A DNA stretch of 64,000 nt, taken from NCBI GenBank assembly GCA_963930775.1, contig OZ005698.1, forward strand, positions 4,966,501 to 5,030,500. Reading direction: 5' to 3'. Both the position numbers and the translations under genes were made by a program. Shown here piece after piece: positions 1-64,000 of the stretch (position 1 is its first letter; each line of letters starts with the position of its first letter). The DNA is from Cliona cf. orientalis. Lineage: Eukaryota; Porifera; Demospongiae; Clionaida; Clionaidae. Below the pieces are notes generated by a model that saw nothing but the letters and a program-made list of their open reading frames with translations, was not told where the DNA came from and searched no databases.

Positions 1-154
1 ACATGTAATTAGCTTTGCAATGATTACCTTTCCAAAACGAACACCAACATTATGCATAAAAATGAAGCTCAAAGCATCATGCTCCTGTAAGAAATGGAAA
101 GATTGGAGTGAAGATGGTCTCCCAGCAACTTGCATGTGCAGGGCACACATGTAG

Positions 155-2191
155 TCACCTTCTCAGAGAGTGCCAGCCGTTCAGATAAATGATAAAATCT
201 TGGTTTCACATTGACGTCTCTACTGCAGTACGTTTGTAGCTTGCTATGCACCTGCTTTACCAACTCTTCTAAGACAGATTGAATATAAGCCTTGTATGTG
301 TCAGCAAAACCTGAGCAGATACATGTAAGATGCACGACATTTATGTGCCTGTGTGTACATGTACACATTATTATTAAGTATTATATTATGTGCCAGGATG
401 TATATATATATAGCTGATTGGAAAGTTTAACAATGATCACCAACTCTTAACAATCTAATTATCACTTAAGGCTCCGAGCTTCTGAACCATCTCATCAGAA
501 AATTTCAATTTGTGGTGCCACCTCACCTCATGCAATGCCACCACTCCACCCCGCCTCCTCCCCTTGATTTGCTCACTACTTTGTTCCATAATTTTGATGC
601 TACTTGCATGCATCAAGAGTATTAGCACACATTTTGTGGTCTCACACCCAGACCTTCACAAAATTCACATGCTTTCGGTGTTCCACATGAACAATTGCAT
701 GGAAGAACATTTAATTTTGTGTAATACTAACTTGCATATTTGACATAAGTAGATGACGCAAGAGCAACTGTCATAACTGCCCTCCAATTGTGCTTGATGT
801 CTAGTGAACACTGCTTGAGCAGACAATAAAGCTCTAGAGCAGCGACATAATCTTCATCCACACACCCTCCCTCTTCCTTCACCTCCACTGACTCATGCTT
901 GAGAAAGAATGCATTCAGTTCACCCAAAAATCCCTCCAAGATGCAGAGTAGTGGAGCAGCTTCAACGAAATGGAATGCCTGCATAAAAATATAGAGGACC
1001 GTTATTCTTATCAAGTCAATACCAAGTGGTGAGAGCCACTCACCTTCTGCATTGGTTTTGCTTTGAGGCCATCTTGGTGACTGTATTTCACAGCTGCCCA
1101 GTGGAACAGCTGGCAGACGGCCATTCTGTCTACACGGTCACTTGTCAGCTGATCAAGCTTGGGATAGTTGAGTAAATCCAGGCTACTACTAGTGGACAAA
1201 CCAGCCATCTTATCCTTGACATGCTCCAGTGCCTGTACGATACACATGCACAGAGGGTGGAGAAATGTCGGTATACAGAGGAAGCTCAGGAGCCACAATA
1301 GTAAATACAGTAACAGAGATGCTGCCCCCATATCTCATTGTTAACCTTCTAAAAATAATATGGACTGGAAGAGGTGTTAGGAGGAGGGACAGTATGTAAA
1401 TAATATTGAATACAACAGTTTTAACTAGAGCTCATTTAGAATCCGTGTGTGCTGCATCTGCATCAACCTATTACAGAGATGAGAGCTACAGCAGTATGCA
1501 TGCATCTATAATTTTATTGATGATCTTTATCAGGCCAATAATATTATTGTGCACATGAGCAGCAAGTATATTATGGCCCGTCTAGATCTCAAGATAGATC
1601 ACTAGATCTGGTGGTTTTCATGCTGACAACAGGCAAAATTGAATGCTTTACCCCAGACCTTTGAGCTCCCCCACATAAGGGTCTGCAGCTGGCTTCACGT
1701 GACTAGCTTTACCCATTGTGCATGTGTGCAGGGTAGGAGGAGGAGATACCAGAAGGAACATGGGCCATGGCACTATCAACTCAGTTATTTTGGCAAGTGC
1801 CTGACGTCCAACTGCTTTACTGCCATTTTATCCAGCAATGTGTGGCCTGTCACGTGATAGTTGGACCCCCGGGCCAGGCCATGCAGACCCTGCAGACTAA
1901 TTATACCATTTACATGTATAAGCTTACCCAGCCTGACCCTCTAATTACATGCATGGGGGTCCATATATTATAAGGACGGCAAGGGGATCCAATTATTTCG
2001 AAATATATGGACCGGGGGGGGGGGTCCAAATTTGTCGTGGGATGACTCAGCAGAACCACTCACACACCATCTAGTTTGGGTCTCCTTTGCAAACGTACCT
2101 GGGAAAGTACTACCTTCAAACGTTCATCGTGTATATGATCACTAAGGTTCACGATCCAGTCAGAAAACTGTCCACTTGCCCCTTTCTCCAT
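155..2191 (-). CDS. Unrecognised multi-exon gene, 3' end outside the window
   Basis: I do not recognise this protein. A likely first exon starts at the ATG at 2191-2189 and runs to about 2114, where the reverse strand reads AAG followed by gtagta. Further exons with good splice sites lie at about 1232-1045, 981-733 and 309-155. The translated exons are helical and leucine-rich with no transmembrane segment; they contain strings such as LLNYPKLDQLTSDRVDRMAV and ALELYCLLKQCSLDIKHNWR, suggesting a cytoplasmic helical-repeat or scaffold protein. Exons between 2.1 and 1.2 kb may be missing from this model. The start lies 168 bp from the divergent JMJD8-like gene. The coding end is beyond base 1. 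That the exons belong to one gene is inferred from strand, splice sites and spacing. Confidence 0.5.
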
Positions 2192-2359
2192 CTTTGGAGG
2201 ACCAGGTAGAGGTCGTTAAACTCGTGGATTATAGCTGAAGTCAGCAAAATGAAAATGATGTGCAGGGTGCGGGTCTATGATGGAGGTAATAGCTAGTATA
2301 CGTGCTCAGCGCTATTATCGTACTATCTTTCTCTCGTAATTAATAATTATACAGGATCT
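2192..2359. promoter_or_regulatory. Divergent promoter region with a GGTAAAGGTCGTC-like motif
   Basis: This 168-bp interval separates two oppositely directed start codons, so it probably holds a shared promoter. At 2205-2217 it carries GGTAGAGGTCGTT, a variant of a motif found again just upstream of KDM8, ACOX3 and the CAP-ITIH_C gene. No TATA box is convincing. Confidence 0.45.
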
Positions 2360-5300
2360 ATGGCATCCCTGTTGGTCCCAATGCTTAGCATCACAGGAGC
2401 TCTGTTAGTGTATGTGCGATGTGGTGAGCAGTCATCACCGTTTGGAGTGGATGTTCTCAGCAATTTGATCGATAATTTTACATCTGTTATGGACCTTGAT
2501 CTTGATAGTGAGCTCTACAGTACTGTCACATCCAGATTTGAAGCTATTATAAAATCCACCACTTCCGAGCATGGTAACCCTCCGATACCGGAGATGTCTG
2601 GCCTCCTTCATCTATCCCTCTTAGGAGCTTACAAGGTTCAGGGTCATACAATAAAAGATAAACTCTCCAGAAGTGAAACGCTGATGCTTCAAAGTAGCGT
2701 GATTGACTCCATTGCACCATGGAGTTCACAGCTGCTAAAGTTGCTGCTAGAATACAATGTTGTGGATGTTAACAACTCCAGCAGTTTTACTCTTACTCCA
2801 CTCGAGTTGGCCATCAAACTACAGAACCATGAAGCAGCAAAGATGCTGGTAGACAGAGGAGGTGCAGTGTGTCAGTCCTTTGCCCCACTCAAGTGTACCA
2901 ATGCTCTGCATTATGCTGTCATCAATGGAAACAATAGAGATGTACAGTTTATCTTGATTACTGTTCAAGCCGAGTACCTTCGCTATTCGAACCAGACCAT
3001 GACTGCATTGATGCTACAGTCATTACTTGCTGACACTAGTGGATATGATTCAACTTTCCTATACTCACCCTTGTACATTTCAAGCATACACTGTGCTACA
3101 GGGCTATCATGCACTGTTTACTCCTACCTATCTCAGTATTTGACATCAGTTCACCCGGTGCTCCCCCTGCCTCCAAGGATGCTGCATTCCCAGACCTGCT
3201 CATGCAATGACATCATGGATGGTGGTGATGCTCAGAGAAGATGGTATGTGAATCCCAACCACTTGAGTGGTTGGAGCTCCTATGGCAGTTTCAGAGTGGG
3301 AAAGAACAGTCGATGTGACCTCCCTAGAGTAAGCGTTCGTCAAAGTGATTTCTCCCAAGAGTTTGAGAGACTCTTTGTTGATTTGGGGTATGTGGAATGC
3401 TCCTCAGTATTGGCACTTTTAATGTCACTCCTATGTGTAGTATTCCAGTTGTGATTGAAGGGTTGACTAGCGAGTGGCTGACTGGAAGAAGTTGGAGGAG
3501 GCAATCTCTACTGGAGCAGAGGGGCCATACGGATATTCTAGTAAAGTCACAAAAAGTTTGTGTATTCAGTGTTACTAATTTCTGCCACCACTAATATGCA
3601 GGTTGGACCCATTCCTTATGGTGAAATATTTGGTGAAACATTTGGTTATGCCACTATTGAAGAGTTTGTGTCCTATATGGACCGGTACAGACTAAGTTCT
3701 TCGACAGAGCCCAATCATACTTCATTTAAGGCTCCGCTGTATGTATTTGACAGTGAAATGCTTAAAGAACACTTCATAGGCGACTATGATTTACAAGGTA
3801 ATAATAAAAGCATAACGAAAAGATAATACACCTCTCTATCACTAAGCACCCAGCTTGAGCTACATGTATGTCATTTTCAGGGAATCTCTGTGAACTTTGT
3901 GTTTATTATTGTACACATACAGAATTGATTGTTCCATCATTTCAATCAGCCACTCAACACCACCAATTCATTCTTGGTCCAGCTGGTTAGTGGGCTCCTT
4001 CTACTGCGGTCTTGAGTGCACCATTGTATTATCTGTGCAGGTTCTGGAGCTCCATTCCATTTCCACTGCCATGCGTTCAATGCACTGGTGTATGGTCGTA
4101 AGAAGTAGGGCACATGTATATGGTGGTATGTAATATTGTATGTGTGTATGATGGTGATTATGTCTGCAGGTGGTTTCTCCATCCTCCAGCCAACAAGATA
4201 TACAGCAAGCAACATCCTTTGTTATGGTACATGACCAGCTATGCTGATCTTGCAGATGGCAAGGTGAGAGAGATAGATCAGAGTGATGAAAGGGTACTTG
4301 CACATTACTATAATACCCGGTATTGTGTGCTGGAGGCATGGACTGATGCAAACCAGAGAATGTTTAAATAAGAGAAACACTACACCAACCATGTTATGTG
4401 AGCTCCATGTAAACATACAGCTTGTATAATATTATATGGAATCCATAGGTTGGAAGGAATAAGTGTGTTATGTTTGGGCTGCAAGCCTCTGTTTATATCA
4501 TCAGAGGCCATTCTAAGAGAGTATAGCTTACCCAAGATCATAGTCGTTGCTCCTGGAAAGTATAAATGCATGTCACGCTTACATGTAGCTGTTGACATGG
4601 AGTATCTCAGTTCAATAACATGTAGCTACAACATTATATCCCTAGGAAGCACTCTGTATCAAATTTCAAGGGATGAACGCTCAATTTACGTGGATAAGCA
4701 TCCATGCAAGCTGAAATAGGATTAAATTTCAGTACCCATGAGAAGTTCATGAGAGATTACTGCAGTGACACCGTGAGAGTGTGCATACACCAAAGTACCT
4801 GGTATCCCACTTTTATGGGGGTGAACAGTAGATTAACTATTAATCAGACTTAGCTAACCAGAGGGCCGTCTATATTGCCCATTTGGAACTATTCCATTCT
4901 TCATGACTTGTACCTTTCTAAAATTGATTAGTTCCAAAAAATCAACATTTCCAAAGTTGATTATTTCCCAAGATGTTGGGTGTCCTAACTCAAAGTTAGT
5001 TTCTCTAGATCTGTCAACTAGGGGTTAGAGCTCCATTGATGTTGAATTTTGGCACTAATGCACATGCTTAAGTGATCCCAGGACCAGGCTGTGTATGTAA
5101 TTGTTTAGCAGTGCCACAAAGGTTCAAAGATTATCATCGAGTGATCCAGAGGAACAGCACATAAACAAGGATAAACCAATAAAGCTGTCTCTACACCTTG
5201 AAGCACAATGTAAGTAGCCACGTGATGGTACAGACACTGTCTGCATGATCTGATCTGTTGGAGTTGCCGAAATGAAAGTGAGTGTAAGGTAGTCTAAGAA

Positions 5301-6273
5301 ACACAAATAGGTTGATACCGTCCGGGAATCACTATCAAAGTTGCACACCTGAAAGTGGCTCACCACAGCTCGAGATATGCAATTACAGTGCCTTCACCGT
5401 TAATGTTCAGAACTCTTAGGATCTCGGATTTCAATTAATCATAGCCACTACTATTATATGGACATAATAGGGTGCCATCTACATGTGTATATTGCTGATT
5501 TGGAACTATTCAAAACTTTATGATTTCCAAACTTATACCTTCCTAAACTTGACCAGTTCAAAAAAATCAACGTTTCCAAAGTTGATTATTTCCAAAGATG
5601 TCCGTTTCTTAACCAGAGTCAGTTTTTTTTGTCAACTAGGGGTTAGAACTCAATCTCCAATTGAAATGCTGACTTTTGACGCTAATGCACATATTATGTA
5701 AGTGATCCAATGCATGCCTTGGTAGCTCATATATAGCATCATTAATACAGTTTTATGGCCTTGCCGCTGTACATTAATAATTCTCAGACTCAACAGGAGA
5801 GGTGCGCTGATACAACAATACTTCAGTCAAGGGTATACGTACGAATATGGACTGATATTGTGTTTTCTCCACTTTCTTCACGGCATCACAAATGAGGCAG
5901 AGGTATCAGAGACGAGCAATATCCATATAGTTCGTATTCAGGAGTATTGTTATTATACCGGTAACAAAATTATTTTAGATAATGCATGCAAACCTTTGGA
6001 AACAGTACAAATACTAGGTATAACCAAGAATTGATAAGCCCTTGGTACAACTGATAAAAGTGATACGTGTGTGCACTAACTCGCATGTGGGGTGACCATT
6101 GGAGTTAGTGATAGTGATTAGTTCAAACGACATTAATGTTTTTTTTGCAGCCAATAGAGTGTGTTCAACATGCTGGTGAAGTGGTCTATGTTCCATCCAT
6201 GTGGTCACATGCTACAATCAATCTGGATGAATGCATTGGACTAGCTGTTGAACTGGACACTGGTAACTGTTAA
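2360..6273 (+). CDS. JMJD8: JMJD8-like JmjC protein with N-terminal ankyrin repeats
   Basis: Seven exons join in phase: 2360-3387, 3441-3540, 3602-3797, 3881-3985, 4041-4104, 4170-4263 and 6151-6273, giving about 569 residues. Residues 1-21 look like a signal peptide. At least two ankyrin-type repeats follow (TPLELAIKLQNHEAAKMLV and NALHYAVINGNNRDVQFILI). The C-terminal half is a JmjC/cupin-8 fold: VVIEGLTSEW, VGPIPYGEIFG, GSGAPFHFHCHAFNALVYGR, KWFLHPP and HAGEVVYVPSMWSHATINL. These follow the order seen in JMJD8, an endoplasmic-reticulum-lumen protein. Where active JmjC enzymes have HxD, this one reads H-F-H, so the iron-binding triad is altered, as I recall for JMJD8. Typical JMJD8 is roughly half this length; the ankyrin extension is the oddity. 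The last intron (1.9 kb) contains repeats. Confidence 0.82.
4857..5710 (+). repeat. Two direct copies of a ~220-bp dispersed repeat in the last JMJD8-like intron
   Basis: Segments at about 4857-5068 and 5463-5710 align along their length, sharing TTTGGAACTATTC, CCAAAGTTGATTATTTCC, GTCAACTAGGGGTTAGA and CACTAATGCACAT. They have diverged by substitutions and small gaps and code for nothing I can see. Confidence 0.7.
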
Positions 6274-7050
6274 TAATTACAGGAATGACAGATTTTTTAA
6301 CTCTATTGCTCTATATCATTATTTATTTGCCACTGTGTTAAAAGAACCATTAAACATAGTGTATACGAGTGCTTGCTATCGCCATCTGAGTGTATAGACT
6401 TAGTCACTAAACTCTAAGGTTCCATAATTGTAAGATATACATGTACTCCTACCCCTGATATTGAAAGACAGGCAGTGTTGCTCACTGTGATGTAATTAGG
6501 AAGCTAGTGGATGAGAGCTTATGATCGTGGCTATAAACTTATTGCTATGCTTCGACAGGCAGAAACTGCTGTTGTATGGCTATATAGACATATGTTTTGT
6601 ATTAGAAGGGAGGTGGGGTAGGGCGTTGAGGGAGGGGGAGGCATATAGGGTATAGGGACCCAATCTTTCTAGTCGTTACTCACACTTACATATATGTAAG
6701 CCTCAATTTCCACTCTGAAGATTTACAATAGTCTGTTGTGGTATGAGTATCAGGTATACTGTAACACCTTTGTTCTATGGGAACATAGGATGATTAGTAT
6801 ACGTTAGTAAACGTTGATCTGTAACTGTAGTAAAATTAATGTGAAACTGTAAGAGTATTATACTAATCAGAGTTAGATCCTACTTGTAACAAATACAGTG
6901 ATCTGATTGGTTGAACTGCAGTATCTATCCTTCATAAAAAACCTTGTAAGCTCCATAAAAAAACCTGGTAATTTTTGTTTGCCTATGGCTAGTTTGTTGC
7001 TAGGCAGTTGTTTATATACAAAGCTGTTGGGCATTGTTGCTAGGATCTAA

Positions 7051-7194
7051 AGTAGTTAGACACTGTTTAATCGGTTTCTACGTGATTTAGAAGACCTCAG
7101 GGCTCAGTAGAACCCTCGCTTCACTCGGGATTCTACACAGAGCCCTTCGGTCTTCTAAATCACGTAGAAACCTCCTAAACAGTGTCTAACTATT
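7051..7194. repeat. Long hairpin (near-complete palindrome of about 140 bp)
   Basis: The left arm GTTAGACACTGTTTAATCGG (from 7055) pairs with a right arm ending GTCTAAC at 7190, continuing inward through CTACGTGATTTAGAAGACC. The loop side also pairs (AGGGCTC with GAGCCCT, and CCCTCG around CACT with CGGG). It lies in the spacer between two convergent genes, of which 6274-7050 holds no recognisable gene. Most likely a small inverted-repeat transposon; a transcribed hairpin is possible. Confidence 0.8.
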
Positions 7195-7275
7195 ATATAG
7201 TCTTGTTATTCTGTTCATAATACTGTATTATGGGTGCTAAACATACATGTAGAATAATATAATTATAATATAATT

Positions 7276-9944
7276 TTAGTGATCTTCATAGGTATTGTTT
7301 ACTAGTGGGTGTTTTTGAGTTTCCTCGCTGGAACCAAGTTCTTGCTTTTTGTAACTTTCTGGAATAGTAGCGTACAACTGAGGAGCGGTGGCATCTGTCT
7401 TGCTGTCAACACTGTCCAATTGGTGACTGGCTAAATCATCCCCAAGGCCATTGGCACTCGGTTCGTTGGCTCCTGGTTGATTATTATTGCTCCTACTGTG
7501 TGTGCCTGAAAGTGGGAGTATTTTTAGATTGACATATGCATGACAATAGTAGTAATGATAACCATCTACCTGCTTTAGGCCGAGTGGGAAAGTCACTGAT
7601 TGTTTCGTAGGTTACTGGTACTACTTCTGCTCTTGTCCCGTACTGTGGATTTTGAGCAACACTGAGGCTGAGATGTCTATCTTTGAATTCACTACTTCCT
7701 CGGAAAGACCCTGAATCGGTGTAGATGGGATTGAGCACCATACGTTCAGAGTATTCTCTCTCGGGTGATCTGCAAAGAAAATCATAAGAGAATTGTTTTA
7801 TGTGTAGAATAACCTACTTACCTGGGTGAGTACTTCAACGATCTAGTTTGCTGTTTCAAAGCCACGAGACATCCTATTATGAATCCCACACACACAAACA
7901 TTACCAGAACACAAATACAAAGAATAGTCCAAAAACCAATCATGAATAAACTGTCACCAACTTGTGATGTTGTTGATGTTGTTGGAGGTAGTACTGGAAG
8001 ATCAAGAGGTAGCGTGTTTGTTGTGGTGCAATTCATACTTATGGTATCAATTGGTACATTGGTCATCATGTGTGCAGTGGCACAGCATTCATAGTTTGTG
8101 TCTGGTGCTAATCCATTGATCTCAATCTCAGTGATCTCTCTACTCACATCAGCAACTGTGGTTGACTGAATCTGCCCGTTACTGACCATTGTGCAAGACA
8201 CATCGTATGCTTGGACTTCCAGATTGTTGGAGGTATATCTGATCATTACTGAAGTAGGATTTCTAGTTATGACTGCGATAGTCCCTCGAGTATTGTTGTC
8301 CACTATTGCACCGTTAGTCACTGCATGCCATTGGTCACCACTGCACACCTCCACATTCCTAGAGCCCTGATCACTGAATCTTAGCTCCATGTCTCTGCAC
8401 ACTGAATAGGCAACCAGTTATTGTATCAAATGACTGTTATATCAACAGTCCCAGTGTCATGCCCAGACTTACCCTCCAAGTCTTTACTTTGAGTTGAGCT
8501 TCCCCTGGAATTTGATACCATGCATGTGTAATTTCCGGTTGATTCGGACGACTTATTGAGGATCCTTAGTCTGCTCTCATAAGTGGCAGTGACTGTGTTG
8601 ATAATTGCCATGGATTGTTCATAATACTGGTCATTATTTATCGTACTGTCGCTGTCCTTAAACCACATTACAGTTGTAACTGGTCCACCAGTTGATGTGC
8701 ATACGAGTGTGTTGGTTGTACTGTCATAGTTGAGTGAAATTATTCTCATAATTCCTATGGAAGAAATATTTAAGGTTTTATGTTTCGTGTGAGCAGTCCA
8801 TGTTGTATACTGTGCCTACCTTCTTCTTGTGGGTAAATGCCAACATAGAGGTGGTTAGTGATGTTATTGTTGTCGGCTAGCTCGCAGTGGTAGATTCCAG
8901 ATGCTATATCACTGATATTTACATAATTAAGGCCAATTGTGTGATTGTTCCAGCTTATGTACAATGCTTGAGAGCTGTTGATAGTTTGTGGACCTATCTT
9001 TGATCCATTTGGTGAATACCAGTTTCCATCATCTTCAGACTCAGCACTACAGCATGTTCTACTGTCTGTTGCACAGAATAGTGCTTCACTATCTTCACCA
9101 ATATCATTCAGTATGACTATGGAGTTGTTCATCAATCGTCGTGGACCATGTTCTAATGTCACACCTAATCGGTAAAGTGACAGTGATTCACCATTATTGA
9201 AACACAAAACAATGAAATCTATTGGCAAAACTCATAATAAGAATTATAGTTACTAATAGTAACTGTTAAAAGAAAGTAATACCAGCCTACTATAGTCATG
9301 CACCTCTTCATTGTTTTGATCTGCAAATATGTTTACTATTATTAATTATTATTTTTACCCTCCGTTTCTAATATAAATTTTACTTACCTTTGCGTTGGCA
9401 TCTTACTCCAGCATTCTCATTTGGACTACAATTGTGATCAGGTAGACACTGTAGTAAGTTCCCTTCAGATCCATTACATCTCAAGTCATCAAGTACAAAG
9501 GGGAGCTCACTATTAGCACTAAATGGATTTCGGCTATCCAATGCGATGACACCTAATTATAAGAAATCAATAACATTTTTGTATGTATGGGGTAGTGCCA
9601 AATATCGATGTTTAATACCTTCACTTGCCAGTCCAAGTTGGCTGCATACAACAGCTGAATCCGGTTCATCCCAGCTATCATCACACACTCTGCCCCACTG
9701 CTGACGTCTACACACCTCCACATTCCCCTCTCTGTAGTGGCTCCCTCCATGCAGCCTAACAGCTCCCTCCACACAGCTATCATCTATACAATCATTAATC
9801 ATCGTTATCAAATTTTAGACATGCATTGTATTTTTATAATAATATTATTTCTACCCTACCTTGTGCGTTAAGAAGTGATAAGCATCCAACTGACCACACG
9901 ACCACTACAACAGGTGGTAATCTTTGTAGTACGCTTGCCATCAT
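7276..9944 (-). CDS. SRCR-Ig-Ig-FN3 single-pass receptor with tyrosine-motif tail
   Basis: Eight exons on the minus strand: 9944-9860, 9783-9619, 9552-9388, 9218-8820, 8754-8473, 8401-7822, 7770-7570 and 7505-7276, about 700 residues. The start MMASVLQRLPPVVVVV opens a signal peptide. An SRCR domain spans exons 2-3 (VRLHGGS, GNVEVCRRQQWGRVCDDSW, VVCSQLGLAS, DLRCNGSE, LLQCL). Two Ig-like domains follow (one ends SGIYHCEL, the other has VMWFKDSD and STGNYTCMVSN). Next come a short SRCR-start-like stretch (ELRFSDQGSRNVEVCSGDQW), an FN3 domain and a TM helix (LCICVLVMFVCVGFIIGC). The tail of about 150 residues has NPIY, NPQY, VTYETI, LYATI and NTYEDH. NPxY motifs bind PTB domains or endocytic adaptors; VTYETI fits the ITIM pattern. 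The role is probably recognition with tyrosine-based signalling (inference). One exon edge may be off by a base. Confidence 0.85.
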
Positions 9945-10559
9945 AGATAATCTGTATATTATTTATGCTGCCATGCACCTAGCCGATACGTAGCGACTCC
10001 AGTTGCATTCATCAGATTACAACGCTGGAATGTTGATTAGTTAGTCTCCCACATCCTGTCATGTTTTAATAATTAAATTCATAGCGCCATCTGCAAGGAA
10101 CCATAAAAGGAATGGCATGCAATCATCATAAATCCTCAGACCCTTGCTATGCAGGACACACAATGTCATACTAATTTTGATGAAACTGCACAGATCATGC
10201 AGATTTTTAATAGACTAGAGTCCTCCATGATCATACATGCTCCTGTATTATGGCAAGTGCAGTTTAATTTTTGATTAATTAAAATGGGTGCATTGATTTT
10301 CAAAAGTGATTTGAGGTTCCTAGCCACACCACAGCAACATTGAATTTAAGAAAAAAATTTGTGGCTCTTTATCCTGACTCGTGAAAATCTTTAAAATTAA
10401 TATGATATTGATGAGTATAAGAGAAGCATCATAATAGAAATTGTTATACTATCAAGGGTAGCGTTCCAATTATGGTATATACTCAGTACCATGCATACTT
10501 CTTCCTTGCATGTACCTGTACCAAGAATAGTATTGTGATTATTAAAAATACCATGACCT
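9945..10559. other. Spacer between the receptor start and the TCHP 3' end
   Basis: This AT-rich interval lies upstream of the receptor start codon, so it should hold that promoter, and downstream of the TCHP stop codon. I see no conserved coding sequence, RNA gene or clear repeat in it. Confidence 0.5.
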
Positions 10560-13500
10560 CTAATCCCCCCTGCTTTCTCTTGCCTTTGGTTCTACTCTCT
10601 TGCTTGTCATTCTTTCCATTTCTTCCTCAACCAATGCTTGGTACTCTTCTTCAGCACATCTAGAGAACAATATTATTAGTAGATACCAAGTTGCACACAC
10701 AATATCAATGGTCTAACTTCTGTGCCTCAATTTCCCTCTCATATTGTACTTTGGCTAAGTCTGCCCTTATCTTTCTCTCATTCATCTGGATGGACATGAA
10801 TCCGTCAATAATAAATATTGACCACGACAAACTATACAACTCAAACAACTGAAAAGTCTCTTATGCATGGTCTATAGGTGCATCACCTGCTCCCTGAGTT
10901 CCTCAGCTCTCTTGAGCTGTTCTTCTTCTTCACGTTTGGACTGCCGAGCTGTCAGCTGACTCATAGACTCCATCTCTTGAAGTAATTCTTCACGGCGTTG
11001 GATTGATTCAGCCTGAGATCACAAAGAGTTTATGACTCCAGTAATCATGCTGTGGAATATCTGCCGTCGAAACGATCTCCCTAGTGATCCACACCCAATA
11101 CAGACTTCCCTATTCCATAACGTAACAACCGAGCCAATTCCAAAAGTCTTATGAAGGCTAGCTATAGATGATGTGGTAGGTGTTGTACAAAGTAATAAAT
11201 CTATGAGCAATCTATGGATAACGTGCTCAATGCATGTACATGTATGTTGATGTGACTAACCTCCTTTCCAGCAGTGCTGGCATTTTAGGAACAGATACTT
11301 TCTCAATAGCTACATGTAACAGCTCCTTTTACCTAATTGCCTCATGCTAATGATACAATCTCTTCATATGACTATGTGTCAGCCCAAACACTCCAATTCA
11401 AGGGTCACCATGCATCAGTGCCTGCTCAGGTACTGAATGTACACACAAAATTACAGTGAACCTGTTGTGCTTTCAGATTATCCAGTTTCCTATCAATTTG
11501 TTGCTGCCTTTCTGCCATTACCTGTAAGAAAAATTAATCAATACTCACATGAATTATGCTCATGATCATTATGAATTATCTTTGAAGCAGTCTCCATACC
11601 TCAGCCATAAGTCTCTCTCTAGCTAGTTTTTCTCGTTCCCATTCAGCTTCTCTCTTACGCCACATTCTTGCCACCTCCTCTCTGGTAAAATAACAATAGA
11701 AGAGTATTAAATATGTTTGCAAGCCCCGGTTGAGGTTGAAAATACTCCTTCAGTTCATGCCAACTCACTGGTATAATATATTAAGCTCAGCTTCTCTTTC
11801 CTTCTCCACTCTCAGCTGATCGGCAATTATCTGAGCATTCATTTAAATTAAAATTAATAGGGACTGAACTATTCAGTTAACCAACAGATCAAAACCTTGT
11901 AAACAAAGAGTGAGAAAAATAAAAGCAGCTTTAAATACCGAGCCTTCAAATTAGGCACACTATTCTGATAGTACTTTAATAATTATGCAGGTCCACAAGA
12001 CACAATCAACTCAAGGGAACATTTATATAATATTATACCATATAAGCTATGATACTATAGAGTGGATAACTTTGGTTAGCACTAAATTTGTCTCATTTGA
12101 TACTGGTGTGGTGATCTGAATGCTCAGTGTGCATGAGATTTTAAATTTGGTGACCAAAAATTTCAAAGTCGCCGAACTAAAACCTTGCCAAGTTTCCCTG
12201 CTATATGATAGTACTATTATAGTGTGCACAGTGAAAGGATCAAATTAGCTACACATGGCATGAACACACCTCCTTCATCCATTCGACATCAGCCTTAGCC
12301 TTCTCCCTCCTGGCTGTTTGGACCAGCTCATCAACCTTTTCCTATACAAGATGGGCATGCACATCACTTTGTCTCGTGTAAATGGTTAACCCCAAAAGCA
12401 TACCTTCTCCACCAAATCATTTAAGATCTTCATGTCCAACTCCTTTATCAAGATATAGTACAAAAGCATAAACTGAGAGTATGAGATAACGGTTAAGGCT
12501 CATACCAGTGCTTCTTGAATCTGCTGGCTCTTCCTCTTCATCTGAGCCTTGTGTTGGTGCAAAAGCAACCGTCTGGAAGAAATGAATGGCTTGTTGCTTT
12601 TCAAATTTGTGCATGGAGAGCATGTCAACATACCCTAATTCAGTTTTCTTTTGTACCTCCTTCAATCTCTTCCTCTCTTCTTCCTGACATAGTATGACAG
12701 CCATTATGTACTACAGCATGCTAAAGTCATCATAACTCACTTACCACATTTTCCAATTCCATCTGCTGCTGAATCAGTAAGGCCTGTTGATGTTCTAACA
12801 ATGCAGCCTGAAGTATTACGAACTTTAATGGTCTACACCTACTTTACGGCGGTACACATTTGCGTTTAAAGTACGTTTTGCCAAGAACACACATCTTGGT
12901 ACTAACTAGAATGGCAGCTACACTCTCTTCATGATCATACTTTTCATATGAACATGTGGTTACCTCTTCTTCCCTTTGCTTTATCTCTGCCATCTGCTGC
13001 CTGAGCACCTCTGCATGCTCCCGTTCCTCCCTGAATTAACACATTCAACGATATTAAAATAATGATGATGCCAAAGAATCGGCTACCGTTTATGCCGCTT
13101 TCTCTCTTCTTCCTCAAGCTTCAAAGCTGCTAACCTCTCTTCCTCCATCTCAATTCCATACCTACAAAAACATCACTCCCATAATGCAATAGGATAAATC
13201 TATTGCTACCAGCAGGATGTGCATTTGAGGGAAGGCAAAGCTACAGTGATGTGCCTATGAAGGTCTGAGGTGTGTTCCTAATAGCCTCGTTCCCAGGCTC
13301 TCCCCCTCCTCTTTATTTTATACGCGCGATTATTTGCAGACCAGAAATTTTAAGTCATCAGTTGCAAAACTTTGCCTTTTAGAGGTACGTGTATAGAATC
13401 AAATCTAGGAGAGCATACCTATACAACGTACTACAGTACATGTACAGTAATTATTTTCTACAGATGATAGGTTGGTTATGCACTCCCAGGGTAGCTGCAA

Positions 13501-15154
13501 TGTACATGTACATGCAGAGGGTATGCTTACCTTTGCTTCTCCCTGGTTATCAATTCCAACTCCTGTTGCAAACAAAAACATTCAGTGATTGATTAAGTAC
13601 AAATTACGGGATTCACATCCAGATACTTAAACACTTAATCCTAATTATAATGGGTCATTGCATGTTGAATACATGTGTGTATACACCTGTTGTCTTGTTT
13701 GAATCTGGTTCTCCCACTCTTCTTGAGCAGACTGCTGCAATTGTTGTGACTCTAGCTTACGGAGCTCAGGGCAGTTGATTCGCCATTGCTCATGAAGCTT
13801 CTCTTTAGCTACCTAAAAATTGTCAACTTAACTTTATTATGTCCTTGGTGTTGGAGATATACACTGAGCAGTTATCAATTCAACCACGTATGTTCTATCT
13901 TCATCCTTATTATGTATCTTATAATCTTACTTTCTTCCTCTCTTCTTCTCGTCTGGATTTCAGCTGTGTTGCCCTGATACAAAATGTCCATAAATATAAA
14001 TTAAAGATAAAACCTTCACTTACCTATCTTTCATGGAGACCACTTTATCTGGTGTAAGTTCTTTTAGTTCTTGCTACAAATGGAATAATTATTGGTTTAG
14101 AATAGAACATTTGCAGTAGCTATTTACCCACACACAAGCACAAGGATCAAGGACATTATTTTATCCACTAGTATTTGGCATAAACATTATTAGCTATTTA
14201 AAGAATAATGAGCCTAAATCGTTCCTATGCCAGTGAATAGAGATTTTTCACCCTTTGGGCTTCTTCAGGTGTAAGCTAGCAGACAAGCTGCAAGAACAAT
14301 GTACACCCTCAAAGGAACAATGAAAGCTGAAAATTAAGTACCTCCAATTGCTTCATTTCATTGTCCAGTAACACCCTCAGTTTTGCCCTTCTTTCCATCA
14401 ATAGTTTTCTCTTGTCTTCTGCTTTTGCTTTGGTGCTATAAGCCTCCATGCTGTGGGGGAGATTCAGTACGTGCAATTCTTTCTATAGCTGAGAGGATTC
14501 ATTCATACTGTAATACCAGCCAATAAAATTAATTTGGAGTTCTACTTCAGAATAATATTATTTTGTCTATACAATTGCCAACTGATGATGCTCACATCAC
14601 AGTACACAATTGTGAGGGGTAGGAGGGCACCAGTCATGTTCTGACATCATTGATCATACTGAATGATATAATATTGTAATACTATAGCCAGAAATTTGCA
14701 CCAGGAGAAAATTTTGCCAATTTTGTGACCTGCTCTCATTGGTGAAGTTTTGCCCTGTGTTGATGACCATGGATATGGTGACCTTCACCACATTGGTACT
14801 TTATTCCATCAAATAAGTTTGTAATACAAAGGTAGCTGGGCTTGGTAAATTTTTGTCCAGTGAAAATGATCTACATAGTATCTATAACAATTTAAGTACC
14901 TCTACATACAATGTGCACGGTTATCTAATATCATAATAATTATTGTACAGATCGATCTACCTGTTTTGAAATGATTTGGAAGAGGTCCAAGCTTGTTGCT
15001 TACTGGATTGAATGTTGGAGTCACTGAAGTACTGGGAATGTTGAGACCATTTCTGTTTAATATCACTCTCGTGTGCTTGCCTAGCCATCCTTTGCTCGGC
15101 TTGGACCTTACTACTGTGAGTGATGTAGTAGGGGCGAAGGGTTGGCAGAGCCAT
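10560..15154 (-). CDS. TCHP: Trichoplein keratin filament-binding protein
   Basis: About 20 short exons on the minus strand encode a glutamate/arginine/glutamine-rich coiled coil. The N-terminus (MALPTLRPYY, then IKQKWSQHSQYFSDSNIQSS) closely follows vertebrate trichoplein. Later exons keep the family order: KEKLHEQWRINCPELRKLE, EEERKRLKEVQKKTELG, RLLLHQHKAQMKRKSQQIQ, ADVEWMKE, ARMWRKREAEWEREK and ERQQQIDRKLDNLKAQ. Exon 1 is 15154-14961 and the last exon is 10659-10560, with the stop at 10562-10560. Some middle exons are under 40 bp, so individual edges may be wrong by a few bases. Trichoplein sits at centrioles and basal bodies, activates Aurora A to restrain cilium assembly, and binds keratin filaments in vertebrates. 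Sponges lack typical keratins, so the centriolar role is the likely one (inference). The gene lies head-to-head with KDM8. Confidence 0.93.
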
Positions 15155-15428
15155 AGTCTATACTGCTACACCACACTATTTTTAATATCTGGAGAGCAGG
15201 AAATATAAAATATCCATAATTTTGCACACAACTAGGCAAATGGAGCATTAAAGGACTGCCACCAGGTGGTATCCCCTCCCCCATCTAAATGCAATCTTGC
15301 TGCAATGGCAAAGCATGTAAATAATTACTAGAACTCTCTGGGCACTATCCAGAGGAACAATGAACCTGTGCACCAATTAAGAGTTGCACTAGTAAGTTTA
15401 TTTAATATATGATGCTTAAAATATGGGT

Positions 15429-15486
15429 AGTCCGAGGCTATAGCATCTATAAATAATTATAATTGTAGATGCTATAGCTTCGGACT
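15429..15486. repeat. 58-bp hairpin in the TCHP-KDM8 promoter interval
   Basis: AGTCCGAGGCTATAGCATCT at 15429 pairs with AGATGCTATAGCTTCGGACT ending at 15486, with one mismatch and a 16-bp AT-rich loop. It sits within the 627-bp interval between divergent start codons, so it could be a short transposon relic or a cruciform. Confidence 0.75.
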
Positions 15487-15732
15487 AACTATGTAAATGA
15501 CAGTGCCTACATAACAGTCCTAGTATTAAAATCAACTCTAAAGAGTTGTGTGTTCAAACCGATCCAGCATACTCAAACACAAGACCATAGCTAGTATTAA
15601 AGCTGATATCGAGCTGCTCCCCTGCCCCTCCCCAGCCAATATAAACATACACAGACTGACAAACTCACTTAGCAACGCAGCTGGTCTGAAGACAACACTG
15701 TCTGGTAGGCACTAATTAGAGCAAAATTATCA

Positions 15733-15774
15733 GGTAAAGATCGTCAGGTTGCCCAGCGGATGACGATCTTTACC
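15733..15774. promoter_or_regulatory. Inverted pair of GGTAAAGATCGTC motifs just upstream of KDM8
   Basis: GGTAAAGATCGTC at 15733-15745 faces its exact reverse complement GACGATCTTTACC at 15762-15774, 8 bp before the KDM8 start codon. The arrangement suggests a dimer-binding site or a 5' leader hairpin. The same motif recurs upstream of other genes in the window. Confidence 0.5.
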
Positions 15775-15781
15775 AATCATT

Positions 15782-18700
15782 ATGGCTACTTGCAATGGCG
15801 AAGGCACAGTAATGGCGAAGGAATTTCTATCAAAGGCTACTGCAGATAATTCTGTGTCTCGGTTTCTTGACAGATTAGAGCAAACTAATGATGTCTGTAG
15901 TCATTCCTTATGCCAGGCTCTCCACAGATCCTTTCACTCGTTAATTGTGAGCTATACAGTCTCCTCAGCTTCCCCCTCCGCTTCTGAAGAAGGTACTTTA
16001 GCAGAAGAAAGTTCCTTAGTTTGGCAGAAAGAGAATGAGTCTGGCCATTTTTGGGCAGAGGTTGCACTGGATTTCTCATGGAGAAAATTGAACAGCAACC
16101 ACTGGAAGGACGTTGAATTGATATGGAGAGAAGTCTATGCCACTGCTGCTCTCTTTAAAGCTCTAAGCCTGCTGAGGGCCGGACAAATGCAAGAAGCCCT
16201 TATTGAGATAGACAAGGGGATACTCTTGGGTGCCCCTGTGTTTGATGATATTTTGAAGAAGTTTGCGAGTACATTGACAAATGAAGCACAAGTAGCACAG
16301 CAGATATCAAAATCACAGCAGGATATAGATACAAACAATTTTTCACTTGAAGGTGATAGTGTCTCGGCACAAACAAACAAATGCAAACCAGAAGCTAGAA
16401 AAGTCACTTTTCGAAACTATATATCTTATTGTGAATCATCATCCAGTGATAAGGACTTACTGTCAGTTAGAACTTATCCACGTAACGGTGTAGAAGGCTC
16501 GTTCTCTGTAGATCCTTCCACTGTACCTCTCATTGATATGACTCGAAGGATTGCAGTAGTCAACTGCCCTTCTCTTGAGGAGTTTTACCATAATCACATG
16601 ACATGTTCAGCCTCAGTTGTTATCAGTGGGGCGATGGATCATTGGCCTGCCTGTACCACAAGAAAGTGGAGGTACACACTCGATACATAATAATTTATTA
16701 TATTATGTAAATGTACGCTGCCATGTTTTGCATGATGTATTAATTTGTATGAATAGATTATCAAGGCTGGGAATATACATGACAAAAAATGGGCATGCTG
16801 TTTAATACTGTTTGAATGCCTAGATGAACCCGAGCAGGCATTAGTAGGATGGTCTCCCTCCTGGCCCTGGTTTGGGATTGGTTGTGAATCCTAAACTTTC
16901 ATGTATTGTGATGTACATATGTTTGCTGTTCAGTTTGGATTATCTGAAGCAGATTGCTGGCCCCAGAACTGTTCCCATAGAGCTTGGCTATCGATACACT
17001 GACAAAGAATGGACTCAGAAACTCATGACACTGTCGGAGTTTATCACCAATCATGTATCCAACAAAGTAAGCAGTGATAATTATAGGTGTGATATACCGT
17101 AGGTCGGGTTTTAATTGCGAGTATCTATTAATTGCGAATTGCGAGTTTTTCTACGCTTCGCAATTAATAGATTCGCAAACATAAACGTGCACGTATACTA
17201 CGGTACGGTACGGGGTCGTCCATTGCAATTTGGCCTGACTTGACTAGAACGCAATTATTAAACTACGTAATTAAAACCCGTCCTACGGTAGTATTGTGGT
17301 GTGACAGTATATACATACATGTTATATATGTATATATTATATTCATGTCTATTAGGCAGGAGATGCAGTTGTAGGATATTTGGCACAGCATCAATTGTTT
17401 GATCAGGTACATGTACTAAGTCTTGCATAAAATAATGCAACCAGCACTCATTGGCTAGTTAAAATATCACACACAAAGATCACTGGGGCACTAAATATGA
17501 TCACGGCAAGGAGTGCTCATTTGTGTCTAAGCACTGTTCATTAGATAGTTCATAACGCACTGACGGGTGTCCCACACACCTCCCTATCCTTTTGCCATGG
17601 GGGATGGGAGGATGCAGGTATGTGCAGTGGGGTGGCATCAGTGGTTGCTGCATTTGTAAAAAATTGTGTATCCTATTAAAGGAAATACTATTATGTGTAC
17701 AGAATTATTACCCCGCGCGCATGCGCAAGGGGTAAAGTAATCGGTTGTGTCGTCGTCGTCGTCGTCGTCGTCGTTAGCACAAAAATCGCCATATCTCGAG
17801 ATGTAGGCGTCTAAGCGACTCGCAAGCACAACGAATCAATCGAATTCGGCGAAAAAATGGCTTCAGTGTGCGTCAAATCGAGGGATACGGTCCACGAGCG
17901 TCACAAATAGTGCATGTTTGTTGGCCACCGTAGCCACGCCTATCGACAGTGCCCAGCAATGCATAATACATGCCATATGCTTTCTGCTCATGCGCACAAC
18001 TGACAAGCGTATGACTGGTAAAGGTCGTCGATGTTCTAAATCATGTAATTCTCGTGAAGTGACTGAAATCTGAAGCCCCATGGAATCAATCAGTATGTAA
18101 GATAGCTATACTATTATTACAACAAAATATAGGTACAAGTTCATGTCTTCCTAGTCTGGGTGCAGAGAGGGCTGTTTCAAGTGTCACCAGAACAATTAAG
18201 CAGCATTTCCATTATTTCTCTCAAGTTCACAAAAGTATAGCCATGCACCGAAAATAAATCTATAGATTGCACAATGTGCGCGCGGGGTATGTGCTCTACA
18301 GAGCTCTAGTTGTTACTGTTTTTTTTTTGTGTATGCTAGATCCCAGAGTTGAGGGATGACATAGTTGTTCCAGAGTACTGCTACTTGACCCCTATTTGGG
18401 GTAAGGATCATGTTCCACTGACATCATCAGTGGAAGGTGGGGAGGATGATGATCGTGTCAGAATCAATGCTTGGTTTGGACCAAGTGGTACAGTCTCTCC
18501 TCTGCATTATGATCCTGATCACAATCTGCTATGCCAGGTAAATCTTGTACACTATTGATTCTTACGTGCAAGTACAAAAACATGTAAGTTCACCTTACTC
18601 ACTTTAGGTGGTTGGTCGAAAGTACATCCGACTCTATGACACAGAGCAAAGTGTTCACCTTTACCCTCATGAGGGACTGCTCAACAACACAAGTCAGGTA

Positions 18701-19441
18701 CTTCAGTTACAATATTATTAATGACCTAAGGACTAGAGTAGTCTCTCTCTCTCTCCATTAGGGGGGCTTGTCCAAAGTCCTTGTGGAAAAATTAACGTCA
18801 TTAGGGGGGGAGGGGGTCTTGGTCCATGACGTTTTACAACTGCATTGTCAGCAAATTTTAGCTTGAGTTGTGTTATGCATTCTTGTGGTTGAACAAGTCC
18901 AGACATGCCTCCCAGCAGTGTCAAAATTTGCATTTTAGTGACAGCTGATGTAGCTAAAAGTGTACACATAGCTACAGGCAAGCAAGAAACTGTCAAAGGA
19001 GCACAGGTATGCAAAGAATCCATGAAGGCATAGCTAGCACTGTAGCCTGTAGAAATACAAGTAAATACAGAATGTGTAGGCTAAATGGAGCAGAATCAGA
19101 GTTTTCAGTGTTGAATCTTAGTTACTGAAATGCTGTGACGTTAAGAGGGAGGGGGGTTAAAATATTAACGTCATAATGACGTTAATTTTTCCACAAGGAG
19201 TTTGGACAAGCCCCCTAATAGATGAACATAATATTGATCATAATAATAATTATTACAAATTTTACATTTCTTTCAGGTGGACTGTGAAGTTCCCGATGTG
19301 GAAAAGTTTCCCCTATTTCCTGAGGCTGTCTACTCAGAATTCATCCTCCATCCAGGACAGATGCTCTACATACCACCTAAGCACTGGCATTATGTTAGGG
19401 CGTTGGACATCAGTTTTTCTGTCAGTTTTTGGTGGAATTAG
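15782..19441 (+). CDS. KDM8: JmjC-domain hydroxylase/demethylase KDM8 (JMJD5)
   Basis: Six exons join in phase: 15782-16671, 16934-17066, 17356-17406, 18340-18537, 18608-18697 and 19277-19441, giving 508 residues against 416 in the human protein; the extra length is in the N-terminal half. The N-terminal helical region includes [19 protein letters not shown]. The JmjC core is clear: [81 protein letters not shown] and [19 protein letters not shown], ending SVSFWWN. The iron triad HxD...H (HYD and the later HWHYV histidine) is intact, so it should be active with Fe(II) and 2-oxoglutarate. KDM8 is reported as an arginyl C3-hydroxylase and a regulator of histone tails and the cell cycle. Introns 2, 3 and 5 each hold a transposon-like element. 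Confidence 0.96.
17095..17290. mobile_element. ~196-bp inverted-repeat element in KDM8 intron 2
   Basis: TACCGTAGGTCGGGTTTTAA at the left end pairs with TTAAAACCCGTCCTACGGTA at the right end. The interior repeats AATTGCGA and AATAGATTCGC. No coding capacity, so a MITE. Its termini resemble those of the element at 40400-40849 (TACCGTATGGCGGGTAATTT). Confidence 0.75.
17700..18095 (+). mobile_element. Element A, full copy 1 (KDM8 intron 3)
   Basis: A ~400-bp repeat beginning ATTACCCCGCGCGCATGCGC, followed by a GTC/GTT triplet run, ATATCTCGAGATGTAGGCG, a CATGCGCACAAC stretch and GGTAAAGGTCGTCGATG at 18017, ending near CCCCATGGAATCAATC. A second full copy lies inverted at 20840-21220, and partial copies are near 27830-27990 and 47110-47310. 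It carries both the GCGCATGCGC palindrome and the GGTAAAGGTCGTC motif seen at host promoters. No ORF of note. Confidence 0.8.
18757..19219. mobile_element. Inverted-repeat element in KDM8 intron 5
   Basis: Left end TTAGGGGGGCTTGTCCAAAG pairs with right end TTTGGACAAGCCCCCTAA. Just inside each end lies an AATTAACGTCAT-type stretch. A related copy is nested at about 30932-31334. Non-coding, about 460 bp. Confidence 0.8.
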
Positions 19442-19591
19442 AAAGACGCAAACATTAATTTTGTACTCGCAAATAATATTAGAAAGAGCATATGAATTAT
19501 CGACCCTGTACCAAGTCAGGGCCACTATATGGTGCGCAATAATTGAAATTAAAATATTAAAATTAGTAAATCGGTCCATGATCGGTCGAAG

Positions 19592-22300
19592 ATGTCTCAT
19601 AAACTCTGCACAACGTTGAAAACGTACGGGCCCAAGCCGCGTTTCTTTAGGCTTGAGGAAGGAGGGGATGAGTATATGCTGGGTTCAGAAGTAGGAAACT
19701 ATCTGCGGCTGTTTCGTGGCGATCTCTATAAGAAGTATCCTGGACTATGGAAAAGAAAAATGACCGGAGAAGAGCGTCGACATGCCAGCGAACAGATAGG
19801 CTACGGCTACAATACTATTTCCACGAACGTACAGATAGTGAAGGCTTCAGAAGTGGAGGATATGCTGTCTGGTAATGATGATAAGTACAGGTCTGCAGCT
19901 GGATTTGAATCTGTATCTTACTCCAACGTGGAGCGGACACCCTCCCTCCAGCACAGTGGCTCCACTGGGAGCAGGAGCTCTAAGAAGAACACGTGGATAC
20001 CACAGATATCCAGCAGCAGTTCCTATCATTTGGATGCAGTGCCGTGTGCCACAACCATCAAGAAATATAAAACAAATGAAAAGCGGTTAAAGAACTTCGA
20101 CACATTGTAAGTGCGTCGTTGGGTACCCAGACCTTTTTTTAACTACCGTAGTGTTCCAGGTAAACACCCATGGGTGCTTAAACATAAATCGCAATTTTGG
20201 GCCACATGGGCACTTAACCGGAATCAAAATTTCATACGTTTGCATAGAAGCTGCTACACTGGCCCCTTGAAATGCAGTACATACCCAGGAGTGGGTGCTT
20301 GCCTGGGACACTACGGTATGTCATTGTACATGTATTTCATCTCTGCAGCTATGATGACAAGAACCCCCCTGCTCTCTATGAAGCTGCAGCCATGCCAGAG
20401 GTTTTAGTACCGATACGACTGGACATTGACATTGAGGGACAAAAGTTGAGAGACACGTTCACATGGAATAAGAATGGTAAGAGGGGTACCACTATCTTTG
20501 AGTGATTGTACCATAGCTGCCAGCTGTCCTGGAATGGCTATAATTTGGCTCCATATCGTGATTGTGTCTGGGATTGCTAGATTCAGTAGCAATCTCCTGG
20601 GGTCCATGCATTTTTAGTGGGCATGGTAGCTGGGCGGTGGTCCAAACCCTGCGCACACATTATATTGTCCCGGACTCTCGTTTGTCAACTAGAGCTCTAT
20701 GGAGCACATACCCCACGTACACATTGCACAATCTAATGGTGACACTTGAAACAGCGTTCTCTGCACCCAGACTAGGAAGACATGAACTTGTACCTATATT
20801 TTGTTGTAATAATAGTATAGCTATCTTACATAGTGATTGATTCCATGGGGCTTGAGATTTCAGTCACTATAGACATCACGAGCATTATTTAGAACATCGA
20901 CAATCTTTACCAGTCATAGGCTTGTTAGTTGTGCGCATGAGCAGAAAGCACAATGGGCATGCATCATGCATTGATGGGCACCGTCGATAGGCATGGCTAC
21001 GGTAGCCAACAAAAAGGCACTATTTGTGACATTCGTGGACTGTATCCCTCGATTTGACGCACACTGAAACTATTTCTTCGCAGAATTCGATTGATTCGTT
21101 ATATTTACGAGTTGCTTAGACACCTACATCTCGAGATATGATGATTTTTGTGCTAACGACAACAACGACGACGACATGACCAATTACTTTGCCCCTTGTG
21201 CATGCGCGTGGGGTAACTATGATGTACTGATCCACAGCTCTGAAACAGTCATGTTTCATACTGCTGCAGAGACTATGATCACCCCTGAGCAGTTTGCTGA
21301 GGTGCTCTGTGACGACCTGGAGCTGCCTTCCTCTTCCTTCTCTGCCGCCATTGCCTCCTCAATCAGACAGCAATGTGAGCAGTTCTCTGGAGACATGATC
21401 CCGGATGATGAGGAGGACAGGAGAGTCATTATCAAGGTATTATATGTACCTACAGTACAGATGGCTATATACATGTAGTCACTAATCACATTGAGCTTGC
21501 TATAGCTGACTAAGTGCATGGCTGGATGATTTGTTTGTGGGAGTTGTTGGGACACCCTGAATAGTAGTCACACCTGGAGATTAGTAAAAGCATCTGTAGT
21601 GAAAGTACATGTAATAGTAGTCAGCTAGCCTCGTCCCCAGGCCACTCCCACATACATTGAGAACATGAGAGTGGCCTGGGGACACTAGCCACCCTCAAAA
21701 TGCATAAACATAATGAAGTGAGCAGTTTAATTTTAGCAGACAGTAAATCCCTCATTCATACTATAGTGATTCTGGCAACTTACTGTTGTTGATACAACTT
21801 CTCTTTTACTTGTGTAGCTGAACATTCATGTTGGTAATATTTCACTTGTCGACCAGTTTGAGTGGGATCTCTCCAATCCCCTCAACAGCCCTGAGCTCTT
21901 TGCCAGGCAGCTCTGCGCAGACCTTGGACTTGGAGGTGAATTTGCTACCACCATTGCATACTCAATCCGTGGACAGCTCAGCTGGCATGCCCGCACATAT
22001 GCATTCAGGTTTGCTGCTGCATCGTGTAATTGTTTTCCAGCTGTTTGAGTTTTCTTTTGTATTAATCTTAGTGAGGCATTGCCTGCTATCAAGTTTCCTG
22101 TACGTCAGTTGGCTGATGCAGAACAGTGGGGACCCACAATTCAAGTGCTCACTGATGCTGAGATGGAAAAGAAGATGAGAGACCAGGACAGGAACACAAG
22201 GTATTTGATATGATATTAATAGCCATTGGATATTACGCTGTCATCAAATCACCACTGTAGGAGAATGAGAAGACTGGCTCAGGCTGCTCCAGGATGGTAG
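19592..22300 (+). CDS. SMARCB1: SWI/SNF core subunit SMARCB1 (SNF5/INI1)
   Basis: Six exons join in phase: 19592-20106, 20349-20476, 21270-21436, 21818-22008, 22072-22200 and 22261-22300, giving 389 residues against 385 in human. The N-terminal winged-helix region reads [20 protein letters not shown]. It is followed by [15 protein letters not shown], then the two SNF5 repeats ([20 protein letters not shown] and [19 protein letters not shown]) and the C-terminal coiled coil with [19 protein letters not shown]. All landmarks of the family are present. The protein is a core subunit of BAF/PBAF chromatin remodellers and contacts the nucleosome acidic patch through the basic C-terminal helix (RNTRRMRRLA). 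It starts 150 bp after the KDM8 stop and ends 195 bp before the transporter. A damaged copy of its 3' end lies at 41.4-41.8 kb. Confidence 0.97.
20144..20318. mobile_element. ~175-bp inverted-repeat element in SMARCB1 intron 1
   Basis: Left end TACCGTAGTGTTCCAGGTAA pairs with right end TTGCCTGGGACACTACGGTA. The interior includes CACCCATGGGTGCTTAAAC. Related pieces occur near 36310-36340 and 61845-61920. Non-coding MITE. Confidence 0.75.
20840..21220 (-). mobile_element. Element A, full copy 2, inverted (SMARCB1 intron 2)
   Basis: This is the reverse complement of the repeat at 17700-18095. Read on the plus strand it starts GATTGATTCCATGGGGCTTG, passes GACAATCTTTACC (20899-20911), CTACATCTCGAGATATGATG and an AACGACGACGAC run, and ends TGTGCATGCGCGTGGGGTAA. 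The two copies form a ~0.4-kb inverted repeat about 2.8 kb apart. Confidence 0.8.
21625..21690. repeat. 66-bp hairpin in SMARCB1 intron 3
   Basis: CTAGCCTCGTCCCCAGGCCA pairs with TGGCCTGGGGACACTAG across a short AT-rich loop. Probably a transposon relic. Confidence 0.7.
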
Positions 22301-22495
22301 CTGCCCATAACACTAGCACTCTATAGTAGCCCCAATATTCACATTGCTGTGCATCAGATAAGATACATATTAAATATGTAAAAATTAATTATTAATGTGT
22401 GTAAATACGATCGTTATCGCTAGCTCAGCCCCGCCCACATGAAGTTAACGCGTGTTGTATAGACCAGGGTTCAAAGGCCTGCACATTGGTTGGCA

Positions 22496-25433
22496 ATGTC
22501 TCACGAATCTTTGGATCAGTTGATAGCAGACAAAGAAGAATCGGTAGATGATTCGTCGCAGGAACATTCTTGTAATAAACACGAATCTATTTGCGAAGAG
22601 CACGGTGAATTCCTACGATTTGATCAGGAGTTTGGAGATGCACCTCCCCCTGGACGAACATTGCTGTGTGGAGAAGAAAGAGTGTGGGCTCCATTGCTGT
22701 CAGTGATAGTGGCCTCCCTCCCTGCGCTTCTCTTTGGTTGCACCCTTGGCTTTCCCTCACCAGTATTACTGAATTTAATGGAACTGGATCGAGAAGAGAT
22801 CCGCTTTGGTACTGTCCTCTCTGATCTATTCAGTGTAAGTTGGTTGGTTCTAATGATAATTAATATAACACTATACACACCTTCCATACTTCAAGGAGAC
22901 AGCCTGAGAAATATCTCCCAAATTTAATGCCGAAAATTTCAGCTAATTTTTTTAGTAATACAGTATGCTGACAGCATATAATTTATTATTGTCATGTACT
23001 TTATTGATTGCAGGCAATGGGGCTGGTTGGTGGTATGATTGGTGGTCTACCAGCTGGCTGGGTTGCTGATAGGTGGGGGAGGAAGGTATCTGTTGCCATC
23101 AGTGGAATAGTGTTTGCTGCTGGTTATGCTGTCATGGCCTTCGCCAAAGTCCCCAACATTAATCCTCAGAGCTTCAAAGGACTATTAATGGTGGGAAGGC
23201 TCATAACTGGAGTGGCTAGTGGATGGACATTTGTCTCTACTCCAGTAAGTTATGCAGGATGAGTCTATCACATCACTGAACTCATGACCTCTCAGTCACA
23301 TGCTTCCCAACAATTCCATACATGTAGTTCTCTGAGGCCGGTCCCATAGTATCATAATAGATCTATTACATCCAATCCTCATGAGAGCAAATATCTGACT
23401 ATAGAGTGAATTATCGAATTTTGATCACATTTTAGGAAAATTGCTCTAATTTTTCCACTATTGGGATTTTTGTAAGCTTTAATTATTAATCACCTCAGTC
23501 AGGTAGAATTTCCAGGACATTTAAGCCAAAAAGCAAGTTCCATACGGGACATGGGACAAGGCCTCCAATTTTGGGACAGTTGGCACCTATGCACTTCAAA
23601 GTGAGGCACTACTATTATGATGAATCAGATATTTTTTTGTCGGACAAATTGAATACGAAACTTCAATCAATCAATCAACTGTGTCACTGGGAGGGTTGAC
23701 TACCTTGGCATCCCGCCACGATTGATCGCATCCTCGCCGATCCGTTCTGCGCATGTGCAGTTCCCATACTAATCCCGATGTAACCTTTTGCAGTGAGCAT
23801 GTCCACATGCACACAAATGTGGAACGAGGTGATAGCTCAAGGACCAACTGCGCATGTGTAAAATTTTGATATATAACCCATGCAGCTCCAGTGCGCAAAA
23901 CGCCCAATGCTACCCAGTGAATAGATAGCTGGGTGTGTCTCAAAAGTAAAATGTCCGGACAATTGATAGCCACGTCCGATGATTGGTAAATTACTCTAGC
24001 TATTATATCAACAGTAGGCTTTGATTAATAATAATTACTCTGAGAATAATAGGGTTGGGAATGTGTAGAACAATGGCAAAAATTTCTTTGTCATGGTGAC
24101 CTTTACACCTGCATTGTAACAAACCACTGTAGTAGCCTTACAAATAATAGGTCAGGAATGCCATTTGTTACCTTCTGCCACATGCAAGTTGAAGGAATAG
24201 TTGATAGAATAATGGGTATAACCAGAAGAATAAGAGTAATACGTCCATGTAAAGTTAGTGAGCTGCATCTTTCCTCTAGCTCGCATCCTAATGACACACT
24301 GCAGCTGTAGCCATAATGATAGTTTGTGATCATCCATTCAGGTATATTCTGCTGAGGTATCATCTCCAAAATTACGAGGAATACTCACTTCACTTGCAGA
24401 ACTTATATTGGCTGGTGGAATCTTGCTGGTGTATATACTCGGGTCTATTAAAGGATTTACCTACTTTGAAATTTCTCTTGTGCTGCTTGGCATTGCAATT
24501 TTGTTCATCGCAGTGGTACCCTGGATACCAGAAACTCCTAGGTGGCTAGTTTTCAAACGAAAGGATCGTTCCAAGGCTATGAAGGTACTCAAGTGTCTTA
24601 GGGGCTCAGACAGTGATCGTCTTTGTGATGAGTTGGAAGGAATTGAAGAAGCTGTTGAAACTTTAGGATCACTGTCCATCGTTCAGTTACTAAAGCAGTT
24701 CAAAAAGCAAAGTATACTGTTTCCATTCCTAATTGTTCTTGTGCTAATGATATTTCAAGAGCTGTGTGGTGGTGGTTCTACAGTGAACACTTATGCTGCT
24801 CCAGTCTTTAAAGAGGCTGGGGTGAAAAATCCACTTCTGATATCTTCATATGCCATTGGTGGGTCTCAATTGTTTGCAAGTATTATCTCAGTGTGTATTA
24901 TTGACTGTGTTGGACGTAAATTCTTACTGATTTTGAGTTGCTCTGGAATGTTGGTTGCCTCAGTAATGCTTGGAGTTCACTTCTACATTACTAGGCCATC
25001 ACTCTGCGAAGAAATGATGAACATAACATCTGAAGATTCAGAAATTATTGGTTGCAATAGTCAGTTTGCTCCACTGGCTATAGTCAGTCTCATCTTCTTC
25101 ATAATGTCATTTGCAGTTGGGGTTGGTCCAGTGCTGTGGGTACTGATGTCTGAATACCTTCCACTCCATGTGAGGGGATTTGCCAGTGGTGTAGTGATAG
25201 TGGCCAACTGGGCTGCGGCTGCAGCTGTGACTGGCCTCTACCTCAGCTATGCAAACCTTGTCAAGCCTTGGTTTGCCTGGTGGACATTCTCTATCATCAA
25301 TCTTGGTGGGTTAGTGTTTGTATTGCTGTTTGTAGTGGAGACCAAAGGAAAATCTCTGGAGAAGATTCAAGAAGCAATGGTGCAGCGATTTCACTTCTGT
25401 TATCAAAGAACAATGGCTGCAAATAGTAATTAG
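22496..25433 (+). CDS. SLC2A-like (GLUT) sugar transporter, copy 1, C-terminus cut by a transposon
   Basis: Three exons: 22496-22834, 23014-23244 and 24342-25433, giving 553 residues. It is a major-facilitator protein of the sugar-porter family: LLFGCTLGFPSPVLLNL in TM1, GWVADRWGRK after TM2, VGRLITGVASG, PETPRWL in the central loop, IDCVGRKFLL, GPVLWVLMSEYLP and VETKGKSLEKI at the end. The cytoplasmic N-terminus is long and acidic, with RTLL resembling the dileucine of intracellular class III GLUTs. In TM7 the usual QQLSGIN is replaced by QELCGGG, so substrate choice may differ from glucose. Compared with the copy at 42107-46970, the C-terminus stops early: the codon AAT is followed by TAG made by the left end of an inserted element at 25433. 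Intron 2 also has a copy-specific insertion (about 23400-24000). Confidence 0.93.
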
Positions 25434-26686
25434 GCCAAGCAAAATTGATTATTAGTTTCTCATCCTATGTTCAGGAATTTCCCCAGGCGGGAGGGTGGCT
25501 TTTTATTTTATGAACCCTTGACCATCTCCCCAGTAGCTGCACAGTGTAATGGTGCATGTGGTAAAAGGTCGTCAATAGAATGCGTACACATCGATCGATG
25601 CTGGCCCCAGAAATCATGGAGATGGCGTCTAAGATCGACTCTCAATCTTGATAGCGACAAGTTTCGATGCTTCAATCACAGAGACGAACTCGACAACACA
25701 GTATTCCTTCCGAAGTTCAGGTTGGTCACGCTGCTGCAGTCGCGCGCGGGCCAGCCCCTTGTGGCAGTGATGCGTGCTATATATAGCGCAAGGCTAGCTT
25801 TATTTATCCATGGCATTACGTAAGCCAAGAAAACACGTAAAGTTCAACCAACAGTACTTCTCAGAGAAAGTAGCGCTCAGCTTGTAATCTATTCGCTGGA
25901 TACACGCGTAAGATACTCTACATATTTACTGATTTTCAAGTCTCAGAAAGGCTCCAGCGAGGCCCTGAATTTTCTCATAATTACCTCATAGATTACACCA
26001 TAGGTTTCATCATAATTACACTATAATTACCTCATAACCACAGAAAAGTAAATTGCTACTGGGGAGATAATGAACAACTTAGAGACTACGTCCAGAGTCC
26101 CTCACGAATACGCCGCCATAAATTTGAACTAGGACACATCGACAAACTGCGCATGCTCCGTATACGAGTACAATATTGGGGCGCGCGGCTTGAGCCGGTT
26201 GACCTTCACCTGCCATGTGCTCGACTGAATAGGGAAATCCCCCAGCTCTGAAAGCGAGCTCGCTAGAGAAAGCGAACTGAGAGAAACGCCATAAGGATAT
26301 CATCGGATAGTCCACGATCTCTCCTATGCTAGGTTCGAATTCTGGGTCCCAACAACCTTTCATGCGCGCTAAACATTTTGAAACAGTTTCACAGCAATTA
26401 CATCATAAGTTTCATCATAGGTTTCATCATCATTTCATCACAATTTCATCATAATTTCATCATAGCGAGAGCCGAATTCTTTGTTTCTAATTGGGACTCT
26501 GGACGTAATTTTTTGTCATGAATATCATTAAATGTCATCATGAATTTCATTAAAAAATGGGCGAGTCTATGACGTAATGCCTTGTGCAGATAGTTTTAAT
26601 GATATTCATGAAATAAAATGTGGTCAGGCAGAGGAAAAACTAGAGGCGGGCGGGGATGAGAAACTAATATTCAATTTTATTTGGCC
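25433..26686. mobile_element. 1254-bp Harbinger-like insertion in the transporter's last codons
   Basis: The left terminus GGCCAAGCAAAATTGATTAT is the imperfect reverse complement of the right terminus ending AATTTTATTTGGCC. Homology extends about 32 bp, through TTAGTTTCTCATCC. The insertion is flanked by TTA (25430-25432 and 26687-26689). A TTA duplication with GGCC-type ends fits PIF/Harbinger. The interior holds part of a dispersed repeat (family R, about 25550-26480) and an inner inverted repeat (TACGTCCAGAGTCC near 26090, its complement near 26500). No transposase is visible. The uninterrupted site is preserved in the duplicate gene near 46931. Confidence 0.85.
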
Positions 26687-26847
26687 TTATGGTGATGAAT
26701 CAGATAACAGTAGCTAGTAATGTATGCGTACATTATTATTTATTATAGTACAAAATATAGTTCATTGTTGAATAATTATTATTTAAGATCATCCTCAACC
26801 CCGGGCATCCTGCAGTGTGTCTGTACTGTACACTGCTGGTGGTTATT

Positions 26848-26860
26848 GACGACCTTTACC
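26848..26860 (-). promoter_or_regulatory. GGTAAAGGTCGTC motif upstream of the CAP-ITIH_C gene
   Basis: GACGACCTTTACC on the plus strand is the exact reverse complement of GGTAAAGGTCGTC. It lies 120 bp before the start codon at 26981, inside a CpG-richer stretch than its surroundings. Confidence 0.45.
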
Positions 26861-26980
26861 TACCGGTTGAGCCGGGAGTGTGCTCAGCGCATTCTTGCTG
26901 CGCGCGCAGTATAATATTACTAGCAACAGCTACGCTTTTTTTTATTGCACTCCTCTGGAAGATCGGTAACAAGAGTAAAC

Positions 26981-29485
26981 ATGCTCAAGCATTTTCTGTT
27001 TATTTTATTGCTTGGGATCACTTCGACGGTTCGATCTGATCCGGTAATGTATGAACTCCCAGATGAAGAAAAGCAACAGTTGTTGGACGCACATAACGGC
27101 TATCGAAGCGACGCTGTACGTCGATTTGGTGCCTCCAACATGGGCGCTTTGGTAAATTTAAATGATTGTGATAGATCTATATCTTTCAACCGTGATATTT
27201 TGCAGGAGTGGAGCGAGACCTTAGCAACTATGGCAAGCTATCGTGCTATGCAATGCCACTTGGCTAACGAGGAAGATGGGTTAACCACCCAGGAGTACAC
27301 ATCTATAGGACAGAATTTGGCGAAAACGTTGATATTCAGTGGTACAAAAGTTGTGCATGGCTATATAAACTTCACTCAAATTGTAGGATACTGGTACTCG
27401 CAACATACCTACTACAGTGTTACCGACAATGCCTGCACAACCTCGTGTAATCAGTTTCTGCAGGTAATTGGTCTATTAGTAGCATGCGTGATGATAATAA
27501 ACAGTTATTCGTGGCATAGGTGGTATGGGCTGATACCTTTGCTGTTGGCTGTGGTACGAGCATATGTGATGATATTTACCCATATGCATTTTTCTTATGT
27601 TGCAACTATGGACCCACGTAAGGATTTATTAATTTTAATTAAGGGGACATTTCCAAACTGTTTACTTTTAGGTCTGCCTCCTTAGTGTCATGGCAAAAGT
27701 AGCAGATAATCAATCCTTAAAGATGGTGGTACTTGTAATTACTATTCAAAGTTCATGTTAAACATAGTGATACCGGTATGTCCCTGACCTACTTCTCCAT
27801 AGCGTCCTAATGTAAGGGACAAAGCAATTGAATTTGTCCATCCATTTTCGCACAAAATCGCCAGGCTTCAACATTTCTACAGGAGTGTCACAAATACTGG
27901 TTTTATTGGCCAAACCTATCGACTATACCTATTATAGGCCATGTGCTTTTTGCTCATGCGCGTGCATAAAATTTAATGGCCTAGCATAATAATTATAAAG
28001 GTTATAGCTAATTATGTCAGTAGACATCATGTCTGTGCAATTGATGCAGGATGCACTGCAGGCGCAGTGCACCAGGGCATATTATTTTTTATGCTCTAGA
28101 GAGTTTTACCGGTAGTTGAAAAAAGTTTGGAAGTGTCCCCAATAATAATGTATACTATACAGGCAAATTCTTGATATTATGTATGCCGGATCCTTCTTTT
28201 AGAGCAGACACATCATTGAGCACCCGGCCTTTTCAGCTTGGCGCTGCTTGCTCTGAGTGTCCTGTTGGTAAAACAAACTGTCAAAATAACCTCTGCAGTG
28301 GTAATAAATCTAATAGAGTATAATATATAATTTTTATTAGTTATATTCCTTAAAAATTAATTTCTGTTCTAGTTTTTGAAGATACTGCCATTGTTGGATC
28401 AGATCCCCATTTCAGCGTGCTTCTACCAAGTGGCTGCTTATTATGCTATACAATACAAGGACAGGCAAATTCATTCTTCAACCTTATCAATAACGAAAAT
28501 CTTGTGATGAATGCTCTTTTTGTACCCGATCCAAATCCTACATTCAAAATCAGAACTTGGCTTGGACAAATTGGTATAATAGTGAAGGGAGTTGAGAAGC
28601 ACATTCAATTAGTATTCACTGCATCAACTCGTGAAATTACATTGAACAAAAGGGTATCAATACCATTGAATTCAGTTGAGAAGTTGTCATTTAGGACCGG
28701 GAAACTTGTGATGATGGAATCCAAGCAGACACAACACCCCAGGATCTATATTGATTACGATGATGCTGGGCTTCACCTGTCTGTTGTATTCATCAATGAC
28801 CACCGTTTGGATCTAATCTGGCACAGCACAAACAAGATTACTGGCAAAAGTAGAGGATTAATTGGTATGAATTTAGAAGCCAATACATCAATTAACTCCT
28901 TGCAAAGACAATAGAACTGCAGAGTAAAACCATGATCAAATGCCTACTAGTATAGTGGAACCCCCCCCTCAATAAGTATACCCCTGAATTGAGGACACCT
29001 ATAATCATTACTGCCAGTTGTTCAAGCTTCACAAGGAAGTACACAAAACTACCCATGAATTGAGGTATCATAACCTCCTTTATAATAGGGACACTTAACG
29101 CTACCCCTAGGGTATCTGGAATAGAGGGGTTCCACTGTAGCTATGCAAGCTTACCTAGTTGATATAGTGCTCACCATGACACGGCATCTTATTGGATGCT
29201 GAATTGAACCCTCTTCTTCCCTTTACTCTTTCAGGACAATTTCTTGATAGTGATGTCAAGATCGATGAGAATGAAAAGTTGCTCATGATTCCTGGTCGGG
29301 ATCCAATACCAGTCATGAAAAGGCAGGCTTGGAAATTTGTTGAAAAAAATATGGAATCTCATGAGAGAGATGCAAATGCCCACATTAAATTTTGTTGGAC
29401 CACTGCTTATCCTAGCAACCAGGGACATGGTATTATCAAGGGTACTTTCCTTGATTATAAAGTACAGCACATTCTGGCAGTCTAA
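26981..29485 (+). CDS. Secreted CAP domain fused to an ITIH heavy-chain C-terminal domain
   Basis: Five exons join in phase: 26981-27463, 27520-27617, 28203-28300, 28373-28864 and 29235-29485, giving 473 residues. The start opens a signal peptide (MLKHFLFILLLGITSTVRS). A CAP (SCP/TAPS) domain follows: LLDAHNGYRSDAV, WSETLATMASYRAMQC, YTSIGQNLAKT, VVWADTFAVGCGTSIC and FFLCCNYGPT. A small cysteine-rich link comes next (GAACSECPVGKTNCQNNLC). The last 250 residues match ITIH_C, the C-terminal domain of inter-alpha-trypsin-inhibitor heavy chains: GSDPHFSVLLPSGCLLCYTI, RTWLGQIGIIV, SRGLIGQFLDSDVKI and GHGIIKGTFLDYKVQHIL. Normal heavy chains are VIT-vWA-ITIH_C; I know of no CAP-ITIH_C protein. Exon 2 is short and uses a TAG acceptor, but both its neighbours continue the reading frame exactly. 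Likely extracellular-matrix or defence protein (inference). Confidence 0.87.
27830..27990 (+). repeat. Element A, partial copy 3 (CAP-ITIH_C intron 2)
   Basis: GTCACAAATACTGGTTTTAT, CCTATCGAC and GTGCTTTTTGCTCATGCGC match the middle of element A at 17900-18000. The ends are missing or eroded. Confidence 0.6.
28952..29140. mobile_element. ~190-bp inverted-repeat element in the last CAP-ITIH_C intron
   Basis: ATAGTGGAACCCCCCCCTCA pairs with GAGGGGTTCCACTGTA. TA dinucleotides flank both ends, as in Tc1/mariner-type MITEs. A related single end is near 61045. Confidence 0.65.
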
Positions 29486-29733
29486 ATAGAGTGATTTTGC
29501 TTACATTGATTTTGTGTGCTTTTGCTGTGATTATTATGGTTTGATCATTCAAAGTAATTAAATTAATCTGAGCAGCTCCAGTCTTATTGTGAAGCGATGT
29601 ATCAATGATAATTTTTATTGTATCAAGCTTGCGAGTAGCTAGCTGTTGAGCATGCACTCTCTACAACCACTACAACAGGTAATAGCTTTGCTCCACACTT
29701 GGAGACTTCCTCTGCATTGAACCATGCATGTAG

Positions 29734-30065
29734 CAGGGGCGTAAGAAGATGTTTGTGGGTAGGGGGGCTGACCTTTATATGTCAGGTGGGTGAGCATAGC
29801 CCGCCCTACCTAGGGGGATCTGGGGCATGCTCCCGGGAAAATTTTGGATTTTTACATGCTCTGAGATCAACTCTGGTGCATTCTGAGCCAAAATTCAATT
29901 TTGATAGCTACTTAGCTACTCACAACTATGTTCTCCAGTGACTTAGCCATGCCCACTGGTGGTACTTACACTCCTATAAGGGGAGGGGTGTGGCTTTGCC
30001 ATTTTGTGTAGGGGGGCTACAGCCCCCCCCCCCCCCCCCCCAGCCCCCGTGCTTCTTATGCCAGT
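29734..30065. mobile_element. ~330-bp inverted-repeat element with a poly-C core
   Basis: AGGGGCGTAAGAAGATG pairs with GCTTCTTATGCCAGT. Poly-C/poly-G runs lie just inside the termini. The same family, with GGCGTA(A/G)GAA ends, recurs at 48792-49254 and 49945-50313. The rest of 29486-30378 is spacer with no gene I can see. Confidence 0.65.
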
Positions 30066-30378
30066 GTGTAGTGCTAGTCGTATCATGTACATGTAATGTA
30101 TTCCACATGCACACGAGCACCCCACCTGGCCACAGATGTAGAGTCTCCATTGCTCTTCACATTCTAGCATGTCTCCTCAACCCATTTCTGGACCTGGAAC
30201 ATTAATTATTCTCTGTTACTAGTGTTAGCCCCTGGGACACTTTTATGTTCTCACAGAGTTTTTTTTTTATTCCCGTGGGTATGTTGGCCACATATCCTAA
30301 ATAATTATATCCTAATAGATTATTTTTTCATTTGGCTCATTATCAGGAACTGGCGAATTCTAACTCCAATTATCCCTT

Positions 30379-30431
30379 GCGCATGCGCATGGGATAATAG
30401 GCGTTGAAGTGTGGTACATGGTAAAGGTCGT
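30379..30431. promoter_or_regulatory. ACOX3 upstream region: NRF1-like palindrome plus GGTAAAGGTCGT
   Basis: TGCGCATGCGCA at 30379-30390 is a perfect match to the palindromic NRF1 consensus. It sits between TATCCCTTGCG and GGGATAATA, the hairpin end typical of element A. GGTAAAGGTCGT follows at 30420-30431, 20 bp before the start codon at 30452. Either an old element end now serves as a promoter, or the motifs coincide by chance. Confidence 0.5.
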
Positions 30432-30451
30432 ATTTGCTTCGTGGAGCCGAG

Positions 30452-33400
30452 ATGAGCCTTGAAGAATACAGGAGAAAGGCTTCATTTGATATCGAGGCTT
30501 TGCGACAGATCATCGATGAAGAAGACGGCGTAGAACTAAAGCAGTATATCTGGGAGCTGTTGGATAAGGATCCCATATTTCATCAACCTAGGGACAACCT
30601 CACAATTGAGCAAGAGCAAGAGTTGACTTTCAGGAGAGTAAAACGCCTGGCAGAATATGACATCGAATATTTTGTTACCCCAGCAAAGCAAGCTGCTTTT
30701 CTGAGTGCACTCTCTGCTTTTGACTGCAGCCTACCAGTACTGCATGGAGTCAACAACATTGTGAGTATAATGCAGCTGGGGCTGGGAAGGGGTGGCTACA
30801 TGTATTATGGCTAAGTGTATTCTGACTGCACATCAATGTCTGGACTTGTTTTCCCCGGATATTCAAGCCTAGTCTCATGCGCCAGCCCCTCCTACGCAAA
30901 AAGGAGAAAGGGTCTGATCAAAAGGGTCACACTAAGGGGGCTTGTCCAAAGTCCTTGTAAAAAAATTAATGTCATTATGATGTTAGGGGGGAGGGGTCCT
31001 GATCCTGCTTTGTCAGCAGACTTTAGTGTGATTATGCATTCTTGTGATTGAACAAGTCTAGAATGCCTCCAGCATGCGGTGTCACTACGTAGCTAAAAGT
31101 GTAGATGTAGCTACAGGCAAGCAAGAAACTGTCAAAGAAGCACAGGTATGCAATGAATTCACGAAGACATAGCCAGCGCTGTAGAATACAAGTGAATACC
31201 AAATATGTAGGCTAAATTGAGCAGAATCGGAGTTTCAGTGTTGAATCTATGCTGAAATGCTATGATGTTAAGGGGGGGGGGGTAAAATGTTCATGTCATA
31301 ATGACGTTAAAAGGACTTTGGACAAGCTCCCTAATACGTCCGGCTGGAATGCAATAATTGGCAATTCTGATGTGCGTAAAATAGAAACTAACCGCCACTT
31401 CTGTACCGTGTGCAAAGGCTGAGCACTTGAGCGTATGCACATAAGTATGGACCATGCATAATTACTTTCAACTAATGTCATGTGATCCTGGTTCTGCAAC
31501 CTGATTGGGCTGCAATATACGTACCTCAAGGACAAGGAAGTGCAACCCTTTTGACCAGACCCTTTCTTGTGCGTGCATAAAGGGGGCTGGGCACGAGATT
31601 AATTCAAGTCATATCCAGTTGACTTCCTGTACCACACAATCATCATAGCCCCACCCTCCCCCTCCCCCCAAAATCAGTTTTAGTACATTAAATGATTCGT
31701 AAAGGGTGCAGGAGCCACATCATGTTTACAATATTTCTCCCTCTGGTGCGCACCTCATACAAGATTTCATCTTTCCTTGTGCTTCTACCATAATAATATT
31801 ATTATATCAGCATTATAATAGCACTCATTGAACTTTTAACTGCAAAATACTGATTTCAAGTGTAGGAGCAACCGTTTTATTAAACCGCTTGATTCCTGGA
31901 GCTTTGCATACCTCTACTGCAAAGTTATTAACAATTGTAACCTCATCCACCATCTCTACGTGATCCTTTTAAAGTCTAGCATACTATGCTCAAGGAGCAC
32001 TTGTGCTTGTTACATATTGCACACTCGAGTACATGCGTAACACATGTATGCTTCAAAGCAGAAGAGGTTGGACATGCGTCATCAAACGTCACCAGTAGTA
32101 TGTCACATGCACCAACATAAAATGTATATAAACATGAGTCACGCATTCCTGTATATTGTGAAGGATGCTATTGGGAAGAGCCTTGACAAACCAACCTTTC
32201 AATCCTGTTCAACCCCAGCCAAACCAGTGAGTACCAAGGCTTTTTATTGCTCATGGTGAATCAAAAGTCAGCACTTTAGGCTGATTAAGGCTTCGTTTGT
32301 CGTTCTCCCACTCTGGATTTGAAATCAGGTTTAGAAAGTCATTTTCGACTAAATTTGCAATTGAAACAAATGCACTACTACCGTATAGCTGGAAATTTTG
32401 GTAGGTTTTTAATTTGGTGAATTTGGTATAGATAGCGAGGGTTTCATCTAGCAACAAAATTTTGGAGTGAAAGTGCAATGAATGAGTGGGTGTATTTAGC
32501 ACGCCAAGTTCCTTGGGACCTATTTTAGGAGAATTTCTTTAATTCCTCCAGATCGTTTTGGATAATTATTTTTGATCAAAAATAAATGCTAGTAGTTTGA
32601 TTTCGTGACGTTTTGTGATAATTATTATGATGATTAAAATAATATTCTTAAGGGGGAAGCTTCCCCCCTGCCCCCCCCCCCCCCCCCCCCACCCCCACTG
32701 GATGAAATCCTGATAGCCAAATTAAAAACTTGCCAATTGCGCACACGTGCCTATGGCGGTAAGGATTCCAGTATCAATGGAGAGCCATTTCACCGAATTT
32801 AATGCTTGCCAAGATTACCCGCTATACAGTATGTTGCTAATTTATGTAGGAATGCTAATGATACGTGGCCAACCTCCTCTGGCTTCAAAGAAATGGTGAT
32901 TCTCTCAGTTCACTTTCTTTGGCGAGCTTGTACTCTGGGGAGATTCCCTATTCAGTCTAGTACATGCCAGTTTGAGGTCATATCTGGGTCAACCAGCTCA
33001 TGCCACGTACGCAGTTTATTGAGGTCGATAATGGGCAGTGTATGCTAGTGGCCATGGTATGATAATTTTCATGAGGGATGAGGGATGTAGCAAGTTTTTC
33101 ATTGTATCCTTAGTACAGTCCAACCTCAACTATTTGAACCCTTGATTATCTGAAGTCGAGATGCAAAGAAAATGCAGGATCAAATTAAAGTACACATTAT
33201 GACCATGTGACGGGCTTGCGCATGCACAGTAAACCTTCATCACATAGTTGCCATGTGAGAACCAGCTGCTGCGTTGCTATCAAATCTAGTTCTAACACTC
33301 AAAGACCCAAGGTACATCCAAGAGTTCTGTAAATCAAGGATGAGATTAAAATCATCAAAATGCTCGCATAATAATATAATACATTTTTGCATGCATGATT

Positions 33401-36400
33401 GATTTCGTGGGTGTGGCTTAGGCGTGGTCAACGTTATCCAAACGGTTCAAAATTTCCTCTTGGCCAAAGGGGTGCGGATAATCGAAGTTGGGCTGTAGTA
33501 ATTTTCTTTTTTGTGGTTATGAGATACCGTAATTATGAGAAAATTTAGGGCCTCCATGAAGTCATTCTGAGACTTGAAAATCGGTAAATACATGTATGTG
33601 GAGTATCTGATGCTTGTATCCAGCGAATACATTACAAGCTGAGTGCTACTTTCTCTGAAAAGTACCACTGGCCAAATTTCACGTGTTCTCTTGGCTGACG
33701 TAATCCTGTGGATAAAATTAATAAAGCTAGCCTTGTGCTATGCATGTATATAGCATCATGCCATTCCACGATCAATCTGAAGTTTGGAAGCTGTACTAGC
33801 TGTGCTATTGAGTTCGTCTCCTGTGATTGAAGCATTGAAACTTGTTACTGCATATCAAGGTTGAGAGTCGGTCTCAGATTCTATCTTTGCAATTGAGGCA
33901 CCGGCATTGATGTAGCTTGTAGACTGTGTACGCACCATAATTATAATTATAGTGATGATGTTTTACCCTGTGCATCGTTAGAACGATGCAGGTCAAATGT
34001 TTCATTGTGGGGAATTTGTGGGACCTCTCTACATGTACTTCCTGAATTTGAAGTTAATTGATGTGAAAACTTGTGTAATCTGTTATTTGGTAGTGAATCA
34101 AATTGAATCTTCTTTTGTAGCTTTTTGCGCATACAATTGACTCGGCTGGTTCCCAAAGACACAAGAAGTACTCAAATGCTGCCAAAGCTCTCAAGGTATG
34201 TGTATGATTTAATTATTAAGTGTATTTGTTGGATGTGGCGGCATACACAGCCATTGTCTCTAGATCTTTGGGTGCTTTGCACTGACTGAGTTATCTCATG
34301 GCAGCAATGCCAAGGGAATAAAATCAACAGCCGTTTATATTCCTGAAAGGGAGGCAAGTTAACGAATTGATTGTAGTTTTGAAGTTGAGTTCAAGGGTGA
34401 CATTTGTAGGGGTACATTGTTCACACCCCTGACCTGGAGGCCATCAAGTTTTGGATTGGAAATCTTGGAAGAGCTGCCACCCATGCTGTAGTATATGCTC
34501 ACTTGATAACCCCTGACGGGTGCAATCATGGCATCCACATGTTCATTGCTCAAGTTCGTGATTCTTCCACTCTCCTTCCACTGCCTGGAGTGACAGTTGG
34601 TGATATTGGAAAGAAGATTGGACTTAATGGGTTTGCTAATGGGTAAGGAAGCTACAAGCGTAGCCATCTTGTATTATTTCTTGATTTTTTTCCTCATGAA
34701 GTTTCTTGGCGTTTGATAACTACTTTATTCCAAGGGAAAACCTCCTAAACAAAGCCAGTGACGTGTCCAAAGAGGGGAAGTACATATCCTTTTCAGTAAG
34801 AGTAATAGTGTAGATGCAATCTATTGGTTCATTCCCCGTACTATTTAGGACCCGACTAAGCAGCATGGAGCTGCTCTGGGGATTCTCTCTGGAGGGAGGG
34901 TGGCTACTACTGTCATATGCACATCACTCTTGAGATCAGCAATTTCCATTGCAATACGGTACCACAAAGCTGCTTGCAACTAGGTGTGTGTAGCACTTTG
35001 GGTTTTCATTCCAGATACTCTGCCATCCGCAAGCAGTTTGGGCCATCTGCAGACATTGAGTTGCCAGTAATAGACTACCAACTGCAGGTATCTAATATGC
35101 TAGTGTCTCAAGTATGCTGAATTATCCCTACCTTGCTCAGGGCCGGTGGAACCGGTCCGGTTGCTCCAGTTTTGGCCGGACCATTATTCAGCTATAATAA
35201 TAATTACTCACTCAGTTACACTTTCTGCCGACGTAGTCTCCACGTCAATCAAAAATCGTCGAGGAGAATAGCTAACTACTAAACATGCCAAAGTAAGACG
35301 TGCACGATCGATCCGCACACAGACTCCACCCCAGGATGCACGATAGGCTAGGGGGTGGGGTCTGGGGATGAATTAATTGATCGAATACCAGCTGCACGTG
35401 CACAAAAGTTGGGCATTGGATAATAGCAACTATCGGTATGGCGCTTTAGTGAATAATAGCAAATTGTGACTTATTAACTGTAGTGAAACAGTTTTGCTAC
35501 AATAATAATATGGATTTAAATTTCTTTTCAATTATATAGCTATTAATTTTGTGAATTAAGATAGGCATGGCCTGACCAATGTAAATTTGCTTCCACCGGC
35601 CCTGTTGCTTAGCAATGGAGGTTGTTTCCATACCTAGCTGCTGCTGTAGTCTTCAGCCATTTAAAGATCCAGCTTCTTCGCTACATCATGGAACTTTCTT
35701 TGGCCCATCTGGTTGGGGAAAGAAGTGATGAGCAAGTGTGTTGTAATCTTTACTGATCACTATAATATTTCTGGTGTACTCTATTACCTTTGCATTCTTG
35801 TAGGCTGAGTTTGGGCGTGAAGTGCACGCTCTTTCTTGTGCTGCCAAGTCTCTCATAGGATTTGTTTGTCGTGATGGGATACAGGAGTGCAGAGAGGCTT
35901 GTGGAGGGCATGGCTACTTATCAGGTACTGTACTAATGCATTGCATAAGCTACATAAATAGAGACAGGTGCCTGAAAGTAATAATAATACATGCACATTG
36001 AAAGTGGACATGAACTGAGAATTACGGATTCATTGAGGGACACATTTGTTTACTTGTTGAGAAGAGATTACTTGGAGTGACAATTACATTTTTCTGCAAT
36101 TTTAGCTTGAAGCACAATTTGCAAGTACTCAATTTTTTTGTGATCTGTACACAAAATGATACAAAGATGATATAATATTCTAATGCTCTATAGTGCATAG
36201 CTAATATTGTGGGGTACAAAATTTTGCATTTTTTGGACCAATCTGCAGAAATATCAAGCGTTGGTACCCACAAAAAATAGTCACCCTTAGGTAATAAAGG
36301 TACTGTGATGTCCTGGGTAAGCTTCCATGGGTGCTTAAACAATCCATAAAGTGATATTATTACATTATTCTGCATGAGGTTTATTTTTGTATGCCTTCAT

Positions 36401-39400
36401 TATTCTCCTTGCAGTCAACCAGCTTGGCAAGCTTCGTGATGATCTTGATGCTAACCTCACGTACGAAGGAGACAACAATATCATCCTCCTACAGACTTCA
36501 AACTACCTGTTTGATGTCTTTGAAAAGAAAAAGGCTGGTATGAAATACTCACAACATGTGGTGGGGTGAATAGCAGGCTGAATATCGTCAGAGATTATAG
36601 TTCTTACATATGAAGTGTGCTGCATGTCAAAATTGAATAATATTATATAACACCATCTACTATAGGCCTATCTCAGTTACATATACAATGAACACCATTG
36701 GTGCTAAACCCTCGGCGCTGTGAGATTTATTGCAGTAGTGACTAGTCTACATTGCAAGCTAAGCCCTGCAACACTCTGTTGCTGTTAGCAGTGTTGTAGA
36801 GAGAAACTATGACCACAAGAATGCATTACGGATTGCAAGGTATTACGCAATAGTACCACGTGCATGCCAGATCAGCAGATCTAGTATACAGTAAAGCCAA
36901 GAAGCGTAGTTGACAGCCTACTGTGACTAGTGATGAGTCAGTCGAGTTACAAGAACTATCGCTTGAGCTACACACTAATCTTCTTGAAATGAAGCGGCTA
37001 CTATCTCTTTCATCGAGAGAGAACTCGACAAGAAGCGAAGAAGGCCGTGGTGGTCAGAAAATGTTGCCAGAACTTTTGAACAAAGCATTTTCAACGAAAT
37101 TCACACAATGCATATATTGTATCTACGACGAAAAGCCTAATGGCACCTTGTTTTCAACGTATAAAACAGGTATGTAGCAGCTAGCGTGGTAACAGACACA
37201 CACACTCACTCACTCACTCACTCACACACAGAACGACTACCGTAACCCTCGCGCATGCGCCGAGGGTTAATCAACTATGACAGTTGACTCTACTGAGACT
37301 GGATAAGAATTCACATAGCTTTTGATACTATGTACTGCAGCCATTTTTTGGTATAGTCGTATGACTATCTTTATTGCTGACATATCCTTTATATATATAT
37401 CTCACCCCACCATCTAAGCTGCTTAGTATGATTGTACATCTTGTGATACTTGATTGCTCCAGGGAAAGCTGTTCAATCGCCATTAGGAAGTGTTGATATC
37501 TTGGATACCCATGCAGCTGTGTTGAGTTCTCATTTTCAATCATCATCTTCTGAGCTTACTTTTAAAGGTATACCATTTCTTGTGCTGCTCATGATTAGGT
37601 ACTGTCGTTGTTAATCATTTCTGCATAGAACTGCTTCCAATGTTTGAGTGGCTGTTCTGTTATCTTTGGAGAGAAAGTTATGAGAAGTTTAGTAGTGAGC
37701 TCAAATTGGGAAAGGTACTTTGTGTTGAAGAGTTGTTATTCACTATTATAAGATTATCATGGTGTATAAACAGGATGACTTTCAAGCTAAAGAAGATAGT
37801 ATGGTGTTTCATTCCCATACCATGGCACTGATCTATGTAGAGGTATGGTACTGTCAAGATTGCATTAGTTTTGTATTGGATATACAACGGATGGATGTCT
37901 ACTGTTGAGGTATCCACTGCTGGGGGAATGTATACAGATGTAGCCAAGGGCTTATCGAGCCACCGTAGGCGGCTTGATGTAGCTGTATTAGGCCAGCGTT
38001 TGACACAACACGATACCAGTATATTCTTGTGTTTCATCGTGACATCAAGCATGTATCGCCCACTAAAATCATACTAATTATTATTCTGAACTGGGCCATA
38101 CACTAAAGCACCAGTCATTTACTATCAATGTTGATTGGCCCCTTTATATAACCATTTCAATCTTGTCGATTATGCAGCATTTTGTTATCAAGACATTTGC
38201 TGAATTTGTTGAGTCAGCACCTGTTGAAGATGGTCTTAAGAGCATCTTGTCAACTGTGTGTGATGTTTACTCTCACTGGAGGCTACTGAGATACACTGGA
38301 ATTCTCTATCAAGGTAAAATTAAAATACTGGTGTGATTATTGACTATCCTGGGTGCTCATGTATTGAATAACGTAGCAGCTTCCATATATACCATATATC
38401 CAACACGCCACTAAAAAAATGATCACCGATCTTGGGTGTCACATAATTAGAGCCCGGAAATTAACATTCTGTTCCAGGTGGTGCATCTTTATATATAGAG
38501 AGGTGCATTTTAATTAGAGTGAAAGTGTGGAAAACCTGGCTACCAGTACTCGAGATCAGTATGGGATACCCGCGGTACTATCGAGCTATTGTCAACTGTA
38601 AATATACGGTACTGCTCTAATTGGAAAAAAATAATTAGCATGGCCACATAGGACATAATTAGAGTGTGAAAACTGGGACTCTGGCATACATGTAGGCAGA
38701 GTGTTTATATATTAGAGCTAGCACCTTAATAATTATTAGAATAGGTACGGTACATATAATCCCAGATCAGCAACCAACCATATCACGGGCGTAGACCGGT
38801 CAGGCAGATATTTAGGTATCTACCTGAACACGTTTTCTCCAAGCTATCTGAATGATTACTGATTCAAAATGGCTGGCCTTGCTGGCAAATTGAAGTGCAT
38901 TTGATATCAACTGTGTCTGGATATTTAGATCATACTATGATAGAGATCGCCATGCATCTAGACCTCAATTTTACCTTCAGGATGAATCAGAAACGTTCTC
39001 AGATCTAAAAATCCAAAATTTTCCTTGGGAAGCATGTCCCTTGTGCATATGCATGCATTGTTAGTGCCACGTTCACTTGAAATTACCTGATCACTCAAAA
39101 TTTCATGGCTACAGCCCTGCATACATGCAATACTATGATACTACAGTCTGAGACCATGATGCACCATACAATTCCATATTATCTTTCCCTAAAATTGAGT
39201 GAAGGCCCCAGAAATTCATGCAGGACCCACGATGACGTGCAATAATATGGTCATTAACATTAATCCTCATTTCCAGGTGGTTACTTTTCAAAGTCTGAAC
39301 ATGCAAAGCTTGTTCAGAATTCAATGCTCTCTAAGCTTGCCAAGGTGCGTAATTGTAATTTGTGAATGTAAAAAGCTGATGCTGATTATTTGCAGATCAA

Positions 39401-41093
39401 GGAAGATACAGTTGCATTAGTGGATGTGCTAGCTCCCCCTGACCACATCTTACAGTCTCCTATTGGGCTCAGCAATGGAAAGGTAAGTAGTAGTTTGAAG
39501 CACTAGTGTCCATGTGTGCTTCTTGACAGCTGCTTTTGTACACAACTCAAGTTTGATACATTCCAATCATGTTCCATAAATTACATCCTGAGTCTCAATC
39601 AACAAAAAAAAATTCGGCTCTTGCTATGATGAAAATATGATGAAATTTATGATGAAACCTATGATGTAATTGCTGTGAAGACTGTTTCAAAATGTTTAGC
39701 ACGCATGGAAAGTTGTTGGTATCCAGAATTTGAACCTAGCGTAGAAGAGATCGTGGACTATCGATGAGATATGGCGATTCTCAGTTCGCTTTCTTTGGCG
39801 ACCTCGCAGTTGGGGGGGATTTCTCTATTCAGTCTAGCATATGGCAGGTGGAGGTCATGTCCGGGTCAACCGGCTCAAGCCGCGCACCCCAATATACGTG
39901 TATATGGAGCATGTGCAGTTTGTTGAGGTGTCCTAGTTCGAATTATGGCGGCGTACAGTAGCACAGTGTAATACTTTTCATGAGGGACGAGGGATGTAGT
40001 CTAAATCTTTCATTAGACTTGAAAATCGGTATTATAATATTATGTAGAGTATCTGACGCATGTATCCGGCGAATACATTACAATCCGAGTGCTACTTTCT
40101 CTGGTAAGTACCGCTGGCCGAATTTCTCATGTTATCTTGGCTGATGCAATCCTGTGGATAAACAAAGCTAGCCTTGTGCTGTATATAGCACGCATGCTGC
40201 GTGACATGCTGCGACCAACCTGATGTTTGTGGTTGAAATTCATTATTGAGGTCAAGAGTCGGTCTCAGACTTCATCTCTGCGATTGAGACGCTGGCATCA
40301 ATGTGGCTTGGACTGTGTACACACTATATTGACTACCTTTTATATACCATACGAACCATTCGAACTATGTAGCTACTGGGGATGTGGTCAAGTTTTTCAT
40401 ACCGTATGGCGGGTAATTTTCGTGGGGTGCTAATTTTCGTTATTTTCGTGATTGACTTGGCAGTCACGAAATTTTCCACCCACAAAAATAAATGCCTACA
40501 GTGATATGGCATTATGCGAGTCCATGATGATGGGCGTGGCCACAAACATCGTGGCAGTGCGGCCAACACTTTCCAGTATTAGCAAGCAATAGTAGCCACT
40601 GTCATCCAGCTAATAGCGTCTTTGACACTAATATTCTTCTATCTCATGCTATTTGTCCAAGTCTCTGTATGGCTTAGTAACAAAGAAGATCGCGAGCGCG
40701 TGTATCGATTACATCATTGCTTGTGCAGTACTGCCACGCCCCTGTACTGGTTGCTGTCACGAAATTTAAAACCACGCAAATTAATTTTGAGGGCCTTTTT
40801 GGACTTTCCACGAAAATTAGACCCCATGAAAATTACCCGCCATACGGTAATTTACTGCACAGTACCCGTAATTCATGCATGGGTACTGCAGTATATTACC
40901 TTAGAACTGGATGGATACAAGTGGCTGAAGCCAACACATTATTACATGTTATTCCCATCCTTTGCAGGTGTATGAGAACCTCTACAATGCTGTGGTCAGT
41001 ATTCCAGGTGCACAGCAGCGTCCTCACTGGTGGAAGGCTGTCGTTGAGTGTACTGAAATAATCAATCCACAGTATACAAAAGCAAAACTATAG
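30452..41093 (+). CDS. ACOX3: Peroxisomal acyl-CoA oxidase 3 (branched-chain)
   Basis: Seventeen exons join in phase to 675 residues (human about 700): 30452-30760, 34121-34195, 34264-34353, 34410-34642, 34702-34795, 34849-34958, 35015-35087, 35613-35735, 35804-35924, 36415-36537, 37463-37567, 37629-37714, 37774-37842, 38178-38313, 39277-39344, 39396-39482 and 40968-41093. Landmarks: [77 protein letters not shown] (with the catalytic glutamate) and [18 protein letters not shown]. The C-terminus AKL is a peroxisomal PTS1 signal. ACOX3 performs the first, FAD-dependent, H2O2-producing step of peroxisomal beta-oxidation of branched acyl-CoAs. Intron 3 appears to use a GC-AG donor (GAG|gcaagt), the only in-frame choice. 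Introns 1, 7, 10 and 16 are large and repeat-filled. The ATG at 30452 is chosen because the in-frame codons upstream contain no other ATG. Confidence 0.96.
30870..31601. mobile_element. Inverted-repeat element with 9-bp target duplication, containing a second element
   Basis: The outer element starts TAGTCTCATGCGCCAGCCCC and ends GGGGGCTGGGCACGAGATTA. It is flanked by ATTCAAGCC (30861-30869) and ATTCAAGTC (31602-31610), a 9-bp duplication with one difference. A second element of the 18757-19219 family is inserted inside it at about 30932-31334. The outer family has another copy at 53223-53559 without the inner insertion. Nine-base duplications suggest a Mutator-like (MULE) MITE. Confidence 0.82.
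32770..33920 (+). repeat. Dispersed repeat family R, copy in ACOX3 intron 1, split by an insertion
   Basis: About 32770-33070 and 33505-33920 match, in order, the repeat at 39640-40330 (GGGGAGATTCCCTATTCAGT-like, ATTTTCATGAGGGATGAGGG, ACTTTCTCTGAAAAGTACCA-like, AGAGTCGGTCTCAGA). The two halves are separated by the element at 33114-33501. Part of the same family, in reverse orientation, lies inside 25433-26686. Confidence 0.75.
33114..33501. mobile_element. Inverted-repeat element inserted in repeat family R
   Basis: TACAGTCCAACCTCAACTAT pairs with GATAATCGAAGTTGGGCTGT. It interrupts a family R copy, so it inserted later. Non-coding, about 390 bp. Confidence 0.7.
36923..37169 (+). other. Open reading stretch of unknown origin in ACOX3 intron 10
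   Basis: A frame of about 80 codons ends in a good splice donor (AAAACAG followed by gtatgtag at about 37170). The predicted peptide is acidic, then basic ([20 protein letters not shown] and [19 protein letters not shown]). ACOX3 exons 10 and 11 join in phase without it, so it is not part of ACOX3. It could be the first exon of a nested gene, an exon relic or chance. Confidence 0.25.
39640..40330 (+). repeat. Dispersed repeat family R, copy in ACOX3 intron 16
   Basis: The sequence matches the reverse complement of 25550-26480 (CATAGGTTTCATCAT runs, the ATTTTGAAACAGTTTTCACAGC region, GTGTCCTAGTTCGAATTATG, GCGAATACATTACAA). Its edges are indistinct. Non-coding. Confidence 0.75.
40400..40849. 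mobile_element. ~450-bp inverted-repeat element in ACOX3 intron 16
   Basis: TACCGTATGGCGGGTAATTT at the left pairs with AAATTACCCGCCATACGGTA at the right, an exact 20-bp match; pairing continues inward through CGTGGGG and CCCCATG. The interior repeats AATTTTCG. Confidence 0.85.
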
Positions 41094-41169
41094 TAATGTT
41101 GATGTGTGAAAGTATGTAGAGTGTTCATGAACCTTGTGTAGTAGAATCAATTTGACAATGATGATTGAG

Positions 41170-41385
41170 TCATACTTCTTTCTTCCTCTTGGCTGGAGGT
41201 TCATCACCTATCAGACTCTTGTGGTCAGTAGAGCCATTAGGTAGAGTACTTGCTGCAGCTATGCTACTTTCAATTTTAAATGGTGTTCCAGTGAGCTGAG
41301 TATATACATTGAAATCGGGCGTTTCAAATGTTATGTTAGAGAGTTTGCTGTGTGTATCACGGTTGAGTGTATATAGGGCCTGGTG
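41170..41385 (-). pseudogene. 3' fragment of an unrecognised gene, cut at a duplication breakpoint
   Basis: Read on the minus strand the last ~70 residues (SKLSNITFETPDFNV to GDEPPAKRKKEV) nearly match the gene ending at 54332. Homology with that copy stops near 41365, and the sequence then switches to the SMARCB1 duplicate. The upstream exons are therefore missing here. It lies convergent to ACOX3, with about 76 bp between stop codons. Confidence 0.7.
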
Positions 41386-41390
41386 TGTGA

Positions 41391-41819
41391 CGCTTTGCCA
41401 GGCAGCTCTGCGCAGAATTTGGACTTGGAGGTGAATTGCTACCACCATTGCATACTCAATCTGTGGACAGCTCAGCTGGTAGCCTTGCGCCAGATTCTTA
41501 TTTTTTGCGCGGGAGAGCCTGGTGTGAGGCTACTTAGCTGGCATGCCCACATGTATGCATCCAGGTTTGCTGCTGCATCGTGTAATTGTTTTCCAGCTGT
41601 TTGAGTTTTCTTTGTATTAATTTTAGTGAGGTACTGCCTGCTATCAATTTTCCTGTACGTCAGTTGGCTGATGCACAACAGTGGGGAGGTGCTCACTGAT
41701 GAGAAGATGAGAGACCAGTGCAGGAACACAAGGTATTTGATACGACATGGATCACTGTTGAATGTTACGCTGTCATCAATTCACCACTATAGAATGCAAA
41801 GAGCTGCTTCAGGATGGTA
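41391..41819 (+). pseudogene. Broken copy of the SMARCB1 3' end
   Basis: The sequence follows SMARCB1 from within exon 4 (about 21898) through introns 4 and 5 to the stop codon at 22300. It has a 1-bp loss in GGAGGTGAATTGC, a ~62-bp insertion at 41480-41541 and deletions in exon 5, so it cannot encode the protein. Introns are retained, so this is a DNA duplication, not a retrocopy. Confidence 0.9.
41480..41541. mobile_element. Tiny inverted-repeat insertion in the SMARCB1 pseudogene
   Basis: Relative to functional SMARCB1, about 62 bp are extra. The insert starts TAGCCTTGCGCCAG and its other end reads CTGGTGTGAGGCTA, an inverted pair. AGCTGG occurs on both sides (41474-41479 and 41536-41541), consistent with a target duplication. 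Confidence 0.6.
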
Positions 41820-41901
41820 GCTGTCCATTACACTCTATAGCACTCTAGTAGCCCCAATAAAAAATAATATCATTCACATTGCTGTTCATATATATACATG
41901 T

Positions 41902-42027
41902 AGCAGGAAACTTTCGAGGGAGAAAATTTTCACGAATTTCGCGATTTTATAGCCACCCGTGAAAGTTTTCTCCACGTGCCATAAGCCATTTTCTCCGCGA
42001 AAGTTTTCTACCTCGAAAGTTGCCCGC
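41902..42027. mobile_element. 126-bp inverted-repeat element upstream of transporter copy 2
   Basis: AGCAGGAAACTTTCGAGGGA pairs with ACCTCGAAAGTTGCCCGC; inside, GAGAAAATTTTC and GAAAGTTTTC also repeat. It lies about 80 bp before the start codon of transporter copy 2 and is absent at copy 1, so it may affect that promoter. Confidence 0.7.
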
Positions 42028-42106
42028 ATCGTGGCAGTAGCTCAGCACGAGAACGCGTATATTGTAGACCACGGCCCCTGTAGTGTTGCCTGCACATTGG
42101 TTGGCA

Positions 42107-45100
42107 ATGTCTCACGTATCTTTGGATCAGTTGGTGGCAGATAAGGAAGAATATCCGTCGCAAGAACATTCTTGTAATAAACATAAACCTATCTGCGAAG
42201 AGAACAGTGAATTACTACGACGTGACTGGGAGTTTGAAGATGCACCTCCTCCTCGACGAACATTACTGTGTAGAGAAGAAAGAGTGTGGGCTCCATTGCT
42301 GTCCGTGATGGTGGTCTCCCTCCCTGCGCTTCTCTTTGGTTGCACCCTTGGCTTTCCCTCACCAGTATTGCTAAATTTAATGGAACTGGATCGAGAAGAG
42401 ATGCGCTTTGGTACCCTCCTCTCTGATCTATTCAGTGTAAGTTGGTATACTATATACAACGAAAAATATTTTCAGACGATCGTTTCAAGTTTCTTACCGT
42501 GTCCCAACCTGGAAGGCATAAAAGTTGCGCTCTTGATCTTCTACAAATTTAAAAGGCTCACGATTGGTCAGATTTGCAGTGCCGTGTGCATAAACTAGGG
42601 TGGCCGGCCGGCGCGGCCCGGGCCATAGTGCAGTGCATTCTCGCAGCGCAGTGCGTTTCGAGAGGCCTGCGTGTACGCGTAGCAGGCCACCGAGCCTCGA
42701 TCGAGCGAAGCGAGAGACGAGGTCTGTTCTTCGTCATAGCCTGGTGGTAGATTCGACAGAGCGAGCGCGAGAACGTCGCCATTACAGCAGCGAGTTCGAG
42801 CAGCTGCTATTCAACTGCACCGCGCGAGGGGGTGTGGTCTATGAAGTAATACTACTACTACTGCTGCAGCGCTAGCTGGCATGCGCACTGTACTAATGTT
42901 ATACGCCCTTGATACTAGTAACGATTGATATACGCACGGCTAGGGATATAAAGGGAGATTTTCTGAGAACTTTACTGTGAGTTACTCGTGCATATTAGAC
43001 ATTCCAAGGCTAGCTCCCATGCCATGATTATGACATCAAGCATACTCAGTGTTGGTTTGCATATTCAGTGATCCAACAACACTGCACACCTTCTACACTT
43101 TCAAGGAGACAGCCCGATAGGCCTAAATATCTCCCAAATTTGATGATGAAATTTTCAAATAGTCAGCAGCAGCTGTCGTTTTGTCTACTATGGTTTCTAT
43201 GGACTACACTTCCGTGTTTGTCCATACATTAAGTTTGTGCATGCTATGTGTATCCGCATTCCTTGTCTGGGCATGCATAATTGAAGCGCGCATGCATACT
43301 ACTACAAAACAGCCACCCGCCTCTTTTAGCTAAATCAGTAAACTTTGTCTGATACGATTCACGTGAAAAATTTATAGGAACGTTTATTGAGTCACGTCAG
43401 CGGCACGGTGCAGTTTGACTGCATTAAATTTGGGAGATAACTAGAGCTCACAGAGAACATACCCCACTCGGCGTGCCATGGCAGTGGCGGATCCAGAGGG
43501 GGATCCAGGGGTGCACAGGAACCCCCCTTTTGGCTACACCTAGCACTAAGAAGTATACTGATGATAGGTAAATGGAACCCCCCTTTCTGGCTACAAAACT
43601 AAGAAACTGCTGCTATGGCTCACCTTAGAATGCTTCAGAAGAAATTCGTTCGAAAACAGATCGATTGGACTGAAAGAGCTGGTAGATTGTCTCAAAAACG
43701 ATCGAAAGTGGGCGTGGTTTTCCATAAAAGTGGGCGTGGCTTCTAAAAATTCGCGCGCGCTTCGCGCGCAACAGTATATTAGAACCCCCCTTCTAGAAAT
43801 CCTGGATCCGCCACTGCATGGCAATATCACCCATGGCCATGCCTTTTCTTAGAGGCCTCTATTCTTTGAATTTTAATCTCTTGCTATTATACCATACCTG
43901 CCAACCTATCAAAACCTGAAAGTGGGACAAAATCTTTGAAAAAGTGGGATTTTTGGCCTGAAAGTGGGACATTACTAAGAAACTTGGCAAAAATAGCCAA
44001 AATTACCAAGTTTAGGCCACTCCAAATGGGAATATAGTTTCCCGTCCTGGCTTCCTGCATTTTACATGCGGGCGGGCGCCCATTACCATTAACCATTATT
44101 ATGAATATCATTATGAGCACAATGAATATAATTAAAATTCTTGATCCCACAACTGTGCACGTGCATACTAGGAGAGCATGCTAGCCCTATAGGCCTAGCC
44201 AGCGCTACCGCTAGCTAGCTAGCGCGCGCTGATAGCAGCACCTTGACAAGAAGGGGCATTATTATCATGAAAGTAAGGTAAGTACACACATCACCGTTGG
44301 TTGCTAGCTTCAAATTCATGAAGCAGTACTGCTCCTAGCTAGCTACAACCATAAATAATGGACATAATGGTCAAATGAAGCGGTAGCGTCAGAGAGAGGC
44401 GGGCGGTGGACGGGAAACTACGTTCTCATTTGGAGTGGCCTTATTAGGAAAAAAGTGCACAAAAAAGTCCGGCACAAAAATAGGGACAAAACTTATTTTA
44501 AGCAAAGAAAAGCGTGATAGTGCACCAAAAATAGGGACTGTCCCTCCAAAATAGGGACGGTTGGTAAGTATGTTATACTCACGAATGTTTTCGTTCTCTT
44601 CTGAGATCCATGATCACAAATGACATTAATTTTGTGCTAGAAGCATGAAGCTCGAGCATGCGCAATAAACTTCATAAGGTACTAGGTGGGCATGTTTGAT
44701 GTAGGTGTGGTCAATATATTTGCACAATTTGTAGCTTCCCTGGGTACTGCCTAGGGCTAAGAACAAGACACAAGGTGTTTTTTTTTGCTGTCTTACCCCA
44801 TTTAGTGATCCTACTTTGCTTAGATGATGAGATTTGCTGATTTTTATGCTGACAGACAATAGACGACAGACAAACTGATTGCTTTACCCCTTGCATGCTG
44901 TGCATGCGCGCACGTGGGATAATAAGTTTTTGGCCTATCAGGCTGTCAATGCATAATCTCAATTGTAATATAGTGTGCTGATCTTGTTCAGCATTGAAAA
45001 CTTATGCCATTATCGCACACTTCATTGATTGCAGGCAATGGGGCTGGTTGGTGGTATGATTGGTGGTCTACCAGCTGGCTGGGTTGCTGATAGGTGGGGG

Positions 45101-46970
45101 AGGAAGGTATCGGTTGCCATCAGTGGAATAGTGTTTGCTGCTGGTTATGCTATCATGGCCTTTGCCAAAGTCCCCAACATTAACCCTCAGAGCTTCAAAG
45201 GACTATTAATGGTGGGAAGGCTCATAACTGGAGTGGCTAGTGGATGGACATTTGTGTCCACTCCAGTAAGTTATGCAGGATGAGTCTATCACATCACTGA
45301 ACTCATGACCTCTCAGTCACATGCTTCCCAACAATCCTATGCATGTAGTCCTCTGATTAAACTAAGGCCGCAATATTTGGTCCCATAGTACCATAATAGG
45401 TCTATTAGATCCAATCTTTGTGAGAGCAAATATTTGAGTATAGCTATCAACAGTAGGCCTCGATTAATAATTTTTTAGAATAATAGGCAAATGAAATGTG
45501 TGAGACGATGGGCAAAAATTTCTTTGTCATGATGACCTTTACACCTGCATTGTAATTTTATAACAAGCCATACTATAGTAGCTATAGACCTTGGAAAATA
45601 ATAAGAAGGGAATGCCATTTGTTACCTTCCACCATGTGCAAGGTGTGAAGGTCATTCTAGCCAATTCTATCAGGTAGGATAAAAGAATAATGGGTGTAAC
45701 CAGAAGAATAGAGTAATACTTCCATATATTATAAAGTTGGTGAGCTGCATCTTCCTCTAGCTCTCTTTGCCTGAATACATCCTAATGACATACTGCAGCT
45801 GTAACCGTAATGATAATAATGTTATTGTGCTCATCCATTCAGGTATATTCTGCTGAGGTATCATCTCCAAAGTTACGAGGAATACTCACTTCACTTTCAG
45901 AACTTGTATTGGCTGGTGGAATCTTCCTGGTGTATATACTCGGGTCTATTAAAGGATTTACCTACTTTGAAATTTCTCTTGTGCTGCTTGGCATTGCAAT
46001 TTTGTTCATCATGGTGGTACCCTGGATACCAGAAACTCCTAGATGGCTAATTTTCAAACGAAAGGATCGTTCCAAGGCTATGGAGGTACTCAAGTGTCTT
46101 AGGGGCTCAGACAGTGACCTTCTTTGTGATGAGTTGGAAGGAATTGAAGAAGCTGTTGAAACTTTAGGATCACTGTCCATCGTTCAGTTACTAAAACAGT
46201 TCAAAAAGCAAAGTATACTGTTTCCATTCCTAATTGTTCTTGTGCTAATGATATTTCAAGAGCTGTGTGGTGGTGGTTCTACAGTGAACACTTATGCTGC
46301 TCCAGTCTTTAAAGAGGCTGGGGTGAAAAATCCACTTCTGATATCTTCATATGCCATTGGTGGGTCTCAGTTGTTTGCAGGTATCATCTCAGTGTGTATT
46401 ATTGACTGTGTTGGACGTAAATTCCTGCTAATCTTGAGCTTCTCTGGAATGTTGGTTGCCTCAGTAATGCTTGGAGCTCACTTCTACATTACTAGGCCAT
46501 CACTCTGCGAAGAAATGATGAACATAACATCTGAAGATTCAGAAATCATTGGTTGCAACAGTCAGTTTGCTCCACTGGCTATAGTCAGTCTCATCTTCTT
46601 CATAATGTCGTTTGCAGTTGGCATTGGTCCAGTGCTGTGGGTACTGATGTCTGAGTACCTTCCACTCCAAGTGAGGGGATTTGCCAGTGGTGTAGTGATA
46701 GTGGCCCACTGGGCTGCGGCTGCAGCTGTGACTGGCCTCTACCTCAGCTATGCAAACCTTGTCAAACCTTGGTTTGCCTGGTGGACATTCTCCATCATCA
46801 ATCTTGGTGGGTTAGTGTTCGTATTGCTGTTTGTAGTGGAGACCAAAGGAAAACCTCTGGAGAAGATTCAAGTAGCGATGATGCAGCGATTTCACTTCTG
46901 TTGTAAAATAACAATGGCTGCAGATACCAATTATGGTGATGAATCGTATGGCAGTACTAACAGTTACTAG
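42107..46970 (+). CDS. SLC2A-like (GLUT) sugar transporter, copy 2, complete C-terminus
   Basis: Three exons join in phase: 42107-42436, 45035-45265 and 45843-46970, giving 562 residues. It is nearly identical to the copy at 22496-25433 through the core (GWVADRWGRK, PETPRWL, QELCGGG, GPVLWVLMSEYLP, VETKGKPLEKI). It lacks a short piece of the N-terminal tail (DPSQ-type acidic residues) and keeps the native end (TNYGDESYGSTNSY) that copy 1 lost to a transposon. Intron 1 has grown to 2.6 kb against 179 bp in copy 1; it holds two inverted-repeat elements and a CpG-rich block. Frames, splice sites and motifs are intact, so both copies look functional and recently duplicated. Confidence 0.93.
42590..42890. 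other. CpG-rich block in intron 1 of transporter copy 2
   Basis: A sharply GC- and CpG-rich stretch (for example GGCCGGCCGGCGCGGCCCGG at 42602) inside an AT-rich intron, absent from copy 1. I see no gene or RNA fold. It could be part of an inserted element or an internal promoter. Confidence 0.4.
43482..43816. mobile_element. hAT-like MITE (CAGTGGCGGATCCAG ends)
   Basis: CAGTGGCGGATCCAGAGG pairs with CTGGATCCGCCACTG at the other end. Flanks GCCATGGC and GCATGGCA resemble an 8-bp target duplication. A relative lies at 62016-62352. Both share GAAATTCGTTCGAAAACAG-like and CTAAGAA pieces in opposite orientation. Non-coding. Confidence 0.75.
43889..44574. mobile_element. ~690-bp element with CATACCTGCCAACC ends
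   Basis: CCATACCTGCCAACC at the left pairs with GGTTGGTAAGTATG at the right. Both ends continue with AAAGTGGGACA or ATAGGGACT repeats, characteristic of this MITE type. No transposase. Confidence 0.7.
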
Positions 46971-47109
46971 TAATGTAGACTATGATACACGCATTCATTG
47001 TAGAAATCCAGATCATAATAATTGAATCTGACTGCTGGGGTGTGGTTTCCGGGCAACAAGGAAACGTATGAACTCGCTCCGCGCATCTAAGGCTAGCGGG
47101 CTTCAATGT

Positions 47110-47310
47110 ACTTATGTTGACGACTATTACCTACGCATTGTCTGGCCAACAAAACAGCACTTACGACCTTATCAAAAGATTCGAAGCATAATGAAGTAAG
47201 TTTTCGACAGATCCGTTGTGCTTACGAGTCGTTCAGATGCTCGAGATCTGGTGACTGATTTGATGATAGACTGATTTTCGCTGCGCATGCGTACGCGGGG
47301 TAGCAATCAC
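47110..47310 (-). repeat. Element A, diverged partial copy 4
   Basis: GACGACTATTACC (47119-47131), CTGGCCAACAAAACAGCACT, GCTCGAGATCTGGTGA and CTGCGCATGCGTACGCGGGG follow the order of the inverted element A copy at 20840-21220, with gaps. Confidence 0.55.
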
Positions 47311-47359
47311 CACTATCAGCAAAGATTAGTGTACTCCGGAATATAACCCTTTCTGAGAC

Positions 47360-48700
47360 ATTCTCATGCAGTTTCATATGGGGGGTGCATGGATAGTGTC
47401 AAAAGTACAGTCAGTGTTTTGGAGGAGGGTGATTTCTCTGAGGAGGGGGTGGTTTCGACTGGAGGGGGTACTTTTCTGTTGGAGGATACCCGTTTTTGTG
47501 GAGGAGTGCGTTTCGATCTCGAGGAGGGGGTCTAGTGCATCCGGAGTAGGGGGTCATTCTTCGCTGGAGGAGGGGTGCATTTTGATCTCGAGGAGGGGGT
47601 CAAGCTCATCTGGAGTAGGGGGCATACTTCGTTGGGGGAGGGGTGGATTATGATCTCGAGGAGGGGGTCTACATCATCTGGAGTAGGGGGGTCACACACT
47701 ATTGCTGGAGGATCAAGGAGGGGTGTGTTTTGATCTCAAGGAGGGCTCTAGTTCATCTGAAGTAGGGGGTGATACTCTGGTTGGACGAGGATGCATTTGA
47801 TATTGAGTGGCCGACTACTGAACGGAATATTGTGGGTGTGGCATATTTTACGCATGCGCAAATCCGTTAACATTAGTCTTCGCGCTATGTGCTGGTACCA
47901 TGACAGTACGGAACGTGTGCTGGGAAGCAAGTCGCTTGAAAATGAGTTGTTATGGACTAGTGTAAATGTGCTGGTGGTGTCTCCTGTCGTACAAAGGTTA
48001 AATAATTGTATGTGCTACGAACAAATTACCAAATATCTGTGCTTCATTGAATAAAAATTAATTATTAATTAATTTTTATTCAATGAAGCACAGAGACACC
48101 TTTGTACAAGAGACACCAGTAATACATCTACAGCAGTCCAGAATCACGCCACTAGCTTCCCAGCCTATAATAGCTATAGCCACGTCCAAATTCAAAGCAC
48201 ACAGGCCATGCGAGGATTTTTTATGCGCATGCGCGAGATGTGCAACACCCACATAATTATAATACACAAACGGCATCAATTGGCAACTGCTAGCTCCACT
48301 CCATTGCTTCGAATATGTCCCTCCTCCAGCGGAGGTAGCAGACCCCTCGAGATCAAAATGTACCCCTTGTCCAGCGAAAGTATGATCCCCTCCTCGCGAT
48401 CAAAACACACCCCTCCTCCAGCGAAGTATGACTCCCTACTCCAGATGAGCTAGACCCCCTCCTCGAGATGAAAACGCACCCCTCCTCCAGCGAAGTATGA
48501 CCCCCTACTCCAGATGAGCTAGACCCCCTCGACATCAAAACGCACCCCTCCTCCGCAAAAAGTGGTATCCTCCAACTGAAAAGTACCCCCTCCAGTCGAA
48601 ACCACCCCCCTCCTCAGTGAAGTCACCCTCCTCCAAAACAGTGACTATACTTTTGACACTATCCACCCCCCATAGTTTCAAATGGTATGAGACGCGGGGG
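47360..48700. mobile_element. Foldback element: ~670-bp inverted arms built of short GA-rich repeats
   Basis: The left arm has tandem units on the plus strand (TCGAGGAGGGGGT, CATCTGGAGTAGGGGG, GCTGGAGGAGGGGT). The right arm has the same units in reverse complement (AGCGAAGTATGACCCCCTAC, CAGATGAGCTAGACCCCCTC). The arms meet at an AT-rich palindrome centred near 48062 (AAAAATTAATTATTAATTAA). The outermost segments (GATAGTGTCAAAAGTA and TACTTTTGACACTATC) and the inner ones (GTGCTTCATTGAATAAA) also pair. The open frames here are by-products of the repeats. Confidence 0.85.
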
Positions 48701-48791
48701 GGGGGGGGGGGGGGGGGGAGTGTTTTATCACCCATCCTATTCAAGTTATTGATGAGTTACTGAGCTCATCACCCAGTTCAACTAGCTATAA

Positions 48792-49254
48792 CACTGGCGT
48801 AAGAACCAGGGGGGCTGGGGGGGCAATTGCCCCCCCAGTCATAAGATTGGGGGGGCAGAGCCCCTCTGATTTTTAGACTGCTGTACTAGCCAGGGGGTGG
48901 GGCTCACCCTCTGAGGTTTGCACTTTTCTTTTTCATCTGTTGCCATAATCAGGGTTGAGTTATTCATGATTGTTGTGTATCTTATCCCCACGGTGTGTAG
49001 ATATCAATAATTGTCACATGTGAATACAGATCAGTAGTCACTACTGATCTGTGTTCACATGTGACAAGCTAAGAGTCCAGAATGTCCTCGAAAATGCACT
49101 AGAAAAGCTCTCAGAAGGTCTAAAACTCCAAAATTTTCCTGGGGGAGCATGCACCCAGACCCCCCTAGCTTTCGCGCGCTACGCACGCGTAAAGCGAGTC
49201 TTCACCTGCTTACTTTCAGCCCCCCTGCTCAAAAACATCTTCCTACGCCACTGT
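48792..49254. mobile_element. Inverted-repeat element with CACTGGCGTAAGAA ends and an internal 57-bp palindrome
   Basis: CACTGGCGTAAGAACC pairs with CTTCCTACGCCACTG at the right end. Poly-G/C runs follow each terminus. At 49011-49067 an almost perfect 57-bp palindrome (TTGTCACATGTGAATACAGA and its complement, one mismatch) sits inside. Confidence 0.7.
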
Positions 49255-49944
49255 ATAATATACTCCGCCAATCTTTATGTTTGGTGGTCAATCTCTCACA
49301 CTGGTGGACAGAGCCTCCCATCTAGGTCATATCTTGCGTTTGGATCTATTTAACACTGATTTATAATATATTCTGAGGATTCAAACTGATATGTGCCGCA
49401 GAGCCAACTGTCTTTTATCTAACTTTTCAGCCACAACCCTGCTGTTAAGACCCTCTTGTTCTGCACCTTCAGTCTTATAGTCTATCTCTCGATGGCTCTT
49501 CACTGTGGAGTTTGGCTTCATCTGGTCTGCATTCTTTGGAAGTCACCTTTAATAATAATAATTATATTGAGAAAAATCTGGAAGCTTCCTCGTACTCACT
49601 GTGTTATAATAATATTATAATATTATAGCAGTCTCCAAATTCTGAATAATAATAATTATTATTATTGTTATACAATGCTCAAAGATGTGTCTTAGAGCTC
49701 AAACTACTAGTCGTCCTTTGATCCGTGGCATCTTCACAGAAGCACCTCATCTGTCGTACTTCAGTTTTCAAATTGGCTTTAATGTTCTAAATTCAAAAGA
49801 ACGTAATGATGAGGCTATAGTATATAGCATGACATTGTGCGAACTTCTGCAACATTTTCTCAGGAGAACAGGGCACTACTTCAAGAAATTGATTACTTAA
49901 CCATTATAACACTATAGCTATTATTATATATCACTCCACCTATT
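49255..49944. other. AT-rich interval without a recognisable gene
   Basis: Short open stretches exist (for example around 49685-49900) but show no domain, splice context or homology I recognise. Some ATTATAATAATAT microsatellite is present. Confidence 0.4.
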
Positions 49945-50313
49945 CATAGGCGTAGGAACCGGGGGGGGGGGGGGGGGGGCCATGGGGGCCATGGCCCCCC
50001 CAACCATCTGACTGGCTACTGGCCAGAGAGCCCAAGATATGGTCTATCATTGTATCAACAGATACTTCAGCAAAGGCACAGGCCTACTATTAAACTGAGT
50101 CAACATGAAATTTCATAAATATTAAAACAGCTAAAGAGTGTGCTCTGCTTGACTTACTGCTCGTTCTACAGCCAGAAAGTCTCTTGCCTCGCTGTCACAC
50201 AGCCTCGTCGATGCAAAGTGGGCGTGGTTTGAACAAAATGTGGGCGTGGTCAAAAAGTTCGTGCGCAGGTATTGTTTGGCCCCCCTAACCTCAAATATGT
50301 TCCTACGCCTATG
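49945..50313. mobile_element. ~370-bp inverted-repeat element with CATAGGCGTAGGAA ends
   Basis: CATAGGCGTAGGAACC at the left pairs with TTCCTACGCCTATG at the right. A 20-base poly-G run follows the left end. GTGGGCGTGGT occurs twice inside. Same family as 29734-30065 and 48792-49254. Confidence 0.75.
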
Positions 50314-50449
50314 CTATTGTGGTACGAAAAGCAATAAAATTAATAGTAATAATAATATACCAGCATTATATCAAAAATTTAGAGTGTTTTCTTTGCCACA
50401 CATATATTATATATACTATTTTCAAGATACAATTAAGGTACCATTTAAT

Positions 50450-51240
50450 TGCGTGGGCGTGAGCGTCAGGAATGGCTAATTCAATTAGCGAATCGTGAAG
50501 GGGCGTGGCCGAAGAGGCCATACGAGTGCTTTTGGTCGAAGGTGGGCGTGTCCAGAATCGGCCAGGGATGATTATGCGCGTGTAATTAGCGACCGGAAGT
50601 GGCCCCTGAAGAAAAGGCCGGTAATTGCCCACATCAAAGCAAGATCAAAGCATTCTTGCTTAACTATTAACCGCAACGACTTAAAAAAAAAAAAAAAAAA
50701 AGCTAATTAGGCTTAATTAAGCATGTGGGCGTGTTCCTGGCACTGTGTGGAGTGTGTGCGTGTGCGTTAATGCAGGTTTTATTGCTTCCGATTGGGCGTG
50801 GCTTCACGGGCCAATGCTTGGACATCGGGGCCGGGGACTTGGCTGCGGCGATAGGTGGGCGTGTCCCGGATGCGGTGGTGACCTTTGAACCCGTCCAGGA
50901 GGCTTTGGGGGCGTGGCAGGAGGTCAAAGGTGAGGCCATGTCCGTTAATGAGGCACTGTACGGCGGTGCGATCGAGGGGCCTGTACGGCTGGACGGAAGC
51001 TGACGATGGTTTGAAGCGGATGTGGTTTCGATGACGTGTTGTTACTCCGCCCACACAGGAAATGAGGTGAGCTCTTGTGTGGGCGGTGTGGCAGAACGGC
51101 CTCCAAGTGTTTGTGTGTGTTTTGGCCTTGAGGAAGCTGTGTGTTTTGGATTTCACATAAGATTTCAAGTAGCTAATTAAGTGCCATATGACATTTTGAT
51201 TATTTACCATCTGTAAATATCATTAAACTGAGTTAGCTTT
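50450..51240. other. GC-rich, GGGCGTG-dense segment with an internal A-tract
   Basis: Seven or more GGGCGTG cores, all in one orientation, lie between about 50455 and 50915. An A-run of 19 at about 50682 divides the segment. Composition differs from the AT-rich flanks. Long frames exist on both strands here (50725-51003 plus, 51210-50779 minus), but neither shows a domain and they overlap in antisense, typical of GC-rich non-coding DNA. The A-run suggests a retroposed end. Function unknown. Confidence 0.4.
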
Positions 51241-52790
51241 TAGCATACTCTGGCGTTTGAGCACTCGGATCAGTTTCATCAGCTCAATAGGAGTATGGCA
51301 CATGATGTTATCTTTGGAGGCATATAACTCAAAAATTACACAACTGATTGACTCCAGACTTGAAATATATAGCATGTATTAAGTACCCCTCTGCTAATTC
51401 TACTGAATCAGATGAATTTATATAATTATGTACAAGTCACACCCCTTACTGCAAGTAGTTGCCCTGGCTCCAAGTAAGTGTGCAATGGCAACGTTCTCAC
51501 TCGGCTTGAACATCGCTACATATCTGTTTGGCTGCTAAGTTGTACGTAACACTCCACTACCCCAGAATTCCAGGAGCTAGCTGGCTTCATGCATGATTTT
51601 TGAAATTGCTATATAGTTTAGATGTCCACTCAAACAGTCACAATGTGATAATATTATATAAGCTCTCATAATTGTACACACATGTACACATGCACACATG
51701 CCATAGTAACATTTTCTCTACACTCAGTCTACACGAAGACCCCGGGGTTCGGCCAATTTTAATTCCAGCTGCACGCCCACGCACATTTTACGTCATCAAC
51801 ATGCACTTGTAGGCGGGGACCAATGAGATGCAATCTTTGTACAATCAATAATTGTTTTACCGGGAAGAAGCGCCTTCCCGCCAAAAAATGGCCACAGAGT
51901 CCAGTTTTATCAAAAGTTTGTACGCTATTTACAAGCTGACTAGACAGAGTTAGCCTTCAACACTCGTTTTCCTTGAAGAACTCGTGGGAATGAAGGTATA
52001 CGGAGTGCCAGAACTCGGGGCGTGGCCCACCCCAAAATCGTACAAAAATTCAAGTTGGCAAAAATGAAACAAAAATCGAATAATGGCTGTACAAAAGCTG
52101 CCATCATGACAAAACTGTAAGTCCAATTGATATCATAACAGAGATACTGTTTTATGGATAGATATAGTTTGTTTTCTTGGGTTTGAAGGGTAGCCATCTG
52201 GTAAGGCAATCGTACACAAACGGTCGATTTCACCTAATTTTTTGAAGATTTTAGACGGCCATAATTCTCCACCTGTATAATAGAGAAACTTCTAGAGAAA
52301 AGTATACGTTCATCCCAAACATATAAACATTCTAAACACACCGGCGTGGCGTAAAAACCGCCACCCCAAAATCGTACAAAAATTCAAGTTGGCCCCAGAC
52401 ACTTACCTTAGTTTGTGTGCGTTTGCCTCCTTGTAGCCTGATCGACGACACTATTCAGAACTTAGAGTGACTGATAATAAATATCCATCCTACCTCTGAC
52501 TGCAAAGCCTCTAAACCGCTTATCTGGACACTTTCACTTGGCTGTACGAGGGCCAGCATACAGTGACCGTGAATGTGCTGTGCACACTCAGCACATTTTT
52601 GCTGACGTCAGCAGAAATTAAATTTTGGGGTCTACGTGTAGACTGATTTGAAGTGTAAGACAAGCCTCGAGTTCTTTAGAAGTAATAGAGTTTAAGTGGA
52701 TATACTTTCTATGGGGCAAACATTTTGATGGAAATAGTCTACCTAGAGATAAAGATTCCATTTTTCACAATTTCAATGCGTTTTCTCATA
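51241..52790. other. Gene-free interval with a 28-bp direct repeat
   Basis: No exon is supportable. A direct repeat starting CCACCCCAAAATCGTACAAA occurs at 52029 and again at 52362. The minus frame at 52233-51940 has no recognisable domain. Confidence 0.4.
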
Positions 52791-53814
52791 TATGTGACCC
52801 TCCACGAGGAAACCAAGCATAATGCGTGGAAAAAAATTTTTGAGTTAAGGCCACCATTACCAACTACAACCTTTGAACTATTGCTCCAGCAAATTTGAAG
52901 TCTCTAGCCCGTGTAGTCATGGAGATATGAGCAAAAATATACCCGGATCGCCTGTACTAAAGTTGTGCAAAAAATGAACGTTGCTACGTATGTTGCACGC
53001 GGAAGTCCGTATACTCGCCGTTTATGGTAAATACGTGGCCCCGCCCACTAAGTCAATGAGCTAGATGGCTGCCAAAACGTTGGAAAGAGTGCAGCAGCCA
53101 GCGTTTCGATGGAAAAGAACGAAAAGTTAAGCGTGTCTATAGATCGTTAGTATACAAAATCGAAGAAAGAAGTGACTGGAGAGTTTTTTCTGTGCAGCTG
53201 CCGTGCTTGCCTAGCTGCAACTTAGTCTCGTGCCCAGCCCCCTTCATGCACGCGCGAGAAAGGGTCTGGTCAAAAGGGTCGCACTTACGCGTCCGGTTGG
53301 AATGCAATAATTGGCAATTCAGGTGTGCGTACAATAGAAACTAACCGCCACTTCCGTACCGTGTGCATGCGCATATAGACCGAGCGCACGCGCGTACGTA
53401 CGGATCACGCATAATTACATTCCACTAATGTCATGTGACCACGGTTCTGCAACCTGAGCTGATTGGGCCGCAATATATGTACCTCGAGGACAAGGAAGTG
53501 CGACCCTTTTGACCAGACCCTTTCTCGCGCGTGCATGAAGGGGGCTGGGCACGAGACTAGCTGCAACTATGGCAACGGCTCCATATCATGGACGATCAAT
53601 GTTAGCTACACGGCCGACTTCTTCGAGCCATAACTCGGTAAGTATAGCGTTCTAGAAGCTACGAAGCAGATTTTTGTGTAGAGGAATGATTCCTCTATTG
53701 ATCTATACTAAAAAGTGAGAAACGATAGTTATCACCTTGGGCAACTAAATAGGGCTGTATCTCAGATTGATATCCAGCGCATTATGCTTGGTTTCCTCGT
53801 GGAGGGTCACATAT
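52791..53814. mobile_element. ~1-kb inverted-repeat element carrying a nested MITE
   Basis: The left end TATGTGACCCTCCACGAGGA and the right end TCCTCGTGGAGGGTCACATA are exact reverse complements, and pairing continues through AACCAAGCATAATGCG (about 35 bp in all). The interior is interrupted at 53223-53559 by another element. No transposase frame is visible. Confidence 0.88.
53223..53559. mobile_element. MULE-like MITE with a perfect 9-bp target duplication
   Basis: Ends TAGTCTCGTGCCCAGCCCCC and GGGGGCTGGGCACGAGACTA are exact reverse complements. GCTGCAACT flanks both sides (53214-53222 and 53560-53568). Just inside, AGAAAGGGTCTGGTCAAAAG pairs with CTTTTGACCAGACCCTTTCT. It is the uninterrupted relative of 30870-31601. 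Confidence 0.92.
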
Positions 53815-54039
53815 ACCTATGTATGATATTTTTACTCAAAATAATTATAATGCTTACTGAGCTGTTTTCAACTGAACACTTCAGAAATGGTTGAAACTAC
53901 TAAAAAATTGAAATCAGCACCTTGAGTTACCCCTAGTGAAGCATAAAACTTCCTGGAGGAGTGAGCACCATGGAGCAAGTTCAAGTTATTTTGTGGAGTT
54001 TCCTGAAGCCCTACAATGCCGAAAGTGATGGCTCTTGCC

Positions 54040-54240
54040 CTGTAACTGGATGGACACAAGCGGCTGAAGCCAAGAACATGTAGCTACGTTATTCTCATCC
54101 TTTACAGATGTATACTATATATGACAACCTGTACAATGCTGTGGTCAATAATTCCAGGTGCACAACAGTGTCCTCACTGGTAGAAGGCTGTCGTTGAATA
54201 TACTAATCATACAAAAGCAAAATTATATAGTAATGTTGAT
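54040..54240 (+). pseudogene. Decayed copy of the last ACOX3 exon and preceding intron end
   Basis: AACTGGATGGACACAAG, TACAATGCTGTGGTCA and GTCCTCACTGGTAGAAGGCT match 40905-41093 of ACOX3. The reading frame is lost: the tryptophan codons corresponding to PHWWKA include a TAG, and the end is deleted. No other ACOX3 exon lies nearby. Confidence 0.85.
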
Positions 54241-54331
54241 GTATGGAAGTGTGTAGAGTGTTCGTGTGCTCATGATGCATGAACCTTATGTAGTAGAATC
54301 AATTAGAATTAGACTATATATCATGATTGAG

Positions 54332-54671
54332 TCATACTTCTTTCTTCCTCTTGGCTGGAGGTTCATCACCTATCAGACTCTTGTGGTCAGTAGAACCACT
54401 ACTAGGTAGAGTACTTGCTGCAGCTATGCTACTTTCAACTTTAAGTCTGCCAAGGTGTTCCAGTGAGCTGAGTATATTGAAATTGGGCATTTCAAATGTT
54501 ATGTTTGAGAGTTTGCTGCGTGTATCAAAGTTGAGTGTAGTTTTGCTGGCTTGTTGGAGGCTAGATCGTACAGTGTTCACTCTGCTCAAGGCTTCATGTG
54601 GGGGAAGGGTCTGCCATGAAGTGTACTCCTTTAATGCTGACTTCAGCTTGGAGCATTTATCCTGAACTGCC
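54332..54671 (-). CDS. Unrecognised nuclear-type protein, last exon
   Basis: A minus-strand exon begins after a good acceptor (GCATGTAG at about 54672) and reads AVQDKCSKLKSALKEYTSWQ to the stop at 54334-54332. It includes SKLSNITFEMPNFNILSSL and ends GDEPPAKRKKEV, a nuclear-localisation-like tail. Its first half is helical. I cannot name the family. Earlier exons probably lie between 54672 and 55100 but I cannot place them safely. A truncated duplicate of its end is at 41170-41385; in both places the last ACOX3 exon lies convergently next to it. Confidence 0.5.
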
Positions 54672-55135
54672 CTACATGCAAGAGAATAGAACGTAATATA
54701 ATCAAACAACAGTGTAATAGTTGCAGATAGTGATGATACTAGCCAGGTCAATCGCAGCAACTGCACAATAGTCCCAATACTCTGTGTAGCATTGGAATGG
54801 ATTATTATACACTGCACATGTGTATCCCATAAAGTTTCTCTCCTTCCATACTCACAGCTTAAGCATAATATCATAGTTTCTATATACGCAGCTAGATGTT
54901 ACCTAGGTAACCAGTGACAGAATATTCTTCTCCAATACAGAGTAGCATCAATATAGTATCAAATAGTGTACACAGTGACAATATGGGGAACATGCTCAAC
55001 ATACAGCAATAATATAATTACACAGAAATCCCTCCAGTTTCCACAGCAACCCCGCCTATTTCCATTGTAACCAAACTGTAGTTTCAGCTATAGCTACACT
55101 GTAGTTGGAAAAGAAATTAAAGGTACTCTAGTATC

Positions 55136-56925
55136 ATGGATGTTTGGGATCCCTCATTTTGTGATCTTTTCTTTGAGCCAATTCCTGAAGAGGTGTTCTC
55201 TTTGGTTGATGAAGTGCAACAGTCTACTTCTAGCACAAGTGAGCTACTGTACAACACAACTAAACTAGATTGTGTTTAATACAGATACAATTCTACTGCA
55301 AAATGCATTGGTGCAGGAGTGTACAAGCTTGCCTAGCAATCAGTCAAAAAAGCATTTGCTCGAAATTTCAAATGAGCCAGATTCCAAACGTAGGCAGTTT
55401 GCTAAACCACTTAGCTCAACTGGAATTGATGATCACTGCAAGCCATATGTTCCAAAAAACACAAAAAGCAACACTATACCCTGGGTGTATGCATCTTCAA
55501 TGAATGGGTAAAAGCCAGAAATTCTGGAGCTTCTCATGCTCTGATTTCTGTACTAGACTACTGGCTGGCTGCATTTGTTCTGGAGGCAAGAAGTCAAGAT
55601 GGAAATTATTATCCTGGTAACGTCATCAGAAATATTCTTGCAACTCTCTTTCGCTCTTTGAACCGGGAGAATGTGGGAGTAAAGTCTGCACCTTATTTCA
55701 TTGATCGAGGTCAGAGAGAAGCTAACTTTCCTCGCCTGCACAATGCCCTTGATTGTCATCTGAAGATGTTCATGAGTATGGGTATTGGTATTGAAATACA
55801 CCGAGCTTCTGTGATCACCCCAGATATGGAGAACAAGCTATGGATGCTTGGAACCCATTCTCTAAGATGCTTCTGAATACCTATAATGGCTTTTGCGTAG
55901 GATACAAGAGCATGTAGATCTACGTTCAAGGGCGGCACAGACGGTGGGGCTGGTGGGGCTATAACCTCACCACTTCTCAGGGCATGGGGGCATAGCCCTA
56001 CCACTCTGCATCACTCGTTTTAATGAATATGGTACAGGATCGTCAAGCGTGATTAGTTTTGCACAGTTTAATAGCGATCACCACGTAATACAGAACGAAG
56101 GCACACTCGGAGTTTACTTGAAATTTTATATGCATAGTTGTATTAAAATATTATGTGTATATTGAACTATTAATAAATTTTTTGTTATCCTTCAAACTCC
56201 AAAAGTGGGCGTGACAAATCCAAAATTTTCGCCACGCGCTCACGTGCGCAAATTTCTTACTATTCCTAAACCCCACCACTTTAAATACGCTTGTTCCGCC
56301 CCTGACGTTTTGGTCAGCTCTCCTGGGGCATGGATTCAATCCGCTATACCTATGTGGAGCACAGGTCAAAAAACCACTCAGATGGAGTATCTGACCTCAC
56401 CGATGGAAACGCTGTGACAATTATTGTGCATTCACAGGGAAATCGTTCCCACACAACACTGTTGGACTGTTGGATCTCTATTTATCGAAGATCCCTGGTG
56501 AAGCAAGACAGGCCACCAACCGCTTTTATCTCAAGCCTTGCCGTTTACACCCACTGGTGTTCGACCATGGTTTGGGATTCTCCAGTTGGAACGAAACGAC
56601 TCCAAACTATAGTCAAGGATATGATGGAGGAGGCCAAGATTCCAGGCAATTTTACTAACCATAGCCTGAGAGCTACAGGGACAACCACACTATTCAATGC
56701 AGGTGTTCCTGAGGCCTTAATCCAGAAGAGATCAGGGGCATAAGTCCTCCCAAGCTTTGAGTGTGTATGAGCGGGTGACACTGGCTGCATCAAAAATCTT
56801 ACACAGTGAAACAAAGATTTCGTATAAGGAAGCGAAGACAGCATCCTCTTCTAACCAACAGTCAGTCAACCCTGATCTGTCTTATTCAGATGAAGATCCT
56901 GAGCTTTTTGAACTACTTGACTACT
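55136..56925 (+). pseudogene. Crypton-type (DUF3504) tyrosine recombinase, broken
   Basis: An apparent first exon MDVWDPSFCDLFFEPIPEEV ends at a donor near 55240. The rest matches the DUF3504/Crypton proteins related to KIAA1958 and ZMYM C-termini: LDYWLAAFVLEARSQDGNYY, NRENVGVKSAPYFIDRGQ, TYVEHRSKNHS and IVKDMMEEAKIPGNFTNHSL. The tyrosine-recombinase signature is present as HSLRATGTTTLFNAGVPEA, a glycine-histidine (in a shifted frame), and VYERV with the nucleophile tyrosine. At least four frame changes (near 55495, 55860, 55900, 56470 and 56740) and an inserted element at 55927-56304 disable it. Cryptons move by a tyrosine recombinase rather than a DDE transposase. The ends of the element cannot be fixed by eye. 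Confidence 0.85.
55927..56304. mobile_element. Inverted-repeat element inserted in the Crypton remnant
   Basis: AGGGCGGCACAGACG at the left resembles the reverse complement of CTTGTTCCGCCCCTGA at the right. Inside are GTGGGGCTGGTGGGGC and, opposite, AAACCCCACCACTTT, plus a GTGGGCGTGAC motif. It breaks recombinase homology cleanly at both sides. Confidence 0.65.
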
Positions 56926-57217
56926 AATTGACTAAACCCATTGCTTTATATACCTCCAGTTTAAGTCACTACTTTATCTCTTATTGCCCATCAAATCTCT
57001 TGCAATTGATCACTTATTTATCCATTGGATTGAATTAATTAAATTCCTGTGTCAACATATAATAAGTCAGTCATATGGCAGGCACAGCCTTGTATTGGCC
57101 CTTCGGTAGATGCCTGCCATATAACTGTAACGTACAATCATAATTTATCTAGATCTATAATAATAGTTAAATTACATGCACATAATGAATGTCCAAATCT
57201 GAATTTAATTATGAGGT

Positions 57218-60200
57218 TTACTGTTTGAATGATTCATCTGTGAGCAAGCATTCCTTGAGTTCTACGACAGTCTGTGAGACTCCCTTATCATTAGCAGTGG
57301 CATTGGTTGGAGCATCACAATTGTGATCAGCTGTTCCTTGTCTCCTGATAGACAAATATTTGCTAATAAAGTAGCTTTTAAATTTCCTGCCAATTCTTGA
57401 GTGCAAAAATTGTTCCTGAGCATGATAGAGGGTGATAAGCGTAAACAATACGAATGCTAGTCCAGTCGAGAGCTGAACCATTAAATCTCTCTTATTGTTT
57501 GCCGCATCAAAGAGAAGAGACGTTGATAGTATTCCCAAATTGAGTACAAAGGTTATTTCCAAACAGTTATTTATGACACTCTTGTAAACCCATCTCGTGG
57601 CATAAAGAAATAACATTAGAGCAAACGAGATGATAGAAATGATGAACAAATTGACGGCCAGGTTATTTGCTCGATTTAAGGAGAAACCGATTAAAATAAC
57701 CAATCTAACGACAAGCAGCAGTCCAGTCCAATAACGGTGGTTAGTCTTGTATGGTCCAGTGTATGCATCAAAGAGTGGCTTAAATTTCTGAACCCAGCAA
57801 AGAATACGGTAGTGGGATACCCTAAATAACCATTGGATGGTAACTAGCGACATAGTATAAGGCACTGATAATACAAGAAATATGAGCGTAAGGATAAAAA
57901 GTATGAGGTGGTTTCCTCGAAGGAATTTTACATTCCCATCATACAGCCAGACCCATTTCGTGAACTTATCTGGGTACACTATGATAGTCGATGAAAAGAC
58001 GGTTATGATGACACGAAGCAATTTGGTGTAAGACAGAAGGAACAATGTTGCCAACACTTGAACTGCATTGTTTCCACTTATCCTAGATATTCTTGTTGAG
58101 TAGTGGCTTGAAATAATTATCAATATCACCAAAATCCAGATATATATCGGAAATAGGAACTGTAGCCATGTTTTGGTGAAAGCATCGAGTCCATTATAAA
58201 GGCAAGACTCTGTTCCAAGGTCCAAGTTCAACCATGCAATGAATTTGTCTAGGAATGAATTTGATATCTCTGGTGTAAAGAACATAGTGTGCTGAGCTCT
58301 GATGACATTTGCATAGAATATTAGCCCATTTATGGTCCCAGCTGACACAGTCAGGTTAAGAATCATCAAAAAGGCTACCAAAAGTGGCCCTAAAACAATT
58401 ATCATGGGTACAATTGCTAGTAGCATCAGATTTGAACATCTTTTACAGTGTGAAGAGCCCAGAATCTGGCTTAGGTTTGGTTGGCACTTACCACAGAGCA
58501 TTCCAGAACGATTATTAGCACACTGTTCTTCATAGAGTTCAAGTCTAATCGATAAAGAGTCCGCATCTTTTCTACAGTAGTTGTAAGGGCATTGGTTATG
58601 GATAATTACTCCAGGGTACTCATCGGGCATTGTGTGATTGAATACAGCAGTCACCCACTTTTGCTCAGTCCTAATAATTTCAAATGATTTTGTATTACAA
58701 GATAAACCATGCAATTCTAAAGATTTAAGACAGATGCAACTGTATGTAGTGTGTGAAAACGCAAATCCTAGGGGACACTTCATTAATGTAGCTTTGATCG
58801 AAAATTCTTTAAACAAATTTTCATGGAATGGATGTTGTTTGAGTAGATTTTGTTCAATATTCAGCCTATTTCTCTGAAATGGTCTCAAATGTAGCCTCTC
58901 TTCATTCTTTGGCGACATAATTGTATAGTGTACCGTAGTGCAGGTCCTTTGAACATTCTGAAAATATTCTGCTTCAGGAATCACTTTCGGATTAGCTACA
59001 GATTCTCCTTTTTCATCTGTGCTTGCTACAATGAATGAAATAGTTGTTCCGTACCTCTGTCCAACAGCAACTACTTCAAGGAATATTGTCTGGCCAGGGA
59101 AAATTTCTGTCTGAAATTCAGTTATGCTACAGTTGGTAACTAAGTTTGTGCACATGCACACACGTATAGGGCCCGATGATACAGCCAGTGGGCCATCAGG
59201 TTCAAAATGGAACGTGCTTATCGCATTCTTATTGAAAGAAAGTGGTTTTAAAATACTTATCCACCAATCTATCCACCCACCATGAATCTGATTACCACTA
59301 AATCGCGCAGAGTTATTGATAAATCGAAATGTTGCATTTACATCTGGGACGGGCCCAATGAATGAGTGGGATAAGTTACGGTGGAAGTCAGTTGTATACC
59401 CACTATCATCTATGAACAATCCACCTCCTTGTCTATCAGCCACATTGTTAATGAAATTGATAAGTGCTCCTTCCTTTCTTAAAAGGAAAAGTAGACTTGA
59501 CTCCTTGTACAAGGCCATTGCTCCTCCGTCAACACCTTTGTTTGCAACAAAGTCAATCCTGGCATTTATACATTCAATGGTACTACGGTGAGCGATGATA
59601 CCCCCACAGTCTTCACCACTATTATTTTGAAAAGTGACAAAGCTATTATCGAATATCACTGTTCCACCAGCAATACAAAGTGGGACTCCAGGTAATCCAA
59701 ATGCACTTTGAACAGTGTTATTCATAAACTGCGCTATGGCCTTTTCAATATCTAATGTGCCACCAACCCCCACAACAAGTGCACCAGAATTATTGCTAAA
59801 GAGGTTTCTCCCTTTCAATGTCACTTTACAGTCTTCTATGTTCATCAAAAATTGTGCGGGGTTGGAAATCATTTTAATGTTTTTCAATTCTAGCAATCTA
59901 AATGCAGAACAAGATATTACTGGCCATGTTGTAGCCTGTTGAAAAGTTGTGAATTCAATATTCACAGAATCTGTTAAAGAACCATAGACTTTGAAGGATG
60001 AATCTCTAAATAGACACCCAAGTATGTAGAGGGCAGTGACATGCCGGGAATATATTCCAATTCCTCCAGTCGAAAAGTTTGATTTCAAAAATTTAAAGTG
60101 ACTTACACCCAACAGAACTACTCCAGTTGCATTTTCACTGATAATTTCTACTTCATTGAAATCAACATGGCTGGATCCACTCCCCCAGAATATGAATGTG

Positions 60201-60655
60201 TAATTAAACTGCTCTGGTAATACCGTTTTCAAATACTGAGCAAAGGCTTTACAGTTGACAAATTTTAGAGATTTAAAAATAACTTTGTAAACATCAGTAA
60301 AAAGAAAGGAAAATTCATCACGACATAAAATGGTTACTTCTCCCTCTCCTTGTAGAGTCAAAGACTCAGCTTTAGCTACAGATAAAAACTTATTACTAAC
60401 ATTGATGAGGTGATTACCAGACAAAAAAATGACGTTTTGAAAGGAAGAAAACACTTCTGCATGATGTTGTTCTCCCCCAGTTGAAGCTCTTATAATAAGC
60501 TCATTCAAGGTATAGCAGGGTGTTTCACTACGGCAGTGAGTACTCGGCGATGTAGGTGTTGTCGGCTGAATGAATCTCTGCTCTGCATATACTCCTTTAA
60601 CAGTGGAGCTAATACCAAGACTTAGGCACACAAGAAAAAACAAAGATATCATCAT
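57218..60655 (-). CDS. Large intronless beta-helix, multi-pass membrane protein
   Basis: A single exon encodes 1145 residues. Residues 1-24 are a signal peptide. About 50-470 form a right-handed beta-helix-like region with turns such as GGTLDIEKAIAQFMNNT, DCGGIIAHRSTIECINARID, VDGGAMALYKESSLLFL and RQGGGLFIDDSG, resembling polymorphic-outer-membrane/pectate-lyase-like repeats. A cysteine-rich part follows, ending SGMLCGKCQPNLSQILGSSH then CKRC. About eight transmembrane helices fill the C-terminal third. A conserved loop reads FDAYTGPYKTNHRYWTGLLL. The tail is short and polar. Many N-glycosylation sequons (NNS, NVS, NNT) lie in the ectodomain. Proteins of this plan are, to my knowledge, numerous in sponges and unnamed. 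A receptor or sensor role is inference. The start is the first of two Met codons, directly before the hydrophobic core. Confidence 0.85.
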   Translation of the reverse strand: MMISLFFLVCLSLGISSTVKGVYAEQRFIQPTTPTSPSTHCRSETPCYTLNELIIRASTGGEQHHAEVFSSFQNVIFLSGNHLINVSNKFLSVAKAESLTLQGEGEVTILCRDEFSFLFTDVYKVIFKSLKFVNCKAFAQYLKTVLPEQFNYTFIFWGSGSSHVDFNEVEIISENATGVVLLGVSHFKFLKSNFSTGGIGIYSRHVTALYILGCLFRDSSFKVYGSLTDSVNIEFTTFQQATTWPVISCSAFRLLELKNIKMISNPAQFLMNIEDCKVTLKGRNLFSNNSGALVVGVGGTLDIEKAIAQFMNNTVQSAFGLPGVPLCIAGGTVIFDNSFVTFQNNSGEDCGGIIAHRSTIECINARIDFVANKGVDGGAMALYKESSLLFLLRKEGALINFINNVADRQGGGLFIDDSGYTTDFHRNLSHSFIGPVPDVNATFRFINNSARFSGNQIHGGWIDWWISILKPLSFNKNAISTFHFEPDGPLAVSSGPIRVCMCTNLVTNCSITEFQTEIFPGQTIFLEVVAVGQRYGTTISFIVASTDEKGESVANPKVIPEAEYFQNVQRTCTTVHYTIMSPKNEERLHLRPFQRNRLNIEQNLLKQHPFHENLFKEFSIKATLMKCPLGFAFSHTTYSCICLKSLELHGLSCNTKSFEIIRTEQKWVTAVFNHTMPDEYPGVIIHNQCPYNYCRKDADSLSIRLELYEEQCANNRSGMLCGKCQPNLSQILGSSHCKRCSNLMLLAIVPMIIVLGPLLVAFLMILNLTVSAGTINGLIFYANVIRAQHTMFFTPEISNSFLDKFIAWLNLDLGTESCLYNGLDAFTKTWLQFLFPIYIWILVILIIISSHYSTRISRISGNNAVQVLATLFLLSYTKLLRVIITVFSSTIIVYPDKFTKWVWLYDGNVKFLRGNHLILFILTLIFLVLSVPYTMSLVTIQWLFRVSHYRILCWVQKFKPLFDAYTGPYKTNHRYWTGLLLVVRLVILIGFSLNRANNLAVNLFIISIISFALMLFLYATRWVYKSVINNCLEITFVLNLGILSTSLLFDAANNKRDLMVQLSTGLAFVLFTLITLYHAQEQFLHSRIGRKFKSYFISKYLSIRRQGTADHNCDAPTNATANDKGVSQTVVELKECLLTDESFKQ

Positions 60656-62015
60656 GACTTAGTTAAGTCTCATCAGGCTAATAGCACAAAAGTCAGAAAT
60701 ATTACAGTATTCCCAAAGCTTATATTTTTGCTAACTATCACAATCTTTGCATCTTTGTTTCTCTCGATTGTATTATGTGTTTATTAAACTTATACAGTCT
60801 CTTGGGGACAAACAGGCAATTATTCTTATGTCATGATGTTTGCCGAAAAAATCATCAATCTCAATGTACATCAATAGCACTGTTTTGATGATCTATATAC
60901 ATCTATGTACATCAATAGCACTGTTTTGATGACGGTCCTTTTAACATTTTCATCAATATATGCCTTAATACTTGGCGCTGGATATGTTTAGCCTCTCAAC
61001 AAGTGGACTGAATATATTATGATAACATATCGGTTTAGCTATACAGTGGAACCTCCATACTACAAACACTACTGGGACCATACCAAACTGTCCTTACTAT
61101 AGGGTGTCCTTTGTTCAGAGGTTGCTTCTAAGCATGCACAGTCTCATAAGCTACACCCCAATTAGTGGTGCTCACGCAGGATTCACATTTATGCATTTGT
61201 GCAAGTAGTGTTCCGTTTGATATGATCGGGTGTCCAAGCTAGCTGACTCTCTCGTGTCAACGTGCACTCCTTACTTAGCCTGGCCTCTCTTTTAATTTGG
61301 CCAGTTGTATTGATGTGCACTCAAGTCTCATAGCCTGGGCCTCTATCTTTGCCGACTCTGTGGCTAAAATAAATCTGCTCATTTCATATAGCCTACAAGT
61401 AGCCTCTCTGAGTCCATTTTCGCTGCATGGATAGCTGCCACTGTTCAATACTCTGCTATTTGCCTTCTTAGCCGTTGCTCATGCTGTTGAGCTGACTCCA
61501 ATTGATACTGGGCAAGATCTCGCTCTAGCTCTCAATCGCCTCTCTGGCCTCTTGCGTGTAAAGACACGAGTGTAAATTTGCAAGTTGCTAAATTAGAACA
61601 ACATATAATACGGAATCCAGAATGACTGACATTGGGCGGGGGGTAACTAAGGAAGAGACCAACGTACCATATATATATCTCATTCGCGCAGTTCGTTCCT
61701 GTTTATGTGGGGCTCGCTCAGGCTCGCCCCAATAATATAGATGTTCCACTGGCACTACCATAGTGTCCGGGACAAGCCAGCATAATTACCCATGCACCAC
61801 ATTTTGTGGGGTCAACGTAGCAGCATCTATAACATTGTTATATCCTGGGTAAGCACCCGTGTGAGCCAAATTGTGAGTTATGCTCAAGCACCCATGGGCA
61901 CTTCCTAGGATACTACGGTAACATCTACTGATTACTGTAGAAAGGTCCGAGGGTTGAGAAAGATTATTAACAAGTGGATTATATATTCTTTGTGTGACAT
62001 TACGTTAGGCAGGAA
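60656..62015. other. Spacer with small repeats
   Basis: This contains the presumed promoter of the beta-helix gene. A direct repeat TGTACATCAATAGCACTGTT sits at about 60864 and 60910. Element ends are seen near 61045 (ACAGTGGAACCTCC) and at 61845-61920 (TCCTGGGTAAGCACCC to TAGGATACTACGGTA). No gene is supportable. Confidence 0.45.
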
Positions 62016-62352
62016 CAGTGGCGGATCCAGGATTTGTAGAAGGGGGGTTCTTCTGGTGCAGTTGCGCGCGAAATTTTTGAAGCCACGCCCACTTTACCGT
62101 AAAACCACGCCCATTTCAATGTTTTTGAGAGAAATTATCAGTCCTACCAGTCCAATCGATCTGTTTTTGAACGAATTTTCTGCTAAAGCATGCTAAGGTG
62201 AGCCATAGCAGTAGTTTTCTTAGTTCTGTAGACAGAGAGAGGGGGGCTCCATTTAGCCTATCAATCAGTACTTCTTAGTGCTGGTGCGTTCCATGGAACC
62301 ACCCTAGGGTGGTGCCCAGGCACCCTAGGCACCACCCCTGGATCCGCCACTG
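62016..62352. mobile_element. hAT-like MITE (CAGTGGCGGATCCAGG ends)
   Basis: CAGTGGCGGATCCAGG at the left pairs with CCTGGATCCGCCACTG at the right, an exact 16-bp match. Flanks GCAGGAAC and GCAGGGAG suggest a diverged 8-bp duplication. CCACGCCCACTTT and CCACGCCCATTTC lie inside. Related to 43482-43816. Confidence 0.8.
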
Positions 62353-62513
62353 CAGGGAGGAGTTTAATCTATCATCAGTACTTCTTAGCACTACATCCAG
62401 CCCAAAGGAGGCTTTCATGGAACCCTGGTACCCTAGATCTGTTATTGCCATCACGTTTGCATCCCGTACTATACCTGCCCTCCCCCCAAGCTGACTACCT
62501 CCAAGTGCCTTAC

Positions 62514-63261
62514 TTGATACTTTGCTCAATGGTGGAGTCCACACCTTCAATATGTGTGCTAAGTTCCTTAAGCAATGACTCTTTCTGTCTCGTCAGTATT
62601 AATGACAGCTCAGTGTAAAAGTCCTCCATGGCCTTGACCACACCAGCCTGCTGAGACTTAAGCAACTGGTGCTCATCTCTCTTCAGAAGGAGCTTTCGTT
62701 CTAGTTCCAAAATGATGCTAGCAACCTGTTGTTTGTACTTCTGCAAATCGCTATCCATGTGTTGTTTGGCAGTGTCTACATGCTGGCACTTGTGGAGGGA
62801 GTGATCACCTTGGTAGGCACAGTAGATGCACACCAGAGTGCAGTCGTCATAGCAGTAGTAGCTCTTCTCATGCTGATGTATGTCACACAAGTTTCTGGAC
62901 TTGAGCATCACGCCAGTACCGATCACCTGAATCATTGCATGGTTAGGGAACCAAAGACCATTTACAGTCGTTGAACTGTTATCCTTGTTGCAGAGAGAAC
63001 AGCAGATCTTCACAGTTTCACCCTCACATGGAATACAGCTCTTCTGTAAGCATTCTGTATAGCAATCATTTAAGTGATTCCATATGAACGTACATATGAT
63101 CATGTATAGAATCACCTGTACAGAATGAATGGCCACAAATTAATGACATTGGTTGCATTTTCCCCTTAGCTTGAAACTCTTCACTGCAGATTGGGCAGCT
63201 GAGCACTGAAGAGAGGTTTGGAGTAGACACTGCTCCAGATTCATCTACTGGTATATCTTTT
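62514..63261 (-). CDS. TRIM-type RING / B-box / coiled-coil exons
   Basis: Two minus-strand exons, 63261-63116 and about 63055-62514, join in phase. The RING finger reads LSCPICSEEF, LICGHSFCTECLQK and KICCSLCNKD; the CTE codons span the splice. A B-box 2 follows (NLCDIHQHEKSYYCYDDCTL, then CAYQGDHSLHKCQHVD). A coiled coil comes next (LQKYKQQVASIILELERKLL, DFYTELSLILTRQKESLLKE). The donor at 62514 shows the protein continues further 3', but I could not find the next exon through the MITE at 62016-62352. This is the tripartite motif of TRIM E3 ubiquitin ligases. No start codon lies in the first exon, which opens after an acceptor at 63262, so at least one upstream exon exists. Confidence 0.85.
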
Positions 63262-63357
63262 CTGTAGCATTCAGGCAATCATAATAATATTATATTGCTA
63301 AAAATATATACACATATAATTATAGCTCCATTTATCCACCTTATCACCTTGATACAT

Positions 63358-63878
63358 GATACTAGAATTATTGAGTCATCTTTTAAGAAACCCTTAGCTG
63401 GATCGACGACATCCTAATGGATAAACACTCACTGAGTGAATATTCTGCACAGTATAGGATTGATGTAAATACTTTCTGTACCTTCCACTTCATAAATGAG
63501 CTGTATCCCCAATCGACTGATTTTTGTGAAAAATTGTGATCAAACACTGAGTTTAAGTACAATACCATATGCGTTAATGATAATACACTGCCACACAGCT
63601 GCACATTCAGTTCCTTCTTTGATCCGTACCTTTTGAATAGCTCTTCTCTGGATTAGCTTGATTAATTAACTTGATGGTAGCATGAGCAGAAACACTCCAT
63701 GTTCTAAAAACAAAGGAAGTCAGTACTATGTATTATTATAGCTTCAGTCACCAGGGTAAGCACACTTACTGCTCCGGTGAATCCAGGGCACATTTCAGGA
63801 ATACCCCCAGTGCTTTGGGTTTACCACCCTGAGAACTACTTACCACCTCCTGGCTCACAGCTACAAGCCGCCTATTAA
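63358..63878 (-). CDS. MATH (TRAF-like) domain exons, USP7-type
   Basis: Four minus-strand exons at about 63878-63774, 63703-63632, 63572-63508 and 63412-63358 encode RRLVAVSQEVVSS, PKALGVFLKCALDSPEQ, TWSVSAHATIKLINQANPEK, DWGYSSFMKWK and VVDPAKGFLKDD. This order matches the MATH domain of USP7 (VGFFLQC, WSCHAQAVLKIIN, DWGFSNFMAW, DPEKGFIDDD). They precede the RING exon on the same strand by about 100 bp. I could not find an in-phase splice joining them to the RING exon, so they are the 3' part of a separate gene, or the N-terminus of the TRIM gene by a junction I have not recognised. The 5' end may lie beyond the window. Confidence 0.7.
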
Positions 63879-63944
63879 GGATTAGCATAATAATGAAACA
63901 CTACCAAATCCCAATAGCAGCAGTATTGTAATAATCATGCATGT

Positions 63945-64000
63945 GGTAAAAGGTCATCAACATAGTGCACACATTCGATGCCCCAATCACAGAGATATGG
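63945..64000 (-). repeat. Dispersed repeat family R, edge copy cut by the window end
   Basis: GTAAAAGGTCATCAACATAG and CAATCACAGAGATATGG match 25560-25690 in the Harbinger-like insertion, in the same orientation, including the GGTAAAAGGTC motif. Confidence 0.6.

What the first reader, a model, noticed from the sequence alone, without database searches (positions are those of the whole stretch)
26981..29485. CAP domain fused to an ITIH heavy-chain C-terminal domain
Seen: five exons in perfect phase link a signal peptide and CAP domain (SIGQNLAKT, VVWADTFAVGCG) to an ITIH_C domain (DPHFSVLL, RGLIGQFLDSD, KGTFLDYKVQHIL). Known: ITIH heavy chains are VIT-vWA-ITIH_C, and CAP proteins are stand-alone or carry small cysteine-rich tails. 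Inference: a new secreted architecture in which CAP replaces the VIT-vWA body.
Basis: partly seen in the sequence, partly recalled or inferred. Interest (0 to 1): 0.9.

Follow-up and report, generated by a model that had tools for sequence, protein, structure and literature searches.

The report
CAP protein with self-cutting heavy-chain tail
This animal gene joins a secreted CAP domain to the tail piece that vertebrate inter-alpha-inhibitor heavy chains use when they are tied covalently to sugar polymers, and the same genome carries that tail behind several other secreted domains, so the tail looks like a portable attachment tag.

Summary
The fusion is real at the level of sequence. Five exons (26981-29485, + strand) splice in frame into a 473-aa protein: signal peptide, CAP, short Cys-rich tail, GSDPHF motif, and a 236-residue C-terminal domain homologous to the ITIH heavy-chain pro-domain. 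Two genes are unlikely: the junction intron is 72 bp and exon 4 has no Met before DPHF.

It is not a one-off. The same unnamed 217-Mb genome holds 27 two-exon copies of this domain, three with a possibly broken frame. Nine sit behind CAP, twelve behind NIDO, five behind Calx-beta, one behind Ig domains. DPHF is kept in 26 of 27. No VIT match found in this genome lies near a copy.

Most likely mechanism (inferred): Asp-Pro self-cleavage during secretion, leaving a CAP body ending in Asp, perhaps ester-linked to a matrix polysaccharide. Cleavage is moderately likely; ester transfer is open. No RNA, protein or structure evidence was available.

The parts
26981..27463 (+). exon 1: start codon, signal-peptide-like N terminus (residues 1-19, by eye) and most of the CAP domain; ends in phase 0
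27520..27617 (+). exon 2: end of the CAP domain (VVWADTFAVGCG...CCNYGPT), ends in phase 2
28203..28300 (+). exon 3: short Cys-rich CAP tail (FQLGAACSECPVGKTNCQNNLCS), ends in phase 1; alternative acceptors in frame, e.g. 28221
   Evidence: corresponding exon and phase in L029
28373..28864 (+). exon 4: GSDPHF motif and first two thirds of the ITIH-type pro-domain; no Met before DPHF in this open frame
28402..28413 (+). codons of D237-P238-H239-F240: predicted Asp-Pro cleavage and esterification site
   Evidence: sequence; DPHF in 26 of 27 genomic copies (plus window) and 63 of 65 database rows that reach it
29235..29485 (+). exon 5: rest of the pro-domain (GQFLDSD...CWTT...GIIKGTFLDYKV) and stop codon

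Best explanation
The gene encodes a secreted precursor: CAP body, Cys-rich tail, and an ITIH-type C-terminal pro-domain that begins at a DPHF motif. Shown: gene structure in DNA, domain homologies, length and motif of the pro-domain, and recurrence of the module behind four kinds of body. Inferred: in the acidic late secretory pathway the pro-domain promotes cleavage of the Asp237-Pro238 bond, so that the CAP body ends in Asp237. Inferred with less confidence: as in ITIH heavy chains, the activated Asp is passed to a hydroxyl of a polysaccharide, giving a CAP domain ester-linked to matrix sugar. The pro-domain is thus a portable processing and attachment tag.
Against: No transcript, protein or biochemical evidence. 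ITI_HC_C never reaches Pfam's cut-off: best 24.3 bits against 27 (L044); several copies give no hit, and only 1 of 51 database relatives gives a weak one (0.071). The residue before Asp is Ser here (GSDPHF), not Gly, whereas the published self-cleaving motif is GDPH. L029 has NPHF, so at least one CAP copy has no Asp there. Three of 27 copies, one of them a CAP copy, seem to have a broken pro-domain frame. The acceptor sugar in this animal is unknown. No structure could be predicted (tool off).
Confidence: 0.55

Rival explanations
1. The domain folds and cuts itself at Asp-Pro but the halves stay together, as in some VWD domains; it is a structural module, and nothing is esterified to a sugar.
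For: GDPH cleavage is reported to stabilise VWD domains (PMC10880436, title and start of abstract, passages), and SUSD2 needs GDPH plus inter-fragment disulfides (PMC6696261, title in the listing). NIDO followed by a VWD domain recalls SUSD2 and MUC4 (recalled).
Against: No VWD Pfam hit at E<=1 in the window protein. Only three Cys in the pro-domain (248, 251, 444). The match to recalled ITIH sequences runs to the C-terminal DY.V end.
Confidence: 0.25
2. The domain is an uncut C-terminal adhesion or ligand-binding domain that merely descends from the ITIH pro-domain lineage; DPHF is kept for folding.
For: L029 keeps the domain with NPHF; the divergent copy L051 has SPRF; two of 65 database rows lack DPHF.
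Against: DPHF in 26 of 27 genomic copies (plus window) and 63 of 65 database rows; the same motif starts the ITIH pro-domain (recalled sequences).
Confidence: 0.15
3. Two separate genes (a CAP gene and a pro-domain gene) were joined wrongly by the reader.
For: Without splicing of intron 3 the CAP frame ends at a stop at 28321-28323, so a CAP-only isoform is possible. No RNA data.
Against: 72-bp intron with compatible phases; no Met before DPHF in exon 4; eight further CAP-pro-domain neighbours in the same order; identical four-intron phase pattern in L029; P0053 carries what looks like a CAP end, Cys-rich tail and DPHF domain in one open frame on another contig, though its CAP Pfam score is weak (E=0.17); uninterrupted Calx-beta-DPHF frame in L042.
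Confidence: 0.05

Closest known systems
ITIH heavy chains (inter-alpha-trypsin inhibitor family), C-terminal pro-domain PF06668
   Same: DPHF start, 236 versus 239/244 residues, conserved GLIGQF, CW and (I/L)I.G...DY.V blocks, end-to-end alignment with ITIH2 and ITIH3 (human sequences recalled)
   Different: No VIT and no vWA hit; the body is CAP. Pfam score under the curated cut-off.
CAP superfamily (CRISP, GLIPR1, antigen 5, PR-1)
   Same: CAP domain and short Cys-rich tail; best PDB match GLIPR1 3q2r, E=5.4e-14
   Different: A 236-residue pro-domain follows the tail; the window copy lacks the usual HYTQ His and GEN Glu (motifs recalled; NQFLQ and GQN here).
Self-cleaving GDPH VWD domains (FCGBP, MUC2, MUC5AC, SUSD2)
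   Same: DPH motif at the domain start; the ITIH3/5/6 domain with GDPH is predicted to share VWD topology (PMC10880436, passages)
   Different: No VWD hit, few Cys, terminal position, ITIH-type C-terminal half.
Sponge aggregation-factor-like Calx-beta proteins
   Same: Five copies of the module sit behind Calx-beta repeats, in clusters; aggregation factors contain Calx-beta (PMC10815962, passage)
   Different: The window gene has no Calx-beta. Whether the published aggregation-factor domains include this module could not be read (PMC5400394 not held).

Membership tests
ITIH heavy chain | VIT domain N-terminal | tested here: not met
   Pfam at E<=1 shows only CAP and ITI_HC_C
ITIH heavy chain | vWA domain | tested here: not met
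ITIH heavy chain | C-terminal pro-domain homologous to PF06668 | tested here: met
   E=1.1e-4 but under the curated cut-off; profile test with recalled human sequences
ITIH heavy chain | DPHF at the pro-domain border | tested here: met
   residues 237-240; 26 of 27 copies (plus window)
ITIH heavy chain | Asp ester-linked to chondroitin sulfate or hyaluronan | not testable with these tools
   needs protein chemistry
CAP superfamily | CAP domain PF00188 above curated cut-off | tested here: met
   45.5 bits against 21.1
CAP superfamily | zinc-site/tetrad residues (HYTQ His, GEN Glu), common but not universal, so not counted as defining | tested here: not met
   NQFLQ and GQN in the window copy; other CAP copies vary (alignment; motifs recalled)
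VWD (GDPH) domain | VWD profile match | tested here: not met
   no VWD at E<=1
VWD (GDPH) domain | VWD-like fold | not testable with these tools
   structure prediction switched off

The most novel reading that the evidence does not exclude
The ITIH pro-domain is an ancient portable 'esterification tag'. In this animal it self-cleaves at Asp-Pro and fixes many secreted bodies (CAP, NIDO, Calx-beta, Ig) covalently to matrix polysaccharide through their new C-terminal Asp, without any VIT-vWA heavy chain. Vertebrate inter-alpha-inhibitor would be one late use of it.
Probability: 0.3. Interest if true: 0.9.

Novelty: new variant of a known kind. Interest (0 to 1): 0.74.

Why it matters
Covalent protein-polysaccharide ester linkage is known, as far as I recall, only for ITIH heavy chains. 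If the pro-domain alone carries that chemistry, this family shows it is modular, predates or is independent of the VIT-vWA body, and can be tested on many bodies. It would also give a new way to fix CAP and adhesion proteins into a matrix, and a natural set of 27 paralogous copies, one with the Asp changed to Asn, for testing which residues are needed.

Tried and rejected
Pfam ITI_HC_C as a whole-genome query found nothing anywhere, the 14 control genomes included, so it was uninformative; protein queries were used instead. Searching PDB with the domain profile gave one unrelated hit at E=0.043 (ADP-ribose pyrophosphatase). Two genes instead of one: rejected, see rivals. A divergent VWD domain: not supported by Pfam. 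VIT genes carrying the module: 11 VIT matches (C4, C5, C15, C17), none near any of the 27 copies found at single-sequence sensitivity; more divergent copies could be missed. Ten paper searches: among the titles and abstract starts listed (at most 20 per search) I saw none about CAP or NIDO joined to this domain; 'Wreath domain' has 0 occurrences in the 20 papers listed of 68. Spliced models of L033, L034, L037 and L019 have odd junction or last-intron phases and may be slightly wrong. The pro-domain exon is one open frame in 24 of 27 copies (window included; L038 is counted because the script picked a duplicate motif there); L028 and L034 lose the frame near its end and L041 has a stop, so these may be pseudogenes or assembly errors. 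Calx-beta and Ig genes other than the L042 junction were put together from open frames by eye, not splice-verified; for L043 and L046 only the Calx-beta pieces went to Pfam.

Full report
OBSERVATION. Pfam places CAP at residues 35-191 (E=1.6e-11, above cut-off) and ITI_HC_C at 278-445 (E=1.1e-4, 22.3 bits against a cut-off of 27). NCBIfam gives nothing. The best PDB relative is GLIPR1 (E=5.4e-14, CAP part). The Cys-rich tail and the DPHF exon are separated by a 72-bp intron, and the exon-4 frame has no Met before DPHF, so an independent second gene would need an unseen upstream exon.

SURROUNDINGS. The 5' neighbour is a sugar-transporter gene (24330-25433, PF00083 E=2.8e-56); the 3' neighbour looks like the start of an acyl-CoA oxidase gene (30425-30814, PF14749 E=0.0017, 19.3 bits, under the cut-off of 25). 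Neither is related.

RELATIVES IN THE SAME GENOME. The window lies in a 216.8-Mb assembly of 149 contigs. Searching it with the window protein gave 84 matches at E<=1, among them 27 two-exon copies of the pro-domain, the window gene included; a Calx-type query returned the same 27 plus fragments. I examined all 26 other copies: 20 with stretches of 4-10 kb and 6 with the 3.5-kb loci. Result: 9 of 27 CAP (window, L029, L031-L037; Pfam CAP above cut-off in 9 of 9); 12 of 27 NIDO (spliced models; Pfam run on 3 of 12, E 2.3e-49 to 1.3e-58); 5 of 27 Calx-beta (Pfam Calx-beta above cut-off in 5 of 5); 1 of 27 Ig (L045, Ig_3 E=1e-14). In L042 a Calx-beta repeat and the DPHF domain share one uninterrupted frame. 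The DPHF exon is one open frame in 24 of 27; L028, L034 and L041 are disrupted (L038).

CONSERVED FEATURES. DPHF occurs in 26 of 27 copies; L029 has NPHF. The intron inside the pro-domain is phase 1 in 25 of 26 models and in the window. The intron before the DPHF exon is phase 1 in 7 of 9 CAP genes (window) and in 11 of 12 NIDO genes, as expected of a shuffled module. L029 repeats all four window introns with the same phases. dN/dS is 0.09-0.32 in the 12 of 14 comparisons where it could be computed, some with saturated dS (whole CAP models, pro-domain only for the others), and 0.11-0.40 for body and pro-domain separately in 5 comparisons among six CAP genes, body dS above 2 in two.

RELATIVES ELSEWHERE. 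The window protein against 5.8 billion proteins found P0001 (starts at the DPHF exon and seems to read through an intron) and a starfish CAP-hemopexin protein. A search limited to the pro-domain found only P0001 (57%). A 14-row alignment found 103 further rows (P0003-P0105), mostly short exon-level predictions, with the candidates capped at 7995; 63 of the 65 that reach the motif have DPHF. Three of the rows carry NIDO above cut-off (P0041, P0048, P0105). P0053 shows what looks like the end of a CAP domain, a Cys-rich tail and the DPHF domain in one frame, but its CAP Pfam score is weak (E=0.17). No listed row has a precomputed Pfam pair CAP + ITI_HC_C, and none has VIT or vWA. These searches work through shared 5-residue words and length limits, so absence is weak evidence.

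TREE. On a tree of 31 pro-domains, the 12 NIDO copies form one clade (100/99) inside a grade of CAP copies (enclosing forks 93/94 and 99/99), and the Ig copy sits inside the Calx-beta copies (100/97); five labels, one of them 'unknown', need 6 changes against a shuffled mean of 15.9. The CAP label includes P0053. L029 is a long branch and its place is unsure. The body seems to have been exchanged while the pro-domain stayed; direction depends on the root.

CANONICAL HEAVY CHAINS. VIT gives 11 matches on C4, C5, C15 and C17, none near a pro-domain copy. CAP exons at E<=1e-3 occur at 12 places, 4 of them inside pro-domain genes (C7 three, C6 one); others, such as those on C3 and C11, have no pro-domain copy listed near them. 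This family search works exon by exon and missed the window's own CAP, so it undercounts.

MECHANISM. In inter-alpha-inhibitor, HC1 and HC2 are ester-bonded by their C termini to GalNAc of chondroitin sulfate, and their 239- and 244-residue pro-domains are removed in the process (PMC7170535, passages). That this C terminus is the Asp of DPHF is recalled. ITIH3/5/6 carry GDPH in a predicted VWD-like fold and were named as candidates for self-cleavage (PMC10880436, passages). That low pH triggers heavy-chain self-cleavage is recalled (work of Fries and colleagues), not read here. The window protein has the same motif position and a 236-residue pro-domain. Steps shown: architecture, homology, motif conservation. 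Steps inferred: cleavage, then ester transfer to an unknown sugar. The CAP body would thereby be fixed to matrix or released with a defined C terminus.

VERDICT. Real, recurrent, conserved fusion at the level of the genome; not an ITIH heavy chain, but built with its processing module. New variant of a known kind.

Noticed in passing
L018, L019, L021, L023, L028, L038-L041, L048-L050 (contigs C2, C15, C17): Twelve NIDO copies end in the same DPHF pro-domain; they form one recent clade with several neighbouring copies, and L028 and L041 look disrupted.
   Followed up: partly
L042-L044 (C19:1.137-1.163 Mb) and L046-L047 (C1:6.40-6.41 Mb): Clusters of Calx-beta proteins ending in the DPHF pro-domain, resembling aggregation-factor genes; identity with published aggregation-factor domains not checked (paper not held).
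   Followed up: partly
L045 (C1:6.390 Mb): Ig-domain protein with the same pro-domain, near the Calx-beta cluster and inside its tree clade.
   Followed up: partly
L029 (C10:5154563-5156075): CAP copy with NPHF instead of DPHF: a natural candidate for a non-cleaving form.
   Followed up: partly
L051:821-1540 (C12:94.8-95.5 kb): Divergent relative with SPRF in place of DPHF but LLCFAIDG and HGLLGNW blocks; no Pfam hit at E<=0.01.
   Followed up: partly
L038, about 0.13 kb before the DPHF exon: A second, truncated start of the DPHF exon (GSDPHFAILRLI) just upstream of the full one, like a small local duplication.
   Followed up: no
G000 C16:1944246-1944350: A lone second copy of the window's Cys-rich tail exon (77% identity, residues 192-226); its surroundings were not fetched.
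   Followed up: no
window 27083-27609: The window CAP domain has NQFLQ where HYTQ is usual and GQN where GEN is usual, so its metal/tetrad site looks degraded (motifs recalled).
   Followed up: partly
window 28301-28323: Retention of intron 3 would end the CAP frame after SGNKSNRV, allowing a stand-alone CAP isoform.
   Followed up: no
P0002 (Asterias rubens): CAP joined to hemopexin (precomputed PF00188 and PF00045): another CAP fusion with a matrix-type domain.
   Followed up: no
P0049: A Calx-clade pro-domain preceded by a short Cys-rich stretch of unknown kind on a 1.7-Mb contig; no Pfam hit at E<=0.01.
   Followed up: no
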